From: Psychromonas sp. psych-6C06
GTDB taxonomy: Bacteria > Pseudomonadota > Gammaproteobacteria > Enterobacterales > Psychromonadaceae
Reading direction: 5' to 3'
NCBI RefSeq assembly: GCF_002835465.1
Contig: NZ_PIZM01000001.1
Location: forward strand, 310,001-374,000
Length of the DNA: 64,000 nt
Shown here: positions 1 to 64,000 of the stretch, piece after piece
Layout: every line of letters begins with the position of its first letter
How positions within the stretch are numbered: the stretch's first letter is position 1
Position numbers and translations under genes: made by a program
The notes under the pieces: model-generated
What the model was told of the DNA's origin: nothing
Database searches by the model: none
Seen by the model: only the letters and a program-made list of their open reading frames with translations

Positions 1-443
1 CCTGCTCTCAATTCGATAACCGTTGTTTGGCTTGATCTTAAAATATCGCCGGTCTGTTTACGGGCAATAAAATGCTCTGAGTGCGCCTTTGTAGGTTGCA
101 AAGAACCAAGATAAATAAGTTGCTTAACTGTACTTTTTTTTAAATATTGACTGAAATTTTTGGCGATGTTTAACTCTACATTGACAAAATCATGGCCATG
201 ACTCATGCCATGAACTAGGAAATAAACGACATCCACTCCTTTCAGTGTCTCAGTCAAATCGGTATCGGAGGATAATGTCAATTGGATGATATCGATATTT
301 TTATTTTTACTCCAAGGCTGTTTTTCAAGTTGTTTAACATTTCTTCCTGTAGCAGTGACATGGTGTCCTTTTTGTGCCAATAGAGGGACTAACTGACTAC
401 CGATATAGCCAGATGCACCGAGCACTAAAATATGTTTAACCAT
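1..443 (-). CDS. SDR-type NAD(P)-binding protein, 5' part
   Basis: The gene runs off the left edge; only the N-terminal 147 residues are present. The protein begins MVKHILVLGASGYIGS, a Rossmann-fold GxSGxxG nucleotide-binding motif, followed by VVYFLVHGMSH and a YLGSLQP strand, as in the NmrA/DUF2867-type extended short-chain dehydrogenase family. These proteins bind NAD(P)H; many have no known substrate. The ATG at 441-443 is preceded on the minus strand by AAGGAAT, a good ribosome binding site. It is transcribed divergently from the amino-acid ABC transporter, with a 428-bp shared upstream region that holds an FNR-like palindrome. The family call rests on the N-terminal half only; the substrate is unknown. 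Confidence 0.75.
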   Translation of the reverse strand, partial: MVKHILVLGASGYIGSQLVPLLAQKGHHVTATGRNVKQLEKQPWSKNKNIDIIQLTLSSDTDLTETLKGVDVVYFLVHGMSHGHDFVNVELNIAKNFSQYLKKSTVKQLIYLGSLQPTKAHSEHFIARKQTGDILRSSQTTVIELRA

Positions 444-871
444 GGATCATTCCTTGAAGTATTTATTGGCCACTGTGTTGCTTAATCATCAATACAACGA
501 AATTAATGATTAAGCTTAGCGTTTTTTATCATGGCTTGAAATGTTGAAAGCGTGATAAACGATATTATTTGCAATAAGCGACTTATGACCCGACCTTTCT
601 TTTGATAAACAGTAGGCTATAAACTATACAATAAAAAATAGTGCTATGTACGCTTATATTAATTTGATCTAGATCAAATAACTTCATCGACTACTAACTC
701 CTAAAAGTGTGATTTGAATACATGAAGAGATGCTTATCTTTGCTACACTGTTGAAAATATTAATAAATTAAGCATTGAATTATAAGGCTGAAATTCAGTT
801 ATTAAATATTTTTTAGAGCTGATGATAACAGGTTAACATTAGCAAGATTGTAAGTAACCCAAGGAGAAAGT
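444..871. other. Divergent intergenic region
   Basis: AT-rich region between two divergent genes. It contains one clear regulatory palindrome (664-677). No open frame with a ribosome binding site was seen in it. Confidence 0.5.
664..677. promoter_or_regulatory. FNR-box-like palindrome
   Basis: TTGATCTAGATCAA is a perfect match to the FNR consensus TTGATNNNNATCAA. It lies 195 bp before the ABC binding-protein start at 872 and 221 bp before the divergent start at 443. No experimentally defined promoter is visible, so which gene it controls is unknown. Confidence 0.55.
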
Positions 872-1699
872 ATGAAGTTAGTAAAAAAGATTTCGTTAGT
901 TGTTGCGTCAATTGCTGCCCTAGGTAGTATCTCAAATGCAAGTGCAGATAAACTGGATGACGTTATAAATCGTGGTACTTTAAACTGTGGGGTTGTATTG
1001 GATTTTCCACCTATGGGATATACCGATAAAGATAATAAACCTGCTGGATTTGATGTTGATTACTGTAATGATTTAGCGAAAGCAATTGGTGTTAAATCAA
1101 ATGTAATCAATCTGACTTGGGGGGATCGTATTCCTTCTTTAATCTCTGCGAAAACCGATGTAGTAGTTGGGTCAACTTCGGATACATTAGAGCGCGCAAA
1201 ATCTGTTGGCTTTACCTATCCCTACTTTGTATTCAAATTCCAAGTATTATCGAAAAAAGGCGTGAAAATGATCTCTTTTGATGATTTAAAAGATGTCAAA
1301 GTTGGCGCAGCATTAGGCACCACCTATGAAACTGAATACTTTAAGTATGCCGATTCAAAGGGGTGGGGAAGAGATAATTATACTTCGTTCAAATCAGAGA
1401 ATGATGCATTCTTAGGGCTATATCAGGGTAAAATTGATGCTTTGATTTCAACTAATACTAATATTGCAACGAAATTAACTTCTGGTCAGTTTGATAACTT
1501 TGTCGCTGGTCCTTATGTACCTAACTATGATGATGTGGTTGGTTTGATTGCTAAAAGAAACGAGTTAGCTTGGATTAATTATTTGAACCTATTTTTAGTT
1601 CACCAAATCCGTGATGGCCGTTTAAATGAGCTTCATATCAAACATTTCGGTACGCCAGTGGCTTCCGATATGGTTCAATCTTTACGAGATAATAAGTAA
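872..1699 (+). CDS. Polar amino-acid ABC transporter binding protein
   Basis: Periplasmic solute-binding protein of family 3 (275 residues). It has a Sec signal peptide (KKISLVVASIAALGSISNASA, about residues 5-25), then the typical start of the mature fold: VINRGTLNCGV, PPMGYTDKDNKPAGFDVDYC, and DVVVGSTSDTLERAKSVGFTYPY. It delivers a polar amino acid to the membrane permeases encoded downstream. A strong ribosome binding site (AAGGAGA) supports the start at 872. It is separated from the permease genes by 289 bp that hold a hairpin, a common arrangement that gives more binding protein than permease. The exact ligand cannot be read from the sequence. Confidence 0.9.
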   Translation: MKLVKKISLVVASIAALGSISNASADKLDDVINRGTLNCGVVLDFPPMGYTDKDNKPAGFDVDYCNDLAKAIGVKSNVINLTWGDRIPSLISAKTDVVVGSTSDTLERAKSVGFTYPYFVFKFQVLSKKGVKMISFDDLKDVKVGAALGTTYETEYFKYADSKGWGRDNYTSFKSENDAFLGLYQGKIDALISTNTNIATKLTSGQFDNFVAGPYVPNYDDVVGLIAKRNELAWINYLNLFLVHQIRDGRLNELHIKHFGTPVASDMVQSLRDNK

Positions 1700-1875
1700 C
1701 ATCATTGCGCATAATATTGTGGTCAGCGCTTGTTGAAAAAAATGATACAAAGTAAGGCGTATGATTAAATTATCGTTCGCTATTACGGTTGTGTATACAA
1801 CGTTGTTATCTATTATTTTAATCGACAAGATAGATTAGATACTTATGCGTATTGGTATGACCTTAAACATCTATT

Positions 1876-1906
1876 AAATACTTTCCCGTAAAGCGGGAAA
1901 GTATTT
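1876..1906 (+). terminator. Intercistronic hairpin in the ABC transporter operon
   Basis: Perfect 13-bp inverted repeat (arms 1876-1888 and 1894-1906, core CTTTCCCG / CGGGAAAG) with a 5-nt loop and no following T-run. It sits between the binding-protein gene and the permeases. It may stabilise the upstream message or act as a weak terminator; this is inferred from position. Confidence 0.6.
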
Positions 1907-1988
1907 CCACTAGGTTCATCAGTAGCCTCCTCACACATGATTTACCTAACAACACAAGCGAAGTCATTCGCTAATATAAAGAGGAAAT

Positions 1989-2660
1989 ATGGAAAATTAT
2001 GAATTTCATTGGAATGTAGTATTTAATGCATTTCCGCAATTACTTAGTGGTGCATTTACCACTTTACACGTTTCGGTGCTGTCGATGCTGGTGGGTATTA
2101 TTATCGCCGTTTTTTTAGCTCTAGGGAAAATGTCAACCTTTAAGGTGTTTTACCATGGCGCCAATATTTGGATTGAAGTAGCTCGAAATCTCCCTGCTCT
2201 TTTTCTTATTTACATGGCATATTTTGGTTTAGGTGCTTACGGCATTCACCTTAGCCCTTATTTAGCTGTTTTCTGCGCATTGGTTTTTATCAATGCAGGA
2301 TATCTAGCTGAAACATTTCGCGGGGGCTTTCAATCTATTCCTGCGACACAATATAGTGCAGCTAAGTCCTTAGGCATGAATCAGTTTCAAGTCTATCGCT
2401 ATGTCATTTTACCGCAAATGTTTAGAAGAATTTATCATCCGATGACTAACCAATTTGTGTGGTCAATATTGATGAGTTCATTGGGTATTTTAGTTGGTAT
2501 GGATGAGTTATCAGGCGAAACTCAACGATTACAATCAACATCATTTAGAACGCTGGAGTTTTTTATGATGGCTGCTGTGATCTACTTTGTGATGACAAAA
2601 TTGGTACTTTTTTCTTCAAGTTTAATTGCCAAAAAAGTGTTTAAAGGAGAGATTTCATAA
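1989..2660 (+). CDS. Amino-acid ABC transporter permease 1
   Basis: HisM/GlnP-type inner-membrane permease (223 residues) with about five transmembrane segments. The cytoplasmic EAA loop that docks the ATPase is visible as ETFRGGFQSIPATQYSAAKS followed by LGMNQFQVYRYVILPQ. The ribosome binding site GAGGAAA precedes the start. Its stop codon overlaps the start of the next permease (TAATG), so the two are translationally coupled and probably form a heterodimeric channel. It works with the ATPase at 3307. Confidence 0.9.
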   Translation: MENYEFHWNVVFNAFPQLLSGAFTTLHVSVLSMLVGIIIAVFLALGKMSTFKVFYHGANIWIEVARNLPALFLIYMAYFGLGAYGIHLSPYLAVFCALVFINAGYLAETFRGGFQSIPATQYSAAKSLGMNQFQVYRYVILPQMFRRIYHPMTNQFVWSILMSSLGILVGMDELSGETQRLQSTSFRTLEFFMMAAVIYFVMTKLVLFSSSLIAKKVFKGEIS

Positions 2661-3310
2661 TGAACTTATTTACCCCACTCTCTTGGAATGATGCCGGATT
2701 TATTTTAACTGGTGTCTTAAATACCGTTTATATCTCTGTGTTTGCAATCATTGTTGGTAGCCTTTTAGGTGTAATTGTTGGTTTTGTAAGAGCAGAATCG
2801 AATAAAACCATCAATATATTCTTAGGGGCTGTACTCGACGTTTTACGCTCTGTGCCATTGATTATTCAATTAATATTATTTAGTACATTTATCGGTGCAA
2901 TGGGTTTCCCGTTAGACCCGTTTACTGCAGGCGCTATTATATTATCGTTGTACACGATGGCATTTATGAGCGAAGTATTCCGCAGTGGTTTCGATAGTGT
3001 GCCTGCTGCAATGGTTAAAGCTGCGCGTTCTTTAGGAATGAGTTATTCTCAAACCGTAAGATATATCAGAATCCCGATTGGTATGCGTGCAGTTTTCCCG
3101 TCATGGCTAGGCGTTGCACTAAGTGTTATTAAAGATTCTGCACTGGTTTCTGTTATTGGTTATATGGAACTGTTAAGAACCGCAGAGCAGCTAATTTCAC
3201 GTACACAACAACCATTATTGATATTGTTAGGCGTTGGGTTGTTTTACTTCATGATCTCTTACCCGCTCTCGCGTTACGGTAAATATGTAGAAAGGAAAAT
3301 GGAAATATGA
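2660..3310 (+). CDS. Amino-acid ABC transporter permease 2
   Basis: Second permease of the same transporter (216 residues), same fold as the first: about five membrane segments and an EAA loop reading EVFRSGFDSVPAAMVKAARS then LGMSYSQTVRYIRIP. AAGGAGAG lies upstream of the start, inside the end of the first permease gene. The last codons overlap the ATPase start by 4 bp (ATGA). Two different permeases point to a heteromeric amino-acid importer of the His/Glu/Gln/Arg class. Confidence 0.9.
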   Translation: MNLFTPLSWNDAGFILTGVLNTVYISVFAIIVGSLLGVIVGFVRAESNKTINIFLGAVLDVLRSVPLIIQLILFSTFIGAMGFPLDPFTAGAIILSLYTMAFMSEVFRSGFDSVPAAMVKAARSLGMSYSQTVRYIRIPIGMRAVFPSWLGVALSVIKDSALVSVIGYMELLRTAEQLISRTQQPLLILLGVGLFYFMISYPLSRYGKYVERKMEI

Positions 3311-4029
3311 TCGAAATAAAAGGTGTTCATAAATCGTTTGGTGATTTGGAAGTATTAAAAGGAATCGATTTAAATGTGAATCGTGGTGAAGTGGTTAGTA
3401 TTATTGGTGCGAGTGGTAGCGGAAAATCGACGCTATTGTATTGCATTAATGCGATCGAAAAAATAAATAGTGGAAATATTATCGTTGATGGTGTCGATGT
3501 GCATGACAAAAAAACAGATATTAATCAACTGCGTCAAAATTTAGGTATGGTTTTTCAGCAATGGAACTCTTTTCCACATTTAACTGTATTAGAAAATGCG
3601 GCTCTTGCACCACAAATTGTTAAAGGCTTTAGTAAAGAAAAGGCACAAGAGATTGCACGTAAAGAGCTCATACATGTTGGACTCGGTGATAAGTTGGATG
3701 AATACCCAACCAGAATGTCTGGAGGTCAACAACAACGGCTTGCAATAGCACGCGCCTTGGCAATGGAGCCACCTTATATGTTGTTTGATGAGGTAACTTC
3801 AGCACTTGATCCTGAATTGGTCGGAGAGGTGTTAGACACGTTAAGATTATTGCGCGATGATGGTATGACGATGATTTGTGTCACTCACGAAATAGCCTTC
3901 GCAAAAGAGGTTTCGGACAAAGTTGCTTTTTTCCATCAAGGCTTAATTGAAGAGATAGGTACGCCTCAACAAGTATTAGATAATCCACAGCGTGAAAGAA
4001 CACAACAATTCTTGAGCAAGGTATTATAG
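3307..4029 (+). CDS. Amino-acid ABC transporter ATPase
   Basis: Cytoplasmic ATPase subunit (240 residues), GlnQ/HisP type. Walker A is GASGSGKST, the Q-loop lies in GMVFQQWNSFPHLTVLENA, the signature is RMSGGQQQRLAIARAL, Walker B is YMLFDEVTSALDPELV and the switch histidine is in VTHEI. All catalytic motifs are intact. It is the last gene of the operon and is followed by a strong intrinsic terminator. Confidence 0.95.
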   Translation: MIEIKGVHKSFGDLEVLKGIDLNVNRGEVVSIIGASGSGKSTLLYCINAIEKINSGNIIVDGVDVHDKKTDINQLRQNLGMVFQQWNSFPHLTVLENAALAPQIVKGFSKEKAQEIARKELIHVGLGDKLDEYPTRMSGGQQQRLAIARALAMEPPYMLFDEVTSALDPELVGEVLDTLRLLRDDGMTMICVTHEIAFAKEVSDKVAFFHQGLIEEIGTPQQVLDNPQRERTQQFLSKVL

Positions 4030-4050
4030 ACTTTCTTAGAAAAAGCATTG

Positions 4051-4087
4051 AAAAAGGCTCATTCTATTTAGAATGAGCCTTTTTTTT
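4051..4087 (+). terminator. Rho-independent terminator of the ABC operon
   Basis: Hairpin with arms 4051-4065 and 4070-4084 (core AAGGCTCATTCT / AGAATGAGCCTT), 4-nt loop, and a run of eight T residues. It lies 22 bp after the ATPase stop codon. Confidence 0.9.
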
Positions 4088-4145
4088 AGCGCTATTACAA
4101 TTGAATGTAACGCAGTTATCTATTCTTTTAACTACACAAGGTAGG

Positions 4146-4310
4146 TTATCCCAAATCTATTAAATAACTGATTATGTTTACTGGTTAAAAGAAGCTATCT
4201 CTGCGTTAAAAATTTTGCAAATAGAACAACTATTTACTGTAACTTTCGCCTTGTGCTACCTCACTTTTCCTACGTAAAATTTGAACACTATATTAGTGGA
4301 ATTGGTATTA
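4146..4310 (+). repeat. 165-bp MITE-like repeat, copy A
   Basis: Aligns over its whole length with 5124-5288: shared blocks include AAATAACTGAT, CTGGTTAAAAGAAGCTAT, GCGTTAAAAATTT and GGAATTGGTATTA. The ends are imperfect inverted repeats of about 18 bp. It has no coding capacity. Copies A and B lie in the same orientation on either side of the solo binding-protein gene. Confidence 0.85.
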
Positions 4311-4330
4311 GATAGTTATGCAGATTGGTA

Positions 4331-5095
4331 TTATTTAATGATGTAATCGCCATTGCGCGATTCTTGAAAGTATTGCTCGTATTTTCCGGTCGCTTTAAGC
4401 GTTGCTAATCCCCTATTAAAGAGGGTTAGATAATGTTGGCTTCTTGGATTTTTCTTTGAAAATGCTAAATAATTATCGCTTTGATTAACGAAATGAGGGT
4501 GGTGGGTGACTAAAGTTGTTTTGCTCGGGAATTCCGTTTGTAACATGTAGTAACCTACATCGATACTTTGTGGAAATATATCAATCCGATCGTTAAATAA
4601 TTTTTTAAAATTTTGAAGGTCAGAAGGAACTCTTTGTACCGATATCTCCCCCGTAGTAGCTGCAATATCAAAAGCTCTACCGTAGGAGTATGCGATTGTC
4701 GCGCCTATTTCGAACCGCTTGAGGTCTTCGATTCTATGCCAGGTAAAATCAGTGCTTTTTATATGAAAGAAAACCTGTGTTTCATATAGCATGGAATCAC
4801 TAAAATCATACACGGTTTGTCGTTCTTTATTTTTAAGTATTGGCCCAATAGCGTCTGCTGCTCCTTCATTCACTAAATGAAATGCTCTTGCCCAATTGGT
4901 AAATTTATATTCAACGTCGACACCCTCTAATGCAAAAGCTTCTACAACAATACGAGCAGTCACTCCATAGTGTTTGAGGTGCTCAGAGACTAGCGGTGGA
5001 TACTCTCCTACTGCAATGATAACTTTGTCTTTAGCATAAGCGCCACTCGGTATTAACATGATGAGGAGCCATAAAACTCTTATCATTCGAAGCAT
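4331..5095 (-). CDS. Solo periplasmic binding protein, family 3-like
   Basis: 254-residue secreted protein with an N-terminal signal peptide (MIRVLWLLIMLIPSGAYA). The mature part starts KVIIAVGEYPPLVSEHLKHYG, followed by VVEAFALEGVDVEYKFTNWARAFHLVNEGAADAIGPIL (described in parts here: the NWARAF and GAADAI segments are typical). This is the transporter-substrate-binding fold often found in marine gammaproteobacteria as lone genes, sometimes serving as sensory receptors. No permease or ATPase gene is adjacent; the nearby ABC operon ends with its own terminator and is on the other strand. It is framed by two copies of a 165-bp repeat. Ligand and partner are unknown. Confidence 0.8.
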   Translation of the reverse strand: MLRMIRVLWLLIMLIPSGAYAKDKVIIAVGEYPPLVSEHLKHYGVTARIVVEAFALEGVDVEYKFTNWARAFHLVNEGAADAIGPILKNKERQTVYDFSDSMLYETQVFFHIKSTDFTWHRIEDLKRFEIGATIAYSYGRAFDIAATTGEISVQRVPSDLQNFKKLFNDRIDIFPQSIDVGYYMLQTEFPSKTTLVTHHPHFVNQSDNYLAFSKKNPRSQHYLTLFNRGLATLKATGKYEQYFQESRNGDYIIK

Positions 5096-5123
5096 TAACC
5101 CCTCCTTTTATTGTAAAGTTATG

Positions 5124-5288
5124 TTATACCAAATCCACTAAATAACTGATCAATCTTACTGGTTAAAAGAAGCTATTTCAGCGTTAAAAATTTCGTAAAG
5201 GGAATAACCATTTGCATCAATTTTCGCCTTGAACTAACTCCTTTTTCCTGCGTAATATTTGATCACTATATTAGCGGAATTGGTATTA
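5124..5288 (+). repeat. 165-bp MITE-like repeat, copy B
   Basis: Second copy of the element at 4146-4310. The left end TTATACCAAATCCACTAA and the reverse complement of the right end, TAATACCAATTCCGCTAA, match at 15 of 18 positions, as expected of terminal inverted repeats. Confidence 0.85.
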
Positions 5289-5335
5289 ACAGCTTAGACT
5301 ATTAGGAGCCGTTGATCTTCTAAGTTTATTTTTGT

Positions 5336-5520
5336 AACAAATGTTGCCCTTCGGGCTAAACGCAACATGCTCTGAGCTTGCTCTATTTGACTACGTCACA
5401 CAGTACGCAACACAAAACGAAAAGACGTTTTGCTCTCCGTTAGAAGAAATGCGCTTAGAATGACTAAGCCACATTTCGTCTGACTTGCTCAAAATGCATT
5501 TTGTTGAACAAAATTTGAAT
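5336..5520 (+). repeat. Interspersed repeat, second family, copy C
   Basis: Shares long blocks with the reverse complement of 44992-45148, including ACAAATGTTGCCCTTCGGG, GCTTGCTCTATTTGACTAC and GCGCTTAGAATGACTAAGCC. It lies between MITE-like copy B and the end of putA and has no open frame. The function is unknown; such repeats are common between genes in marine gammaproteobacteria. Confidence 0.8.
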
Positions 5521-5546
5521 GCTAAAGGTCAATAGTTCCCAATCAA

Positions 5547-8500
5547 TTAATCATCTTCAATAAGTGTCATCAATGATGTATTGCCACCAGAAGCGGTGGT
5601 ATCAATGCTAACTGTTTTTTCTGTGACTAAGCGTTGTATTAAGTTATCAAAATATTCAGAACTGATTACGGGTAAAATAGCACCATCACGTTGTGCGAGT
5701 TTATCGCTTACATATTGTTTACTCTCACTGCTTCCATCTACGACTACACCTGATAGATCGGGGTGAGATAAAATAGTGTCAAAGTGAACTAATTTAGCAA
5801 CTTGAAAAACATTTTCATCAGCTCCTGTCGCAACAAACTTCTCCCTTAACGCTAGTGCCTCGTGGTAAAAAAGATCTGATACAACGGTAATAACACTATT
5901 GCCAGTTGCTAATGCTGTCACAATTGATTGTACCCAATAATGAAAACTAACACCTTCATCAGCATAACAAACAATGTTACCGCGACTTTCTAAATAAAGG
6001 GTATTCGATTCTCCTGTTGGTCCGGGTAATGAGGTGGGTTTTTTCAACCGTTTATCAATATCAATTAACTGCGCGCGGGCGCTAGCAAGTGTTCGATTTA
6101 AATCATCAGCTAAGTCATCCACAATTTCAACGTGTGCAATCTTTGCTAGTAGTTGCCTTACATGAGAGATACGAGTATTGAGGGCAGTCTCTCGCCATTG
6201 TCTCTCTGCACTATTGGCATTATTCATCATTAAGATTGCTTGCTGTTCACTCTGTTTATCTTCGGGTAAAGCCGCTAATTTGGATTCACAACTGTTATTT
6301 GGATTTGTATCAGGAGTGCTTTTCTCTTTCACTAAGCGTAATAAGTAGCTAGGGCCTCCTGCCTTAGGCCCTGTACCTGAAAGGCCTCTACCGCCAAAGG
6401 GCTGTACGCCAACAATCGCACCGATCATATTTCGATTGATATAGATATTTCCAGCACGAGAAAGAGAAGCAAGTTCATGAGCTCGGTGTTCAATACGCGT
6501 ATGAATCCCCATGGTTAAGCCAAAACGCGTACTGTTTATCTGCTCGATGACTGATTCTATTTGATCACCCTTAAAACGAATAATGTGTACACAAGGACCA
6601 AACACCTCTTGTTTAAGACGCTCAATGCTATCTACCTCATACAAGCGAGGGGCAAAAAAGAAGTGTCCTTGGCTATCAATGACATCATCAGAGAGTGAGC
6701 ATTGATATAATAATTTTCCATTTTTCTGCATATCATCAGCATGTGCATTCAAAGCCTGTAATGCTTTTTGGTCGATAACAGGGCCGATATCGGTGCTTAA
6801 TTTAGCCGGATCACCAATGTGCAATTCTGCTAAGGCACCAATTAACATATTGATAACGTTATCGGCAATATCTTCCTGTAAAAACAGTACACGAAGTGCT
6901 GAGCAACGTTGGCCTGCACTTTGAAAGCCAGAAGAGATTACATCATCAACAACTTGCTCAGGCAGAGCCGTTGAGTCAACAATCATACAATTTTGGCCAC
7001 CAGTTTCCGCTATTAAAGGGACTTGGTCACCACCTCGTGTGGCTAATATTTTTGAAATTAATGTGCCGGTTTGCGTTGATCCGGTGAACATCACCGTTTG
7101 AATACGAGGGTCGCTAACAATGTATTTACCGACTTTACTACCAGGAGCAATAACCGTTTGCACAACATGTTCAGGAAGTCCAACCGAATGCATTAAGGTA
7201 AGGGTGCGAAGTGCAATTAAGCTGGTCTGCTCTGCGGGTTTAGCAAGCACTGTATTGCCTGTGGCAATAGCTGCTGCAATTTGACCTAGAAAGATTGCTA
7301 GTGGAAAGTTCCAAGGGCTAATGCATAACACTACACCACGAGGTTCAAGGCGTTCATCTTCACTTAATTCCAATGCTCGCTCGGCATAATAACGACAAAA
7401 ATCAACTGCTTCTCGTACCTCATCTATACCATCTTGAGCCACTTTACCTGCCTCTTTGATACACAGACCAATTAACTCTTCTTGGTGACGTTCAAGAATG
7501 TCAGCAATACGGCAGAGTAGGGCTGCCCGCTCTGTGACAGGAGTTGCTGACCAAGGGGTAAATGCATCCTGTGCATTACTTATCATGGTAAGCATTTCAT
7601 TTTTGTTTGTCGTGTGGTGATGACCAATAATCTCTTGATGATTAGCAGGATTAACGACAATGTTTGCTTGATCTGGGAGTGAAGTAGCCATTACTTGTTG
7701 TTTATTAAGCCAGTAATCTAATTTGTCTTTTAAGTTACTCAGGTCATTGATATCGCTGAGATCTAGCCCTTTAGCATTAGCTCTGCCTTGGCCTCCTTCA
7801 TTACGATAAAGATTGATGGGTAAGGTTATCTGCTGATTATACTTTGTTTTAAGACGCTGGGTTTTCTCAACAGGATCTTCAAGGAGAGATTCAACGGGTT
7901 TTGACTCATCAACAATCGCGTTAACAAAAGATGAGTTGGCACCATTTTCTAGTAAACGTCGTACTAAATAGGCCAGTAAACTTTCATGTTGGCCAACCGG
8001 CGCATAAATTCTACATTGAATATTTTCCTGCGTAACAATTTGGTCGTACAAAGCATCGCCCATGCCGTGTAAACATTGAAACTCAAAACCTGCTTTATCA
8101 TCACCGGCCAATTCAATAATAGTGGCTGCTGTATAAGCATTGTGTGTGGCAAATTGTGGGTAGAGTGTGTCGCGATAGGCTAATAATTTGTTCGCACAAG
8201 CATGATAAGAAACATCTGTAGAAGATTTACGCGTAAATACAGGGAAATGACTCAAGCCATCTTTTTGTGCTTTTTTAATTTCCGCATCCCAGTAAGCGCC
8301 TTTTACTAAGCGGACCATCATTTTTCTGTTGCTACGAAGAGTCAGATCTCGTAACCAATCAACAACAAAAATAGCGCGTTTTTGATATGCTTGAAGTGCA
8401 ATACCGAACCCTTGCCAGTTACCCAAATCACTATCTGTAAATACCGCTTCAATAATATCAAGAGATATCTCTAGCCGTTCAGACTCTTCAGCATCCACTG

Positions 8501-9374
8501 TTAAGCCTATATTAAATTGCTTAGCCAGTAAGCATAAAGCTTTTAATTTAGGGACAATCTCATCCATCACGCGGTTTTTGTGGGAAAACTCATAACGTGG
8601 ATGAATTGCTGAGAGTTTAATGGAGATACCAGGCACTCTTCGAGGATCATTCCTACCTGAATTTTGTGCTACTTCGCCAATGGTTTTTATTGCACCTTCA
8701 TAGGCTTCATAATAGCGTTGTGCATCTTGGCTGTTTCGTGCGCCTTCTCCAAGCATATCATAGGAGTAAACGTAACCCTGTTGCTCTTTGGATGCAGCGC
8801 GCTCTGTTGCTGCCTGTATAGTTTCGCCCATCACAAACTGTTGTCCCATCACTTTCATCGCGTAATTCATCGATTTTCGAATAACGGGCTCTCCAAGACG
8901 TCCAACGGTTTTTTTTAATAACCCCATTTGCCCTTGGTTACGTTTATCTGCATAACTTACCATCGAGCCGGTCAGTAATAATCCCCACGATGAGGCATTA
9001 ACAAAGAGTGAGTCACTGTGTCCTAAGTGACTACTCCATTGCCCCTGTGAGATCTTATCGCGTATTAATTCATCTTGTGTACGTTTATCGGGAACGCGCA
9101 ATAACGCTTCTGCTAAACACATTAGTACAACGCCTTCTTCAGATGAGAGGGAGTATTCATTGAGCAGCGCGTCGATGGCGTTATTACCTTGTTGTGCTTT
9201 GCGTATATTTAAAACTAATTTACGTGCGCGCTCCCATGCTCTGCTACGTGCGCTGACATTAATTTCAGCTTCAGGTAATAATTGGTCAACGGCAATGCTT
9301 TCATCAATGCGATAAAACGTACGAATTTTTTCTCTGATTGGACAATCGGTAATTAATGAATCACTAAAAAGCAT
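5547..9374 (-). CDS. putA: Bifunctional proline dehydrogenase / P5C dehydrogenase PutA
   Basis: 1275-residue PutA, which oxidises proline to glutamate in two steps. The FAD-dependent proline dehydrogenase barrel (roughly residues 150-480) shows GISIKLSAIHPRYE, VDAEESERLEISLDII, RLVKGAYWDAEIK and RIYAPVGQHESLLAYLVRRL. The aldehyde dehydrogenase domain (roughly 560-1030) shows ISPWNFPLAIFLGQ, FTGSTQTG, IAETGGQNCMIV, the nucleophile in SAGQRCSALR, and PFGGRGLSGTGPKAGG. About 200 C-terminal residues form the extra domain of long PutAs. The protein starts MLFSDSLITD, without the N-terminal ribbon-helix-helix repressor domain of enterobacterial PutA, so it should not repress its own gene. AAGGAG precedes the start. 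No proline permease gene is adjacent. Confidence 0.95.
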   Translation of the reverse strand: MLFSDSLITDCPIREKIRTFYRIDESIAVDQLLPEAEINVSARSRAWERARKLVLNIRKAQQGNNAIDALLNEYSLSSEEGVVLMCLAEALLRVPDKRTQDELIRDKISQGQWSSHLGHSDSLFVNASSWGLLLTGSMVSYADKRNQGQMGLLKKTVGRLGEPVIRKSMNYAMKVMGQQFVMGETIQAATERAASKEQQGYVYSYDMLGEGARNSQDAQRYYEAYEGAIKTIGEVAQNSGRNDPRRVPGISIKLSAIHPRYEFSHKNRVMDEIVPKLKALCLLAKQFNIGLTVDAEESERLEISLDIIEAVFTDSDLGNWQGFGIALQAYQKRAIFVVDWLRDLTLRSNRKMMVRLVKGAYWDAEIKKAQKDGLSHFPVFTRKSSTDVSYHACANKLLAYRDTLYPQFATHNAYTAATIIELAGDDKAGFEFQCLHGMGDALYDQIVTQENIQCRIYAPVGQHESLLAYLVRRLLENGANSSFVNAIVDESKPVESLLEDPVEKTQRLKTKYNQQITLPINLYRNEGGQGRANAKGLDLSDINDLSNLKDKLDYWLNKQQVMATSLPDQANIVVNPANHQEIIGHHHTTNKNEMLTMISNAQDAFTPWSATPVTERAALLCRIADILERHQEELIGLCIKEAGKVAQDGIDEVREAVDFCRYYAERALELSEDERLEPRGVVLCISPWNFPLAIFLGQIAAAIATGNTVLAKPAEQTSLIALRTLTLMHSVGLPEHVVQTVIAPGSKVGKYIVSDPRIQTVMFTGSTQTGTLISKILATRGGDQVPLIAETGGQNCMIVDSTALPEQVVDDVISSGFQSAGQRCSALRVLFLQEDIADNVINMLIGALAELHIGDPAKLSTDIGPVIDQKALQALNAHADDMQKNGKLLYQCSLSDDVIDSQGHFFFAPRLYEVDSIERLKQEVFGPCVHIIRFKGDQIESVIEQINSTRFGLTMGIHTRIEHRAHELASLSRAGNIYINRNMIGAIVGVQPFGGRGLSGTGPKAGGPSYLLRLVKEKSTPDTNPNNSCESKLAALPEDKQSEQQAILMMNNANSAERQWRETALNTRISHVRQLLAKIAHVEIVDDLADDLNRTLASARAQLIDIDKRLKKPTSLPGPTGESNTLYLESRGNIVCYADEGVSFHYWVQSIVTALATGNSVITVVSDLFYHEALALREKFVATGADENVFQVAKLVHFDTILSHPDLSGVVVDGSSESKQYVSDKLAQRDGAILPVISSEYFDNLIQRLVTEKTVSIDTTASGGNTSLMTLIEDD

Positions 9375-9616
9375 GGCTATCTCCTTCTATTCGAGATGGG
9401 TATTAGATAAATTATTAATACGACTACTGTAGGTGAATAGATTTGGAATAGGTTGTTTTTATTAGTATATATTTAAATTTTGTGAGTCTTAATGGGGATT
9501 TGAAAGATGCAGTAGCGACAAGTAACTACTATCTGTATGCTGTTCATAAAAGCGTCTAAAACAGCTTTAGGTTATTGAAGGTTTTACCCTATGCTTTACG
9601 CGGAAACCTCATTTAT

Positions 9617-9649
9617 ATGGGGCCACTTTCAGTTTGAAAGTGGCCCCAT
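9617..9649 (-). terminator. Strong intergenic hairpin
   Basis: Perfect 15-bp stem (arms 9617-9631 and 9635-9649, core GGGGCCACTTTC) with a 3-nt loop, 12 bp after the stop of the radical SAM gene and before putA. There is no T-run on either side, so it may act as a message-stabilising or Rho-type end rather than a classical terminator. Confidence 0.65.
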
Positions 9650-9661
9650 TGTTCATTACTT

Positions 9662-11254
9662 CTATTGCATGTGCTGTTTTTGGCGCTGTAACAATTTGCT
9701 TTGCGTCGTTACTTTCTTTTCAAGGCCTGCATAAAGGTTGAGTGTATCAAAGTGTCCTTTTAACCTTGAAGAGGCATAATCTAGCTTAATTTTTTCGATG
9801 ATCAAAGCATGCTTTTCTGGGAATAAAGCTTCAACTGCCTGTGACATTAGCTCATATAAACGTTTTAGATTGATCTTATGGGTTTGGTCTGTCTTATCAA
9901 ATAACCAGTTTGAAATTGCCATAAAATCATCAAACGGGCTACTTGACAAAATATGTGGTAACGAGTGTTTAAAGCGACCTGAGTTACCTATCATATCCCA
10001 GTAGCGAGCAAAACGATTAACCAGTTGCATGGTTGCAAAGTCGACGCGATCCGTACTTAAAATATTAAACGGAGGCAATGGGCTAAAACGTAGATCAAAG
10101 CTTTCAGTGTGCCTAATCACAGGTGTTCCTTTGAGGCGTTTTAAAATACCCATCTGAATTTCATGTGGCTGACACTGATATAATTCATCAAAACTCAGTT
10201 TAAAGCTTTCAAGGGTTTCACCGGGTAGACCAAAAATAAGATCAGCATGAATATGTGCAGTTGTGTGTTCTTTTAACCACAATAAATTTTTTTTAGATTT
10301 ATCGTTATTTTGTTTACGGCTAATATTCTCTTGTACTTGTTGGTCAAACGTCTGAATACCGACTTCAAACTGTAAGCTTCCTTCGGGAAATTGCGATAGC
10401 ATCTCTTTGAGTTTTCTTGGAAGATGATCAGGCACAACTTCAAAATGTAAGTAGAGGTTATCGGTCATTCTATCCAAGAAAAACTGCAAAATTTTCATTG
10501 AAGTGTTGATATCTAAATTAAAAGTACGATCAATAAATTTAAAATTACGCGCACCTCGTTCATATAACACTTCCATCTCTTTTAGAAACAGCGTTAGCTC
10601 GTAGGGATTTGATTTGGTATCTAAAGAAGATAAACAAAATTCGCACTTAAACGGGCAGCCACGTGAAGCTTCCACATACAAAATACGATTCTTTAAATCT
10701 TCATCACTGTAATATTGATAGGGCATTTCAATATCGGTTAGTTGCACGGCTTTCGATTTTTGAATTTTTTGTTGTGGAATATTATCACTGATAATATCCT
10801 GGCATAACTCGTAAAAGCTGAGCTCTGCTTCACCGGTTAAAACATAATCCGCCACTTGCACAATTGCCTGTTGTTCTGTTTCATAGCTCACCTCTGGCCC
10901 ACCGAGCACTACCTTCACCTCTGGCGCAATTACCTTTAATAGATTAACAACATTCGTTGTTTCGACGATGTTCCAGATATAAACACCAAAACCAACAATG
11001 TGAGGTTTAGATTCTAAAATTTTTTCAACAATATCTATAGGGCGGGTTTGGATAACAAACTCTTTGATTTCACAGCAATCCTGTAACTCTTTTAGGTTGG
11101 CATAGAGGTAGCGTAACCCTAAACTCGCATGAATAAACTTGGCATTAAGTGTCGCTAGTACGATCTTAGGAGAGGAGATAGCACCTGTATTTAAAGCCAT
11201 ATCTGCATTGCTATTGGTCTGCATAATGGTGAGTTCATTGTTGAATTGCTGCAT
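9662..11254 (-). CDS. B12-binding radical SAM protein (DUF4080 type)
   Basis: 530-residue protein with an N-terminal cobalamin-binding domain (KIVLATLNAKFIHASLGLRYLYANL, cited in parts; VGFGVYIWN, VVLGGPEVSYE) and a radical SAM domain whose cluster motif is SRGCPFKCEFCLSS (CxxxCxxC), followed by RTFNLD and a DLIFGLPGE strand. The C-terminal part resembles DUF4080. Members use S-adenosylmethionine and a 4Fe-4S cluster; the substrate of this subfamily is not known. The start is uncertain: Met codons at residues 1, 11 and 19 all lack a strong ribosome binding site. It lies downstream of gsk on the same strand, about 95 bp away. Confidence 0.85.
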   Translation of the reverse strand: MQQFNNELTIMQTNSNADMALNTGAISSPKIVLATLNAKFIHASLGLRYLYANLKELQDCCEIKEFVIQTRPIDIVEKILESKPHIVGFGVYIWNIVETTNVVNLLKVIAPEVKVVLGGPEVSYETEQQAIVQVADYVLTGEAELSFYELCQDIISDNIPQQKIQKSKAVQLTDIEMPYQYYSDEDLKNRILYVEASRGCPFKCEFCLSSLDTKSNPYELTLFLKEMEVLYERGARNFKFIDRTFNLDINTSMKILQFFLDRMTDNLYLHFEVVPDHLPRKLKEMLSQFPEGSLQFEVGIQTFDQQVQENISRKQNNDKSKKNLLWLKEHTTAHIHADLIFGLPGETLESFKLSFDELYQCQPHEIQMGILKRLKGTPVIRHTESFDLRFSPLPPFNILSTDRVDFATMQLVNRFARYWDMIGNSGRFKHSLPHILSSSPFDDFMAISNWLFDKTDQTHKINLKRLYELMSQAVEALFPEKHALIIEKIKLDYASSRLKGHFDTLNLYAGLEKKVTTQSKLLQRQKQHMQ

Positions 11255-11349
11255 AGGGTTCGTTTCTTTTGTGTCGTTTAAATTAGCGCTTAATAATACA
11301 GTAATTGAAAACCATATTCAGTACTCGGTTTTTTATTATTGTTTCTAGT

Positions 11350-12654
11350 TTATCGTTCCCAATACGCTTCTTCCAAACTGTCCTCTTTTTCTGGTAATCC
11401 CTTTGATAAACGGGGGCTATGCTGTGAAAGCACTTCATAGGCAACTCGATTAGCGTATTTACAGATTTGTGAAAAGGATGAATAACATAAACCATCGTTG
11501 ATATGCTTACTTGATCCGGGCACATTAAGTTTATGAAAATCATTAGAGGCTAAATCATGCAAGAGCGCTGATAATGCTGCATCACCGGCTCCATTAGTAT
11601 TGCTGATTATTTCAGGTCCACCCATATAAGGCGAGATATGCGCATAAACCTTAAGAGGATCTTGGCAGTGTTGCTTTAGCATCGGACGAGAGAATTCAAA
11701 ACGGTTAAACTCTGGTATTTTCCCCGGTAATAAAGTATGAGAGGTTTCTCGTTTTAAACTATTTTCAGTGTAACCGGCCATATATAACCCTATTGGTCCA
11801 GCGGTGGTAAGCACTAAATCACATAACTCCAGCGCTGCCTCACTGGCTAACAAAGGGTCTTTGAAGCCAGTTAATGCTTCGCCTTCATCTTCATTCATCG
11901 CTAATATATCAACGTTATTTTTAATGAAATCTTTCCACCATTGTGGATCACTTTCAATTAAAAATCGGGTACCTAGGGTTAAAACAACGGGCACATTTGT
12001 GAGTTTTGCATATTCTATTGCTTGTAATGTCGCTTCCGTAATCTGATCCCCTTCACTGGCGCGCATTAAATATGCAGTAAGCACTAATGCGGAGGCCCCT
12101 TGTATCAATGTTTGATTGATATAGATTGGACTCAATTGATCCATTGCCCCTTTACTGATCGCAAAGGTTCGCTCACCATTTTCTGAAATCAGTGTAAAAC
12201 AGCGGCCAATAGGGCCATCAACCGGTTGTAAATAGTTTAAATCAACCTTAGAAGAGGTATTACAAAGGTAACGATAGGCGTAACTGCCAACAGTGATATT
12301 TTTGCTCATGACTCCAAATAAAACTGACTTTGCATCTGCAAGTGTGGAGTAATTATGCACTGTGTTACCAATTGTTCCGCCGGCAAATTCACCACTAATG
12401 AGCTGTTTTTCCTGTAACTCTTCATATAATTGATGTGCACGTTGATCATTAATAAGCGTAGAGTTACCTTCTATAAGCTGATACTTATTGATAAGAGAGA
12501 TATCTACTTTTGCCTCTATATCAACTAAAATTTGGTCAATACCTACTATATAACCCGATGTTGCCGTTGGCACAGGGCGTAAACTCGCTAACAGAGGATC
12601 GTTACTGCTCACGGGGAAATAATGTTTAGATTTACGTTGTCCAGGAAACTTCAT
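11350..12654 (-). CDS. gsk: Inosine-guanosine kinase
   Basis: 434 residues, the same length as E. coli Gsk. PfkB/ribokinase fold: N-terminal MKFPGQRKSKHYFPV, the GGTIGNTVHN sugar-binding loop, and the C-terminal anion-hole/catalytic motif NTNGAGDAALSALLHD. It phosphorylates inosine and guanosine to IMP and GMP in purine salvage, using ATP, in the cytoplasm. It is the first gene of a probable two-gene unit with the radical SAM gene at 9662. Confidence 0.92.
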   Translation of the reverse strand: MKFPGQRKSKHYFPVSSNDPLLASLRPVPTATSGYIVGIDQILVDIEAKVDISLINKYQLIEGNSTLINDQRAHQLYEELQEKQLISGEFAGGTIGNTVHNYSTLADAKSVLFGVMSKNITVGSYAYRYLCNTSSKVDLNYLQPVDGPIGRCFTLISENGERTFAISKGAMDQLSPIYINQTLIQGASALVLTAYLMRASEGDQITEATLQAIEYAKLTNVPVVLTLGTRFLIESDPQWWKDFIKNNVDILAMNEDEGEALTGFKDPLLASEAALELCDLVLTTAGPIGLYMAGYTENSLKRETSHTLLPGKIPEFNRFEFSRPMLKQHCQDPLKVYAHISPYMGGPEIISNTNGAGDAALSALLHDLASNDFHKLNVPGSSKHINDGLCYSSFSQICKYANRVAYEVLSQHSPRLSKGLPEKEDSLEEAYWER

Positions 12655-12861
12655 CGGTTACTCGTCATAATTGTTTAATAGCGCTAACGATAGTCACTAT
12701 TAAATAAGATGTTTTAAACGGGGGATAAAAAGCGCAGAAGTTTAACACAAGCCACGAAAATACCAATTGCTTACTGTTCTAAGGTAACAATAAAGTTAAA
12801 TGTGTTTTAAGTTGATTCAGCTGAATTAACAATGAACCACTTATTGATTAAGGATTGAATT

Positions 12862-13167
12862 ATGAAAATGGTGTTTAGCAATGAAAATAGGTTTATTAGT
12901 AATAATGTAAAGAACTTAATTGAAGCACAGGGCATTGCTACTTTTATAAAAAATGAATTTTCACAGGGGGCAATTGGTGAAGTCTCAATGACCGATGCTT
13001 GGCCTGAAGTTTGGATTTTCGATGATGAAGACTTTAACCAAGCTATTGAAATTGTTGAGTGTTCTCAAACTGCTCACGCAGGGGAAGAATGGCTATGTAA
13101 CCATTGTGAGGAGGCTAATGATCCCTCTTTTGAAATTTGTTGGCATTGTCAGAATGATAGACAGTAA
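12862..13167 (+). CDS. DUF2007-like protein with C-terminal zinc ribbon
   Basis: 101 residues. The N-terminal part (about 1-70; MVFSNENRFISNNVKNLIEA, then GIATFIKNE and AWPEVWIFDDEDFNQA) matches the DUF2007 putative signal-transducing fold. The C-terminal part has EEWLCNHCEEANDPSFEICW followed by HCQ, a four-cysteine CxxC...CxxC zinc ribbon like the RanBP2 type. Both folds are often found together in small gammaproteobacterial proteins. No function is established. It is alone between gsk (divergent) and a 430-bp gap. Confidence 0.75.
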   Translation: MKMVFSNENRFISNNVKNLIEAQGIATFIKNEFSQGAIGEVSMTDAWPEVWIFDDEDFNQAIEIVECSQTAHAGEEWLCNHCEEANDPSFEICWHCQNDRQ

Positions 13168-13599
13168 ATATCGGAATATTACTTTTCAGGCGCATTATTT
13201 CGAATAGTATTTACCTAATTCCCCACCAACTTAAATTTAAGGCCGTTATAAGACAAGTAAGCATTGATGCTTCCGATACTTCGTTGTCGGCCACTGATTA
13301 CTGAAATTGCGAATTTTAATGCGAATAAACCCCATGACTATTGCGATATTTCAGATAAAAACACCATGTTTCATAATTTTATTTTTATCTGCATAAGACG
13401 GCGTTAATAGTTTTCTCGCTTCTTATGGTGGCTGCTTTGTGTCGCTAACGTTAAAATAGTACACAGTTCACATTCAGGCTCTTATCCTTTAATAATTGAT
13501 AGTTTAGTCAGCACTTTGGGTTTACCTTAGGTGGCGTAAAAAGTGATGCAAATAAGCCATTTAAAGGGAACAATAAGTATGTTTCCTCGAGGAAAAAAT
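13168..13599. other. Intergenic stretch without recognised features
   Basis: About 430 bp, AT-rich. No gene, strong hairpin or known repeat was recognised here. Confidence 0.4.
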
Positions 13600-13968
13600 A
13601 TGTCTAAAATAGTTAACATACTGTTATCTTTGAGTATTCTCTTGCCACTTCAAGTTATCGCTGTTGAAGATTATGATAATGAAGCTACTCCTGAAGTGAC
13701 TGAAGAGGTAGATGTTTATGATTACGATAATAATTCAGATAGTGCCCAAGAAGATGAGTCTGAAGTAAATGAAGAGGCATACAGAGAAGAAGAAAATAAT
13801 GAAACTCAAAGTGATACTGACAATTATGATTCCGACGAAGATATTTATAATGATTCAGAGCTTGAAGAACCTGAAGAAATTGAGCCTGATAGTAGTGAGT
13901 ATGAAAATTATAATGAATCGGATGAATTGCAATCTGATGATGAAAACGTCGACAATGATGAGTACTAA
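13600..13968 (+). CDS. Very acidic secreted protein of unknown function
   Basis: 122 residues from the ATG at 13600, chosen because GAGG lies 8 bp upstream and because it starts a clean signal peptide (MSKIVNILLSLSILLPLQV, cleavage near residue 22-23). An in-frame ATG at 13579 is an alternative. After the signal peptide the chain is almost entirely Asp, Glu, Asn, Ser and Tyr, for example YDNEATPEVTEEVDVYDYDN and NVDNDEY at the end. There is no cysteine, no repeat of fixed period and no known domain. It would be a disordered polyanion in the periplasm or outside, possibly cation-binding; that is only a guess from composition. Confidence 0.7.
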   Translation: MSKIVNILLSLSILLPLQVIAVEDYDNEATPEVTEEVDVYDYDNNSDSAQEDESEVNEEAYREEENNETQSDTDNYDSDEDIYNDSELEEPEEIEPDSSEYENYNESDELQSDDENVDNDEY

Positions 13969-14052
13969 ATTGGCGTCATAAAAAAGGAATTTTAATTTTA
14001 TGTACCATTAGTCACTTGTTGGCCTGATAAATCTACCAAGGAAGTATCATCA

Positions 14053-15270
14053 GTGATTCACGTTTCGCAAAAGAGAGCAGCTAGAAGCCAAGTTATTGAG
14101 GTGTTTTTAGCATTTTTAAAACTAGGCCTCACTTCATTTGGTGGGCCGATTGCCCACATTGGTTTTTTTAGATCAGAGTTAGTAGCTCGCCGCGGTTGGC
14201 TAACTGAAAGCCAATTTTCTCAACTACTTGCTATTTGCCAATTCATACCTGGGCCAGCAAGTAGCCAATTAGGCTTTTGTATTGGTTTACACCGCGCAGG
14301 ATGGCTGGGCGCATTAGCAGCATTTTTAGCATTTACACTTCCTTCTGTATTACTATTGATTGCATTTGCAACCGCTTTACCGCTACTTTCTAGCCCAATT
14401 GGAGTGGCCGTTATTCATGGTTTAAAGCTGGTGGCCTGTGCAATTGTTGCCGATGCGGTGTTAGGCATGTCGCAAAAGCTTTGTCCTGATCTAAAACGAA
14501 AAATAATCGCCATATTAGTCATGATATCGTTGATGCTGTTTTCTACTGCATGGGCATCTTTATTAGTCATTCTACTGGCTGCAGTTGTGGGTGTTATCTT
14601 TTTACCTAATACACCTTGCACGACTGAGCAAAGCCATATACATATCCCATTTGGTCGAAAACTCGGTGGCTTTTTGTTATTGCTTTTTGGCATATTACTG
14701 ATTGCTTTGCCGTTATTGGTGTCTATGGATAACGCATTCTTTGCGGTTGCAGATGCTTTTTATCGCGCGGGGGCATTGGTTTTTGGCGGAGGGCATGTTG
14801 TTTTACCATTGTTACAGGAATCGACAGTGGGCGCTGGTTGGCTAACGCAGGATCAATTCTTAGCAGGATATGGTGCCTCTCAAGCGATTCCTGGGCCAAT
14901 GTTCGCTTTTTCTGCTTACCTTGGTACGCTGTTATTTGATGGTGAAAACCCTTGGTTGATAGCAACAACCGCATTATGTTTTATGTTTATTCCTGGGTTT
15001 TTGTTAGTGGCAGGCTGTTTGCCCTTTTGGCGGGCCATATCACGAAATCAGTCTGCTACTCGTGCTATTACTGCGGTGAACGCGGCCGTAGTCGGTCTGT
15101 TGGGCGCGGCACTTTATCACCCAATAATGACATCTGGTATTTCCAATTTTACCGACTTAGTTATTGTAGTGGTCGCTTTTTCGGTTCTCGTTAAATGGCG
15201 TATATCACCATTATTGCTGGTCATAGGATGTGTAGTTGCAAGCGTGGTAATGGAGGTAGTATTACGATGA
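14053..15270 (+). CDS. chrA: Chromate transporter, two-domain
   Basis: 405-residue membrane protein of the CHR family, with two homologous halves. The first half shows LGLTSFGGPIAHIGFFRSEL and FIPGPASSQLGF; the second half repeats the pattern as GALVFGGGHVVLPLLQES and QAIPGPMFAFSAYLG. These FGG(P/G)xxH and PGP motifs are diagnostic. It exports chromate or a related oxyanion across the inner membrane. The start is a GTG at 14053 with AAGGAAG upstream. The stop overlaps the next start (ATGA), so the YjbR-type gene is coupled to it. Confidence 0.9.
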   Translation: MIHVSQKRAARSQVIEVFLAFLKLGLTSFGGPIAHIGFFRSELVARRGWLTESQFSQLLAICQFIPGPASSQLGFCIGLHRAGWLGALAAFLAFTLPSVLLLIAFATALPLLSSPIGVAVIHGLKLVACAIVADAVLGMSQKLCPDLKRKIIAILVMISLMLFSTAWASLLVILLAAVVGVIFLPNTPCTTEQSHIHIPFGRKLGGFLLLLFGILLIALPLLVSMDNAFFAVADAFYRAGALVFGGGHVVLPLLQESTVGAGWLTQDQFLAGYGASQAIPGPMFAFSAYLGTLLFDGENPWLIATTALCFMFIPGFLLVAGCLPFWRAISRNQSATRAITAVNAAVVGLLGAALYHPIMTSGISNFTDLVIVVVAFSVLVKWRISPLLLVIGCVVASVVMEVVLR

Positions 15271-15629
15271 ATTATGAGGAATTTAATCAATACTGTGGCT
15301 CTTTTGCCGCAACAAGTTATGTCGTGCAGTGGGGAAACTCCCATGTTTGGAAAGTGGCAGGTAAAGTATTTGCCATTGGAGGTTGGGGAAAAGACAAACA
15401 ACTCGCTTTTACCTTTAAGACATCAGAGCAAAATTATTATTTTTTAAGTGAGTGCGAGGGTTATATACCTGCTCCCTATTTTGCTAATCGTGGCATGAAA
15501 TGGATCCAACTAATTGATAACAGTAAAGATGAAGATTTAAAGTATTATCTTAGTGAGTCATATCGGTTAGTATCCTTGGGTCTGAGCAAAAGCAAACAAA
15601 AAGAGTTGGGCCTTAACCAAAAGAAGTAG
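15267..15629 (+). CDS. MmcQ/YjbR family protein
   Basis: 120 residues. MNYEEFNQYCGSFAATSYVV at the start, then WGNSHVWKVAGKVFAIGGW and GMKWIQL, typical of the MmcQ/YjbR family (CyaY-like fold, proposed to bind DNA). The start at 15267 is chosen over upstream codons because GGAGGT lies just ahead and it overlaps the chrA stop by 4 bp. The coupling to a chromate transporter is an operon arrangement, not evidence of a shared function. Confidence 0.85.
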   Translation: MNYEEFNQYCGSFAATSYVVQWGNSHVWKVAGKVFAIGGWGKDKQLAFTFKTSEQNYYFLSECEGYIPAPYFANRGMKWIQLIDNSKDEDLKYYLSESYRLVSLGLSKSKQKELGLNQKK

Positions 15630-15717
15630 GGATTGATAGCAAACGAAATAAATAGATCAGCTATTTATCCAGATTGGTATGATATTTAAATGTAATGAAT
15701 AGGATTATTAAAACAGT

Positions 15718-15936
15718 ATGAGAGAGTCGTTAAGAACAAAAATAATTGATATTTGTGATAAAAAGATTCAAAGCAAAGGTGATAACGTTGGTTTGTCATT
15801 TTATGCTTTTTTTGCCAATAAAAATGATAACCCTGAATTACTAATGGAAGCTGCGACGTGGTGGATAGAAACACATCAACTAGACCATTTTGTGAAAGCA
15901 CATAAAATAAAAGAGATGGTACAAGCTGGTTTATAG
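15718..15936 (+). CDS. Small conserved protein, perhaps DUF6500
   Basis: 72 residues: begins MRESLRTKIIDICDKKI and contains GLSFYAFFANKNDNPELLME and TWWIETHQLDHF. I recall close relatives in marine gammaproteobacteria under DUF6500, but the family name is from memory and not certain. It is soluble, without signal peptide or metal-binding motif, and follows the YjbR-type gene by 88 bp on the same strand. The function is unknown. Confidence 0.65.
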   Translation: MRESLRTKIIDICDKKIQSKGDNVGLSFYAFFANKNDNPELLMEAATWWIETHQLDHFVKAHKIKEMVQAGL

Positions 15937-16093
15937 CTTAATGGTCAACGCAATTAAACCATGTCTAGTTTTATCACTATTTTGTCTTAATCATCACAAT
16001 AAAAAGTGCACTATTAGTCAAAGTTGGTGTCGTTATTAGCAAGCCTTAATTACCTTATTATCATTCACCAATAACGCTATGGAGTACCACGAA

Positions 16094-19000
16094 ATGTTGC
16101 AAAAAATACTTTGCACGGTTGCGATTCTATTTTTAGTCGTCGCTTGTCAAGAGAATAAACAAAGCAATGATGTTGAAACAATTCGTGAAAACTCAACAGA
16201 GCAGATCACTCAACAAGTAAGAGACTACAGTGATATTGAATTGAAACTCCTTGATGTATCAGAGCGAGAAGTTGGCAATGAAAATGTAATTTCATTATTG
16301 TTTAATGCGCCACTGCAAACAGACCAAAACTTTGACAAATTTATTGAAACCTCGCCTAAATTAGCAACACCTGTTTTGAGTAAAGATGGTAAAAAGCTTC
16401 AATATTTTGCGATTAAACCTGAATCAAATTATGACATTACGATTAGCAAAGGTATTAAAGCGAGTAATGGTAAGCATTCCTCAGAAAACTATTCTCACTC
16501 GATTAAAACCAGAAAAATGCAACCGATTGTTAGTTTTAAAGCCAAGAGTGGTGCGATTTTAGTACCGGGGTTCTCTGATGATTTAGGTATTTATTCTGTT
16601 AATGTTGCACAGGCAGATCTTAATATTTATCGTGTAAAAGCAGACCATTTAAGTGCTTTTTTAAGAGACTTTAAACGTATCGCAAACAGTGGTGCATATT
16701 ATTACGAAAATCAAAATCGCCAAAAAATGGTCGAGCATATTTATACCGCGCGCATCGAAACTGGTGGTAAAGCCAATCAACGACAAATTACTAAATTCCC
16801 GATTAACGATAAAAAATGGGCGAGTGAAAGTGGCGTTTATTTTGCGACATTAGGTAAGCCCGGTGGTTTTGAGTTCACTGGGGCGACTTGGTTTTCAGTT
16901 TCTGCGATTGGTTTACAAATCCGTCAATTTTCACAAAAAACAGAGATCATCGCGCAGGATATTCAAACAGGAAAGCTACTAAAAGATATTAATATTGACC
17001 TTTTAGATAATAAATCGGTGAACTATGCCTCATACAAAACCGATGCAAAAGGCCAGTTACAAATTCATAATAATAAGCGTTTAGCTATTGTGGTTGCGCG
17101 TAATGGCGAGCAGGTAACAGTGCTTCCATATCAAAACCCTCGCTTTGATTTATCTGATTTTAATGTGGGTGGTAGACCCTATAGCAACAGCCAACTGTTT
17201 ATCTATTCTGAGCGGGATATTTATCGACCAGGTGAGGCAATCACATTTAGCATTTTAAACCGCGATGGCGATGGTCAAGTCAAAGATGAAGTGTTTAATC
17301 TTACCCTCATCAAACCCGATGGTAGCACCTATAAATCAATGTGGTTAAATGCAACCGATACCGATAATGGTTATTACCAGTACACCGCATATCTGCCCAA
17401 ATCTAGCCCTGTAGGTAATTGGCAAGTCAGTCTTAATGCTAAAGGAGAGACTAAAACGACTGCTCGTTTTCACTTTAAAATAGAAGAGTTTTTACCTGAA
17501 AGATTACGATTAACAATGGGAAAATCGGGTGAACAGAGTTATTTCATGCCTAACAAAGATGCCAAAATTAATCCCTTAAAAGTGAAGGTCTTAGGCGAGT
17601 ACCTATATGGTGCACCGGCTGCTGGGAACCGGTTAGAAACGCGTGGCTCAATATCTGCATGGGCAACCCCGTTTAAGCACTGGCCAGACTACTATGTAGG
17701 TGATAATAAAAGCAAACAAGCAACCCATTTTGAGATGAAAAACGCCACCTTAAATGATGCTGGTGAATATATTAGTCAGTTGTATCAATCGTGGGATAGT
17801 TGGCAAGTGCCCTCAAAAGTGCGTTTAAACTATAGTCTTTTTGAAAGTGGTGGCCGGGCTATTAACCGTTTCCATGATACCTTGTTATGGCCTAAAGCCA
17901 GTTTTATTGCCGTTAAACCTGGTTTTGAAAATAATCAGTCTGCCAGTGACACAGAAATTAATTTCAGCTTGTTAAAATTAAATGCAAAAGGCGAGGCACT
18001 TACTCAGGGTGAGGCAAACATTGAGCTGGTACGTGAAGAAAAACGTTATTTTTGGACTTATAACAGCCGTAACGGCTGGCATTACGAACGTATTGAAAAA
18101 GAGTATGTGGTTGATAGCCGCACGGTCAGTTTTTCTGATCAAACCCCGTTACGCTTTTCACAACAGGTTGAATGGGGAGACTATCGTTTACAGCTAACAG
18201 ATCTTTCATCACAGGGTAAAACCGTGTACCGCTTTAGAGCCGGCGAAGCCTGGTATAATGATTGGCAAAATAACAGTGAAACCATTCGCCCGGATAGTGT
18301 CAGCTTAGCCCTAGATAAAGCCAGTTATTTGCCCGGAGAAACATTATCATTACGTATCGGCTCGCCGGTGACAGGTAATGCATTGATCAGCATTGAAGCT
18401 GATAGCGTGCTTCATCAGCAACAGGTCGAGGTCGTAAAAGGAGAGTCTGAAGTTACTTTAACGTTACCTAATGATTTATCAAGACATGATATCTATATTT
18501 CGGCCTTTGTAATTACACCTTCTAAGTTGCACAGTGAGTCCGTTGCCAAACGAAGTTTTGGCATTATCCACCTGCCCATTAACCGTAGCGATAGAACAAT
18601 GGATTTATCGATTGAGGTGCCTGAGAGTTGGATACCCAATCAGCAAGTGATGGTAAAAGTTTCAGCAAAAGATACCAAGGGACAAGCCTTGCAGGGTAAT
18701 GCAAAACTTACGTTAAGCGCAGTTGATTCGGGTGTATTAAGCGTGAGTGGTTATCACGTTGAAGATCCGCATGAGTTCTTTTATGGGCAACGTCAGTACC
18801 AAGGCGCAATCACCGATATTTACGATCAGGTGATGACACCGTTATTAGCTGATGAAGCAAATATCCGTTGGGGTGGGGATGCTGCTTTAACGCGTGGTGG
18901 CGAAAAGCTAGATAGCGATGTTCAAATTGTTAGTTTGTTTAGTGGATTAGTCGCTATTAAAGATGGAATGGCTGAAATTCCATTACAGTTACCCGTATTT

Positions 19001-20992
19001 GATGGTGAGCTAATGTTAACGGCGGTCGCATTTGATGACGATAAGTTTGCAAAAACAGAGCAGTCTATCAAGGTGGCATCACCCGTCGTTATACAGGTTG
19101 CAATGCCTAAATTCTTAGCCAGTGGCGATAGTAGTCAAGTCGCTATCGATTTAACTAATGTTACTAAAGAGTTGATAGAAGGTGACTTTACAATAAATGT
19201 ATCTGGTATGCTTAAGGAACATAATAAGACACAGAAAGTCTCTCTGAAACCCAATCAAAAACAGACATTACAATTCACATTAACTGCGCAACAGGCAATA
19301 GGTATAGGGGAAATTGAAACAGCTCTCATTTTTGATGACAAGACGATTGAACGCCAATGGGAATTACCAGTGCGCGCGACACAAGCAAGTGAATTTCAGT
19401 CACACAAAGCGTTGTTAATGCCGGGAGATAGCCTGTTATTACCGCCGAACGCATTAGATCCTTTAACTGACGCGAGTAAAAAGTTACAGCTCTCTGTGAG
19501 TGTTAGCCCTAATCTTGATGCCAGTGCTCATTGGCAATATCTCACGCAATACCCCTATGGATGTTTGGAGCAAACCACCAGTAAATCACGCCCATTTGCT
19601 TCGGTGCTTAGCGAAGATGGCCAATCAACAAGTATTAATGGTGTCAGCGTTGAGAGTATTCAGCAAAAAGCACAGGGAGCGATTGCACGCTATAGCGAAT
19701 TACAGCGTGCTGATGGTAGTTTTGGATTATGGAGTAAAACCTCCGTGGAGCAACATTGGTTAACTGCCTATGCAACTGAGTTTTTATATGACTTAAAAGC
19801 TAAGGGCGTTGCAGTTCCAGAGGAGATGCTGACGAAAGCAAACAAACGCTTGCAAAGTTATCTTAGTTCGCGCGCTCGCCATCGTGTTAAAACATGGTCT
19901 AGTGATCCACAACATTACGAGGCTGCTTACCGAGCCTATGCTGCTTATGTATTAGCCAAACAAAATAAAGTAACGCTCGGGCCTTTGCGCGATATTGCAG
20001 AGAAAGATATACCGGCTGCAATTGGTAAATTACCCGCTGTACACCTTGGTTTAGCGATGCTTATGACCGGCAGTGAGAAAGAGGGCAACGCCATTATTAC
20101 ACAAGCGTTGAGCAATAAAAGAGGCGATCAATACCTGGGTGATTATGGTAGTGAATTACGTGATAACGCCATGGTGCTGAATGCGTTACTGAACGCTTCA
20201 TCCGTCAATGCTGAGATTAAAAGATCAGCGCTAGCGCTTATCCCTGAAATCGTCTCGGCGATGCACCAACAGATGTGGTTAAGCACACAGGAGCGTAGTG
20301 CTATTTTATTGTTAGACATGACCATTAAACAGCAGTATCAGGATAAACCATGGCAAATTGATTTAAGCCTTAATGACAGCAAAACATCACTGCAAGAGTC
20401 GGGTGAATACCATCATAATATTGAAGTAGTTGCTGGGTCGGCCACACAAATAAAAAATGTTGGCGAGCAAGCGGTTTATGCCTCCTTTGATTGGACTGGC
20501 ATAAAAAAAGAGCCTGATTACGATATTAACCAAGGGATAAAAGTCACCACGGAAAACTTTATCGTGAAAAATAATAGCGCGCTAAAAATAGAGGATAACA
20601 GTACGCTAACCTCGGGAGCGCTTTTATTAACACGCATACAAATACGCAGTGAAGAGCGCGTACCTGATGCGCTATTGGTCAATTTTATGCCTGCAGGTGT
20701 TGAGCTAGAAAATCAAAATTTAAACAGTAGCTTAAAGCTCAAGGATATTGATATTGAAGGTGAAAATATTGCTGTGACTGCAGATATTGATCATCAAGAG
20801 TACAGAGATGATCGTTATGTTGCCGCACTTGATCTACCCGCTAAAAAAATACAAACATTGTATGTTTTGTCACGCGCGGTTAACCCCGGTGAATATGTTT
20901 TTCCGGCCGCGCGTGTAGAGTCAATGTATAAACCTGCACTTTATGGTGTGGGCGGGAGTATCAAAAAAATAAACGTTAATGGCAAACCTTAA
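16094..20992 (+). CDS. yfhM: Periplasmic alpha-2-macroglobulin lipoprotein
   Basis: About 1632 residues, matching E. coli YfhM (1653). The start at 16094 is preferred because GGAG lies 9 bp upstream and it begins a lipoprotein signal (LQKILCTVAILFLVVAC, lipobox LVVA-C). The chain has the MG domains of bacterial alpha-2-macroglobulins and the thioester motif CLEQ in PYGCLEQTTSKS (Cys codon 19562-19564). The thioester traps attacking proteases covalently when the bait region is cut. It is anchored in the periplasm. The 3' end overlaps pbpC by 14 bp; the two genes are a conserved pair thought to defend and repair the wall when the outer membrane is breached. Confidence 0.93.
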   Translation: MLQKILCTVAILFLVVACQENKQSNDVETIRENSTEQITQQVRDYSDIELKLLDVSEREVGNENVISLLFNAPLQTDQNFDKFIETSPKLATPVLSKDGKKLQYFAIKPESNYDITISKGIKASNGKHSSENYSHSIKTRKMQPIVSFKAKSGAILVPGFSDDLGIYSVNVAQADLNIYRVKADHLSAFLRDFKRIANSGAYYYENQNRQKMVEHIYTARIETGGKANQRQITKFPINDKKWASESGVYFATLGKPGGFEFTGATWFSVSAIGLQIRQFSQKTEIIAQDIQTGKLLKDINIDLLDNKSVNYASYKTDAKGQLQIHNNKRLAIVVARNGEQVTVLPYQNPRFDLSDFNVGGRPYSNSQLFIYSERDIYRPGEAITFSILNRDGDGQVKDEVFNLTLIKPDGSTYKSMWLNATDTDNGYYQYTAYLPKSSPVGNWQVSLNAKGETKTTARFHFKIEEFLPERLRLTMGKSGEQSYFMPNKDAKINPLKVKVLGEYLYGAPAAGNRLETRGSISAWATPFKHWPDYYVGDNKSKQATHFEMKNATLNDAGEYISQLYQSWDSWQVPSKVRLNYSLFESGGRAINRFHDTLLWPKASFIAVKPGFENNQSASDTEINFSLLKLNAKGEALTQGEANIELVREEKRYFWTYNSRNGWHYERIEKEYVVDSRTVSFSDQTPLRFSQQVEWGDYRLQLTDLSSQGKTVYRFRAGEAWYNDWQNNSETIRPDSVSLALDKASYLPGETLSLRIGSPVTGNALISIEADSVLHQQQVEVVKGESEVTLTLPNDLSRHDIYISAFVITPSKLHSESVAKRSFGIIHLPINRSDRTMDLSIEVPESWIPNQQVMVKVSAKDTKGQALQGNAKLTLSAVDSGVLSVSGYHVEDPHEFFYGQRQYQGAITDIYDQVMTPLLADEANIRWGGDAALTRGGEKLDSDVQIVSLFSGLVAIKDGMAEIPLQLPVFDGELMLTAVAFDDDKFAKTEQSIKVASPVVIQVAMPKFLASGDSSQVAIDLTNVTKELIEGDFTINVSGMLKEHNKTQKVSLKPNQKQTLQFTLTAQQAIGIGEIETALIFDDKTIERQWELPVRATQASEFQSHKALLMPGDSLLLPPNALDPLTDASKKLQLSVSVSPNLDASAHWQYLTQYPYGCLEQTTSKSRPFASVLSEDGQSTSINGVSVESIQQKAQGAIARYSELQRADGSFGLWSKTSVEQHWLTAYATEFLYDLKAKGVAVPEEMLTKANKRLQSYLSSRARHRVKTWSSDPQHYEAAYRAYAAYVLAKQNKVTLGPLRDIAEKDIPAAIGKLPAVHLGLAMLMTGSEKEGNAIITQALSNKRGDQYLGDYGSELRDNAMVLNALLNASSVNAEIKRSALALIPEIVSAMHQQMWLSTQERSAILLLDMTIKQQYQDKPWQIDLSLNDSKTSLQESGEYHHNIEVVAGSATQIKNVGEQAVYASFDWTGIKKEPDYDINQGIKVTTENFIVKNNSALKIEDNSTLTSGALLLTRIQIRSEERVPDALLVNFMPAGVELENQNLNSSLKLKDIDIEGENIAVTADIDHQEYRDDRYVAALDLPAKKIQTLYVLSRAVNPGEYVFPAARVESMYKPALYGVGGSIKKINVNGKP

Positions 20993-23339
20993 GTGCAATA
21001 AATGGTTAACAAGCAGTGTTGTTACACTGCTTTGCTGTTTACTGATATTCCTTTTCCTGTGGATTGCAAACTACGCTTTTCCACTTGCGATACCCGATAA
21101 ACATCGAGACTTTGCAACGGTTGTACTTGATGATGACGGAGTGCCTCTGCGCGCCTTTTCCGATAAAAATGGCGTGTGGCGATATCAGGTGAGTCTGCAA
21201 GATGTCTCGCCAGACTACCTTGAAGCATTGATCAATTACGAAGATCGATATTTTTATCAGCATCCTGGGGTCAATCCGGTGAGCTTTCTAAGGGCTGCTT
21301 GGCAATACCTATATCATCAACGTATTGTCTCAGGTGGTTCAACCTTAACCATGCAAGTCGCGCGATTATTGCATCCTCACGATCGCAGTTTGAGTGGAAA
21401 ATTACAGCAAGTATTACGTGCCTTGCAATTAGAGTGGCAGTTAAGTAAAGCGCAGATATTAACTCTTTATATTAACTACGCGCCATTTGGTGGCACACTT
21501 GAAGGTGTGCAAGCTGCAAGTTATCAATACTTTCGCAAACTGGTTTCAGATATACGTCCTGCAGAAGCGGTTTTACTTGCCGTATTACCACAAGCGCCTT
21601 CCCGATACCGACCCGATAGACATCCCAAACGAGCCACACAGGCTCGTAATAAGGTCATTTCACGATTAGCCTCACAGGATATTTGGAGTGAGCAAAAAGC
21701 ATCACAAGTCAAACAAGAGCCAGTTGTCGTTTGGGAGCCTGAGCAGCCCTTTGTTGCGCCATTATTAGCAAGGCGTTTACAGCAAAAAAATTCCGATAAA
21801 TCGGTCATAAAAACTTATATTCAACGAGATTTGCAACAACAGATAAGCGCGTTTGTCGCAGATTACGCCTCACTGCAAGGAGAGGCTGTTTCAATGGCGG
21901 TGCTGGTGGTTGATAATGCCACGCAACGTGTTATTAGCTATGTCGGTTCGGCATCGATGCAAGATGAAAGCAGGGCGGGGCATGTCGATATGATACAAGC
22001 AATCCGCTCCCCGGGGTCAACGTTAAAACCACTGTTATTTGGACTTGCAATTGACGCTAATATTATTCATTCACACTCGCTTTTAGCCGATGTGCCACGC
22101 TTATCCTCGCGTTATCGTCCGGGAAACTTTGCGCAGGGCTTTGACGGCCCTGTGACTGCCACGGAGGCTTTGCAACGTTCCCTGAATATCCCTTTTGTAC
22201 AATTGATAGAGGCCTATGGAGAGCAAACATTCGTAAATAAATTGGCGCATGTTTTACACCCTCTTCGTATTCCTGGAAATAAAGCTAATGCAGCCATTAT
22301 TTTAGGGGGGGCTGGCATCTCTTTGGAGGGGTTAGTCGCACTACACAGTAGTCTTGTGAATGAAGGGGTCGTAAAAGCACTTTTATTTGAAAACAATGAG
22401 CATGAGCCTCTTAATAAAAGCGTTGCGCCACGACGTTTAATGAGTAAAGAAGCTGCTTGGATCACATGGAAAACGTTAACGGGTGGGGCGCTACCTAAGC
22501 ACTTTAATTGGGGAGTCTCTAAAGAGCAACGATCGCAGCTTGCTTGGAAAACAGGTACCAGTTGGGGAAGTCGTGATACATGGGCAATTGGTAGTACTAA
22601 GCAACATACTATCGGTGTTTGGGTGGGGAAACCTAATGGAGATCCGATGCGTGAGGCATTAGGTGTCACTACCGCTGCGCCCGCACTATTCTCTGTGTCA
22701 GATATGTTGAATGACAAACGTCAGCAACCCATTAGGCCCTATGATGTTGAAGATAAAGCGATTTGTTGGCCAGATGGACGCTCAGAAAACTTAGTCAATG
22801 GAAATTGTGATAGGCGCTTTATCGCGCTAACTAAAGCGGGGGTGGCGCCGAGAACCCTACAGATTGAAACGGGATCCGCCTTTCATCAAGCTTTACAAAC
22901 GTTTATGGTTGACCCAAAAACATCATTACGTTTGACAGCAGAGTGTGGTGCTTTAACGGCTAAAATGAAAAAAGTAACGCTCTGGCCACGCCGATTTGAA
23001 CCGTGGTTAAAGGCAGATGAAAAACGTTCAGCACGTATTCCTAACTATTCAAAGCGTTGTTTAGTGATACCTAAACAAGCCGATGCGCTAACGATCGTCG
23101 GGATAGAAAACAGACAGCAGCTGTATCGTCAACAATCGGAGCCTATTCAAAAAACGGTACTGGCAAGTGGAAAGTTTGGTAAAGTCAGTTGGTATTTAAA
23201 TGGTCGATGGATAAGCACGCAGTCGCAACCTTTACAGTTAACCCTGCCCAAAACACTCACCGGAAATGCAGAGCTTATCGCCGTGGATGAACATGGCGTG
23301 ACAGGCAGAGTGCATTTTTTCTTAAAAGATAGTTTCTAA
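20979..23339 (+). CDS. pbpC: Penicillin-binding protein 1C
   Basis: 786-residue bifunctional wall synthase. One N-terminal membrane anchor (VVTLLCCLLIFLFLWIANYA), then a glycosyltransferase domain with EDRYFYQHPGVNPVSFLRA and GGSTLTMQVARLL, then a transpeptidase domain with SPGSTLKP (SxxK), SLNIPF (SxN) and KTGTSWG (KTG). The C-terminal domain (about 690-786) is the BiPBP_C domain of PBP1C. All active-site motifs are intact. It is translationally coupled to yfhM by overlap, and the pairing supports both names. Confidence 0.95.
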   Translation: MANLKCNKWLTSSVVTLLCCLLIFLFLWIANYAFPLAIPDKHRDFATVVLDDDGVPLRAFSDKNGVWRYQVSLQDVSPDYLEALINYEDRYFYQHPGVNPVSFLRAAWQYLYHQRIVSGGSTLTMQVARLLHPHDRSLSGKLQQVLRALQLEWQLSKAQILTLYINYAPFGGTLEGVQAASYQYFRKLVSDIRPAEAVLLAVLPQAPSRYRPDRHPKRATQARNKVISRLASQDIWSEQKASQVKQEPVVVWEPEQPFVAPLLARRLQQKNSDKSVIKTYIQRDLQQQISAFVADYASLQGEAVSMAVLVVDNATQRVISYVGSASMQDESRAGHVDMIQAIRSPGSTLKPLLFGLAIDANIIHSHSLLADVPRLSSRYRPGNFAQGFDGPVTATEALQRSLNIPFVQLIEAYGEQTFVNKLAHVLHPLRIPGNKANAAIILGGAGISLEGLVALHSSLVNEGVVKALLFENNEHEPLNKSVAPRRLMSKEAAWITWKTLTGGALPKHFNWGVSKEQRSQLAWKTGTSWGSRDTWAIGSTKQHTIGVWVGKPNGDPMREALGVTTAAPALFSVSDMLNDKRQQPIRPYDVEDKAICWPDGRSENLVNGNCDRRFIALTKAGVAPRTLQIETGSAFHQALQTFMVDPKTSLRLTAECGALTAKMKKVTLWPRRFEPWLKADEKRSARIPNYSKRCLVIPKQADALTIVGIENRQQLYRQQSEPIQKTVLASGKFGKVSWYLNGRWISTQSQPLQLTLPKTLTGNAELIAVDEHGVTGRVHFFLKDSF

Positions 23340-23436
23340 ATAACCTTACAGACTGTTGAACTTAAAGCGCGATAATTCGTGGTAAGAATAAATGCCAAAG
23401 ATAAACTGCCCTAATAACCTATGTCATAAGATATTA

Positions 23437-23694
23437 TTAATCATATTGCTCATTGTTGATAGCTGACTCGATCTGCTCAACGTAGTTTTTTGTTGATAAT
23501 AGTGGCAGTGGACGCCCCAAGTTGAAGCAAGCATTAACATGTTTGATAGCGGGTATTTTGCCGTCCTTTCTAAACACGTCAGTGGTTGTCGCTTTAAGTT
23601 CAGCTAAATCGATGCGATGTTCAGCAGCAAAGGTTTCAACACTTTTATAGGTTTTCGTTTCCGAAAAAATATTGGCAAAGTCACTGTATCCCAT
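23437..23694 (-). CDS. Small protein of unknown function
   Basis: 85 residues, beginning MGYSDFANIFSETKTYKSV and ending with AINNEQYD. It is predicted soluble and mostly helical, with no cysteine motif or signal peptide. AAGGAT upstream of the ATG makes it a likely real gene. I do not recognise the family. It is alone between pbpC (convergent) and the SOUL gene (divergent). Confidence 0.6.
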   Translation of the reverse strand: MGYSDFANIFSETKTYKSVETFAAEHRIDLAELKATTTDVFRKDGKIPAIKHVNACFNLGRPLPLLSTKNYVEQIESAINNEQYD

Positions 23695-24028
23695 TGTATA
23701 TCCTTAATCTTTAAAAAGGCGTTTGTGAATAATTACTATTCTCGCGCTAAATTTGATTGAAAATATTAACAGAATTGTTGCCAGTGGGTTACTTTAATTT
23801 AAGCTGTTAATTAACGGCAGGCTTGAATGTCGCCTCATTGTTATAAAAAAGCATACTGAGAAAGGTGTCATTGATCCATTCTTCGCCCATGCTAGTATTG
23901 AGTTAAAGTGGACATGGTAACGCACCCCTTGTTCGTTTAGATTTTTCATATCATCGCAGACTTTTTTCTAAATTTATTAAACAAGTATTCAGCAAAAGGT
24001 TGTAGATAATCACACTAAAGGAAAGCGC
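23695..24028. other. Divergent intergenic stretch
   Basis: About 330 bp upstream of both the small unknown gene and the SOUL gene. It presumably holds their promoters; no specific operator or hairpin was recognised. Confidence 0.4.
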
Positions 24029-24655
24029 ATGAAGCATTTTAAGGTCATTATTACTTGTTCATTGATGTTACTTATTTCGGGGAAAATAATGGCCACAGAA
24101 GAGATAAAATACCAAACATTAACGCAACAGGATAACTTTGAACTCCGTTTGTATGAACCTTATTTGATTGCTGAAGTCATTGTGGATACTGAATTTGATG
24201 AAGCGGGTAGTGATGCGTTTAAGCCTTTGTTTAAATACATCTCCGGTGATAATAAGTCACAGCAGGATATTGCCATGACTGCGCCTGTTTCACAGGAGGC
24301 GTCGGGAGAAAAAATTTCCATGACATCCCCTGTTGAGCAACAAAAATCTGCAGATAAATGGGCTGTGAGCTTTATGATCCCTGATAAATATACGCCTGAA
24401 ACCGTGCCTGAGCCAACCAATACTAATGTCACCATTCGTGAGGTGCCTGCACGCTATATTGCCAGTATTACTTACTCGGGATTTTGGAGCGAAAGTGGTT
24501 ATCAAACTCATTATAAAAAACTTCAACAGTGGATGGACGATGCGGGATACAAAGTAGTCGGAGAGGCGATATGGGCACGTTATGATCCGCCTTTTAAACC
24601 TTGGTTTTTAAGACGAAATGAAATTCTTATCCCTATCGAAAAACCAAGTATTTAA
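24029..24655 (+). CDS. SOUL-family haem-binding protein, secreted
   Basis: 208 residues with a signal peptide (FKVIITCSLMLLISGKIMA). The SOUL/HBP fold is visible as YQTLTQQDNFELRLYEPYLI, then IAMTAPVSQE, ISMTSPVEQ and SFMIPDKYTPETVPEP, and the end RRNEILIPI. These proteins bind haem or porphyrin. With a signal peptide this one acts in the periplasm. AAAGGAAA precedes the start. It is a single gene with its own terminator. Confidence 0.88.
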   Translation: MKHFKVIITCSLMLLISGKIMATEEIKYQTLTQQDNFELRLYEPYLIAEVIVDTEFDEAGSDAFKPLFKYISGDNKSQQDIAMTAPVSQEASGEKISMTSPVEQQKSADKWAVSFMIPDKYTPETVPEPTNTNVTIREVPARYIASITYSGFWSESGYQTHYKKLQQWMDDAGYKVVGEAIWARYDPPFKPWFLRRNEILIPIEKPSI

Positions 24656-24676
24656 AAGCAATCGGTATCTTAATAA

Positions 24677-24705
24677 AAAGCCAACTGCTGGAGCAGTTGG
24701 CTTTC
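24677..24705. terminator. Terminator after the SOUL gene
   Basis: Stem GCCAACTGC / GCAGTTGGC (24680-24688 and 24693-24701), 4-nt loop, flanked by A and T residues. It lies between the convergent SOUL and TRAP permease genes and could serve both strands. Confidence 0.75.
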
Positions 24706-24766
24706 TGTTAATAAATTAGAATAATGAATGAAAGCTAAGGCGTTTCATTCATTATCAACTTGATGG

Positions 24767-27388
24767 TTAATCCATTGCTAATTTAACCAACTTAGCTTTA
24801 CGTCGTCTGATTTGCAAAAACGCCATTAACCATAACAGTAGAAGCGTGGGAATATATAACCACTGTTTCGCAAGCGAGCCATCGACAGGCATTTCAACCG
24901 ATAATATAGTTTGATCCCAATCTAAGCCCATCTCTGCTCCCGGGCTATCAAAGGCAACATCGTCAATCATCATCTTGCCATCGGACTCAATGATTGTTAA
25001 TCCCATATGTTCAAGGCGAGCTTTTCCTGTTTCACCTTTAATCGGCAAATGGACATAAAAGGTAACCGGATCGCCTATATCACTTAATCCACTGACCTTC
25101 ATTTTCATATCATTCCCATCAAAGGCACGATCTAACTCAGTCACGATATTATAAGGTTCAACCTCAACATAAGAAGGTGATATTTTCTCCATGAAATATC
25201 CGGGTCTAAATAGTGCAAAAGCCAGTACTATCATGAGCATCACTTCTAGCCAGCTACAGTTATCAAAGAAAAACTTTTGCGTCGCCGCAGTAAAGACTAA
25301 TATCGCTAAGGTGGCGATAATAAACACGCCTATCCCTTCCAACCAACTGACATCAATTAATAAAAGGTCGGTATTGAAAATAAACAGGAAGGGTAAAATA
25401 GCAGTACGTAAACTATAGAAAAATGCAATGACACTGGTTTTAATTGGTTTACCACCTGAAATTGCAGCTGCCGCGAATGAAGCCAAACCCACTGGTGGGG
25501 TAACATCGGCCATAATACCAAAATAGAAAACAAACAGATGCACCGCAATCAGTGGCACTATTAGCCCATTTTGCTGCCCAACTTGAACAATCACTGTTGC
25601 GAGTAAAGATGATACAACAATATAGTTCGCCGTGGTTGGTAAGCCCATGCCTAAAATTAGGCTTAATACACCCACAAAAATCAGCATCAGTAGGATATTA
25701 CCGCCCGAAATCATCTCTACAATACTAGCCAGTGGCGCTCCAACATTAGTTAACGCAACGACACCAACAATAATACCGGCTGTCGCTGTTGCGATACCGA
25801 TGCTGATCATATTTTTAGCACCAATCTCTAATCCATCAAACAGATCTTTAACACCTGCTTTCCATTGCTGGGTTAATTTAGTTTCACCTCTAAAGTAGGC
25901 AAATAATGCCTTTTGGGTTAGCAGAATAACAATAAGTACCGCTGTTCCCCAAAATGCAGAGGTCCCTGGCGATAAACGCTCAATCATTAAACACCAGATT
26001 AATACAATCACCGGCAGTAAAAAGTGTAAACCAGAATTCACTGTCTCTTTTACCGGGGGTAAATGAACGATTGGTGCATTGGCATCTTCTAATTCAAGTT
26101 CAGGGAACTTGGCACACCAGTAAGCAATGGCAATATAAGCAGTAGCAATTAATACACTAATCACATAAACCGATGCATCACCTGCTAGGGTTTTAATCCA
26201 ACCTAAACCAAAATAAACGGTTAATGCTAATAAACAGAAAGAGAAAACAATCAGTGCCGCATTACGTAAACGAATTAATACAGCAGGAGGTTGTTTAGCA
26301 CGCTGTAATCCGTGCATTCCTGCTTTCATTGCTTCTAGGTGAACAATATAAACTAATGCGATATATGAGATAAGTGCTGGAATAATGGCATGTTTAACCA
26401 CTTCAAAATAACTGATCCCCACATACTCCACCATCAAAAAGGCGGCCGCGCCCATCACTGGAGGCATAATCTGCCCATTAACTGATGAAGCTACCTCAAC
26501 AGCGCCCGATTTTTCTGAGGAAAAGCCGACCTTTTTCATCATCGGAATGGTGAAGGTACCCGTTGTCACCACATTCGCAATCGATGAGCCGGAAATTAAT
26601 CCCGTTAAACCCGATGCAATAACCGCCGCTTTTGCAGGTCCACCACGCAAGTGCCCCAATAATGAAAATGCTGTTTTTATAAAATAATTACCGGCGCCTG
26701 CTTTATCTAACAACGCGCCAAATAAAACAAATAGGAATACAAACTTAGTTGAAACACCCAGTGCAATACCGAACACGCCTTCTGTGGTTATCCATTGCTG
26801 GTTAACAATCGTAGTTATCTTATTCGCATTGTGTGCTAATAGTTGCGGTAAGTTTGGCCCCATAAAATTAAAGGCTAAGAAAATAAGTGCAATCACCGCT
26901 AAAGGAGCACCTAAGCTTCTTCTTGTCGCCTCTAATAGTATTAAAATACCAGCAACACCGGCAATTAAGTCCATTTGATTAGGGATACCAATGCGGTTTA
27001 CTAAACCATCGTAAAAGATAAAGTAGTAACCACCCAAAAAAGCACCGAATAAAGCTAATATCCAATCAAGCGTAGGGATCCTATCTTTATTTGAACTCTT
27101 GAATGCAGGGTACGATAAAAAAGCTAAAAATAGTGCAAAGGCTAAATGAATTGAACGCGCCTTGGTATCATCAAAAACGACATTCAATGGTAAGCCAAGG
27201 TTATTCAAAAATTGTTGTAAAATAAATGGAAGCGGGGAGGAGAAATAAAGTTGAAATAACGACCATGCAATCGCCGTTATACTGATTAATAATTTAATTT
27301 TACCATGGGCATGTCGCCCGCCGGTCTCGGTTTGCTCAACTAGCTCTTGCAGTTCAGCATCATTCATCACATGAATCTGTTCGCGCAT
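24767..27388 (-). CDS. TRAP transporter fused permease (TAXI type)
   Basis: About 873 residues, the fused small and large membrane subunits of a TAXI-type TRAP transporter. A DctM-like domain shows GLTGLISGSSIANVVTTGTF and GAVEVASSVNGQIMPPVMGA, then DVTPPVGLASFAAAAISGG; a second half repeats the fold. The C-terminal 150 residues (VEPYNIVTELDRAFDG to the end) match DUF3394. It imports an organic acid using an ion gradient. The start at 27388 (MREQIHVMND) is preferred to an upstream ATG at 27436, which lies inside a hairpin. It follows its binding-protein gene on the same strand. Confidence 0.9.
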   Translation of the reverse strand: MREQIHVMNDAELQELVEQTETGGRHAHGKIKLLISITAIAWSLFQLYFSSPLPFILQQFLNNLGLPLNVVFDDTKARSIHLAFALFLAFLSYPAFKSSNKDRIPTLDWILALFGAFLGGYYFIFYDGLVNRIGIPNQMDLIAGVAGILILLEATRRSLGAPLAVIALIFLAFNFMGPNLPQLLAHNANKITTIVNQQWITTEGVFGIALGVSTKFVFLFVLFGALLDKAGAGNYFIKTAFSLLGHLRGGPAKAAVIASGLTGLISGSSIANVVTTGTFTIPMMKKVGFSSEKSGAVEVASSVNGQIMPPVMGAAAFLMVEYVGISYFEVVKHAIIPALISYIALVYIVHLEAMKAGMHGLQRAKQPPAVLIRLRNAALIVFSFCLLALTVYFGLGWIKTLAGDASVYVISVLIATAYIAIAYWCAKFPELELEDANAPIVHLPPVKETVNSGLHFLLPVIVLIWCLMIERLSPGTSAFWGTAVLIVILLTQKALFAYFRGETKLTQQWKAGVKDLFDGLEIGAKNMISIGIATATAGIIVGVVALTNVGAPLASIVEMISGGNILLMLIFVGVLSLILGMGLPTTANYIVVSSLLATVIVQVGQQNGLIVPLIAVHLFVFYFGIMADVTPPVGLASFAAAAISGGKPIKTSVIAFFYSLRTAILPFLFIFNTDLLLIDVSWLEGIGVFIIATLAILVFTAATQKFFFDNCSWLEVMLMIVLAFALFRPGYFMEKISPSYVEVEPYNIVTELDRAFDGNDMKMKVSGLSDIGDPVTFYVHLPIKGETGKARLEHMGLTIIESDGKMMIDDVAFDSPGAEMGLDWDQTILSVEMPVDGSLAKQWLYIPTLLLLWLMAFLQIRRRKAKLVKLAMD

Positions 27389-27416
27389 AATCACTTCTTT
27401 GAATTGCTTAAAAGAC

Positions 27417-27444
27417 AAAAGGCAGTGAAAAATCAACTGCCTTT
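27417..27444 (-). terminator. Attenuator between TAXI binding protein and permease
   Basis: On the minus strand, AAAGGCAGT pairs with ACTGCCTTTT across a 9-nt loop, followed by a T-rich stretch. It lies just after the binding-protein stop and before the permease start, so it probably ends part of the transcripts and keeps permease levels low. Confidence 0.75.
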
Positions 27445-27470
27445 AAAATAAGAGAATTTAAACGGGGAAA

Positions 27471-28433
27471 TTACATCCAACCACGTTCTTTATAATATTT
27501 AACCGCGCCATCATGAAGTGGTGCTGATAATGCATTTTTAATCATATCTTCTTCTTTTAGATTAGCAAAAGCAGGATGTAACTTTTTGAAACGCGCAAAG
27601 TTATCAAATACCGCTTTTACCACTTGGTAAACTGTTTCGTCATCAGTTTTTGTTGAACTTACAAACGTTGCAGCAACACCAAATGTTTGCACATCTTTAT
27701 CTGTCCCTTTGTACATGCCACCAGGGATAATTGCTGGTGCATAGAATGGGAAATCAGCGATTAATTTATCGATTTCAGGACCGGTTACTGGTGCGATTTT
27801 AGAATCACAAGAGACGCCCGCTTCTTTGATTGCACCCGATGGATGACCTACTGTATAAGTGATCGCATCTAAATTGTTATCACATAATGCAGCCGACATT
27901 TCAGCTGCTTTAAGCTCCGATTTTAAGCTGAAATCTTTCATTTGAAAGCTTTTAGCATCCATCACAACTTCCATTGTGCCGCGTGTACCAGAGCCTGGAT
28001 TACCCACGTTAACGCGCTTGCCTTTTAAATCATCAAAGCTGTTAATACCAGAATCAGAGCGAACGACTAAAGTAAAGGGTTCAGGGTGAACAGAGAAAAG
28101 TGCACGAAGTTCTTTATTTTGTTTACCTTCAAATTTACTCGTACCGTTGTAAGCATGATATTGCCAATCAGACTGAGCAACGCCCATGTCTTGCTCGCCA
28201 GCACCAATTGCATTGATATTGGCAACTGAGCCACCTGTTGAAGGTGCGTTACATTTAATGTTGTGATCTTTAATACCACGATTTACTAACTTACAGATAG
28301 ATTGACCAACGACATAATACACGCCCGTTTGACCACCCGTACCGATTGTGACAAATTTTTGCTCTGCAGCGGTTACCATTGACGTTGATAAAACTAATGC
28401 GCCCAAGATTGAGCGTTTAAAGATCTTATTCAT
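27471..28433 (-). CDS. TRAP transporter binding protein, TAXI family
   Basis: 320 residues with a signal peptide ending in TMVTAAEQ. The TAXI-family start is clear: FVTIGTGGQTGVYYVVGQSI, then APSTGGSVANINAIGAGEQD and GKRVNVGNPGSGTRGTMEVV. It binds the substrate in the periplasm and hands it to the fused permease encoded downstream. The ligand of most TAXI systems is unknown; glutamate and other organic acids are known for some. Confidence 0.93.
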   Translation of the reverse strand: MNKIFKRSILGALVLSTSMVTAAEQKFVTIGTGGQTGVYYVVGQSICKLVNRGIKDHNIKCNAPSTGGSVANINAIGAGEQDMGVAQSDWQYHAYNGTSKFEGKQNKELRALFSVHPEPFTLVVRSDSGINSFDDLKGKRVNVGNPGSGTRGTMEVVMDAKSFQMKDFSLKSELKAAEMSAALCDNNLDAITYTVGHPSGAIKEAGVSCDSKIAPVTGPEIDKLIADFPFYAPAIIPGGMYKGTDKDVQTFGVAATFVSSTKTDDETVYQVVKAVFDNFARFKKLHPAFANLKEEDMIKNALSAPLHDGAVKYYKERGWM

Positions 28434-29088
28434 TAATGTTCCCTTTTGGTTGAAATAAACGACCTATTATGGCGTTATCCATTAATGAAACAAGCTTGAA
28501 AAGCAGTATTTGCGATCAAGATAGAGTAATCAGAATTTAAAAAGTGTAACAAAACTGGTAACTTGGCTTTATTATTACTCATTTATAGATAGCAGGTTGC
28601 TTTTAAAGTTCATCGTCTTTTGATTTGAACGTTGTTAATGGACAAAATGATATAATTTTAGCCAAGTAAAATCATTAGATAAGAAACATGGAGTAAGTAA
28701 GGGAGATAGTTAAATCGCATTAATATTTCCGGCTTACACTTTGTCATTGTAAGCAACTACTTTTTTAATAAATTGTACATGATCGAGGCTGGTATTTTTC
28801 TGTAAACTCTGGCGTGGTCAATATGGCACATTAAATAGTTCGCTTTAAAACATTATGAGTACACATTATTAGCCCCTATTTAGGGGTTGTTGCTTGAATT
28901 TTTTGAAAAAAATGTACCAATAAATGAACTGATTTTACATTCTTATCGTATAAGTTAAGTATCTAATATTGTATATATTGGGGCACAAACAAATATGATA
29001 CGTATATTCATTGCACCTATACAATAAATAACAAATAACAGATTAACTAAATCAACAATTACTTTTAGCAGGGCTGATAAATAACATT
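28434..29088. other. Long divergent intergenic region
   Basis: 655 bp, AT-rich. One small hairpin is seen near 28869-28886 (CCCCTATTTAGGGG) without a strong T-run. No open frame with a ribosome binding site was found. Confidence 0.4.
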
Positions 29089-30564
29089 ATGGTAACTTCA
29101 CAGAAAAGTAAAAAAATCGCAATCATAGGTGGTGGTATAGCAGGCGCGTCTGTTGCTTTATACTTAAGTGAAATAGGGCTTGAAGTCAGTTTGTTTGAAA
29201 AAGGAACAAGCCTAGTCAATGGTCCCCCCATCTGTCATTTACATGCTGGTGGCAACTTATATCGTGAAATATCCGATAGCCAATGCGTCACCTTATTAAA
29301 AGAGTCTATCGAAACGCTTCGTTTGTTTCCTGACTCAATTGATTATCGTCCGACAGTCATTGCTGTACCTAAAAGAGACAGTGGTGACGCACTTGCACTT
29401 TTACCACGTTTAAAAATGTTAACAAAAGAATATGAGCAGCTCATACAGAAAGATGCTCATAATGAAGTCCTTGGGGCCGCCAAAGATTACTATCGTTTAT
29501 TTGAGTTAGAAGAGATGCAGCAATTAGCATTGCTTGATGAAGTCCCTGTCCCTTCTACACCAGAAGAGTGGATGATACCGATTGCTAAGCATGTTGATCT
29601 AACCACACTTAAATTTCCCTTAGTGCTTGTGCAAGAATTCGGTTGGAATGTCTTCAGATTGGGGGCAAGTGCCGTATTATCATTAGAAAAGAACCCGAAA
29701 AGCAAAATTCTACTGAATACCCAAGTTACTCAATTAACACACTCTCAAGACAAAGGATGGAAAGTCTCATTTGAACAAGAGCAACAACAATCTGCTGAAT
29801 ATTTCGATTATATAATTAATGCTGCAGGCTTTAAAAGCGGTGAAATAGATGACGCAGCAGGTTTCCATAAACACCGTTTTGTCGAGTTTAAGGCCGCTTA
29901 TGTAACGCAATGGGAAGGTACCGGTAGCTTTTGGCCTGAAGTTATTTTTCACGGTGAGCGTGGAACACCTCACGGAATGGCTCAATTTACACCTTATCCA
30001 GACAACGTAATACAGTTACATGGTATGACTGAAAAAATCACCTTGTTTGATAAAGGACTAATTGCCAATGATGAAAACAGCGCACAACCTAAACTTGATA
30101 AGTATTTCTTAGACAAAATTTATAAAGGCTGGTCTTTGGATGAAGTTAAACTTCGCACTGAGAGAGCTATTGAGCATATGGCAGAGTTTATACCTCGCTT
30201 TTCAGCAGCAAGGGTAACGGATGTACCGCTATTTGGTGCACAGCAGATACCGGGTGATGATGCCAATCTTCGCGCCGCTGGTGTTTCATTTGAAGATAAT
30301 AACTACGCAAGATGTGAAATAGTGAAGGCCTCTTCCGTTTTAACCTGTGCTGATGAAATAACGAAACAGTTAATTAAATTAGGTTATGTTAATCAATCGG
30401 TTCAAGGCTCGAGAAAGTTTTCGATTACTAACTCCATTAGTGATGAAGCGATTACCCAACGGGCTTTAACCTACACCAAGCAACGTGGGTATCCAAGTGG
30501 ATTAGCTTATCGAAATATTAAACAAAAATTTAATAAGAAAGAGTTGCAAATGAGTTTTGCTTAA
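29089..30564 (+). CDS. FAD-dependent oxidoreductase (DAO type)
   Basis: 491 residues. The N-terminal dinucleotide-binding motif is IAIIGGGIAGASVALYLSE, followed by the acidic end of strand 2 (EVSLFEKG). The pattern CHLHAGGNLYREI and a C-terminal DVPLFGAQQIPGDD fit the D-amino-acid oxidase superfamily. The substrate is unknown. It is soluble, with no signal peptide. The gene stands alone; the upstream ribosome binding site is weak. Confidence 0.75.
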   Translation: MVTSQKSKKIAIIGGGIAGASVALYLSEIGLEVSLFEKGTSLVNGPPICHLHAGGNLYREISDSQCVTLLKESIETLRLFPDSIDYRPTVIAVPKRDSGDALALLPRLKMLTKEYEQLIQKDAHNEVLGAAKDYYRLFELEEMQQLALLDEVPVPSTPEEWMIPIAKHVDLTTLKFPLVLVQEFGWNVFRLGASAVLSLEKNPKSKILLNTQVTQLTHSQDKGWKVSFEQEQQQSAEYFDYIINAAGFKSGEIDDAAGFHKHRFVEFKAAYVTQWEGTGSFWPEVIFHGERGTPHGMAQFTPYPDNVIQLHGMTEKITLFDKGLIANDENSAQPKLDKYFLDKIYKGWSLDEVKLRTERAIEHMAEFIPRFSAARVTDVPLFGAQQIPGDDANLRAAGVSFEDNNYARCEIVKASSVLTCADEITKQLIKLGYVNQSVQGSRKFSITNSISDEAITQRALTYTKQRGYPSGLAYRNIKQKFNKKELQMSFA

Positions 30565-30671
30565 TAAAACCAACAACATCACTTTATTAAGCATTTATTT
30601 TAACTCTGCCAGACGATAATAATACAAGCCTACTTCATTAAAAAACGGGCTGTAATTGATCAGAAAGAATC

Positions 30672-30699
30672 AAAAGCGAGCATTAAGTTCGCTTTTTGC
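30672..30699 (+). terminator. Terminator after the FAD oxidoreductase gene
   Basis: AAAAGCGA (30672-30679) pairs with TCGCTTTT (30689-30696) across a 9-nt loop and is followed by more T residues. About 110 bp after the stop codon. Confidence 0.65.
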
Positions 30700-30741
30700 T
30701 TTAAACACCCCCGTTTTCGAAATCTGAAAATTTTTTTATAC

Positions 30742-30956
30742 CATTCGAAATTAGGTGGCAGATTTAACTTCTTTCTTGATCTGTATTGGCGTAATAGCCC
30801 ATTAGTATTTCCGTGAAGCCCTCACTGCCATGAGCAGTAAGGAACTACAAAGTAAACACCACACCTTAAGTCTTCAGTCATCACTTCATGATAAGCAAAC
30901 TCCTTACCGTTATCCGCTGTGATGGTTAGTACTGCATTTTTAAAGAGGTAATGTCG
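30742..30956 (-). pseudogene. IS30-family transposase remnant
   Basis: The minus strand translates to LTITADNGKEFAYHEVMTED, then GVYFVVPYCSWQ, an in-frame stop, and GLHGNTNGLLRQY. This is the second half of an IS30 DDE domain, where relatives have DNGKEF, PYASWERG and NENTNGLIRQY. The catalytic Glu region (NEN) reads HGN, so the last acidic residue is lost as well. Both ends of the gene are missing and no inverted repeats were found. It is a dead fragment; its limits are approximate. Confidence 0.8.
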
Positions 30957-31047
30957 TTAACCTTCTTTATTTAGCTCATGAGGATTTACTTAAAGCTATA
31001 AGAAGGGCTGATATTTATTCAAAGTCTTCAAATCAATAGGCATAGAA

Positions 31048-31461
31048 ATGAAGCGACTAAGCATTGACTTGACCTCTTTATCTAACCCATTAATTACTAA
31101 AGGCTCAGAAAAATTTGTTGAGCTAATCAATATTATTGCAACCATAGAGAGAACATTGGATACATTAAAATGGGCTCAAGAACACTTCCCCTTATTGCTT
31201 GTAGACCAATGTCATCCATCCACAAGCGATGATTCTGAAGGCAACGATATTGTTCTTATCGACTCTCAATGAAAGGTTAAAGTTAGAATTCAAGTATGTG
31301 ATGTGGTATCAAATAAAGCATTTCAAAATGGTAAAGAAAAAAGTGATATTAAGAATTTAGGATGTGTAAATGGTGTTCCTGATGATGGCGTAAAGCGATA
31401 CATTGCAACGTCTTCTGAATTTACAAATGTGTTGAATTCATCTAAACGAAAATGGACTTGA
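31048..31461 (+). pseudogene. Small gene interrupted by an in-frame TGA
   Basis: An ATG frame of 74 codons ends at TGA (31270-31272), and the same frame then stays open for another 62 codons to a TGA at 31459-31461. The first part reads MKRLSIDLTSLSNPL and the second part KVKVRIQVCDVVSNKAF. Together they would make a protein of about 137 residues. I do not recognise it. The long open stretch after the stop suggests a gene broken by one substitution, but two unrelated frames cannot be excluded. It lies among other decayed sequences. Confidence 0.45.
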
Positions 31462-32075
31462 ATGTGTTACAGCTATTGCCCAATAAATATATCAAATACC
31501 TCAACAGTGCTACTAAAAATTATACCTGCATCTGTTGTGGCTAAGTAGAATTAGCCACAATTTCTATGGCTCTATCTCAGAAAAGGGCACAAAGCGCCTT
31601 AGAAATTTTGCAGTTTATGATTCCAATTGCACTCAATACTTGAATTATACTCCTCCATTTTCTTTTTGTCATAATACACCTCAATAATTAGATTATATTC
31701 CATCATTAAAGTACCCTGTAGAATTAATCCAGAGTATTATTATGCGGGTTACTATAATATTAAAAATAATTGTAGTTGTAGAATAAAAACTAGGCTGTCG
31801 AGCTTGAACCGGCGATATATCTCTTGTGTATCTTTCTGTAGCGGAGTAAAATACAGTGTCTTTAAACTTCATCGTAGGAATTACTCTAGTGCAAATTACG
31901 CCGCCTTAAAATCCTTCCCTCTGTTTTATTAATACCTAAGTACCTTGCTTATCTTCGCGCACTCTTATCACTGCATTTTTGCAGGTTTTCTTGCGCCAAA
32001 ATTTTACGTTAAAAGTACACACCATATGCTGATTTTCTTTGGTAATGGTTAGCTGTATGAATTATTGGAACTCTC
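31462..32075. other. Intergenic region with repeat copy, otherwise unrecognised
   Basis: 614 bp. It holds one copy of a 36-bp repeat (31572-31608). The rest has many stops in all frames and looks like decayed DNA; no gene was recognised. Confidence 0.4.
31572..31608 (+). repeat. 36-bp repeat, copy 1
   Basis: Starts CTATCTCAGAAA and contains GGGCACAAAGCGCC then TAGAA. It matches 33628-33663 with two substitutions and one indel, and part of it (AAAGCGCCTTAGAAA) recurs inverted at 36791-36805. The copies lie on each side of the first SulP gene in direct orientation. Confidence 0.75.
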
Positions 32076-33566
32076 ATGTTTAAAAAAATCAAAATTAACT
32101 GGATCTCAAATGTCCGAGGCGATCTGCTTGCTGGCATTGTCGTCGCACTCGCCTTAATTCCAGAAGCTATTGCATTTTCTCTCATTGCAGGGGTTGATCC
32201 GAAAGTAGGCTTGTATGCTTCATTTTGTATCTGTGTTGTTATCGCCTTTAGCGGTGCGCGTCCTGGAATGATTTCGGCAGCCACCGGTGCCATGGCATTG
32301 CTGATGGTCACGCTCGTTAAAGATCATGGTCTCGAATACCTGTTAGCTGCTTCCTTGTTGACAGGAGTCATACAAATTTTAATCGGTTATCTGAAGCTTG
32401 CCGATCTAATGAGGCTTGTATCACGATCTGTAATAACAGGTTTCGTTAATGCCCTGGCCATTCTTATTTTCCTGGCTCAGCTTCCCGAACTGACCGATGT
32501 GACCTGGCATGTCTATGCTATGACCGGCTTCGGCTTAGCTATTATCTATCTGTTTCCTTATATTCCTACTATCGGAAAAGTCATTCCTTCTCCTTTAGTA
32601 TGCATAGTGGCCTTAACGGTTGTCGCTAGCTATACAGGCATGGAAATACGGACCGTTGGTGATATGGGGAATTTACCCGATTCACTTCCTATCTTTCTAT
32701 GGCCGGATGTACCTTTAACATTAGAGACACTGCAGATTATCCTGCCTTATTCACTCGCATTAGCTATTGTCGGGTTGCTTGAATCTATGATGACAGCGAC
32801 CATAGTAGATGATTTAACCGATACCGATAGTGACAAGAACAAAGAATGTAAGGGGCAGGGGATTGCGAATATTAGTGCTTCATTGATGGGTGGTATGGCA
32901 GGCTGCGCCATGATCGGACAATCTATTATTAATATTAAATCAGGGGGACGCGGGCGCTTGTCGACTCTAAGCGCAGGAGTGTTCCTCTTGATTATGGTGC
33001 TGTTTATGGATCAATGGCTCAAACAGGTGCCCATGGCGGCACTCGTTGCGGTGATGATCATGGTTGCGATCAGCACCTTCTCCTGGAATTCCATTATTGA
33101 TATTAAGCGTCATAGCATGCCTGCTAATGTCGTTATGATCTCAACTGTTGTGGTAGTTGTCGTGACTCATAATTTAGCGATTGGTGTGTTGATAGGGGTG
33201 GTGCTGGCTTCACTTTTCTATGCTAATAATAGCCGAAGTATTATGGCCGTCAGTGATGAGGTGATTAAGGAAGGAGAACATATGACGCATAAGGTTCATG
33301 GACAGATCTTTTTTGCATCATCGGATCACTTCTATGAGATGTTTGATTTTGAAGAGGTGGCAGATAAAATTACCTTAGATTTCACCTCTGCTCATTTCTG
33401 GGATATAACTGCTGTGGCTTCACTAGATAAGCTAATATTAAAGTTTAGAAAGCTAGGTGCAAGTGTTGATATTGTTGGCATGAATGAAGAGAGCTCTGCC
33501 CTTATAGATAAATTCGCTATTTATGATAAACCTGACAAGCTTGCTAAAGTCGGGACGGGTCATTAA
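32076..33566 (+). CDS. SulP-family anion transporter 1
   Basis: 496 residues. The SulP membrane domain begins [20 protein letters not shown], with [12 protein letters not shown] and [15 protein letters not shown]. The C-terminal STAS domain (about 400-496) begins [19 protein letters not shown] and contains [12 protein letters not shown]. SulP proteins import sulfate, bicarbonate or other anions. It shares many segments with the second SulP protein at 55722. Its codons look somewhat richer in G and C than its neighbours, and it lies between repeat copies in a decayed region, which hints at transfer. The substrate is unknown. Confidence 0.88.
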
Positions 33567-33627
33567 AGAAACTGCTCTAGTAGCTTGAGGGTAGTGTTCA
33601 AAAATCTGTGCCATTCCTGTTTTAGTA

Positions 33628-33663
33628 CTATCTCAGAAAGGGGCACAAAGCGCCATAGAATTT
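33628..33663 (+). repeat. 36-bp repeat, copy 2
   Basis: Second copy of the repeat at 31572-31608, 62 bp after the SulP stop codon. Confidence 0.75.
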
Positions 33664-33683
33664 ATGTGCACTTTTGATGTATC

Positions 33684-33715
33684 TAACGTCCGCTGTTCCG
33701 ACAAAGCAGACGTTA
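33684..33715. repeat. Palindromic intergenic hairpin
   Basis: Inverted repeat TAACGTCCGCT / AGCAGACGTTA (33684-33694 and 33705-33715) with one mismatch and a 10-nt loop. GTCCGCT/AGCAGAC palindromes of this look occur between genes in many proteobacteria. It may also end SulP transcripts, though no T-run follows directly. Confidence 0.55.
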
Positions 33716-33964
33716 CCTTTAAGTCATTCCGCCCCCAAGCGTATTTATAATATGCAAAATAGGTAAAAATATTACTTAACCACATAGTTTTATAAAAATT
33801 TAAAAAAACTGCAATATCGGCAATTTGCATGCTGTTCGTTATCTTTTTTAGAATGTTTTATGTGCATAACATGACATATTTATTAATAACTTAATATGTT
33901 ATTTGTGTTTCTAATACAGTAAACCTATGTTTAGACTTTAGTTAATTTAAAGTCAAATTACCGT

Positions 33965-36580
33965 ATGGATACAATGAGGCATTATTATATGGTTATAAAA
34001 TCGATATTTTTCTACGTATTACTCACCTTCTCGTTAAACGCTCAATCTACCACCTACACAGTCACTACAGATAGTGATCAAGGCGCAGGCTCACTTCGAT
34101 ATTTCATCGAAAAGGCCAATGCTAATCCAGGGGAAGATATTATCGAAATACCGGCTTCATATAATGCACAATCACCTATTTCGCCTAATTTGGGTGAAGT
34201 CCCTTCAGGTCAAACCGACAACCGAATGACAATTACTGATGATATTATCATTCGAGGATTAGGCGATGATTATGTCCACATTAATGACCATCAACGCTGG
34301 GTTTCTGATACTGGCTCATTTAATACTGGTTATCCGGATGATCCTAACAATCTGGTTCTAAGATCATCTGGTCTTTTATTTGACATTAATCCTCGAAATA
34401 CCGCAGGGCGCACCATCGATGTCACCATTGAAAATGTGTGGGCAGAACACATGTCAGGTTTTATCTTTTCCGATAACGCTAATGTAACACTCAATAACGT
34501 TATCCTATATAGGATAGTGCCTAGGCAAGGAGAGGCATCCATCATGTCTACTCAAGATGGCTCTGTTACAATAAAAGATTCATTTATATTCGAAAATCTT
34601 GGTCCAAGATCAGCACCTACCCTTATTTTTAATAGTGATGTTTTTATTGAAAATACGGCTTTTGAATCTAATGGACCATTGGTTGAAAGCACTGCCAGTC
34701 ATGTTATTCAAGTTAGTCAAGATAGTTCAGGCAGCAGCACAACGGCAGTCATCAAAGATAGTATATTTAAAGGCTTATTTAATTCTACTTTTAGATTTAA
34801 TGAAGCTGATGCACAAATTATAAATACTTTATTTGATGGAAGGGATGCTAATAGAGGTTGGCCAATCTATGTCAATAAAGGAAAATTGACGCTAACCAAT
34901 AGTACGCTGTATTACCCGACTATTACTAAAAATGTAGACCCTGCTACTTACAAAGCGACCCATATAGAGTTAATCAATAGTGCTCAGCTTATAGCCAATA
35001 ACAATCTACTCGTTATAATCGATGGTGCAAATAATGTTGGCTCTGCAATTTATCCAACTGATTGGGACGATACAACTATTTACCCATTATCAGAGAACAA
35101 CAATAACTTTATTTCGACACCTGGTGTCGATGACACCCCAAATACTGGCCTGTCACTTGCAGGGTGCGTTACAACTAATTGTTTCGTTCCAAACACGCTT
35201 TCAATAGCGCTTGTTGATAAAGGCGACGACGCTAAAGCGCTATATGCCGATGGAAGCTCAATCACATCAGATTACCTCAAGCAAACCCGCCCACAGGGGG
35301 TGAGTATCGACATTGGCGCATTCGAAAAACATGAATCTCTTTATGCTCACCCAGATAGCTATGAGGTTGATCAAGATACTAAGTTGATTGTATCTAGCCA
35401 AGATGGAGTGCTTAAAAATGATACCAATGAAAATTCAGCAGCCGCTACATTAGACCAAGATGCTTTGTATGGAAGTGTCACATTGAATGCAGACGGCAGT
35501 TTTGAGTATCAACCTGATGCTGACTATTATGGCAATGATGAATTTTATTATTCAATCAATACTAGCCAAGCAAAAGTATCAATAACAATTCTCTCCACTG
35601 GTTGGACCCTTATCCCTAACAATGCAGCGCCAATTGCGAATAATGATAGCTACTCACTTTACGCAGACAGTATTGATACCATTGTTGCACCAGGTGTGTT
35701 GTTTAACGATACAGATGATGCGAATACACAAGATCCTTTTTATGCCGGTTTAACTGCACGAATCTATAAACAACCAATGCATGGGTCGGTAACACTTAAG
35801 GAGAGTGGTGAATTTATTTACACTCCTGAACCTGGTTTTATAGGCGATGATAGCTTTGAATATGATGTTACAGATATTGGATCAAGACATAGTTACCCTG
35901 CTACTGTCAATCTTCATGTGCAAGCTGGTGTTCCTCATGGGGGGAAAGTCATTGCAGGAACCACGAATGGCGGGTCTTTGAATATTTGGGGATTGATTAC
36001 ACTTATATTTGTTTTAGTTATCAGAATGAGAAAATCGCTAATTGCATTACTGCTAAGCACATTGCTTCCCTTTGCAAGCATCGCAAAAGCCGAGACACAA
36101 GGTGAGTTTTATGCCTCTATCAACCCTGGTGTTTCACTTCTTTCTCCAGATATCGAACATGGAGGCTGGTCTCAGTCAAATGACGAAAGATTTTCAATTG
36201 GCGCCTCTATCGGTTATCAATTCGACACAAATATGAGCCTGCAACTCACTTATCGGTGGCTAAATAGTGCCGACTTGAATGCTAATTACATACAATACAC
36301 AGACATGAGCATCGATTATCAAAATTACAGTGTAAACGGTATTTATCGTGTGACACAGCTATGGGGAGAGCAATTTTCTCCCTATGCAAGTATTGGACTG
36401 GGTTATTTAGATGTAAGTTCTAGTAATATAGCTTTTGAGGTAGACAAAAATGTACATCCTAATTTCGGGTTAGGCGTTAACCTAATTGAATTAGGAGAGT
36501 TCAAATCTGATTTGTTTTGGAATTACCTTTCAGGTGATGTTCAAACTGTTGAACTCGCCTTTATTTATAAATTTTTATAA
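33965..36580 (+). CDS. GlyGly-CTERM-like surface protein fused to an outer-membrane barrel
   Basis: 871 residues. Signal peptide (VIKSIFFYVLLTFSLNAQS); a right-handed beta-helix region whose start TVTTDSDQGAGSLRYFIEKA and end SIDIGAFEKHE are typical of choice-of-anchor Q proteins; two cadherin-like modules (about 455-545 and 555-665; SVTLNADGSFEYQPDADYYG and SVTLKESGEFIYTPEPGFIG). Residues 669-690 are a GlyGly-CTERM-like tail: GGS, a hydrophobic segment, then RMRK. The frame does not stop: from Met688 (ATG 36026) follows a second signal peptide (MRKSLIALLL...SIAKA) and a barrel of about 160 residues ending AFIYKFL. It could be one polyprotein or two genes joined by stop-codon loss. Confidence 0.85.
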   Translation: MDTMRHYYMVIKSIFFYVLLTFSLNAQSTTYTVTTDSDQGAGSLRYFIEKANANPGEDIIEIPASYNAQSPISPNLGEVPSGQTDNRMTITDDIIIRGLGDDYVHINDHQRWVSDTGSFNTGYPDDPNNLVLRSSGLLFDINPRNTAGRTIDVTIENVWAEHMSGFIFSDNANVTLNNVILYRIVPRQGEASIMSTQDGSVTIKDSFIFENLGPRSAPTLIFNSDVFIENTAFESNGPLVESTASHVIQVSQDSSGSSTTAVIKDSIFKGLFNSTFRFNEADAQIINTLFDGRDANRGWPIYVNKGKLTLTNSTLYYPTITKNVDPATYKATHIELINSAQLIANNNLLVIIDGANNVGSAIYPTDWDDTTIYPLSENNNNFISTPGVDDTPNTGLSLAGCVTTNCFVPNTLSIALVDKGDDAKALYADGSSITSDYLKQTRPQGVSIDIGAFEKHESLYAHPDSYEVDQDTKLIVSSQDGVLKNDTNENSAAATLDQDALYGSVTLNADGSFEYQPDADYYGNDEFYYSINTSQAKVSITILSTGWTLIPNNAAPIANNDSYSLYADSIDTIVAPGVLFNDTDDANTQDPFYAGLTARIYKQPMHGSVTLKESGEFIYTPEPGFIGDDSFEYDVTDIGSRHSYPATVNLHVQAGVPHGGKVIAGTTNGGSLNIWGLITLIFVLVIRMRKSLIALLLSTLLPFASIAKAETQGEFYASINPGVSLLSPDIEHGGWSQSNDERFSIGASIGYQFDTNMSLQLTYRWLNSADLNANYIQYTDMSIDYQNYSVNGIYRVTQLWGEQFSPYASIGLGYLDVSSSNIAFEVDKNVHPNFGLGVNLIELGEFKSDLFWNYLSGDVQTVELAFIYKFL

Positions 36581-37274
36581 TTTGGCTAGCTACGTGAGGT
36601 GTGTTAATTCCAGTACACCTTACGGTGTTTAATTTTAAGCTATTAAAATGAATGCCAGTAAATAGCGCCATTGATTACATACTCTCTAGCTATATGCTCC
36701 GAAACGCCTCATAACTAGATAAAAAAACAGCTTATTTCATGTCTGCTATAGGCTCACAACGGACTTTTAAATAACGAGCCATGATATCCATTTCTAAGGC
36801 GCTTTGGGGGCGAAAGCGAGTTAGTTTTTTGAAGTAAAAAGTGTAAACCGAGTTATGGGGCATTGTTATATTCTAAGTCAAGTCGGGAAATTACATCGTG
36901 AAAATAATAAGAAAAAGTTTAATCGCTTCTTTATACGGTTAGGAAAGAATAAAAGTGAATTTCGTCATAAAAACACCCTTGCACGATTAGTGGGGTATTT
37001 AATAGTAGTCATACCAGTAAGGCAAGTGGCCTCCACACATTTGGTTACAGTAAAGTGTCTTGATGTTTTTTTACTTAGCATTGAGCTTTGCTAAAATTTG
37101 ATGTTTTATGAAAGGTAATTATTGAAAATTCTAAGGGTGATGAATAGCAAATAGACACCGTTTGGGCACCGATGGTTATTTTGCTGTTCTGAGGCATAAT
37201 AAATGGAGGTGAAGAAGAATAGGATATGCTGAACCTTAGATGTTAAAAATTGTTATGTTTAGCAAACTCAAGAC
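36581..37274. other. Intergenic region between the fused surface protein and the tRNA cluster
   Basis: About 700 bp. It contains an inverted 15-nt piece of the 36-bp repeat (TTTCTAAGGCGCTTT, 36791-36805). One 79-codon frame at 36855-37094 has no good ribosome binding site and no recognised family, so it is not called as a gene. Confidence 0.45.
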
Positions 37275-37275
37275 G

Positions 37276-37306
37276 AAAAAAAACCGCAACAAGTGCGGTT
37301 TTTTAT
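37276..37306 (-). terminator. Terminator of the tRNA operon
   Basis: AAACCGCA / TGCGGTTT stem (37281-37288 and 37294-37301) with a 5-nt loop and T-runs on both strands. It lies just after the last tRNA gene on the minus strand. Confidence 0.85.
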
Positions 37307-37309
37307 ATG

Positions 37310-37386
37310 TGGTCGGTGATAGAGGATTCGAACCTCTGACCCCCTGGTCCCAAACCAGGTGCGCTACCAAGCTGCGCTAATCACCG
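37310..37386 (-). tRNA. tRNA-Pro (TGG), copy 1
   Basis: 77 nt including an encoded CCA. Acceptor CGGTGAT pairs with ATCACCG; the anticodon loop is TTTGGGA, anticodon TGG; the T-loop has the GTTCGAATC pattern. It appears identical to the copy at 37882-37958, and is the last gene of the operon. Confidence 0.95.
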
Positions 37387-37440
37387 AAATTGTTAAATCA
37401 TTATAGTCTTGGGGATTGAAAATAACTATTTGATTTATAA

Positions 37441-37520
37441 GTTTAAATGGTGCGTAAGTAGAGGCTATAGCTCTTACAGCTTGCGCTTACCTTAAGAATA
37501 GCTGAACCTAAATCCAGGTT
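37441..37520 (-). pseudogene. 3' fragment of a tRNA-Leu gene
   Basis: This stretch resembles the intact tRNA-Leu at 37546 in its upstream spacer (GTTTAAATGGTGCG), its 3' end with CCA, its T-arm and its anticodon arm (CTGGA-TTTAGGT-TTCAG, anticodon TAG). The D-arm and the 5' acceptor strand are not found. It is best explained as one half of a tandem duplication that has decayed. Confidence 0.7.
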
Positions 37521-37545
37521 TCAATTTTAACTTTTTTAGTTTAAA

Positions 37546-37630
37546 TGGTGCGGAAGGAGAGACTTGAACTCTCACACCTTACGATACTAGAACCTAAATC
37601 TAGCGCGTCTACCAATTCCGCCACTTCCGC
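37546..37630 (-). tRNA. tRNA-Leu (TAG)
   Basis: 85 nt with encoded CCA and the long variable arm of class II tRNAs. Acceptor GCGGAAG pairs with CTTCCGC; the anticodon loop TTTAGGT gives anticodon TAG. Confidence 0.95.
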
Positions 37631-37668
37631 AACTATTTAAACTTTTTACTGCTTTTACATCTAAAAGA

Positions 37669-37745
37669 TGGGGCGAATGACGGGGATTGAACCCGCGACA
37701 ACCGGAATCACAATCCGGGGCTCTACCAACTGAGCTACATCCGCC
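37669..37745 (-). tRNA. tRNA-His (GTG)
   Basis: 77 nt counting the extra G at position -1 and the encoded CCA. Acceptor GCGGATG pairs with CATTCGC; the anticodon loop TTGTGAT gives GTG. The G-1 opposite C73 is the identity element of tRNA-His. Confidence 0.95.
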
Positions 37746-37761
37746 ACTAAACTTTTAAATA

Positions 37762-37838
37762 TGGTACGCCCTACAGGATTCGAACCTGTGGCCTACGGCT
37801 TAGAAGGCCGTTGCTCTATCCAGCTGAGCTAAGGGCGC
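37762..37838 (-). tRNA. tRNA-Arg (TCT)
   Basis: 77 nt with encoded CCA. Acceptor GCGCCCT pairs with AGGGCGT (one G-U pair at the end); the anticodon stem is ACGGC/GCCGT and the loop CTTCTAA gives TCT. Confidence 0.95.
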
Positions 37839-37881
37839 ATAGCTGGTTTCTGAAACATGTTTAATAACATATTTTAAAATC

Positions 37882-37958
37882 TGGTCGGTGATAGAGGATT
37901 CGAACCTCTGACCCCCTGGTCCCAAACCAGGTGCGCTACCAAGCTGCGCTAATCACCG
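37882..37958 (-). tRNA. tRNA-Pro (TGG), copy 2
   Basis: 77 nt with encoded CCA, seemingly the same sequence as 37310-37386. It is the first gene of the operon; the order Pro-Arg-His-Leu-Pro resembles the argX-hisR-leuT-proM operon of enterobacteria, with an additional Pro gene at the front and a different Arg anticodon. Confidence 0.95.
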
Positions 37959-38099
37959 AAAGTTGTTAGGCTTAAGCCCTGTCAACGAGGCGAGATATTA
38001 CTGAGTTGCGTGCGCCTCGTCAAATATTATTTACTATTATTGTGCTGAACGAACAATTAATAAACGTATTCATCTACGAACGGTTAATTGTTCATCTGC

Positions 38100-39398
38100 T
38101 TAGCGTTGTTTACGTTTTTTCGCTTTAGCACGGCGTATGGCTGCAGGGGTATTTTCTGCCTTTTTACGGGCAATCATTTGGTTATGCTCCTGTGTTGCTT
38201 TGTAGCGACTTTTCTTAAGTGGTTTTTCTGTCCCTTTAGCATCTACATCAAATGGGTCATTTATCTCATAGCCAGGGTAGATGATACGTTCAAACTGACG
38301 ACCAATGAGTGTTTCGATATTATCTAAGAATTGCTCATCTTTAGGGCTAACGAGTGAAACTGCCATGCCTGTTTTTCCTGCGCGACCTGTACGTCCGATT
38401 CGGTGAACGTAATCTTCTGCAAGAAAGGGAAGGTGGAAGTTAACCACATAGGGAAGGTCTGGAATATCTAAGCCTCGAGCCGCTACATCCGTCGCCACTA
38501 AAACGCGCACGCTACCTTGAGCAAATTGTTCTATCGCTTTATTACGTGCACCTTGGGTTTTATCTCCATGGCAAAGGGCTGCTTTTATACCATCTAGCTT
38601 TAACTCTTTAGCGAGTAAATTAGCGCTCTCTTTGGTACCGGCAAATACCAGTACTTGTTTCCAATTTTTAACGCCGATTAGTTCTGATAAAAGCTCTCGT
38701 TTACGCGCTTCTGATACCCAGTAAACTTGCTGCTTTACTTTGCCTGATGTTGAATTAGAAGGTGATACTTCAATCGTTTTAGGCGTATGTAGCAATTGGT
38801 TTGCTAAGGTTTTAACTTTTGCTGAGAAGGTTGCAGAGAACATGACGGTTTGGTGTTTCTGTTTCATCACTTCGAGTAACTGTTGAATATCAGTTAAAAA
38901 GCCCATATCGAGCATGCGATCAGCTTCATCAAGTACTAAATGTTTAATATGCGTCAGGTTTACGTGGCGAGCATTGAGGTGCTCAAGTAAGCGCCCCGGT
39001 GTTGCAATGAGAATATCGACACCGTTTTTTAGCATTTTTATTTGCGGATCTGCATTTGCACCACCGGTAACAACGCCGGAGGTGATTGGCATAAATTGGC
39101 TGTATTCTTGAATGTTTTTGGCAACTTGCAGTGCCAGTTCACGTGTTGGTGTGAGTATTAATGCTTTAATAGTGTGATTTGTTGCCGCTAAATCATTACT
39201 GTTTTTAGCGATTAAATCTAAAATTGGTAAGCTAAATGCCGCGGTTTTACCTGTTCCGGTTTGTGCGCTGGCTAATAGGTCTACACCGGAACGAATCATT
39301 GGGATCGCTTGTTGTTGAACGGGGGTTAAGGTTTTATAACCACACGCTTTCACCGCTTTTAATAATTCTGAAGATAAACCAATTGCATCAACACTCAT
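38100..39398 (-). CDS. rhlE: DEAD-box RNA helicase, RhlE-like
   Basis: 432 residues with every helicase motif: Q-motif region (GYKTLTPVQQQAIP), I AQTGTGKT, Ia PTRELA, Ib TPGRL, II DEAD in VLDEADRMLD, III SAT, V TDVAARGLDIP, VI HRIGRTGRAG. A short basic tail (AIRRAKAKKRKQR) follows the core, as in RhlE-type proteins. It unwinds short RNA duplexes during ribosome assembly or RNA decay, which matters more in the cold. The subgroup name is by resemblance and the exact paralogue is not certain. Confidence 0.88.
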   Translation of the reverse strand: MSVDAIGLSSELLKAVKACGYKTLTPVQQQAIPMIRSGVDLLASAQTGTGKTAAFSLPILDLIAKNSNDLAATNHTIKALILTPTRELALQVAKNIQEYSQFMPITSGVVTGGANADPQIKMLKNGVDILIATPGRLLEHLNARHVNLTHIKHLVLDEADRMLDMGFLTDIQQLLEVMKQKHQTVMFSATFSAKVKTLANQLLHTPKTIEVSPSNSTSGKVKQQVYWVSEARKRELLSELIGVKNWKQVLVFAGTKESANLLAKELKLDGIKAALCHGDKTQGARNKAIEQFAQGSVRVLVATDVAARGLDIPDLPYVVNFHLPFLAEDYVHRIGRTGRAGKTGMAVSLVSPKDEQFLDNIETLIGRQFERIIYPGYEINDPFDVDAKGTEKPLKKSRYKATQEHNQMIARKKAENTPAAIRRAKAKKRKQR

Positions 39399-39504
39399 TT
39401 ATATCACCACTTTATTGCAAAAAATTTTAAAGAACGGGAGTATAACGCACTCACGAATAACAGTTATAACCTTTTTTCTTTGCATCTTTCTGGAAAAGCC
39501 CGCT

Positions 39505-41187
39505 ATGGAACTTATCTTTTCATTATTACAGCAACTTAGCGTCTATTTAGTACTCGCATATCTGCTCAGTAAAACGCCATTGTTTATGCCATTAACGATG
39601 TTGTCAGGACGTTTATCGCAACGACTTGCTTGTTATGTGATTTTTAGTCTTTTTTGTGTGCTTGGCACCTATTTTGGTTTAGCGATTGAAAACGCCATTG
39701 CCAATACGCGCGCGATTGGCGCTGTCATGGGCGGATTATTAGGTGGTCCCGTTGTTGGTTTTGCGGTGGGGTTAACGGGCGGAATACACCGATATTCTAT
39801 GGGTGGGTTTACCGATGTTGCCTGCGCTATTTCGACGACGGCAGAGGGTTTACTTGGTGGTTTAGTGCACCTTTATTACATGCGCCGTGGATTGGTTGAT
39901 AAAATCTTTAATCCACTGTTGGCCTTAGTGGTGTTATTGGTGGCCGAGGTGATGCAAATGTCGATCATTCTGGCAGTGGCACAACCCTATGAGCAAGCCT
40001 TAACGTTAGTCCAGACCATTGCTTTACCGATGATTATTGCAAACTCATTAGGCGCAGCACTGTTTATGAGTATTATTCAGGACAGGAAAACGATTTATGA
40101 AAAGTATTCCGCTTCTTTTTCTAGTAAGGCGATGCGCATTGCTGAACGCACGGTGGGTATTTTAAGCAGTGGTTTTAACCGTGAAAATACTCAAAAAGTC
40201 GTGCAGATAATTTATGAAGAAACGGGCGTTGGGGCGGTGTCTATTACCGACCGTGATCAAATCATGGCTTTTAAAGGCATCGGGGCCGATCATCATCTAC
40301 CCGGTACCACAATTTCTTCTAAACATACCAAACAAGCGATAGAAAATGCAGAGATTATTTTTGCTGATGGTTATGAGGTCGCTTATCAATGTTCTTTAAG
40401 TCCTCACTGTAAATTGGGGGCCGCCCTGATTATTCCCTTACTGGGTAGCGAAAATCAAGTATTAGGCACAATTAAACTGTATGAGCCGAAGCAAAAGTTG
40501 TTTTCATCTCTTAATCGCAGTTTAGGGGAGGGGCTTGCAAAATTACTTTCTAATCAAATTTTAAACAGCCGTTACCTTGAACAACAAACTTTACTCAGTC
40601 AGGCCGAACTGCGTTTGTTACAGGCGCAGGTTAACCCGCATTTTTTATTTAATGCATTGAATACGATCAGTGCGGTGATCCGTCAAGATCCTGATAAAGC
40701 GAGACAGCTAATCCAACACTTATCGCAATTTTTTCGCCGTAATTTAAAACATAATATTGAAACGGTGACACTTGAAGATGAGTTAAAGCACATTCACGCA
40801 TATCTTGAAATTGAGTTAGCACGTTTTTCCGATAGGTTAACGGTAAACCTGAATATTGACACGCCACTATTGATGCAATGGGTACCCACATTTACCTTGC
40901 AACCTTTAGTGGAAAATGCGATTAAACATGGTACATCAACCTTACTTGAAGATGGCATTATTGATGTAGTAGGTTACCGCGAAGACGATATTGTGGTGCT
41001 AAAGGTTATCGATAATGCGGGCACCTATTGTTTAAGCGAAAAAGAGTTACAGGCAGGCTTAGGTTTACAAATAGTCGATAAACGTATTAAAAATCGCTTT
41101 GGTGAGCAGTATGGTTTGACGCTTTCTTGCGAAGCAAACCGCTCAACCTGTGCACAAATTCGCTTCCCGTATCATGAGGATAAATAA
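39505..41187 (+). CDS. btsS: LytS-type sensor histidine kinase BtsS
   Basis: 560 residues from the ATG at 39505 (MELIFSLLQQL), matching E. coli BtsS/YehU (561). N-terminal membrane domain of the 5TM-5TMR_LYT type with GAVMGGLLGGPVVGFAVGL and GGIHRYSMGGFTDVACAIST, a GAF domain (about 200-340), then the LytS-type kinase core with the phosphoacceptor His in QVNPHFLFNALN and the ATP-binding N-box LVENAIKHG, G-box GLGLQIVDKR. In E. coli BtsS is a high-affinity pyruvate receptor. It is coupled to btsR, whose start immediately follows, and to the carrier gene at 42059. Confidence 0.92.
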   Translation: MELIFSLLQQLSVYLVLAYLLSKTPLFMPLTMLSGRLSQRLACYVIFSLFCVLGTYFGLAIENAIANTRAIGAVMGGLLGGPVVGFAVGLTGGIHRYSMGGFTDVACAISTTAEGLLGGLVHLYYMRRGLVDKIFNPLLALVVLLVAEVMQMSIILAVAQPYEQALTLVQTIALPMIIANSLGAALFMSIIQDRKTIYEKYSASFSSKAMRIAERTVGILSSGFNRENTQKVVQIIYEETGVGAVSITDRDQIMAFKGIGADHHLPGTTISSKHTKQAIENAEIIFADGYEVAYQCSLSPHCKLGAALIIPLLGSENQVLGTIKLYEPKQKLFSSLNRSLGEGLAKLLSNQILNSRYLEQQTLLSQAELRLLQAQVNPHFLFNALNTISAVIRQDPDKARQLIQHLSQFFRRNLKHNIETVTLEDELKHIHAYLEIELARFSDRLTVNLNIDTPLLMQWVPTFTLQPLVENAIKHGTSTLLEDGIIDVVGYREDDIVVLKVIDNAGTYCLSEKELQAGLGLQIVDKRIKNRFGEQYGLTLSCEANRSTCAQIRFPYHEDK

Positions 41188-41921
41188 TGAACTTAACCGC
41201 GATTGTCATTGATGATGAACAGTATGCTCGTGATGAGTTAATGGCGCTATTAGATGAACAAAATGAAATAGAAATAGAGGTTGTCGCGACCTGTCAAAAT
41301 GCGATTGAGGGGCTTAAACAAGTCAATAAACTAAAACCAGATCTCATTTTCTTAGATATTCAGATGCCCCAAATCAACGGCATTGAGATGCTAAGTATGT
41401 TAGACCAAGATACCTTACCAAAAGTTATTTTTGTCACCGCCTACGATGAGTATGCTCTGCAGGCTTTTGAAGATAACGCCTTTGATTATATATTAAAGCC
41501 AATTGAACCTTGTCGCTTAAAGAAAACCTTAAAGCGCGTTAAAGGCGCGACACAAATGGCGGATTATCAGCCACTAACCAGCGAGCCATTATCATTGATC
41601 CCCTGTGCAGGTTTTAATCGTTATCTGTTACTTAAACCCTGTGAAATAGAAGTTGCCTACAGTGATCAATCTGGTGTGCATATTATCTGTGATAAAGCGG
41701 ATAACAGTGCACATAAAAGTTGTACGTTAAGCTTAAAAGTATTAGAAGAGAAAACCGAATTATTGCGTTGTCACCGTCAGTATTTGATCCACCCTGATGC
41801 TATTCGGGAAATTCGTATGCTTGATAATTCATTAGCTGAAATTATTACCAATAGTGGGGCAGTTGCACCTGTGAGCCGTCGCTACTTAAAAATACTCAAA
41901 GAGCGTTTTCAATTAAGTTGA
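41187..41921 (+). CDS. btsR: LytTR response regulator BtsR
   Basis: 244 residues. Receiver domain (1-120) with the acidic pair in VIDDEQYARDELM, the phosphoacceptor Asp in LIFLDIQMPQINGIEML and the switch Thr/Lys region VTAYDEYAL and YILKPIE. C-terminal LytTR DNA-binding domain (about 145-244) with LRCHRQYLIHP and VAPVSRRYLKIL. It is the partner of BtsS, and the ATG overlaps the btsS stop. Three BtsR-type direct repeats lie just downstream, before the carrier gene. Confidence 0.93.
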   Translation: MNLTAIVIDDEQYARDELMALLDEQNEIEIEVVATCQNAIEGLKQVNKLKPDLIFLDIQMPQINGIEMLSMLDQDTLPKVIFVTAYDEYALQAFEDNAFDYILKPIEPCRLKKTLKRVKGATQMADYQPLTSEPLSLIPCAGFNRYLLLKPCEIEVAYSDQSGVHIICDKADNSAHKSCTLSLKVLEEKTELLRCHRQYLIHPDAIREIRMLDNSLAEIITNSGAVAPVSRRYLKILKERFQLS

Positions 41922-41933
41922 ATACATTGTAAA

Positions 41934-41982
41934 ACCACTTAATCAGAAATTAAAACCATTTAAGTTAATATATGACCACTCG
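41934..41982 (+). promoter_or_regulatory. Three BtsR-type operator repeats
   Basis: ACCACTTA (41934), ACCATTTA (41955) and ACCACTCG (41975) are direct repeats spaced 21 and 20 bp start to start. The E. coli BtsR site is known as two direct repeats of ACC(G/A)CT(C/T)A separated by 13 bp, a 21-bp period. The first copy fits fully, the second differs at one base, the third at one base (last base). They lie 77-125 bp before the carrier start. Confidence 0.75.
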
Positions 41983-42058
41983 CTTAATCGATGCATGACA
42001 TTAGCCTAACTATCGTTGAAAGTGCAGGCTAACTATTTTAACTTGAAGGATTAAGCAT

Positions 42059-43549
42059 ATGTTGTGGTTTCTATTTTGTATTGCACTGTTACTCGGCGGT
42101 TACTTTTTTTATGGCGCTTTTATCGAAAAAGTGTTTGGCATAAAAACAGAAAGAACGACACCCGCGTTTAGTAAAACCGATGGCGTTGATTATGTACCAA
42201 TGTCGAAAAGCAAGGTGTACTTAGTACAACTACTCAACATTGCTGGTGTTGGCCCGATTTTTGGTCCAATCATGGGGGCACTATACGGTCCTGCAGCCAT
42301 GTTATGGATCGTACTGGGCTGTATTTTTGCCGGCGCTGTGCATGATTATTTCTCAGGCATGTTATCGATTCGCAATGGCGGGGCATCCGTGCCGAGCATT
42401 ACCGGTAAATATTTAGGTAATGGTGCAAAGCACTTTATGAACATTTTTGCTTTGGTATTACTTCTTTTAGTTGGGGTGGTATTTGTTTCTGCACCAGCAG
42501 GCATGATCACCAATTTAGTGAATCAACAAACTGATTTAGCAATGCCAATGTTAACCATGGTGGCGATTATCTTTGGTTATTATGTTATCGCAACGATTGT
42601 GCCTATCGATAAAATTATTGGTCGCTTTTATCCTTTTTTTGGGGCGCTGTTAGTGTTTATGTCTGTAGGGTTAATTGTTGCGATGGGCTTTTCAAGTGAT
42701 CACTCTTTATTAGGTGATTATGAGATGAGCATGATGTTTACTAACATGAACCCTAATGATCTTCCACTTTGGCCTGCATTATTTATTACTATCGCCTGTG
42801 GTGCTATTTCTGGTTTCCATGCGACACAATCGCCACTCATGGCTCGTTGTTTAGAAAATGAAAGTAATGGTCGTTTTGTTTTTTACGGTGCGATGATTGG
42901 TGAAGGTGTGATTGCCCTTATTTGGTGCGCACTTGCACTTTCATTCTTTGGCAGTGTTGAATCGTTATCTGCCGCTGTTAGCGCGGGTGGTCCGGGCGCT
43001 GTTGTATACGATACCTCAATTGGTTTATTAGGTGTATTTGGCGGTATTGTTGCTTTTTTAGGTGTGGTTATTCTACCAATTACCTCTGGTGATACTGCGT
43101 TCCGTTCAAGTCGTTTGATCATGGCTGAATACTTTAATATGCCTCAAAAGTCGATTCGTAATCGTTTATTCATGGCATTACCCCTGTTTGTTTTGGGGGC
43201 GATTTTAACGCAGGTAGATTTTGGTATTATTTGGCGCTACTTTGGTTTTGCAAATCAAACGACTGCAGTAATGATGTTATGGACCGCTTCAGCTTACCTA
43301 TTACGCCATAATAAATTGCACTGGGTTGCGACTGTACCTGCCATGTTTATGACCACGGTGGTGATCACCTTTATTCTAAATAGCAGCTCATTAGGATTTG
43401 GAATGGGGATTAATATTGCAACTACATTAGGTATCATTGCGACACTGATGATCACAACTTACGTGATTAAAATTTCTAAAGGTAAGCACATTGAAGATGA
43501 ACCTGTGACTGAGCCTATACCTTTGACTGAAAAATCTGCAGAGGGTTAA
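42059..43549 (+). CDS. CstA-family carrier, probable BtsSR-controlled pyruvate transporter
   Basis: 496-residue membrane protein of the CstA (carbon starvation) family with about 13 hydrophobic segments. Family segments: YFFYGAFIEKVFG, LLNIAGVGPIFGPIMGALYG, GCIFAGAVHDYFSGMLSIRN and FRSSRLIMAEYF. E. coli CstA and BtsT are about 700 residues, so this is the short form lacking the C-terminal extension. BtsT is a pyruvate/proton symporter induced by BtsSR; the position next to btsSR and the operator-like repeats in front support the same role here, but the substrate is inferred. AAGGA lies upstream of the ATG. Confidence 0.85.
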   Translation: MLWFLFCIALLLGGYFFYGAFIEKVFGIKTERTTPAFSKTDGVDYVPMSKSKVYLVQLLNIAGVGPIFGPIMGALYGPAAMLWIVLGCIFAGAVHDYFSGMLSIRNGGASVPSITGKYLGNGAKHFMNIFALVLLLLVGVVFVSAPAGMITNLVNQQTDLAMPMLTMVAIIFGYYVIATIVPIDKIIGRFYPFFGALLVFMSVGLIVAMGFSSDHSLLGDYEMSMMFTNMNPNDLPLWPALFITIACGAISGFHATQSPLMARCLENESNGRFVFYGAMIGEGVIALIWCALALSFFGSVESLSAAVSAGGPGAVVYDTSIGLLGVFGGIVAFLGVVILPITSGDTAFRSSRLIMAEYFNMPQKSIRNRLFMALPLFVLGAILTQVDFGIIWRYFGFANQTTAVMMLWTASAYLLRHNKLHWVATVPAMFMTTVVITFILNSSSLGFGMGINIATTLGIIATLMITTYVIKISKGKHIEDEPVTEPIPLTEKSAEG

Positions 43550-43743
43550 GCTTGATATCGATTTGCGACAATAATTAGTCGTAAAATATCACAGCAGATT
43601 CTATACAAAACCGCCACTTAGCAATAAGTGACGGTTTTTGTTTATTAGGCTAAATGTTTTTCAAGTACCTTTTATTTTAAACTCGCATTTTACAACGAAT
43701 TGTACGATAATTATGCAATAGTATTTTAATTAAGGAGAGAAGC

Positions 43744-44016
43744 ATGGATATTAATGGGAGCGTGGCTGTAAATCCGCAATCAGCAGCAACATTACGCAAT
43801 GATCCAAATGCATCCACCGTTGTGCAACAATCATCGCAATTACAAAAAAATACCCAAAGTGTAGATAAAGTAACCACTGAGCAACCAGTGCAACAGGCAA
43901 AGGCTTTAACAGAAGATACTGTCAATGCACGTGTTTCTGAATATCAAAATCTATCATCAGATAACCAAGTTACTGCCGATGAAGCTGTCGGAAGTTTAGT
44001 TGATGTAAGGGTGTAG
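43744..44016 (+). CDS. Small Gln/Ser/Thr-rich protein
   Basis: 90 residues: MDINGSVAVNPQSAATLRND at the start, then QQSSQLQKNTQSV and a C-terminal ADEAVGSLVDVRV. It is predicted soluble and partly disordered. AAGGAGA precedes the ATG, so it is probably expressed. I do not recognise a family. It lies 11 bp before the HERAH-motif gene and is likely cotranscribed with it. Confidence 0.65.
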   Translation: MDINGSVAVNPQSAATLRNDPNASTVVQQSSQLQKNTQSVDKVTTEQPVQQAKALTEDTVNARVSEYQNLSSDNQVTADEAVGSLVDVRV

Positions 44017-44027
44017 TCGGTTGAGCT

Positions 44028-44939
44028 ATGAACATTTCGTCGGCTCAACAACTTGCGACACAGATACATACTCCACTAAATGTTGGTGGAGAAAGCGCAA
44101 CTAAAACTTCAGTTTCCACCGGCATTGAGCGTAATACTTCAATCAATGCTGACATTTCATCTGATAGCATTTCATCGGATAACATATCATCGGATAACAT
44201 ATCATCGGATAACATATCAACAACTCCTACTGTTACATCAGATGTTAATCCGACCTATGAACGTCCTCAAATCCCAGCTTTAAATGACGAAGCAAAACAA
44301 CAGGATAGTCAACCCTCTGAAGATGATGAAGAGGGTAATGCGCCTGTCAGCGATACTGATATATCGGACCCTCAAGCCAAACAAAAAGGTGAAATTTATA
44401 CCGAGGCTGAGCTAAAGCTAATCGATTCACTGCAACAGCGAGATACAGAGGTGATTGCCCATGAACGGGCGCATGCTGCTGTAGGCGGGCAACACACTGG
44501 AACACCCAGTTATAGTTATAAAACTGGGCCTGATGGGGTTAAATATGCAGTATCAGGGGAAGTTTCTATCGATACCTCACCTGTTCCGGGCGATCCGCAG
44601 GCAACCTTGCAAAAAGCGCAACAGATTAAAGCTGCTGCACTTGCTCCGGCTGAGCCTTCTGCCCAGGATAGAAAGGTCGCTGCCAAAGCGATGCAAATGG
44701 CCAGCGAAGCTCGTAGTGAAATAGTTGCGAATAATCAGGGCGATGAAGATAAAAGCCGAAGCACTGCTTCCTATTCTAACGGCAATATTCCAGAGCGCTT
44801 TAGCGAACAGCAACACTTATCTATCAATAACAATGATATTGATGAGCTAAAGATGAACAAACGTAACTTTCATATCAACGATGTTTACCAAAGTAGCTCG
44901 CAGGTAAACGCTGACTCTCGTTTAAATATACTTGTCTGA
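44028..44939 (+). CDS. SprA-related / putative metalloprotease family protein
   Basis: 303 residues. The conserved core (about 120-235) has GEIYTEAELKLIDSLQQRD and EVIAHERAHAAVGGQHTG, then SYSYKTGPDGVKYAVSGEVS and KVAAKAMQMASEARSEIVAN. This is the SprA-related family, annotated elsewhere as a putative metalloprotease because of HERAH (an HExxH match). There is no signal peptide. The N-terminal 115 residues are low-complexity and include a 5-residue repeat (SSDNI) encoded by 15-bp tandem units. Catalytic activity has not been shown for the family as far as I know. Confidence 0.75.
   Translation: MNISSAQQLATQIHTPLNVGGESATKTSVSTGIERNTSINADISSDSISSDNISSDNISSDNISTTPTVTSDVNPTYERPQIPALNDEAKQQDSQPSEDDEEGNAPVSDTDISDPQAKQKGEIYTEAELKLIDSLQQRDTEVIAHERAHAAVGGQHTGTPSYSYKTGPDGVKYAVSGEVSIDTSPVPGDPQATLQKAQQIKAAALAPAEPSAQDRKVAAKAMQMASEARSEIVANNQGDEDKSRSTASYSNGNIPERFSEQQHLSINNNDIDELKMNKRNFHINDVYQSSSQVNADSRLNILV
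44157..44216 (+). repeat. 15-bp tandem repeat inside the SprA-related gene
   Basis: Three exact units of TCATCGGATAACATA (44172-44216) preceded by one degenerate unit (44157-44171). The period is a multiple of three, so unit gain or loss changes protein length but not frame. Confidence 0.9.
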
Positions 44940-44991
44940 CATTCTCGTTCACAAAAGTAAAAAAACTCTACTCTAGGGGGGATCTTTGCCG

Positions 44992-45148
44992 TTTAAATTT
45001 TGTTCAATACTAGGTGTTTTGAGCAAGACCGGGGGAATGAGGCTTAGTCATTCTAAGCGAATTTCGTTTTCTATTACGTACTGTTTGACGTAGTCAAATA
45101 GAGCAAGCTAAGAGGATGTCGTTTTGAACCCGAAGGGCAACATTTGTT
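44992..45148 (-). repeat. Interspersed repeat, second family, copy D (inverted)
   Basis: The reverse complement aligns with 5336-5520 (shared CCGAAGGGCAACATTTGT, GACGTAGTCAAATAGAGCAAGC, cited in parts, and GGCTTAGTCATTCTAAGC). It is about 30 bp shorter, missing a central block of copy C. It fills the gap between the SprA-related gene and the LysR gene. Confidence 0.8.
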
Positions 45149-45414
45149 GACAATTTCCACTGCGTTTTCGCCTATTATGTGGAATACCTTACTGTATCTT
45201 AAAAAGCCTCGCTATCTCATTCCACATACTCTAATACTTCCATCAAGTAGCATTGCGATTAAATAAACTTACCTGTCCTTTTAAGATTATCTTGACTTTT
45301 ATTCTGTGTTTATCAATATTACTTACATTGTATTAATGTCTACTATGTATCAATTTAATTGATGGTTGAAAATGTCGTTTTATTGTCGATAAAACGTCCT
45401 TAAGCGAGTATTGA

Positions 45415-46326
45415 ATGAAATATACCTTAAAACAGCTTGCTGTTTTTGATGCGGTTGCTAGCCAAGAGAGCGTCAGTGCAGCTGCTCGTAAATTGTCGAT
45501 GACTCAGTCTGCGGTGAGCATGTCATTATCACAATTTGAAAACTTGATGGATAGACCACTGTTTATTCGTCAAGGAAACCGATTGACATTGAGTCATTGG
45601 GGAAGGTGGTTGCGCCCCAAGGCGAAACGTTTATTACAGGATGCACAGCAAATTGAATTAGGTCTGCATGATCAACAAGCAATTAGTGGCTCTTTTCCTC
45701 TTTCAGTAAGTCAAACTTTTGCTGAGCATTTACTGCCTTCACTTATCAGTAAAATTGATACAGACTTCCCTGAATTACGTATTGAATTGACGGTAGAAAA
45801 TACAGAACACGTAGTAAATGGTGTTATTAATCATCATTATGAGATGGGAATTATCGAAGGGCGTAATGACGATAGCCGAGTACACCAAGAAAACTTATTA
45901 GAAGATCACTTAGTGATTATCAGTAGTGCTTTTCACTCCTACGCTAAACATAAAAAGGTTAATCTTGCACAATTAGAGCAAGCGCAATGGATATTACGTG
46001 AACAGGGCGCCGGCACTCGCCGAATCTTTGATGGTGCTGTGCATGGCTTGATTGAAAATGTTGATGTATATAAAGAATATCAAAGTGTTGGTGTGATAAA
46101 AGAGTTAGTAAAAAATGGGACTTATCTTGGATGCTTACCCTACTTAGATGTTGTGAGCGAAGTAAAAAAAGGGACACTAGTGATTTTGCCTACACCTGAG
46201 CTTAATATGTCTCGTAGCTTAGCATTTATTTGGCGTAAAGATGCAGGTGAAAACCCATTACGTGAATGTATTATTGCCGAAGCAAAACGCTTGATCCGAT
46301 TGTATAAAAAAAGGCAAAACCTATAG
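45415..46326 (+). CDS. LysR-family transcriptional regulator
   Basis: 303 residues. N-terminal winged helix-turn-helix (LKQLAVFDAVASQESVSAAA, then RKLSMTQSAVSMSLSQFENL) and a periplasmic-binding-like effector domain (about 90-295) with LPSLISKI, LREQGAGTRRIFD and LGCLPYLDVV. The style resembles the CysB/CbbR-like branch. It is convergent with the FNT-CBS gene, so it is not clearly its regulator; the target is unknown. Confidence 0.9.
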   Translation: MKYTLKQLAVFDAVASQESVSAAARKLSMTQSAVSMSLSQFENLMDRPLFIRQGNRLTLSHWGRWLRPKAKRLLQDAQQIELGLHDQQAISGSFPLSVSQTFAEHLLPSLISKIDTDFPELRIELTVENTEHVVNGVINHHYEMGIIEGRNDDSRVHQENLLEDHLVIISSAFHSYAKHKKVNLAQLEQAQWILREQGAGTRRIFDGAVHGLIENVDVYKEYQSVGVIKELVKNGTYLGCLPYLDVVSEVKKGTLVILPTPELNMSRSLAFIWRKDAGENPLRECIIAEAKRLIRLYKKRQNL

Positions 46327-46339
46327 TTGGTTTTGCCTT
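46310..46339. terminator. Bidirectional terminator of LysR and FNT genes
   Basis: AAGGCAAAACC (46311-46321) pairs with GGTTTTGCCTT (46329-46339); A-run on the left gives a T-run on the minus strand. The stem overlaps the LysR stop codon. Confidence 0.75.
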
Positions 46340-46426
46340 AATATGTTGTTGCTAGTGGTCTTTGCCATTTTGTAACAGGACGCAATATTAAGCTCTGTTG
46401 CGATGGCTTATTAATTAAGCATTGTT

Positions 46427-47908
46427 TTATGCCGCTTGTTTATCAGTATTATCTTCTGGTTGATATTGTTTAACCATTAATTTGGTCAATGCTTTACGTG
46501 AAATAAGGCCACAATATTTCCCGTTATGTACAACGGGATAGATACTTGGATGCTGTGCACTTGCCAATTTTAGGCGTTGCTCATAACTTTGGTATTGTGA
46601 GCTGATCATCATGCCTGATGAATTAACTGGAAATAGCTTTTCTTTATCTACTACCATAAATTCAAGTAAAGTCGTGATTGGCTGCATTATATCTACAGTA
46701 AGAATTTCAGTCTGCATAACATCTTTAAGTTGATAGTTTAACTCTGAAGAATACTCTTCTGACCATAGTAAGCGTAATATATCTTGCTCAGAAACAAAGC
46801 CTATAAGTTGGTCTTTTTCATCGACTACCGGAGCTGCACTAAGTGACTGCTCACTTAAAAGTGCTAAGGCTTGGTATATACAATGGTCAGCAGTGAAGTG
46901 TAACGTGTCTGATTGCATAACGTCATTAACAGTAAGTTGGTTTAATTTGTTTCTCATAATAGTGTTTCCTTGTGTAATTTTATTTGGTAGCGATAAGCTT
47001 GTCTTTTGAGTATGTGTTGTGTGTTGAACTGTCGATTTTGGTTTATTGGCGTAGGCTAGAGCAATCAATGATGCGCCCCCGACGATGTTGCCAATCGTGA
47101 CTGGTATTAAATTGTTTACAATAAAATGCGTCCATGTGAGATCTGCGAATGCATTGGCACTGAAGCCATGTGCCATGAAGTAACTCTCTGGACTAAACGC
47201 GTTAATTGCAATGCCAAGAGGTACCATGAACATGTTTGCGACACTGTGCTCAAAGCCACTGCTCACAAACATTGCCACAGGTAAAATGAGTAAAAGCGCT
47301 TTGGTTAATATGTCTTTACTGCTAAACGTCATCCAAATACCCAGACAAACTAGCAAGTTACATAACACGCCTAATGCAAATGCCTGGCCCCAACTATGGT
47401 GTAATTTATGTTGTGCAATCTGCATTGCATTAATTCCCCATGCACCTCCATTTAAAAGCTGCATCTTAGCAAGCAAAACCAAGCCAAGAATTAACATCGC
47501 ACCGATTAAATTACCGAGATATACTCGCCCCCAGCAACTGATTAGTGCTCTAGTTGAGAAAAGTCCTTGTGTCCAAGCAACACTACTAAGCACAGTACTG
47601 GTAAATAGCTCTCCGCCACAAATGACGACTAATACCAGCCCTAAGCTAAACGCTAACCCTCCTGCCAGTTTCATGATGCCCCATGGCGCATCTCCTGCAC
47701 CTGTGGTAACCGTGGTATAGAATACGAAAGCGATTGCGATAAAAGCGCCTGCAAAGATGGCTAAGATTAATGAGTTTGCAAAAGCCTTTTGTTGCTTTGC
47801 AACGCCATAGTCTTTAACTGTTTCAAAAACATTAGTTGAACGCGTCATGTTTTGTTCATTTTCCATCGAATGTTGGGTTTTAACTGAATAAAGTGAATTA
47901 GTGTGCAT
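46427..47908 (-). CDS. Formate/nitrite-type channel fused to a CBS-pair domain
   Basis: 493 residues. Residues about 30-290 are an FNT channel with six membrane segments (ICGGELFTST, GNLIGAMLILGLVL, SSGFEHSVANMF, GNIVGGASLIALAYA). After a polar linker, residues 318-480 hold two CBS motifs (VNDVMQSDTLHF with APVVDEKDQLIGFVSEQDIL, and LKDVMQTEILTV with IYPVVHNGKYCGLIS). FNT channels carry formate, nitrite or hydrosulfide; CBS pairs usually bind adenine nucleotides. Met318 (ATG at 46957) has AGGA 9 bp upstream, so the CBS part could also be made alone. The N-terminal start is uncertain: Met at 47908, 47866 or 47848. Confidence 0.85.
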   Translation of the reverse strand: MHTNSLYSVKTQHSMENEQNMTRSTNVFETVKDYGVAKQQKAFANSLILAIFAGAFIAIAFVFYTTVTTGAGDAPWGIMKLAGGLAFSLGLVLVVICGGELFTSTVLSSVAWTQGLFSTRALISCWGRVYLGNLIGAMLILGLVLLAKMQLLNGGAWGINAMQIAQHKLHHSWGQAFALGVLCNLLVCLGIWMTFSSKDILTKALLLILPVAMFVSSGFEHSVANMFMVPLGIAINAFSPESYFMAHGFSANAFADLTWTHFIVNNLIPVTIGNIVGGASLIALAYANKPKSTVQHTTHTQKTSLSLPNKITQGNTIMRNKLNQLTVNDVMQSDTLHFTADHCIYQALALLSEQSLSAAPVVDEKDQLIGFVSEQDILRLLWSEEYSSELNYQLKDVMQTEILTVDIMQPITTLLEFMVVDKEKLFPVNSSGMMISSQYQSYEQRLKLASAQHPSIYPVVHNGKYCGLISRKALTKLMVKQYQPEDNTDKQAA

Positions 47909-47916
47909 AATGCTTT

Positions 47917-47932
47917 ACGTGAATATTCACGT
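47917..47932. promoter_or_regulatory. 16-bp palindrome ahead of the FNT-CBS start
   Basis: ACGTGAATATTCACGT is a perfect palindrome between a GGAGA sequence and the ATG at 47908 on the minus strand. It could be an operator or, as RNA, bring the ribosome binding site closer to the start. No known regulator is matched with confidence. Confidence 0.45.
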
Positions 47933-48191
47933 TCTCCGTAAAGTAAATAGGGTAAGTGGTTGTATTCATATTTTTCTCCTTTGATAAACAGTGCGTTATT
48001 GGTAACGCCAAATAACAATAGCGATAAAATATGGTTAATAATATTTGATACTTTTTAATCTTTTTTTCAATTTAATTGATGATTTATGGGGGGGGATCGC
48101 GTTAGGGAACTTTTGATCTAATAATTTAATGAATTTACCGCGCTTTATTAAATGCTGTTGTATATTTAAATAAAAAAGGAGTAAACGCTTA

Positions 48192-48527
48192 GTGTCTGTA
48201 GAGAATTTTCCTGATAGAAAAAAAATGACTGTTATTTTTCGTATGGAGCCGGGCTCATTAGGGCCTGATGGTGCACAATATATCAATGAATTTTGCGAGT
48301 TTGCGCAAATGCAGTTACAAGCTTGTGCTCCAATATATATTCGTTGGGCGATTGTTCCTCGTCTTGATAAATCTTTAGCTGAAATGGAGTTTCAAGTTGC
48401 TAATAAAAAATTAGCTGCCGCTAAGGCATCACAATACCTTGCTGTATTTGATGAGAATTTAAACCATTTCGAAGAACAACTTGAAGATAATTTAGAAGCA
48501 ATCATCAATCAATATTTTGGTCGATGA
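48192..48527 (+). CDS. Conserved protein of unknown function next to the HD-GYP gene
   Basis: 111 residues starting at a GTG with AAGGAG about 10 bp upstream. It reads MSVENFPDRKKMTVIFRMEP at the start and ends LEAIINQYFGR. No signal peptide or membrane segment. I do not recognise the family. The HD-GYP gene follows after 23 bp on the same strand, so a shared operon is likely. Confidence 0.65.
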   Translation: MSVENFPDRKKMTVIFRMEPGSLGPDGAQYINEFCEFAQMQLQACAPIYIRWAIVPRLDKSLAEMEFQVANKKLAAAKASQYLAVFDENLNHFEEQLEDNLEAIINQYFGR

Positions 48528-48550
48528 TTGGTGTTTATTAGGTGGGTAAT

Positions 48551-49738
48551 ATGATTAAAAAAATCACCGTCAGTCAATTAAGAAAAGGGATGTATATCAA
48601 TGACCTTAAATGTGGTTGGTTGAATCATCCTTTCGCCTTAAATAGATTTAAACTTGAAAATGAATCTGACATTAGAAAAATAATTGCGGCAGGTGTAAAA
48701 ACAATTGAGATAGATACTAACAAAGGTTTTGATATCCTTGAGCTTAAGGAAGAAAAGCGCCAAAAAGAAAACAGTGGTTTAAGAAAAGTTGTTGATCAGC
48801 TTGATGAAAGTAAACCTGTAAAAGTGACGGCTATTGAGGAGATGGGCAAGGCTAAGGTCGCTTTTGCAATGGCCGGTGAATTCATTACAGATATGATGGA
48901 AAATGTAAAAATGGGCCAGCATATTGAGCTTGAACAGGTTAACCCTGTCATTAATAAGTTGAGCCAATCTATATTACGTAATCCAAATGCACTACTGGGG
49001 CTTTCACGTATTCGAACAATGGATGTATATACATTTGAACACTCGGTGAGTTTTTCAGTACTAATGATGGCTTTTGCTAAAAGTATGGGGCTTTCTGAAC
49101 AAATAATTTGCGAAGTAGGTATTGGTGGGTTGTTGCATGATATTGGTAAAACCTTAACGCCTGATGAAATTTTGAATAAGCCCGGAAAACTGACGCCTGA
49201 AGAGTTTGTTATCATGAAAGAACATGTGGTGCATAGTCGTAAAATCCTTGAAAAAACGGAAGGTCTTTCACAAATATCGATGGATATTGCCGCTCAACAC
49301 CATGAAAAATACGATGGAAATGGTTACCCATTAGGTTTAAAAGGCGATGAAATTAGCCGTTATGGTCAAATGTCTGCGATTGTAGATGTTTATGACGCCT
49401 TAACCGCAGATCGTTGCTATCACACAGGTAAAGAACCTTCTGAAGTACTAAAGTTATTGGTAAAATGGAGTGGCGCGCATTTTAATCCTAGTTTAGTCAG
49501 GGAGTTTATTCAATCGGTAGGTATATACCCTGCAGGTAGTTTAGTCATGCTAAACAATCATCATTTAGCTAAGGTCGTAGATATCAACGAAAATATGTTG
49601 AAACCTATTGTTGAGGTTTTCCTTAATGCTAAAACAAGAAGTTATATTCCTCGTAAATTAGTTGATTTAGCAAAACTTGAATCAATAAAAATATTAAAAG
49701 TTGAATCCTACGAAAAATGGAATGTACAGATGGATTGA
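48551..49738 (+). CDS. HD-GYP cyclic-di-GMP phosphodiesterase with DUF3391
   Basis: 395 residues from the ATG at 48551 (AGGTGGG just upstream); a GTG three codons earlier is possible. N-terminal DUF3391 domain (MIKKITVSQLRKGMYINDLK, up to about 120), then the HD-GYP domain with HDIGK, the HVVHSRKIL segment, HHEKYDGNGYPLGL and DVYDALTADRCY. All metal ligands and the GYP motif are present, so it should hydrolyse cyclic di-GMP in the cytoplasm. Its small upstream neighbour is probably cotranscribed. Confidence 0.92.
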   Translation: MIKKITVSQLRKGMYINDLKCGWLNHPFALNRFKLENESDIRKIIAAGVKTIEIDTNKGFDILELKEEKRQKENSGLRKVVDQLDESKPVKVTAIEEMGKAKVAFAMAGEFITDMMENVKMGQHIELEQVNPVINKLSQSILRNPNALLGLSRIRTMDVYTFEHSVSFSVLMMAFAKSMGLSEQIICEVGIGGLLHDIGKTLTPDEILNKPGKLTPEEFVIMKEHVVHSRKILEKTEGLSQISMDIAAQHHEKYDGNGYPLGLKGDEISRYGQMSAIVDVYDALTADRCYHTGKEPSEVLKLLVKWSGAHFNPSLVREFIQSVGIYPAGSLVMLNNHHLAKVVDINENMLKPIVEVFLNAKTRSYIPRKLVDLAKLESIKILKVESYEKWNVQMD

Positions 49739-49840
49739 TCTGTGCATCTTTCTCTCAGTGTTACCCTTTTTATTTAATGCGTTATAGAAAAGTAAATTTC
49801 ATGTCGTTTAAGCAGAATAAACCACATGAAGTTATTTAAA

Positions 49841-51325
49841 CTATTCTTGTAACGATTTTAAACGTAAGTCTTGTTTTTTGTATTGCTCGATACTCGCACT
49901 ATAACGAGCTTGATCTAATTTACTCTTTGTAAACACTAAGGCACTACCCATCTCTTGGCTGGCTTCTCTAAATCGTCCTTGAAGCGCTAAGTATTTTGCT
50001 TTAGTTGCATGTTCTTTCGCTTTATTTTTCATTTTCTTATAAAGGTCAATTGCCAATTGGTGGGCAAGAATATGCTCTGGATGTACACGAATAAATCTCT
50101 CTAGCAATTGTTCAGCTTCGGCGAACTGTTTAGCCGTTTGTAAGGCAACGACTAAATTTAAGGTAAAAACTGAATTTTGAGGTGATTGTTGCTGATAGGG
50201 CGCTAGTAATTCAATTGCATCGTCTACCTTATTTAATGCGAGTAAAGTATCGGTAATGAAGTCGATATAAAATAGGTTATTAGGACTACTTTGAAATAAT
50301 TGTACGGCTAATTCATGCGCTTGTTCATAATCTTTATTTTTAAAGTAAGCTAATGCTAACCCATATTCAGCGGCTTCTTTGAGCTGATATCGATTATTTT
50401 TTAGCTGACTTTTATACAAGTCGATCGCACTTGTTGCGCTAATATTATTAAACCTTACTGTAATACGTGCTTTACTGAGCTGAAAGTTAGCATTGAGTTT
50501 TATGCTCTTTTTATCTAATTGACCTGCACGTAATCTCGCTTCTGCCAAACGTGTTTCTGGTAATGGGTGAGTTGAAAGCATCTGAGGTGGCATGGATGCA
50601 TACTTATATTTCTCAGCGAGTTTTCCAAAGAAATTTGCCATTCCGTAAGGATCATATCCTGCGTTATAAAGGGTCATAATACCGATTCGGTCTGCTTCAT
50701 ATTCGTGCAAGCGGGTATAATTTATTTGCGACTGCATATTGATCGCCATGGTGGTGCTCAAGGCCGCCATACCAGCCGCTGGCGAAACAAGGGCCAGTAA
50801 TATAGAACCCGCCATGGCGGCTAGAGATGCTGGGTTGCTAATAGATTGCTGCTCTAACATACGCGCAAGGTGGCGTTGTGTAATGTGTGCTACCTCATGC
50901 GCAACCACGCCGGCAAGCTCGCTTTCATTGGTTGCGTAAAGAAATAATCCGGTATGAATTTTTACGTTACCGCCAAGGAATGCAGCCGCGTTGATCTCAT
51001 TATCTTGAATAAGAAAAAAGTCGAAAGGTAATTTTACCGAATCTGCATGTGAAACAATATTTTGCCCTAGGCTTTGAATATATTGGTTTAAAACAGGATC
51101 GTGAATAATAGGTAGCGCTTGATTAGCCATTAAACGAAATGCCCATCCATATTCTTTTTCTTTTTCGATAGTCAGTGCTCCCGCACCGACAGTACCGATA
51201 TCTGGTAATGCATTTGACGCTTTAATGGGGAGAGATAAAAGCGATAAAATAAAGTAAAGCGATATAATGATGGTTTTGTTAAACAAATTTAGGTCTCGTT
51301 TGAGAATCAAAAAGATAGCAACCAT
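49841..51325 (-). CDS. bepA: Periplasmic M48 metalloprotease/chaperone BepA
   Basis: 494 residues, similar to E. coli BepA/YfgC (487). N-terminal signal sequence (about 10-35), M48 protease domain with the zinc motif VAHEVAHITQRH and third ligand in EYEADRIGI, then TPR repeats to the C-terminus (about 300-480). It degrades stalled LptD and other misassembled outer-membrane proteins in the periplasm. It is divergent from the TusA-like/PerM pair, the same neighbourhood seen around bepA in related bacteria. Confidence 0.93.
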   Translation of the reverse strand: MVAIFLILKRDLNLFNKTIIISLYFILSLLSLPIKASNALPDIGTVGAGALTIEKEKEYGWAFRLMANQALPIIHDPVLNQYIQSLGQNIVSHADSVKLPFDFFLIQDNEINAAAFLGGNVKIHTGLFLYATNESELAGVVAHEVAHITQRHLARMLEQQSISNPASLAAMAGSILLALVSPAAGMAALSTTMAINMQSQINYTRLHEYEADRIGIMTLYNAGYDPYGMANFFGKLAEKYKYASMPPQMLSTHPLPETRLAEARLRAGQLDKKSIKLNANFQLSKARITVRFNNISATSAIDLYKSQLKNNRYQLKEAAEYGLALAYFKNKDYEQAHELAVQLFQSSPNNLFYIDFITDTLLALNKVDDAIELLAPYQQQSPQNSVFTLNLVVALQTAKQFAEAEQLLERFIRVHPEHILAHQLAIDLYKKMKNKAKEHATKAKYLALQGRFREASQEMGSALVFTKSKLDQARYSASIEQYKKQDLRLKSLQE

Positions 51326-51480
51326 ACTACTCGAAAATAGTTAGTCAGCAAACGGTTGAAAACACATTTTTAAGTTGCAACGCATAACAAAGCACAAACA
51401 AGATCCAATTTATAGTAAGAGTTGATTGTCTTATTGGAATACAGGAGTAATAATGGGCGTTTTAAATAAGAGATATTTTT

Positions 51481-51723
51481 ATGAACGTATTGGATTTACG
51501 CTCAATACGCTGCCCACTTGCATTAGTCACTTTAAAACGTGAACTTATATCGACAGATGATATGAAAAACAGTTCACTCAAACTTCTTTTTTCTACTGAG
51601 CCTGCAATGTCAGACATTATTTTATATTTAAATAAAAAGTGTTATCAGTATCAATTAATGGAAGAGGGTGAGGTATTTGCATTGATAATTTTTAACCGTA
51701 AAAAAGGTAACTCTAAATGTTAA
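51481..51723 (+). CDS. TusA-like protein with variant CPxP motif
   Basis: 80 residues with the TusA/SirA fold: MNVLDLRSIRCPLALVTLKR. TusA proteins use the Cys of CPxP to carry sulfur; here the motif reads CPLA, keeping the Cys but not the second Pro. It overlaps the PerM-type gene by 7 bp, so the two are translationally coupled. Such bepA-linked TusA-like proteins are of uncertain function. Confidence 0.8.
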   Translation: MNVLDLRSIRCPLALVTLKRELISTDDMKNSSLKLLFSTEPAMSDIILYLNKKCYQYQLMEEGEVFALIIFNRKKGNSKC

Positions 51724-52820
51724 CACAGTTAGCGAGCTGGTATAAAAACCGCTTTGCAGATCCCAACCTTAGTGTCTTGTTTCTATTATTGACAGGGGCT
51801 TTTTTCACTGTTTACTTCTTCGGTAGTATCCTCGCGCCACTTTTTGTCGCATTAATACTTGCATATATGCTGGAATGGCCGGTTAATTATCTGATGCGTT
51901 TTAAGTTAAATCGTACAGCCTCTACTTTTGTAGTCATGACAATATTTATTTCCTTAGCTGTGTTTGCATTTATTGGCATCTTACCAACTGTTTTTAAACA
52001 GGGGGCATCATTGACGCGAGATTTACCGAATATGTTTAATCAGGCACAACAGTATTTGGTGACACTACCGAGTCAGTATCCGGATATGATTGATACCATG
52101 ACTATCACACTCGTGGTTGAGAATATTAGAAGTTATATTTTAGATAGTGGAGGGTTTTTATTATCGCATTCTTTTACGTCACTATTAAATATTGCCGCTC
52201 TGATTGTATACGCTATTTTAGTGCCGTTGATGATGGTTTTTATGCTCAAAGATAAACATCAGCTAATTCTTAGTGTTAAAAAATTCTTACCCGATAATAT
52301 TAAATTAGTTGAGCAAGTTTGGATTGAGATGAATGGTCAAATAATGAATTATATACGTGGTAAAGTGATCGAAATATTGATTGTCGGAGTCGCTACTTAC
52401 TTTGTGTTTTTCTTTATGGACTTGCGCTATTCGGCGTTGTTAGCTGTATTAGTTGGTCTATCTGTATTGATCCCATATATTGGAGCGGCTGCTGTTACTG
52501 TCCCTGTTGCTGTTGTTGCACTTTTCCAATGGGGCTTATCTCCTGACTTTGTTTACTTAATGATAGCCTATGGCATTGTACAAGCACTAGATGGCAATTT
52601 AATTGTGCCGCTGCTCTTTTCTGAAGCTGTGAATTTACACCCTGTTATCATTATTATTGCGGTACTGGTTTTTGGTGGACTATGGGGATTCTGGGGAGTG
52701 TTTTTTGCAATTCCGTTAGCAACACTGGTCAAAGCAGTACTAAATGCTTGGCCAACCAAAGAGCAACTTGCTCAGGCAGATGCGAACCTCGAACTAAAGA
52801 ATGAGGTTAGCGCTAAATAA
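51717..52820 (+). CDS. perM: AI-2E family transporter, PerM type
   Basis: 367-residue inner-membrane protein with about eight membrane segments; the family pattern is visible in VPLMMVFMLKDKHQL, FVFFFMDLRYSALLAVLVGL and QALDGNLIVPLLFSEAVNLH, then GFWGVFFAIPLATLVKA. The family includes E. coli PerM/YfgO, and the bepA neighbourhood supports that name. The substrate of PerM is not established; only some family members export AI-2 or ions. Confidence 0.85.
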   Translation: MLTQLASWYKNRFADPNLSVLFLLLTGAFFTVYFFGSILAPLFVALILAYMLEWPVNYLMRFKLNRTASTFVVMTIFISLAVFAFIGILPTVFKQGASLTRDLPNMFNQAQQYLVTLPSQYPDMIDTMTITLVVENIRSYILDSGGFLLSHSFTSLLNIAALIVYAILVPLMMVFMLKDKHQLILSVKKFLPDNIKLVEQVWIEMNGQIMNYIRGKVIEILIVGVATYFVFFFMDLRYSALLAVLVGLSVLIPYIGAAAVTVPVAVVALFQWGLSPDFVYLMIAYGIVQALDGNLIVPLLFSEAVNLHPVIIIIAVLVFGGLWGFWGVFFAIPLATLVKAVLNAWPTKEQLAQADANLELKNEVSAK

Positions 52821-52970
52821 CAGCTTTATAGTCACTTGCTATAATTTTAGTCGGTCAACACAGTTGACCTTTTGCTAAGTCAACTAGTGATTGCTCTCAA
52901 TGCAATAGCGCTCTGATTACCTTTATTCTGTGTTGAAAAGTATTAATGAAATTGCAAGCATTCTATTCTA

Positions 52971-53009
52971 AGCATAAAAAAACCGCGATAAACGCGGTTT
53001 TTTTATGCT
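52971..53009. terminator. Bidirectional terminator
   Basis: Perfect 17-bp stem (52971-52987 with 52993-53009; core AAACCGCG / CGCGGTTT) with a 5-nt loop and T-runs on both strands, between the convergent perM and binding-protein genes. Confidence 0.92.
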
Positions 53010-53018
53010 TTAATTTTC

Positions 53019-54707
53019 TTACTGTACTGGCTTTAAGCTTAACACATGTAATAAACGCTCAGGTGTATCAGGCCATACTGCTGGCATTCCACCTGGGTTT
53101 TGCTCGTTAAACCAACCAGTATAACGTTTAGTGTTGTATTGATAGTTATAGTTGGTACTCATCGTTGGAATAGTGGTTTGATTTGCTGCGATACGCTCTT
53201 GTATATCGTGCATAATTGCAAGCTGTTCAATTTTATCTGCTGTTTGCGTAAATGAATCGATAAGCTTATCTAGCTCCATATCTACATGGTGGTGAGCCGC
53301 AAAACGATCTTTATCCATTTGTGATGAGTGGAATGCAGTGAAGTAATAACGGTATGGGTTGGGTCCTGCAAAGTAGTTGGTGAAAGCTGCATCAAATCGC
53401 GCCTCTTTCATCTTATCGACCATTATTCCAAAGTCTGGAGTCGAAACCGTGGCATTAATGCCAACCTCTTTTAACCCCTCAACAGCAATTTGTACTGTAT
53501 TAATAAAGTCAGACCAACCGTTTGGTACCATGATTCGAAACTTAATACGTTTTCCATCTGGCGACTCTACAAAACCATCGCCATTAATATCAATATAACC
53601 GCTGTCGGTTAGTAGTTGTTTTGCAGCCGACAGATTATATTTGTTGTACTTGCCATATTTATTTTGTACCTGAGGGTTTGACCATGCAATAAATTGATCA
53701 CCAAGCGCATCAGGGTAATTATTGACTGACCAGTAGCCATAACCCGCCAATTCAATAATCGCTTTACGATCTAGTGCCATTGAAAACGCACGTCTAAAAC
53801 TAACATCATTAAATGCAGCGCGATTAGTTGCTTTCGGCGACTTAAAGTTCAATATAAATGAAGCGCTACCTGCTGCTGGAAACCAATAATTATAATGCTC
53901 ATTTTTAGCCACAAGAACTTCGTCAATATCAGGGATAAACGCAGAGGTCCAATCCAGATCACCTTTAATAGCTGCTGCCAGTAATTGCTCGTTTCCACTT
54001 ATCTGTGGCATTTTAATGCAATCGACCTGCAGGTTTTTATCATCGTAGTAATTGGGATTACGGCACTGCACGTAGACACTTTCTTTAAAGACTTCTATTT
54101 TTGTAAACGGGCCTGTGCCAACGGGGTTTTCATTTTTGAAGGTTTCTGGTGAATCGATAGTTGACCAGATATGTTTAGCAACAATCGGGGCACGAACAAT
54201 TTTATTGGCGATATTAGTATCGATGTTTGCTAATGACACTTTAACTTGACTACTACCTATTTTTTCAACTTGAGTAATGCTTTCTGCTAGCCCTTGTGGA
54301 TCTAATGTGCCACCTTTATTGGCTAGCTGTAGAGAAAAAACGACATCATCTGCAGTGAATGCTGTTCCATCTGACCACTTGACATTATCCCTAATATCGA
54401 AAGTGATACTTTTTAAATCGCTAGCAAACCTATGACCGGTAGCAAGTCGATATTCTGCAGTTCCACCTTTTAAATCGTTAAATACAATTAAGGGTTCATA
54501 AATAAATTGCATGGTGGTTGGAACACGCTCTGATGCTAAAAATGGATTGAAATTTCTTTCCCATTTAGGTTGGAATTGTGACACCAAAGTAAGTACATTT
54601 TTTTTGCTATTCGTCTCATCGGCGATCGCGAAGGGTGAGATGACTGTACTCATTAATGCGGCGCCTAATAAGCCACAGAGTGTGCTTTTTCCCATTTTTA
54701 AAAACAT
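53019..54707 (-). CDS. Orphan family 5 binding protein, chitobiose-type
   Basis: 562 residues with a signal peptide (about 1-29). Family 5 fold: RNFNPFLASERVPTTMQFIYEP, cited in parts, then VKWSDGTAFTADDVVFSLQL, NENPVGTGPF, VQCRNPNYYDD, FRRAFSMALDRKAI and PERLLHVLSLKPVQ at the end. From memory these segments closely resemble the Vibrio chitin-oligosaccharide binding protein, so cello- or chito-oligosaccharides are the likely ligands. No permease or ATPase gene is near. In Vibrio the homologue also controls the ChiS sensor. A terminator follows the gene. Confidence 0.85.
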   Translation of the reverse strand: MFLKMGKSTLCGLLGAALMSTVISPFAIADETNSKKNVLTLVSQFQPKWERNFNPFLASERVPTTMQFIYEPLIVFNDLKGGTAEYRLATGHRFASDLKSITFDIRDNVKWSDGTAFTADDVVFSLQLANKGGTLDPQGLAESITQVEKIGSSQVKVSLANIDTNIANKIVRAPIVAKHIWSTIDSPETFKNENPVGTGPFTKIEVFKESVYVQCRNPNYYDDKNLQVDCIKMPQISGNEQLLAAAIKGDLDWTSAFIPDIDEVLVAKNEHYNYWFPAAGSASFILNFKSPKATNRAAFNDVSFRRAFSMALDRKAIIELAGYGYWSVNNYPDALGDQFIAWSNPQVQNKYGKYNKYNLSAAKQLLTDSGYIDINGDGFVESPDGKRIKFRIMVPNGWSDFINTVQIAVEGLKEVGINATVSTPDFGIMVDKMKEARFDAAFTNYFAGPNPYRYYFTAFHSSQMDKDRFAAHHHVDMELDKLIDSFTQTADKIEQLAIMHDIQERIAANQTTIPTMSTNYNYQYNTKRYTGWFNEQNPGGMPAVWPDTPERLLHVLSLKPVQ

Positions 54708-54985
54708 AGATCTTCCTTGGTTAAATTCTTATTTAATAGGCTGATAATATATCAGTTTTTCTTTTTACTGGGGGATTTTCAACGACTAAGCGTGAGCTGA
54801 TTCACGCCGAACATAGTGAAAATAAAGCCTTCAATTTTCCAACTAAAAAGTAATTGTATAAATATGTTTAATTTTTGTACCAAATTGTTTACTATTGCTA
54901 GCACAAATGGACTGTGACGTTAATCATGTTTTTATATTCGTCTTTGTAGGGAATTCATTATTCTTACTCAATAGGTCATTTAATT

Positions 54986-55444
54986 ATGCAAATTCAAAGC
55001 TATCAAACTGTTCAAGCAATTCCTTCATCACAAAACGTGCAAAATTCCTCAGCAAGCGTTCATACCCCTAAGGCTGAACAAGGACTTCAAGTCTCACTCT
55101 CATCTCAGGCTAAACAATTGTCGCAGTCAGAAACTGACACAGGAAGATCGGCACAAATCCAACCCGTACCTTTACCAAGTGAGCCAACATCTCCGTTAAG
55201 TGGTGAACAGTTAGCCAAGGCGGTACAAATCAAAAAAGCGCAATTACATTACCAAGTTGCCTCTGATATGACTAATATAGTGACAGGGAATAACAAAGGT
55301 ATTTCGGGTGCTACGGCTTATTATCTTTCTCAAAATGAAGATGCACGAGAAAGTACCCTAAACGCAAAATCACAACAACAATCTATTGATAATATGCAAG
55401 CTTATCAAGAACAAACTCAATCCTTATCAGAGCAATATAATTAA
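54986..55444 (+). CDS. Gln/Ser-rich protein of unknown function
   Basis: 152 residues, MQIQSYQTVQAIPSSQNVQN at the start, a disordered middle and a conserved-looking helical part LAKAVQIKKAQLHYQVASDM. No signal peptide. In composition and layout it resembles the small protein at 43744. I do not recognise the family. It stands alone between a binding protein and the second SulP gene. Confidence 0.65.
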   Translation: MQIQSYQTVQAIPSSQNVQNSSASVHTPKAEQGLQVSLSSQAKQLSQSETDTGRSAQIQPVPLPSEPTSPLSGEQLAKAVQIKKAQLHYQVASDMTNIVTGNNKGISGATAYYLSQNEDARESTLNAKSQQQSIDNMQAYQEQTQSLSEQYN

Positions 55445-55657
55445 CTTTTTTATAGAGATATAGGCGATATGTTTTATCCATTAAATCATGTCGATAAGGC
55501 ATTTTTATTCGCGTTTAAACAGTGTAATGCTGTTTTAGGAAAATAGAGGATGCCTTCATACTAGATTCTCATCTATTTGCTAACTTTTAATAATGGTAAT
55601 TAACCCTCCATTGCTTAATTCACTTTTTTAAATCTTATCCTTATAAACAGGTTTGTT

Positions 55658-55686
55658 TTGCTGTTGTTTTAAAAAAACGCTATAAT
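55658..55686 (+). promoter_or_regulatory. Sigma-70-like promoter of the second SulP gene
   Basis: TTGCTG (55658) and a perfect TATAAT (55681) with a 17-bp spacer, ending 36 bp before the ATG at 55722. Confidence 0.65.
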
Positions 55687-55721
55687 TTGCGCCCACAAAA
55701 TTGTGTGAAAAATTAAGGAAA

Positions 55722-57290
55722 ATGGACGTGTTTGAGTTCCCCAATGTTAGTAAAAGCAGTATAAAAAATGATGTGTTATCAGGTTTAACCGTTGCCCTCG
55801 CACTTGTGCCAGAAGCGGTTGCTTTTGCATTCGTTGCTGGTGTTGACCCAATGGTTGGTCTTTATGCCGCCTTTATGGTGGGATTAATTACCTCAATTTT
55901 TGGTGGCCGTCCAGGCATGATCTCTGGTGCCACTGGTGCGATGGCTGTAGTCATGGTGTCACTTGTTTCGGAACATGGCCTGCAATATCTTTTTGCTGCG
56001 GTGTTGTTAGCCGGTTTATTACAAGTAATTTTTGGTGTTTTTCATTTGGGTAAGTTTATTCGAATGGTGCCACATTCAGTGATGATTGGCTTTGTAAATG
56101 GCCTCGCCATTGTTATTTTTTTGGCCCAGCTTGGGCAGTTTAAAGTTAAAAATGCGGCAGGAGAGCTAGAATGGCTTCAGGGCTCAGCACTTTATATCAT
56201 GCTCGCACTCGCTCTCCTCACTATGCTTATAATCCATTTTTTGCCTAAGTTGACAACAGCAATTCCATCAACCTTGGTTGCGATAGTTGTTGTAACGTTA
56301 CTGGTTTATTTTGTGCCTGCTCTTGAAACGCGTACAGTTGTTGATTTCTTGCGTTCAATGTCGGGCGATGAAAGCGCAACAATTGCTGGCTCGTTACCAA
56401 CCTTTGCAATTCCAACAGTCCCTTTCTCGTTAGAAACGTTATACATCATTTTACCTTATGCTTTAATTTTAGCTGCCGTTGGTTTAATTGAGTCGTTACT
56501 GACTTTAACGGTGGTCGATGAAATGACGGGAACACGTGGCCGTGCAAATAAAGAGTGTATTGCACAGGGCGCTTCAAATATGGTTAACGGTGTCTTTGGC
56601 GGTATGGGGGGCTGTGCGATGATAGGGCAATCGATGATCAATATTAATTCTGGTGGGCGTGGCCGTCTCTCTGGTATTACTGCTGCTCTGGGCTTACTGG
56701 CTTTTATCTTGTTTGCTTCGGGCTTAATCGAAGTCGTTCCACTGGCAGCATTAGTTGGTGTGATGTTTATTGTTGTGCTTGGTACTTTTGAATGGGCTTC
56801 ATTTAAGATGATGTCTAATGTGCCTAAAAAAGATGCTTTTGTGATTGTTTTGGTAAGTGCAGTGACAGTTATGACTGATTTAGCTATTGCCGTTTTTGTT
56901 GGTGTTATTGTTTCTGCATTAGTTTTTGCATGGGAGCATGCTCGTCATATTCATGTTGTAAGTCATGTGGATGAAGAAAAAGATGAAAAACTATATCGTG
57001 TAAACGGCCCTTTGTTTTTTGGTTCTACCAGTAACTTCTTAGAGTTGTTCGATATTAAAAATGATCCACATCATGTTATTGTTGACTTTGCAAGTTCGCG
57101 TGTTGTTGATCAATCTGCTATTGAAGCGATCAGTACTTTGACCGAGCGTTATCGTCGAGAGGGACGAAAAATCCATATTCGCCACTTAAGCCGAGATTGC
57201 CGTAAATTATTACATAAAGCAGGTGTGCTGGTTGAAGTTAATGTATTAGAAGATCCATCTTATAAAGTGGCTTCTGATACACTCGGTTAA
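55722..57290 (+). CDS. SulP-family anion transporter 2
   Basis: 522 residues from the ATG at 55722, chosen for TAAGGAAA just upstream. SulP membrane domain: [47 protein letters not shown]-terminal STAS domain (about 425-520) from [19 protein letters not shown] with DQSAIEAIS. It is a paralogue of the protein at 32076, with the same domain order and many shared segments, but with codon use like the rest of the window. The transported anion (sulfate, bicarbonate or other) is not known. Confidence 0.9.
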
Positions 57291-57306
57291 AAAAGTAGGT
57301 AACGAT

Positions 57307-57337
57307 GAGACCGCGCGAAAGCGCCGTCTCTATTTTT
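57307..57337 (+). terminator. Terminator of the second SulP gene
   Basis: GAGACCGCGC (57307-57316) pairs with GCGCCGTCTC (57321-57330) with one C-C mismatch, GAAA loop, then TATTTTT. It overlaps the end of the small gene on the opposite strand. Confidence 0.8.
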
Positions 57338-57455
57338 CTGAGTGGCGTGTTGGTAGGTAGGCAGCATCACATTTTGGGCTTTGGTTTGCATTCTTACTGT
57401 TCCAAACACAGTACCAAATGTTTTTGTTGCGTAGCATTTTCTTTTTACTTTTCAT
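57330..57455 (-). CDS. Small 41-residue basic protein
   Basis: An ATG at 57455 on the minus strand is preceded by AAAAGGAG at 7 bp and opens a 41-codon frame ending at TAG. The protein starts MKSKKKMLRNKNIWYCVWNS and contains PKCDAAYLPTRHSEK: a lysine-rich start, then Trp, two Cys and Tyr. There is no clear membrane segment. The strong ribosome binding site makes translation likely, although the family is unknown to me. Confidence 0.55.
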   Translation of the reverse strand: MKSKKKMLRNKNIWYCVWNSKNANQSPKCDAAYLPTRHSEK

Positions 57456-57756
57456 TTTGTATCTCCTTTTATTAAGTCGGATTAATTTAAATAACTAATA
57501 TGACAGGGTTATGACAGCGTTTTTATCGTTTATTTGCGAAAGAACAAAGAAAGGGAGATTTTACTGTAAGATAATTAGTAAATATTAAGATGTGGCTGGG
57601 AAAAACATCATTAAAAATATGATACAGCGTTTATTAGAAAAAGAGTCTAAAATATTTTGTATTATCAGGAAAGCTGTGTCATAAATATGCCGTATAAGTC
57701 TCGTATAACGGTACAGTAGAATTATAAATAATTTTCATTATTGGTTGAGGTAAAGC
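57456..57756. other. Divergent region upstream of pfkA
   Basis: 301 bp, AT-rich, between the small minus-strand gene and pfkA. It should hold both promoters; no specific operator was recognised. Confidence 0.4.
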
Positions 57757-58719
57757 GTGATTAAAAAAATTGGAATTTTAACAAGTGGTGGTGATGCACC
57801 TGGTATGAACCCTGCAATTCGTGCAGTTGTACGTAGCTGTTTAGCGAATGATATTGAGGTTTACGGTGTTTATGATGGATATGCCGGATTACATGCAGAT
57901 AGAATTGAAAAATTAGAGCGTCGCTCTGTTTCAGATATTATCAACCGTGGTGGTACGTTCTTAGGTAGTGCACGTTTCCCAGAGTTTAAAGAGGAAAGTG
58001 TTCGTAGAGAAGCAATTAAAAACCTTGAAAAACATGGTATCGAAGCGCTTGTTGTTGTTGGCGGTGACGGATCTTACATGGGAGCGAAGAAACTAAGTGA
58101 AATGGGTTACCCATGTATTGGTATTCCAGGCACAATCGATAATGATATCGCAGGGACAGATTACACAATAGGCTTCATGACCTGTTTGAATACTATTGTG
58201 GATGCAGTAGACCGACTACGTGATACTTCATCATCTCATAATCGTATCTCTATCGTCGAAATTATGGGACGTTACTGTGGTGATTTAACCCTTTGGGCGT
58301 CGGTTGCTGGTGGTAGTGAATATGTAATTGTTCCTGAAAAAGGCTTTGATGAAGAAGAGTTGCTAGAGCAACTTGCACACGGTGAAGCTAAGGGCAAAAA
58401 ACACGCTATTATTGCTATCACTGAACATGTGACCGATGTTAATGAGCTAGCAAAACGCATCGAAGAGAAAACGAAACGTGAAACACGAGCAACAATCTTG
58501 GGACATATTCAACGTGGTGGTGCGCCGATGGCTTTTGACCGCGTATTAGCAAGTCGCATGGGGGCTTTCAGTGTTGAACTACTGATGAAAGGTGAAAGTG
58601 CACGTTGTATCGGTATTCAAAATGGTAAAATGGTTCACCATGATATCATTCACTGTTTAGAAGAGATGAAACGTCCATTCCGTGAAGATTTATTTGATCT
58701 ATCAAAAGATCTATTCTAA
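57757..58719 (+). CDS. pfkA: 6-phosphofructokinase
   Basis: 320 residues, as in E. coli Pfk[21 protein letters not shown] (ATP-binding start), [26 protein letters not shown] with the catalytic Asp, and [10 protein letters not shown]. It makes fructose 1,6-bisphosphate, the committed step of glycolysis, in the cytoplasm. The start is a GTG preceded by GGTTGAGGTAAAG. A terminator follows. Confidence 0.96.
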
Positions 58720-58742
58720 ACACCTAAGGGTGTAACTGAAGT

Positions 58743-58771
58743 AAAAAACCTGCCTTTCGGTGGGTTTTTTT
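58743..58771 (+). terminator. Terminator of pfkA
   Basis: AACCTGCC-TTTC-GGTGGGTT stem (two G-U pairs) followed by a run of T residues, about 25 bp after the stop. Confidence 0.85.
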
Positions 58772-58785
58772 ATGGGGATAAAAAA

Positions 58786-59340
58786 GTGAATAATTTCGAA
58801 AGGTTAGAACAAATTTATCAGGTAAATGAAATTTCTGAGCATTGTGTCGATATCAATTTTGCCTATGCTTTTGTATGCGCAATGGCCTGCTGTGAATTGG
58901 AATTAGAGCAATGGATGCCATCTTTATTTTTGAATGGTATTAGCGATTTTTCTAATGCCACGTTAGCTACTGAGTTTGCAAACGCTATTCTTGCTATTTA
59001 TGAGCAATCTGAGCGCGATTATAGTAATACAGCTGAGTTAAATATCGATGCTATTGTATTAGCGGATGAACGCAGAGTGCATGCATATGCAAACGGTTAT
59101 TTACAGGCAATGATATTGTTTGATAACTTAGAAATTAATACTTTTTGTGAAGGCTCTCCAGAGGCTAATTTACAACATACTTGTCTATTACTCCTTGATA
59201 AATTAACGTTTAATGAAGAGGTTGATGAGCAGAAAAAAGCTGTTTTTGCACAGCTTCCAGAGTACAGTGAAATTATCGCATTATTACCCACATTGCTAGG
59301 TCGTTACGGGCAACAGTGTAAACTGGCTAAAGCACAATGA
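58786..59340 (+). CDS. YecA/UPF0149-like protein
   Basis: 184 residues starting at a GTG. The pattern NFAYAFVCAMACCELELEQW, then MPSLFL and, later, YANGYLQAMILFD fits the helical UPF0149 (YecA/YgfB) family, in which a small helical domain is built around such GxL/xW segments. No zinc-binding C-terminal tail is present. The function is unknown. It overlaps the pseudouridine synthase gene by 4 bp (ATGA), so the two are coupled. Confidence 0.6.
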   Translation: MNNFERLEQIYQVNEISEHCVDINFAYAFVCAMACCELELEQWMPSLFLNGISDFSNATLATEFANAILAIYEQSERDYSNTAELNIDAIVLADERRVHAYANGYLQAMILFDNLEINTFCEGSPEANLQHTCLLLLDKLTFNEEVDEQKKAVFAQLPEYSEIIALLPTLLGRYGQQCKLAKAQ

Positions 59341-60032
59341 ATACAGAGCAGAAATACTTTTCTTTAGTGGCAGAAAATGAATTTTTTGTGATTATTAATA
59401 AGCTTAATAATGTTAATTTTCATAGTGAAGATGGCGAATATGGCGTAGTCGTAGCGCTTGAAAAGCGTCTAAAGCGAAAACTATATAGCGTGCACCGACT
59501 TGATAAAATGACTTCGGGTCTATTGATATTGGCAAAGTCTTCAATCGTAGCCAATGATTTGTCAATATTGTTTAAAACGCAACAGATAGAAAAATATTAT
59601 TTAGCTATCAGTGACAAGAAACCTAAGAAGAAACAGGGATTGATAAAAGGTGGCATGGAAAAATCACGTCGCTCAATGTGGAAGCTGACTCCGAGTAAAG
59701 AAAACCTTGCTATAACACAATTTTTCAGTTTCCCATTAAGTGAAGGTAAGCGGTTATTTGTGGTCAAGCCTAAAACGGGTAAAACACACCAAATTCGTGT
59801 TGCACTCAAAAGTATCAGTAGTGCGATATGTGGTGATCATATCTATGCTGATAAAGATAATCAGTATGATAGAGGGTATTTGCATGCCTATGGCATCGCC
59901 TTTAACCTCTATGGGCATGATTACCGTTTCAGTTGCTTGCCAGAAACTGGGACATTATTTTTGCAAACCGTGTTTTTAGCACAGTTAGATAGTATTGGTG
60001 ATGTTAGACAATTATCTTGGCCAAAAGTTTAA
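59337..60032 (+). CDS. RluA-family pseudouridine synthase
   Basis: 231 residues. The catalytic motif is VHRLDKMTSGLLILAKS, with the active-site Asp in HRLD; KTGKTHQIRVALKSI is the second signature. It resembles the TIGR01621 subgroup of the RluA family. It isomerises uridine in rRNA or tRNA; the exact target of this subgroup is not known. There is no S4 domain. It is translationally coupled to the YecA-like gene. Confidence 0.9.
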   Translation: MNTEQKYFSLVAENEFFVIINKLNNVNFHSEDGEYGVVVALEKRLKRKLYSVHRLDKMTSGLLILAKSSIVANDLSILFKTQQIEKYYLAISDKKPKKKQGLIKGGMEKSRRSMWKLTPSKENLAITQFFSFPLSEGKRLFVVKPKTGKTHQIRVALKSISSAICGDHIYADKDNQYDRGYLHAYGIAFNLYGHDYRFSCLPETGTLFLQTVFLAQLDSIGDVRQLSWPKV

Positions 60033-60225
60033 TTGATTGCTTAGTGGGAAGATGGTTAATAAATAATTTAAATCACTATTTGTTGGATTATTGGGCTTTC
60101 AATACGATGTCTTCAAAGCGTTAATGCTATTAGCGCTTCTTGTCACAGTTTCATTTAAACCTCTACATATTTTTGTACTACACTTTTATTGAAAATTATA
60201 TTTGAGAATATTTTTAAGGGAGCAG

Positions 60226-60330
60226 ATGAGCTCTATTATCCTGCTTAATAAAAATGCCCGTATAGCTTTAACTTACATAACTAACAACGTAATGATTTTT
60301 GGTCTCATTTTTGTATGTTTAAAGCGATAA
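60226..60330 (+). CDS. Possible 34-residue small protein
   Basis: AAGGGAG lies just before an ATG that opens a 34-codon frame: MSSIILLNKNARIALTYI, then a hydrophobic end VMIFGLIFVCLKR. It could be a one-segment membrane peptide or an upstream frame affecting the c-di-GMP gene at 60385. The evidence is a ribosome binding site and hydrophobic character only. Confidence 0.35.
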   Translation: MSSIILLNKNARIALTYITNNVMIFGLIFVCLKR

Positions 60331-60384
60331 ATATAATTAATCCTCATCATGTTTGAAGAAAAATGCCCCATTAGGTAAATGTAA

Positions 60385-62625
60385 ATGGAGAAGGATGTAC
60401 TAGTGAGTGATTTTATGATCCAAATAATTGAAGACGACGAAATCACTGATCTGGATGCTGATCAAAATAATGATTTATATTGGAAAGTCGCTATTGTTGA
60501 TGACGATCAAGGGGTACACGATGTTACGCGATTAGCCCTTTCTGGTGTAAAAATACTGGGCAGAAAGCTTGAATTTATTTGTGCAATGTCAGGTAAAGAG
60601 GGGGCAGATTTACTTACCAATCATCCAGATTGTGCGGTTGTTTTACTTGATGTTGTGATGGAAACTTCAGATGCTGGTTTATTACTTGCTGATACCATTC
60701 GTAATCAATTAAAAATGGAAAATGTGCAAATTATTTTGCGTACAGGTCAACCTGGATATTGTCCCGAAGAAGAAGTGATCACACGCTATGAAATCAATGA
60801 CTATAAAACCAAAAACGAACTAACCCGAGATAAGCTTTTTACCTCACTCGCAACGGCGATTCGTTCATATAGTCAATTAGTGGCATTGAATGAAAGTAAG
60901 AAGGGGCTAAGAAATGTCATTCAAGCTTCTGCTAGTTTGATGAAGGAACGCTCTGTTCATGCTTTTGCTAATGGTGTGCTACAACAAATCAATGCCTTAT
61001 TTAATTTATCAGCACAGGGCATGTTTTGTGTTTCTCAGACCCCTTCAAAAGGGCCTGCTGAGTTAATAGATGGACCAAATAATCACTACTTTGTAGTAGC
61101 AACATCGCCACAATTTAATAACTTTTATGGAAAAGAGTTACAAGATGTTCAGCGTGGGCAGGCTGTAACAATAGCAAATAAGACTTTGCATAAAAAAGAC
61201 AACATAATTGAAAAAGAGTTTTGTAGCCTTTATCTTTCTACGCCATCAGGCTGGGAAGGGGTAGTTGTTATTAATAGCCCTTTCAATTTAACCGATTTAG
61301 ATGAAGAATTACTGAAACTTTTTTGTTTTAATGTTTCGCTAGGCTTAGAAAATGCGAAATTTTTCACTCACCTTAATGATGCTGCTTTTTTTGATAGCTT
61401 AACTGGTTTATATAACCGTAATGGTTTTATTGAGAATGCCCCTCGCATTGCTAAATTAGCTAAGCGTAACTTATCGCTTTTTATCGTTGACATTGATTAC
61501 TTCCATGAAATTATAGAAAGCTTAGGTTTTGAATTTGGCAATCTCGTTCTAGCCTCTTTTACCTCATCACTAAATCGTGACTTTTTATCTGACGGGATCA
61601 TTGCTCGGTTACATTCTGATGTGTTTGCTTTATTACTGCCTGATACCCAATGGTTATATCGAGACATTACTAAACAATGTTCAAAACCTTTTATGGTTAA
61701 TAATAATTCGCTACGTTTAGGTGTAACTGTCGGTGCCGCAAACTGTGATATACGTGTTGAAAAATTGGATATAGAGCTGTTATTAAGACATGCAGAAATA
61801 GCCCTTAAGGTTGCCAAGGAGCACCAGCGGGGGGTAGGGCAATTATTTGAAGCAAAATTTGAAGATGATAAGCGCGCCCACCTTGATATATTGGCAGATC
61901 TTCGAACTGGTTTAGTTAAGCAAGAACTATTTATGGTGTTACAACCTAAGGTATCGATGAGCCGAGGCGATGTTGTCGGTTATGAAGCACTTATTCGTTG
62001 GGAGCATCCTGTAAAAGGGATGATTTCGCCAAATGCATTTATCCCTATCGCTGAACAATCTGGTTTGTATTTCGATATCGATATGTACGTTCTGAGGAAA
62101 TCTTTTGAAGTAATCGAAAAAAATCCACAAATTTGTAAACCAATTTCAGTAAATATTTCAGCTAATTCATTACATCATTGTGACTTTATCAGTGAAGTTA
62201 AACAAATCATGACAGAGAAAAACTTTAATATCGAACAGATTGAAATTGAAGTAACTGAAAATGCGTTAGTTCGAAGTGATATGGCGATTAAACATCTTAG
62301 GGACCTTAAGGCTTTAGGGTTTGTTCTTTGCTTAGATGATTTTGGTGCGGGCTATTCATCGCTTTCATATTTACTTAAACTGCCATTAGATGTCATTAAA
62401 ATTGATCGTACTTTTGTTACTCATATTGAAAAAGGAACTAAGGCGCTTGCTGTATTGGAAGGAATGTTACAAATATGTCAAAACCTTGATATGCGTGTTG
62501 TAGTGGAGGGGGTGGAAACACAAGAGCAGGCCGATCTATTAATGTCTTTAAATGCAGATATTGCACAGGGGTTTTTATATTATAAACCACTAACTATTGC
62601 GCAAGTGTTAGATGATGCGTTGTAA
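60385..62625 (+). CDS. Receiver-DUF3369-GGDEF-EAL protein, phosphodiesterase type
   Basis: 746 residues (a GTG at 60403 with GGAGAAGGA upstream is an equally good start). Receiver-like domain (about 30-155: VAIVDDDQGVHDVT, VVLLDVVMETSDAG), DUF3369 (about 180-330), GGDEF domain (about 335-480) and EAL domain (about 495-745). The GGDEF motif is replaced by HSDVF in RLHSDVFALLLP, so cyclase activity is unlikely. The EAL side is intact: GYEALIRWEHP, ITVSVN-type strand SVNISANSLHH, EVTENALV, DDFGAGYSSLSYL, KIDRTFV and VVEGVETQEQA. It should break down cyclic di-GMP under control of its receiver domain. Confidence 0.93.
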   Translation: MEKDVLVSDFMIQIIEDDEITDLDADQNNDLYWKVAIVDDDQGVHDVTRLALSGVKILGRKLEFICAMSGKEGADLLTNHPDCAVVLLDVVMETSDAGLLLADTIRNQLKMENVQIILRTGQPGYCPEEEVITRYEINDYKTKNELTRDKLFTSLATAIRSYSQLVALNESKKGLRNVIQASASLMKERSVHAFANGVLQQINALFNLSAQGMFCVSQTPSKGPAELIDGPNNHYFVVATSPQFNNFYGKELQDVQRGQAVTIANKTLHKKDNIIEKEFCSLYLSTPSGWEGVVVINSPFNLTDLDEELLKLFCFNVSLGLENAKFFTHLNDAAFFDSLTGLYNRNGFIENAPRIAKLAKRNLSLFIVDIDYFHEIIESLGFEFGNLVLASFTSSLNRDFLSDGIIARLHSDVFALLLPDTQWLYRDITKQCSKPFMVNNNSLRLGVTVGAANCDIRVEKLDIELLLRHAEIALKVAKEHQRGVGQLFEAKFEDDKRAHLDILADLRTGLVKQELFMVLQPKVSMSRGDVVGYEALIRWEHPVKGMISPNAFIPIAEQSGLYFDIDMYVLRKSFEVIEKNPQICKPISVNISANSLHHCDFISEVKQIMTEKNFNIEQIEIEVTENALVRSDMAIKHLRDLKALGFVLCLDDFGAGYSSLSYLLKLPLDVIKIDRTFVTHIEKGTKALAVLEGMLQICQNLDMRVVVEGVETQEQADLLMSLNADIAQGFLYYKPLTIAQVLDDAL

Positions 62626-62633
62626 CTATTATC

Positions 62634-62672
62634 AATAGGATGGAGATAATTATCTTCATCCTATTTTTATTT
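62634..62672 (+). terminator. Terminator of the GGDEF-EAL gene
   Basis: AATAGGATGGAGAT (62634-62647) pairs with ATCTTCATCCTATT (62652-62665), one G-U pair, then T-rich sequence. It could also serve xthA on the other strand. Confidence 0.82.
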
Positions 62673-62699
62673 TAAGCATGGGTTACAGTTAACCCTTCT

Positions 62700-63506
62700 T
62701 TAAGCAAATTCAGTCCAGATAGGCGCATGATCAGAAGGTTTTTCTATCCCTCTTAATTCATAATCAATACCAGCATCAACAGTATTATTGGCTAGCTTTT
62801 GTGTTGCTAAAATTACATCAATACGTAAGCCTCGATTATCATCAAAACCACGTGAACGATAATCAAACCAACTAAACTGGTCATTTACTTCTGGATTTAA
62901 TAACCGGAACGTGTCGGTAAAACCAAAATCCATTAATTTTTTCAGCCATTCACGCTCCTCAGGCAAGAAACTACATTTCTTAGTCTTTAACCAACGTTTA
63001 GCATTAACTTCGCCAATACCGATATCTAAATCCAAAGGAGAAATATTAATATCACCCATTACAATCACATTATCTGTGGCACTATGATACTCGTTAAGAT
63101 AAGTATTTAAGTCGAGATAAAACTGACGCTTATAAGGGTATTTAGTTTCATGGGTCTGGCTTTCTCCCTGTGGAAAGTAACCATTTAAAATAGTTGTTTG
63201 TTCACCCTTATCATCTTCAAGGGTCACCATGATCATTCGTTTTTGGTGATCTTCATTATCGGTTGGAAACCCATACTGCACAGATACGGGTTCGTTTTTA
63301 CATAGCATTGCTACGCCATAATGCCCTTTTTGACCATGGAAGTAGACGTGGTATCCCATCGCTTCTACAGCTTCTACTGGAAACATATCGTTATGTACTT
63401 TTATTTCTTGCAGGCCAATAACATCGGGTTGATGCTTGTCGATAATTGCTTGAAGTTGATGAAGGCGAGCACGAAGCCCATTAATATTGAAGGAGATCAC
63501 TTTCAT
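62700..63506 (-). CDS. xthA: Exodeoxyribonuclease III
   Basis: 268 residues, as in E. coli XthA. The metal and catalytic residues are visible: Asn in [10 protein letters not shown], Glu in GLQEIKV, Tyr in NGYFPQGE, the Asp/Asn pair in VMGDINISP, Asp in RIDVIL and the final His in PSDHAPIW. It repairs abasic sites and digests 3' ends of duplex DNA. On the minus strand the ATG follows directly on the T-run of a hairpin at 63507-63536, so its leader is unusual. Confidence 0.95.
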
Positions 63507-63536
63507 AAAAAAGCCCTAATTGAAAAAATCAGGGCT
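63507..63536 (-). terminator. Terminator hairpin merged with the xthA start region
   Basis: On the minus strand AGCCCT (63536-63531) pairs with AGGGCT (63517-63512) and is followed by six T residues and then directly by the xthA ATG. It ends transcripts of the upstream TIGR02647 gene and also contains the only AGGG that could serve as xthA ribosome binding site. Confidence 0.75.
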
Positions 63537-63571
63537 GAATGTAGCGTGCTGAGTTTAAAAACTCAACCACT

Positions 63572-63808
63572 TTAACTTAATGTGGCTAATACCCTGTGTA
63601 AATGGTCAAGGGTTTCGATACCACTATCGGTTAAATATCCACCATCGGGTAACGAGATAAGGCCTTTATCAAACAACGATTTAGCGGCTGTAATAACTGA
63701 GGGGTTAGCATCTTGATGGATTTTGATGCCTTCTAATTGAGAGTGCGTCGGAAACTTAGCCAGTAATTTCATTTCATCAAACAATGTATCAGGGAAATTT
63801 TTAATCAT
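63572..63808 (-). CDS. TIGR02647 family protein
   Basis: 78 residues: MIKNFPDTLFDEMKLLAKFP at the start, SVITAAKSLFDKGLISLPDG in the middle and a C-terminal LTDSGIETLDHLHRVLATL. This matches the TIGR02647 family of small proteins, predicted to be DNA-binding, which is found in marine gammaproteobacteria. It is upstream of xthA on the same strand, separated by a terminator hairpin. The function is not known. Confidence 0.8.
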   Translation of the reverse strand: MIKNFPDTLFDEMKLLAKFPTHSQLEGIKIHQDANPSVITAAKSLFDKGLISLPDGGYLTDSGIETLDHLHRVLATLS

Positions 63809-63922
63809 AATTGGTCACTTCTCTTAAATAGGGGAAGTTTCATCATAGGTATTTGAATTTAGATTGCAAATGAATCCATTCATATCTCAGCTTAATGACT
63901 AGGTTAGTTGGTGTAGATCAAA

Positions 63923-63956
63923 AAAGCCCTCAAGAAAACGACAACTTGAGGGCTTT
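63923..63956 (-). terminator. Terminator of a gene beyond the right edge
   Basis: AAAGCCCTCAAG (63923-63934) pairs with CTTGAGGGCTTT (63945-63956), 10-nt loop; on the minus strand the stem is followed by six T residues. It probably ends a minus-strand gene that lies outside the window. Confidence 0.8.
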
Positions 63957-63974
63957 AATAGTAAGGATTTGTTT

Positions 63975-64000
63975 TTAACTTTGTTTATAAACAAAGTTAA
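63975..64000. repeat. 26-bp perfect palindrome at the window edge
   Basis: Perfect self-complementary sequence centred between 63987 and 63988; half-site TTAACTTTGTTTA. It may continue past the edge or be part of a gene end. Its role cannot be judged here. Confidence 0.5.

Follow-up and report, generated by a model that had tools for sequence, protein, structure and literature searches.

An internal GlyGly-CTERM-like signal between a surface protein and an outer-membrane barrel: a probable polyprotein with fused and split relatives in Gammaproteobacteria

The GlyGly-CTERM sorting signal is described as positioned at the extreme C-terminus of proteins (PMC3237569), and the locus studied here raises the question of what such a signal might be doing in the middle of a chain that continues into a membrane barrel. 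The locus lies on the forward strand of the window, by which we mean the whole 64,000-nucleotide stretch of Psychromonas sp. psych-6C06 DNA that was analysed. At positions 33965-36580 there is an uninterrupted frame of 871 codons and a stop, just as the initial annotation had reported. The frame and its order of parts are confirmed as real: a signal peptide, a passenger, an NGGS/helix/RMRK segment, a second signal peptide (MRK...SIAKA) and a barrel. The features are listed below.

33965..36580, + strand: whole frame, 871 codons and stop (open frame)
33989..34042, + strand: first signal peptide MVIKSIFFYVLLTFSLNA, from the sequence; cut after A26 of the long frame, placed by eye
34043..35968, + strand: passenger, a beta-helix-like region (by eye) and then cadherin/Big_9-like domains (Big_9 and Cadherin models)
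35969..35974, + strand: GlyGly (G669-G670) of the putative sorting motif NGGS (TIGR03501, 15.1 bits against a cut-off of 15.5)
35978..36022, + strand: putative GlyGly-CTERM hydrophobic helix LNIWGLITLIFVLVI, from the sequence; hydrophobicity 3.0
36023..36034, + strand: basic loop RMRK, common to the sorting signal and the second signal peptide, from the sequence
36026..36091, + strand: predicted second signal peptide MRKSLIALLLSTLLPFASIAKA (M688-A709), from the sequence; its ATG is without a Shine-Dalgarno (+0.8)
36092..36577, + strand: predicted OmpA-type eight-stranded outer-membrane barrel (PF13505, AlphaFold2 model, Foldseek)
36593..36624, + strand: terminator-like hairpin 3' of the frame (consensus match alone)

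With a Shine-Dalgarno duplex energy of -5.6, compared with -0.4 for ATG 33965, ATG 33989 is more likely to be the true start of the window gene. The passenger had been annotated as a beta-helix; this character is apparent by inspection alone, and the domains confirmed by models are instead of the cadherin/Big_9 type, with both the Big_9 and the Cadherin model scoring over cut-off and the best stretch at residues 553-649. A single-sequence AlphaFold model of the full-length protein was too poor for use (mean pLDDT 32.4), so no fold is claimed for the passenger. Residues 603-687 weakly resemble the end of the rhombotarget A model (22.8 bits, cut-off 295).

Met688 begins a second segment that, as read from the sequence, resembles a signal peptide and ends in SIAKA, in line with the second signal peptide that had been proposed from this residue. 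The barrel that follows, estimated earlier at about 160 residues, comprises about 162, and residues 695-840 match PF13505 (OMP_b-brl) over cut-off (42.7 bits, cut-off 28.7). The OmpA_membrane model PF01389 stays under its cut-off of 21 bits for both the whole protein (16.5) and its second part (20.9). An AlphaFold2 model of the barrel built from five sequences (pLDDT 73.1, pTM 0.70) has eight long strands; its best solved match in Foldseek is OmpA 9fzc (E 1.4e-9), with further matches to OmpA 1bxw, Ail and OmpW. On this modelling, the window barrel appears to have an OmpA-type eight-stranded fold. The N-terminal barrels of OmpA and OprF share that fold, whereas the window barrel forms the C-terminal part of a surface-protein chain. 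Neither PF00691 nor NF033763 (TraB) matches the window protein at E up to 1.

The GlyGly-CTERM pattern that the initial annotation recognised upstream of the barrel is present in the order of its parts, namely a Gly motif (GG), a hydrophobic helix and a basic cluster (RMRK), but its score is slightly low. The TIGR03501 (GlyGly-CTERM) match at window positions 35969-36028 reaches 15.1 bits, just below the cut-off of 15.5, and fragments of the window protein give 14.7 and 15.3 bits, so that by this cut-off the protein falls outside the family. We also see that 201 residues follow the GG, which thus lies away from the extreme C-terminus; from match start to protein end there are 203 residues, compared with 22-28 in four other GG-type tails of the same genome (L034, L035, L037 and L038). 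The MYXO-CTERM models give no match in the window protein.

Close relatives are few. Among 24 genomes of the genus, a relative of the barrel outside the window genome is found only in G009, where it is a relic with two internal stops, and the first 455 residues of the window protein have no match in that genome. Of the 394 genomes of the order, 29 contain a match to the barrel and two a match to the first 455 residues: the window's own genome and G092 (E 3.4e-10), which belongs to another family of the order. In G092 both halves lie within one 951-codon frame, and the junction reads GGGS, helix, RVRK, second hydrophobic segment, SQA and then barrel, with no ATG at that place. The window and G092 barrels share 36% identity and are sisters (support 100/100) on a long common branch in a tree of 82 barrels. 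No relative was confirmed when named genomes were searched by pattern with the window barrel; alignment A1, of eight rows, contained no stretch of sufficient conservation for such a pattern, and a pattern search with the three-row alignment A2 returned Kangiella shandongensis, K. taiwanensis, a Woeseiaceae MAG and an Aliikangiella sp., Kangiella being placed in Gammaproteobacteria.

Barrel homologues were sorted by a fixed rule, under which a locus is called fused if a G-rich motif is followed by an uncharged hydrophobic window, at least two K/R and another hydrophobic segment ahead of the barrel, at a position at least 150 codons into the frame. By this rule, a sorting-type signal and a second hydrophobic segment share one frame in 60 of 117 homologues, made up of 44 of the 88 loci in a class/order set that includes the window and 16 of the 29 loci read in the family of G092; long frames were in part chosen deliberately, so these fractions are not population rates. 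For the class, a signal-to-barrel profile (A1) was run on 369 genomes and matched in 134. The 88 loci consist of 42 long-frame class matches (all those among the matches listed with frames of at least 600 codons), 38 short-frame class matches, L073-L079 from the order, and the window. Nine of the 30 places listed in the order search were read besides the window and G009 (L073-L081); the first seven are fused, and L080 and L081, which are not, stand outside the 88-locus set. In the family of G092, a window/G092 profile matched 36 of 365 genomes, and in the 29 loci read the match start was taken as base 1501, which is wrong for a few loci at contig ends that were counted as not fused. Inspection by eye adds L130, L136, L149 and L175 (cut by a contig end) to the fused loci; L124, L139 and L142 are fused by the rule and were judged not fused on first inspection.

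The initial annotation had asked whether all relatives would carry a stop codon between the two parts. Instead, both halves share one frame in G092 and in many other relatives. The recurrence of the parts in this order in dozens of loci is more than chance, and its spread over many Gammaproteobacteria makes a sequencing accident unlikely. Beyond the barrel the fused proteins vary: of 48 fused by rule or by eye, 14 end with the barrel, as does the window protein, and 34 have at least 100 further residues, which in five scanned proteins of such length (L116, L118, L127, L132 and L144) include an OmpA cell-wall domain. The TraB-type test (NF033763/PF00691) gave partial matches below cut-off in relatives.

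The junctions of the fused loci have a recurring anatomy. In the 44 fused loci of the class/order set, the two hydrophobic segments are separated by a loop with a median length of 9 residues (4-23) and 4 K/R, a count partly built into the rule, and in only 3 does this loop contain acidic residues. When the 44 junction fragments were scanned singly against NCBIfam (18,950 models) at a lenient threshold of E up to 1, the result agreed with the rule: TIGR03501 matched more fragments than any other model (26 of 44), and the next families were MYXO-CTERM (15), SVAGG GlyGly-CTERM (13), a second MYXO-CTERM model (8) and JDVT-CTERM (7). In five fused tails scanned individually, TIGR03501 exceeded its cut-off in L074 only (20.5 bits), and it was absent among the matches listed in whole-protein scans of eight fused proteins. 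For five fused pairs with dS of 0.24 to 1.24, the junction dN/dS is 0-0.32, which points to purifying selection on the junction in these pairs; in three Kangiella-type pairs, the junction dS is saturated or above 2.

Many short-frame homologues have a two-gene arrangement, and in 24 of 37 the sorting-type signal stands at the end of an independent gene next to that for the barrel. A locus was called split where a same-strand upstream ORF ended no more than 330 bases before the barrel domain and had a sorting-type tail by the rule (L202 is split by eye only, and L204, split by the rule, was missed by eye). Such tails are present on 24 of 26 adjacent ORFs, compared with 1 of 65 non-adjacent ORFs and 2 of 34 ORFs of the window. 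Five split tails were scanned, and three are over the JDVT-CTERM cut-off. On the barrel tree, which leaves out six fused loci (L148, L150, L151, L152, L157 and L158), 14 changes between the fused and split states are needed, or 13 without five loci judged by eye alone, and each state is clustered relative to shuffled labels. The fused locus L133 has a split locus, L193, as its sister, and the two barrels are 91% identical. The separate-gene form and the repeated changes on the tree indicate that the pairing of surface protein and barrel is old, and that fusion, or its reverse, took place many times. The joining of two neighbouring genes, offered in the initial annotation as the alternative to a polyprotein, is the likely origin given that many relatives are split, but it is recurrent and kept rather than a private accident of this genome.

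A search for a rhombosortase gene had been suggested as a check, and the window genome has one over cut-off (155 bits, cut-off 84). It carries GLSG, which we take to be the GxSG serine motif of rhomboid proteases. The type II secretin GspD is encoded in the same genome (531 bits, cut-off 351). In the class, rhombosortase scores over cut-off in all 27 genomes with a fused locus among the loci read, compared with 99 of 342 others, in which matches were read in part; the Fisher p value of 3e-14 is to be taken as a guide only, because the genomes are related and the search profile included the GG part. The gene is likewise present in all 22 genomes where a split locus was seen, and in 8 of 8 additional genomes (seven that have fused genes, and G009). 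Any GlyGly-CTERM protein would be expected to occur together with a rhombosortase. The rhombosortase ORF of G700 begins 41 bases after the stop of a fused gene, and in species with a single GlyGly-CTERM protein, the gene for that protein is described as linked to the protease gene (PMC6219818).

We consider it the most probable reading, at roughly two chances in three, that the window frame encodes a polyprotein yielding two products, through predicted cuts by rhombosortase and signal peptidase, and that these form a TraAB-like pair acting jointly. The polyprotein interpretation first offered for this frame is thus supported, and from it we infer both cuts, the topology and the joint function. 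Sec would export the passenger behind the first signal peptide, and the GlyGly-CTERM helix would halt in the inner membrane. The short basic loop would stay cytoplasmic, doubling as the n-region of the second signal peptide, which would direct the barrel to the periplasm. Rhombosortase would cut after the second Gly of the GG, a position assigned by analogy with VesB, in which the C-terminal Gly383 is described as bearing an ethanolamine or glycerophosphoethanolamine mass (PMC6219818), and would hand the passenger over for lipid-type anchoring and type II secretion. GlyGly-CTERM is described as an independent motif, with passage across the outer membrane requiring an additional signal (PMC13393428), and by analogy the same may apply to the window protein. 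Signal peptidase would cut after SIAKA and the barrel would go into the outer membrane. After both cuts a 39-residue helical hairpin would be left over, and passenger and barrel would be produced 1:1. Most likely, by analogy with TraA (a tagged receptor) and TraB (a barrel), both products act together at the surface.

It could be argued that the barrel arises by its own, coupled translation from an internal start at M688, in the manner of overlapping genes, with the full-length chain as a by-product. ATG 36026 does begin a complete signal peptide, and, if the best Shine-Dalgarno candidate is taken as the start of the barrel gene, 7 of 24 split loci show a four-base overlap between that start and the stop of the upstream ORF. 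At 36026 itself, however, a Shine-Dalgarno is absent. Some ATG, GTG or TTG lies 15-50 residues before the barrel in 40 of the 44 fused loci, the window's candidate being a TTG that falls within the first helix (Shine-Dalgarno energy -5.3); between the hydrophobic segments, however, 28 of 44 loci have no ATG and 11 have none of these three codons. The best ATGs of 29 fused loci have a median energy of -2.7, at the background level of 500 internal ATGs (-2.6), compared with -5.9 for the best ATGs of 22 split barrel genes; with all start codons taken together the fused and split values are nearly equal (-5.6 and -6.15), so only the ATG comparison separates the groups. We regard a separately translated barrel as unlikely. 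A recent stop-codon loss, an assembly error or a pseudogene confined to the window genome would be in keeping with the position of ATG 36026 within ATGA, the usual gene-overlap word, with the draft state of the genome (32 contigs) and with the relic in G009 as the only trace elsewhere in the genus. A frame error limited to a single draft assembly would not account for the same parts sharing one frame in G092, at 36% barrel identity, and in dozens of further loci, and this extremely improbable reading was set aside.

The chain might also be cut as proposed while the fusion serves only to set equal amounts or shared regulation, with no joint function of barrel and passenger. The passengers of fused loci are indeed widely different, with TSP3 (L074), LRR (L127), fn3 (L073) and Ig-like (L116, L118) domains and a lectin-like match below cut-off (L157). 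On the other hand, barrels of one family remain adjacent to or joined with these passengers while the two states switch repeatedly, and TraB is reported to be needed for a working TraA adhesin (PMC6626042), which makes the absence of a joint function distinctly improbable. There remains the reading of the frame as one uncleaved envelope protein, for example an autotransporter-like passenger with a C-terminal barrel. It is consistent with a passenger followed by a C-terminal barrel in a single chain, and with a signal peptidase site pattern that is no better than chance: an xxA site follows the second segment in 43 of 44 fused loci, but this loose pattern says little, as shuffled sequence has one in 83% of cases. 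Autotransporter translocators have 12 strands. The window barrel instead has eight long strands and OmpA as its best match, rather than the 12-stranded C-terminal translocator of type V autotransporters; passenger and barrel are separated by two hydrophobic segments and their basic loop, and in 24 of 37 short-frame loci they are encoded by different genes. In view of the barrel type and the two hydrophobic segments, a single uncleaved chain was set aside as highly unlikely.

The proposed two-product polyprotein can be compared with several known systems. FbcH, which yields cytochrome b and c1, is a bacterial polyprotein cut at an internal signal peptide, and in this it resembles the window protein; its products differ in being respiratory proteins of the inner membrane. 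TraA/TraB of Myxococcus xanthus likewise pair a sorting-tagged surface protein with an OmpA-type barrel protein, and the traA and traB genes overlap by four bases (PMC3325183), resembling the 7 split loci with such overlaps. In contrast, TraA/TraB are two genes that rely on MYXO-CTERM and myxosortase, whereas the window has one frame with a GlyGly-CTERM-like signal and rhombosortase. The window protein lacks the MYXO-CTERM tag of TraA, and its barrel, unlike TraB, has no OmpA cell-wall domain and no match to the TraB model. For the window protein the TraAB comparison is one of architecture, with the TraA and TraB models both unmatched, and by the tests run it is not TraA, TraB or a classical GlyGly-CTERM member.

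The initial annotation knew of no described polyprotein of this kind, but there is a precedent in MXAN_5598 of Myxococcus, in which an internal MYXO-CTERM is followed by an outer-membrane barrel and OmpA domains (PMC11980579). There, a gene fusion is suggested, processing of the first part is proposed, and a comparison with TraA/TraB is drawn; the protein is termed atypical and internal motifs rare. MXAN_5598 is like the window protein in being a single chain with an internal sorting tag and then a barrel, and differs in its tag and protease; the text consulted on it does not discuss a second signal peptide. GlyGly-CTERM proteins of the VesB type share with the window protein the Gly motif, helix and basic cluster, and a genome with rhombosortase and a type II secretion gene (PMC6219818, PMC13393428), but their signal is at the extreme C-terminus, whereas in the window protein a second signal peptide and a barrel follow. 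In the accessible text of the literature searched, we met neither a GlyGly-CTERM polyprotein form and its spread in Gammaproteobacteria, nor a second signal peptide sharing the basic loop, nor repeated switching between fused and split forms.

More tentatively, and with somewhat less than even confidence, we propose that dual-cut polyproteins with a shared loop are widespread in Gammaproteobacteria, each tethered protein having one barrel that docks or displays it, and that they form TraAB-like contact systems outside the myxobacteria, in which passengers are swapped and the cassette is kept. The data suggest that a sorting signal defined by its position at the protein end may work inside a chain, and that the fusion of a surface protein with its membrane partner into one polyprotein may be a recurrent event in bacteria; among Gammaproteobacteria, pairs of the TraAB type may be common. 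With the fused loci, rhombosortase could be tested directly on substrates in which a second signal peptide and a barrel follow the signal. Adjacency or fusion to a barrel could serve as a way to predict partners of GlyGly-CTERM proteins, and proteins of this type may escape models built for a signal at the end of the chain. As a minor observation, consensus matching finds eight terminator-like hairpins in the region, compared with 3.1 expected.

In family f36, several different genes that join a passenger (the surface-protein part upstream of the sorting signal) to a barrel in one frame are found within single genomes, namely G402 (loci L116, L132, L137 and L142), G555 (L126, L138 and L149) and G756 (L118, L122 and L131). 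In G700, a rhombosortase ORF lies 41 bases downstream of a fused lectin-like/barrel gene (L157 2307-5029, contig G700:C47; the lectin-like call is below the model cut-off), and the two would form a minimal substrate-enzyme pair. The TSP3 passenger of L074 (G125) scores 964 bits against NCBIfam NF047638 (cell-cell cohesion MYXO-CTERM protein MtsC), perhaps owing solely to repeats that both have.

The frame is broken off near or inside the matched part in L222 (G922) and L218 (G770), which are possibly broken or newly split forms. In G009, a genome of the same genus as the window organism, a decayed barrel copy with 64% identity and two TAA codons is seen (L002 1501-1872; G009:C2:452249-452620). 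No passenger match was found in this genome, and rhombosortase is still present despite the decayed barrel.

Genes directly upstream of OmpA-type barrel genes end in JDVT-CTERM tails scoring above the cut-off (L160, L164 and L166), and DPxLP-type signals occur in four fused frames (L123, L129, L141 and L158). In the window organism's own genome, the tails of L039 and L040 (C9 and C2) look PEP-CTERM-like by eye (PAPAS), and the GlyGly-CTERM model matches both weakly.
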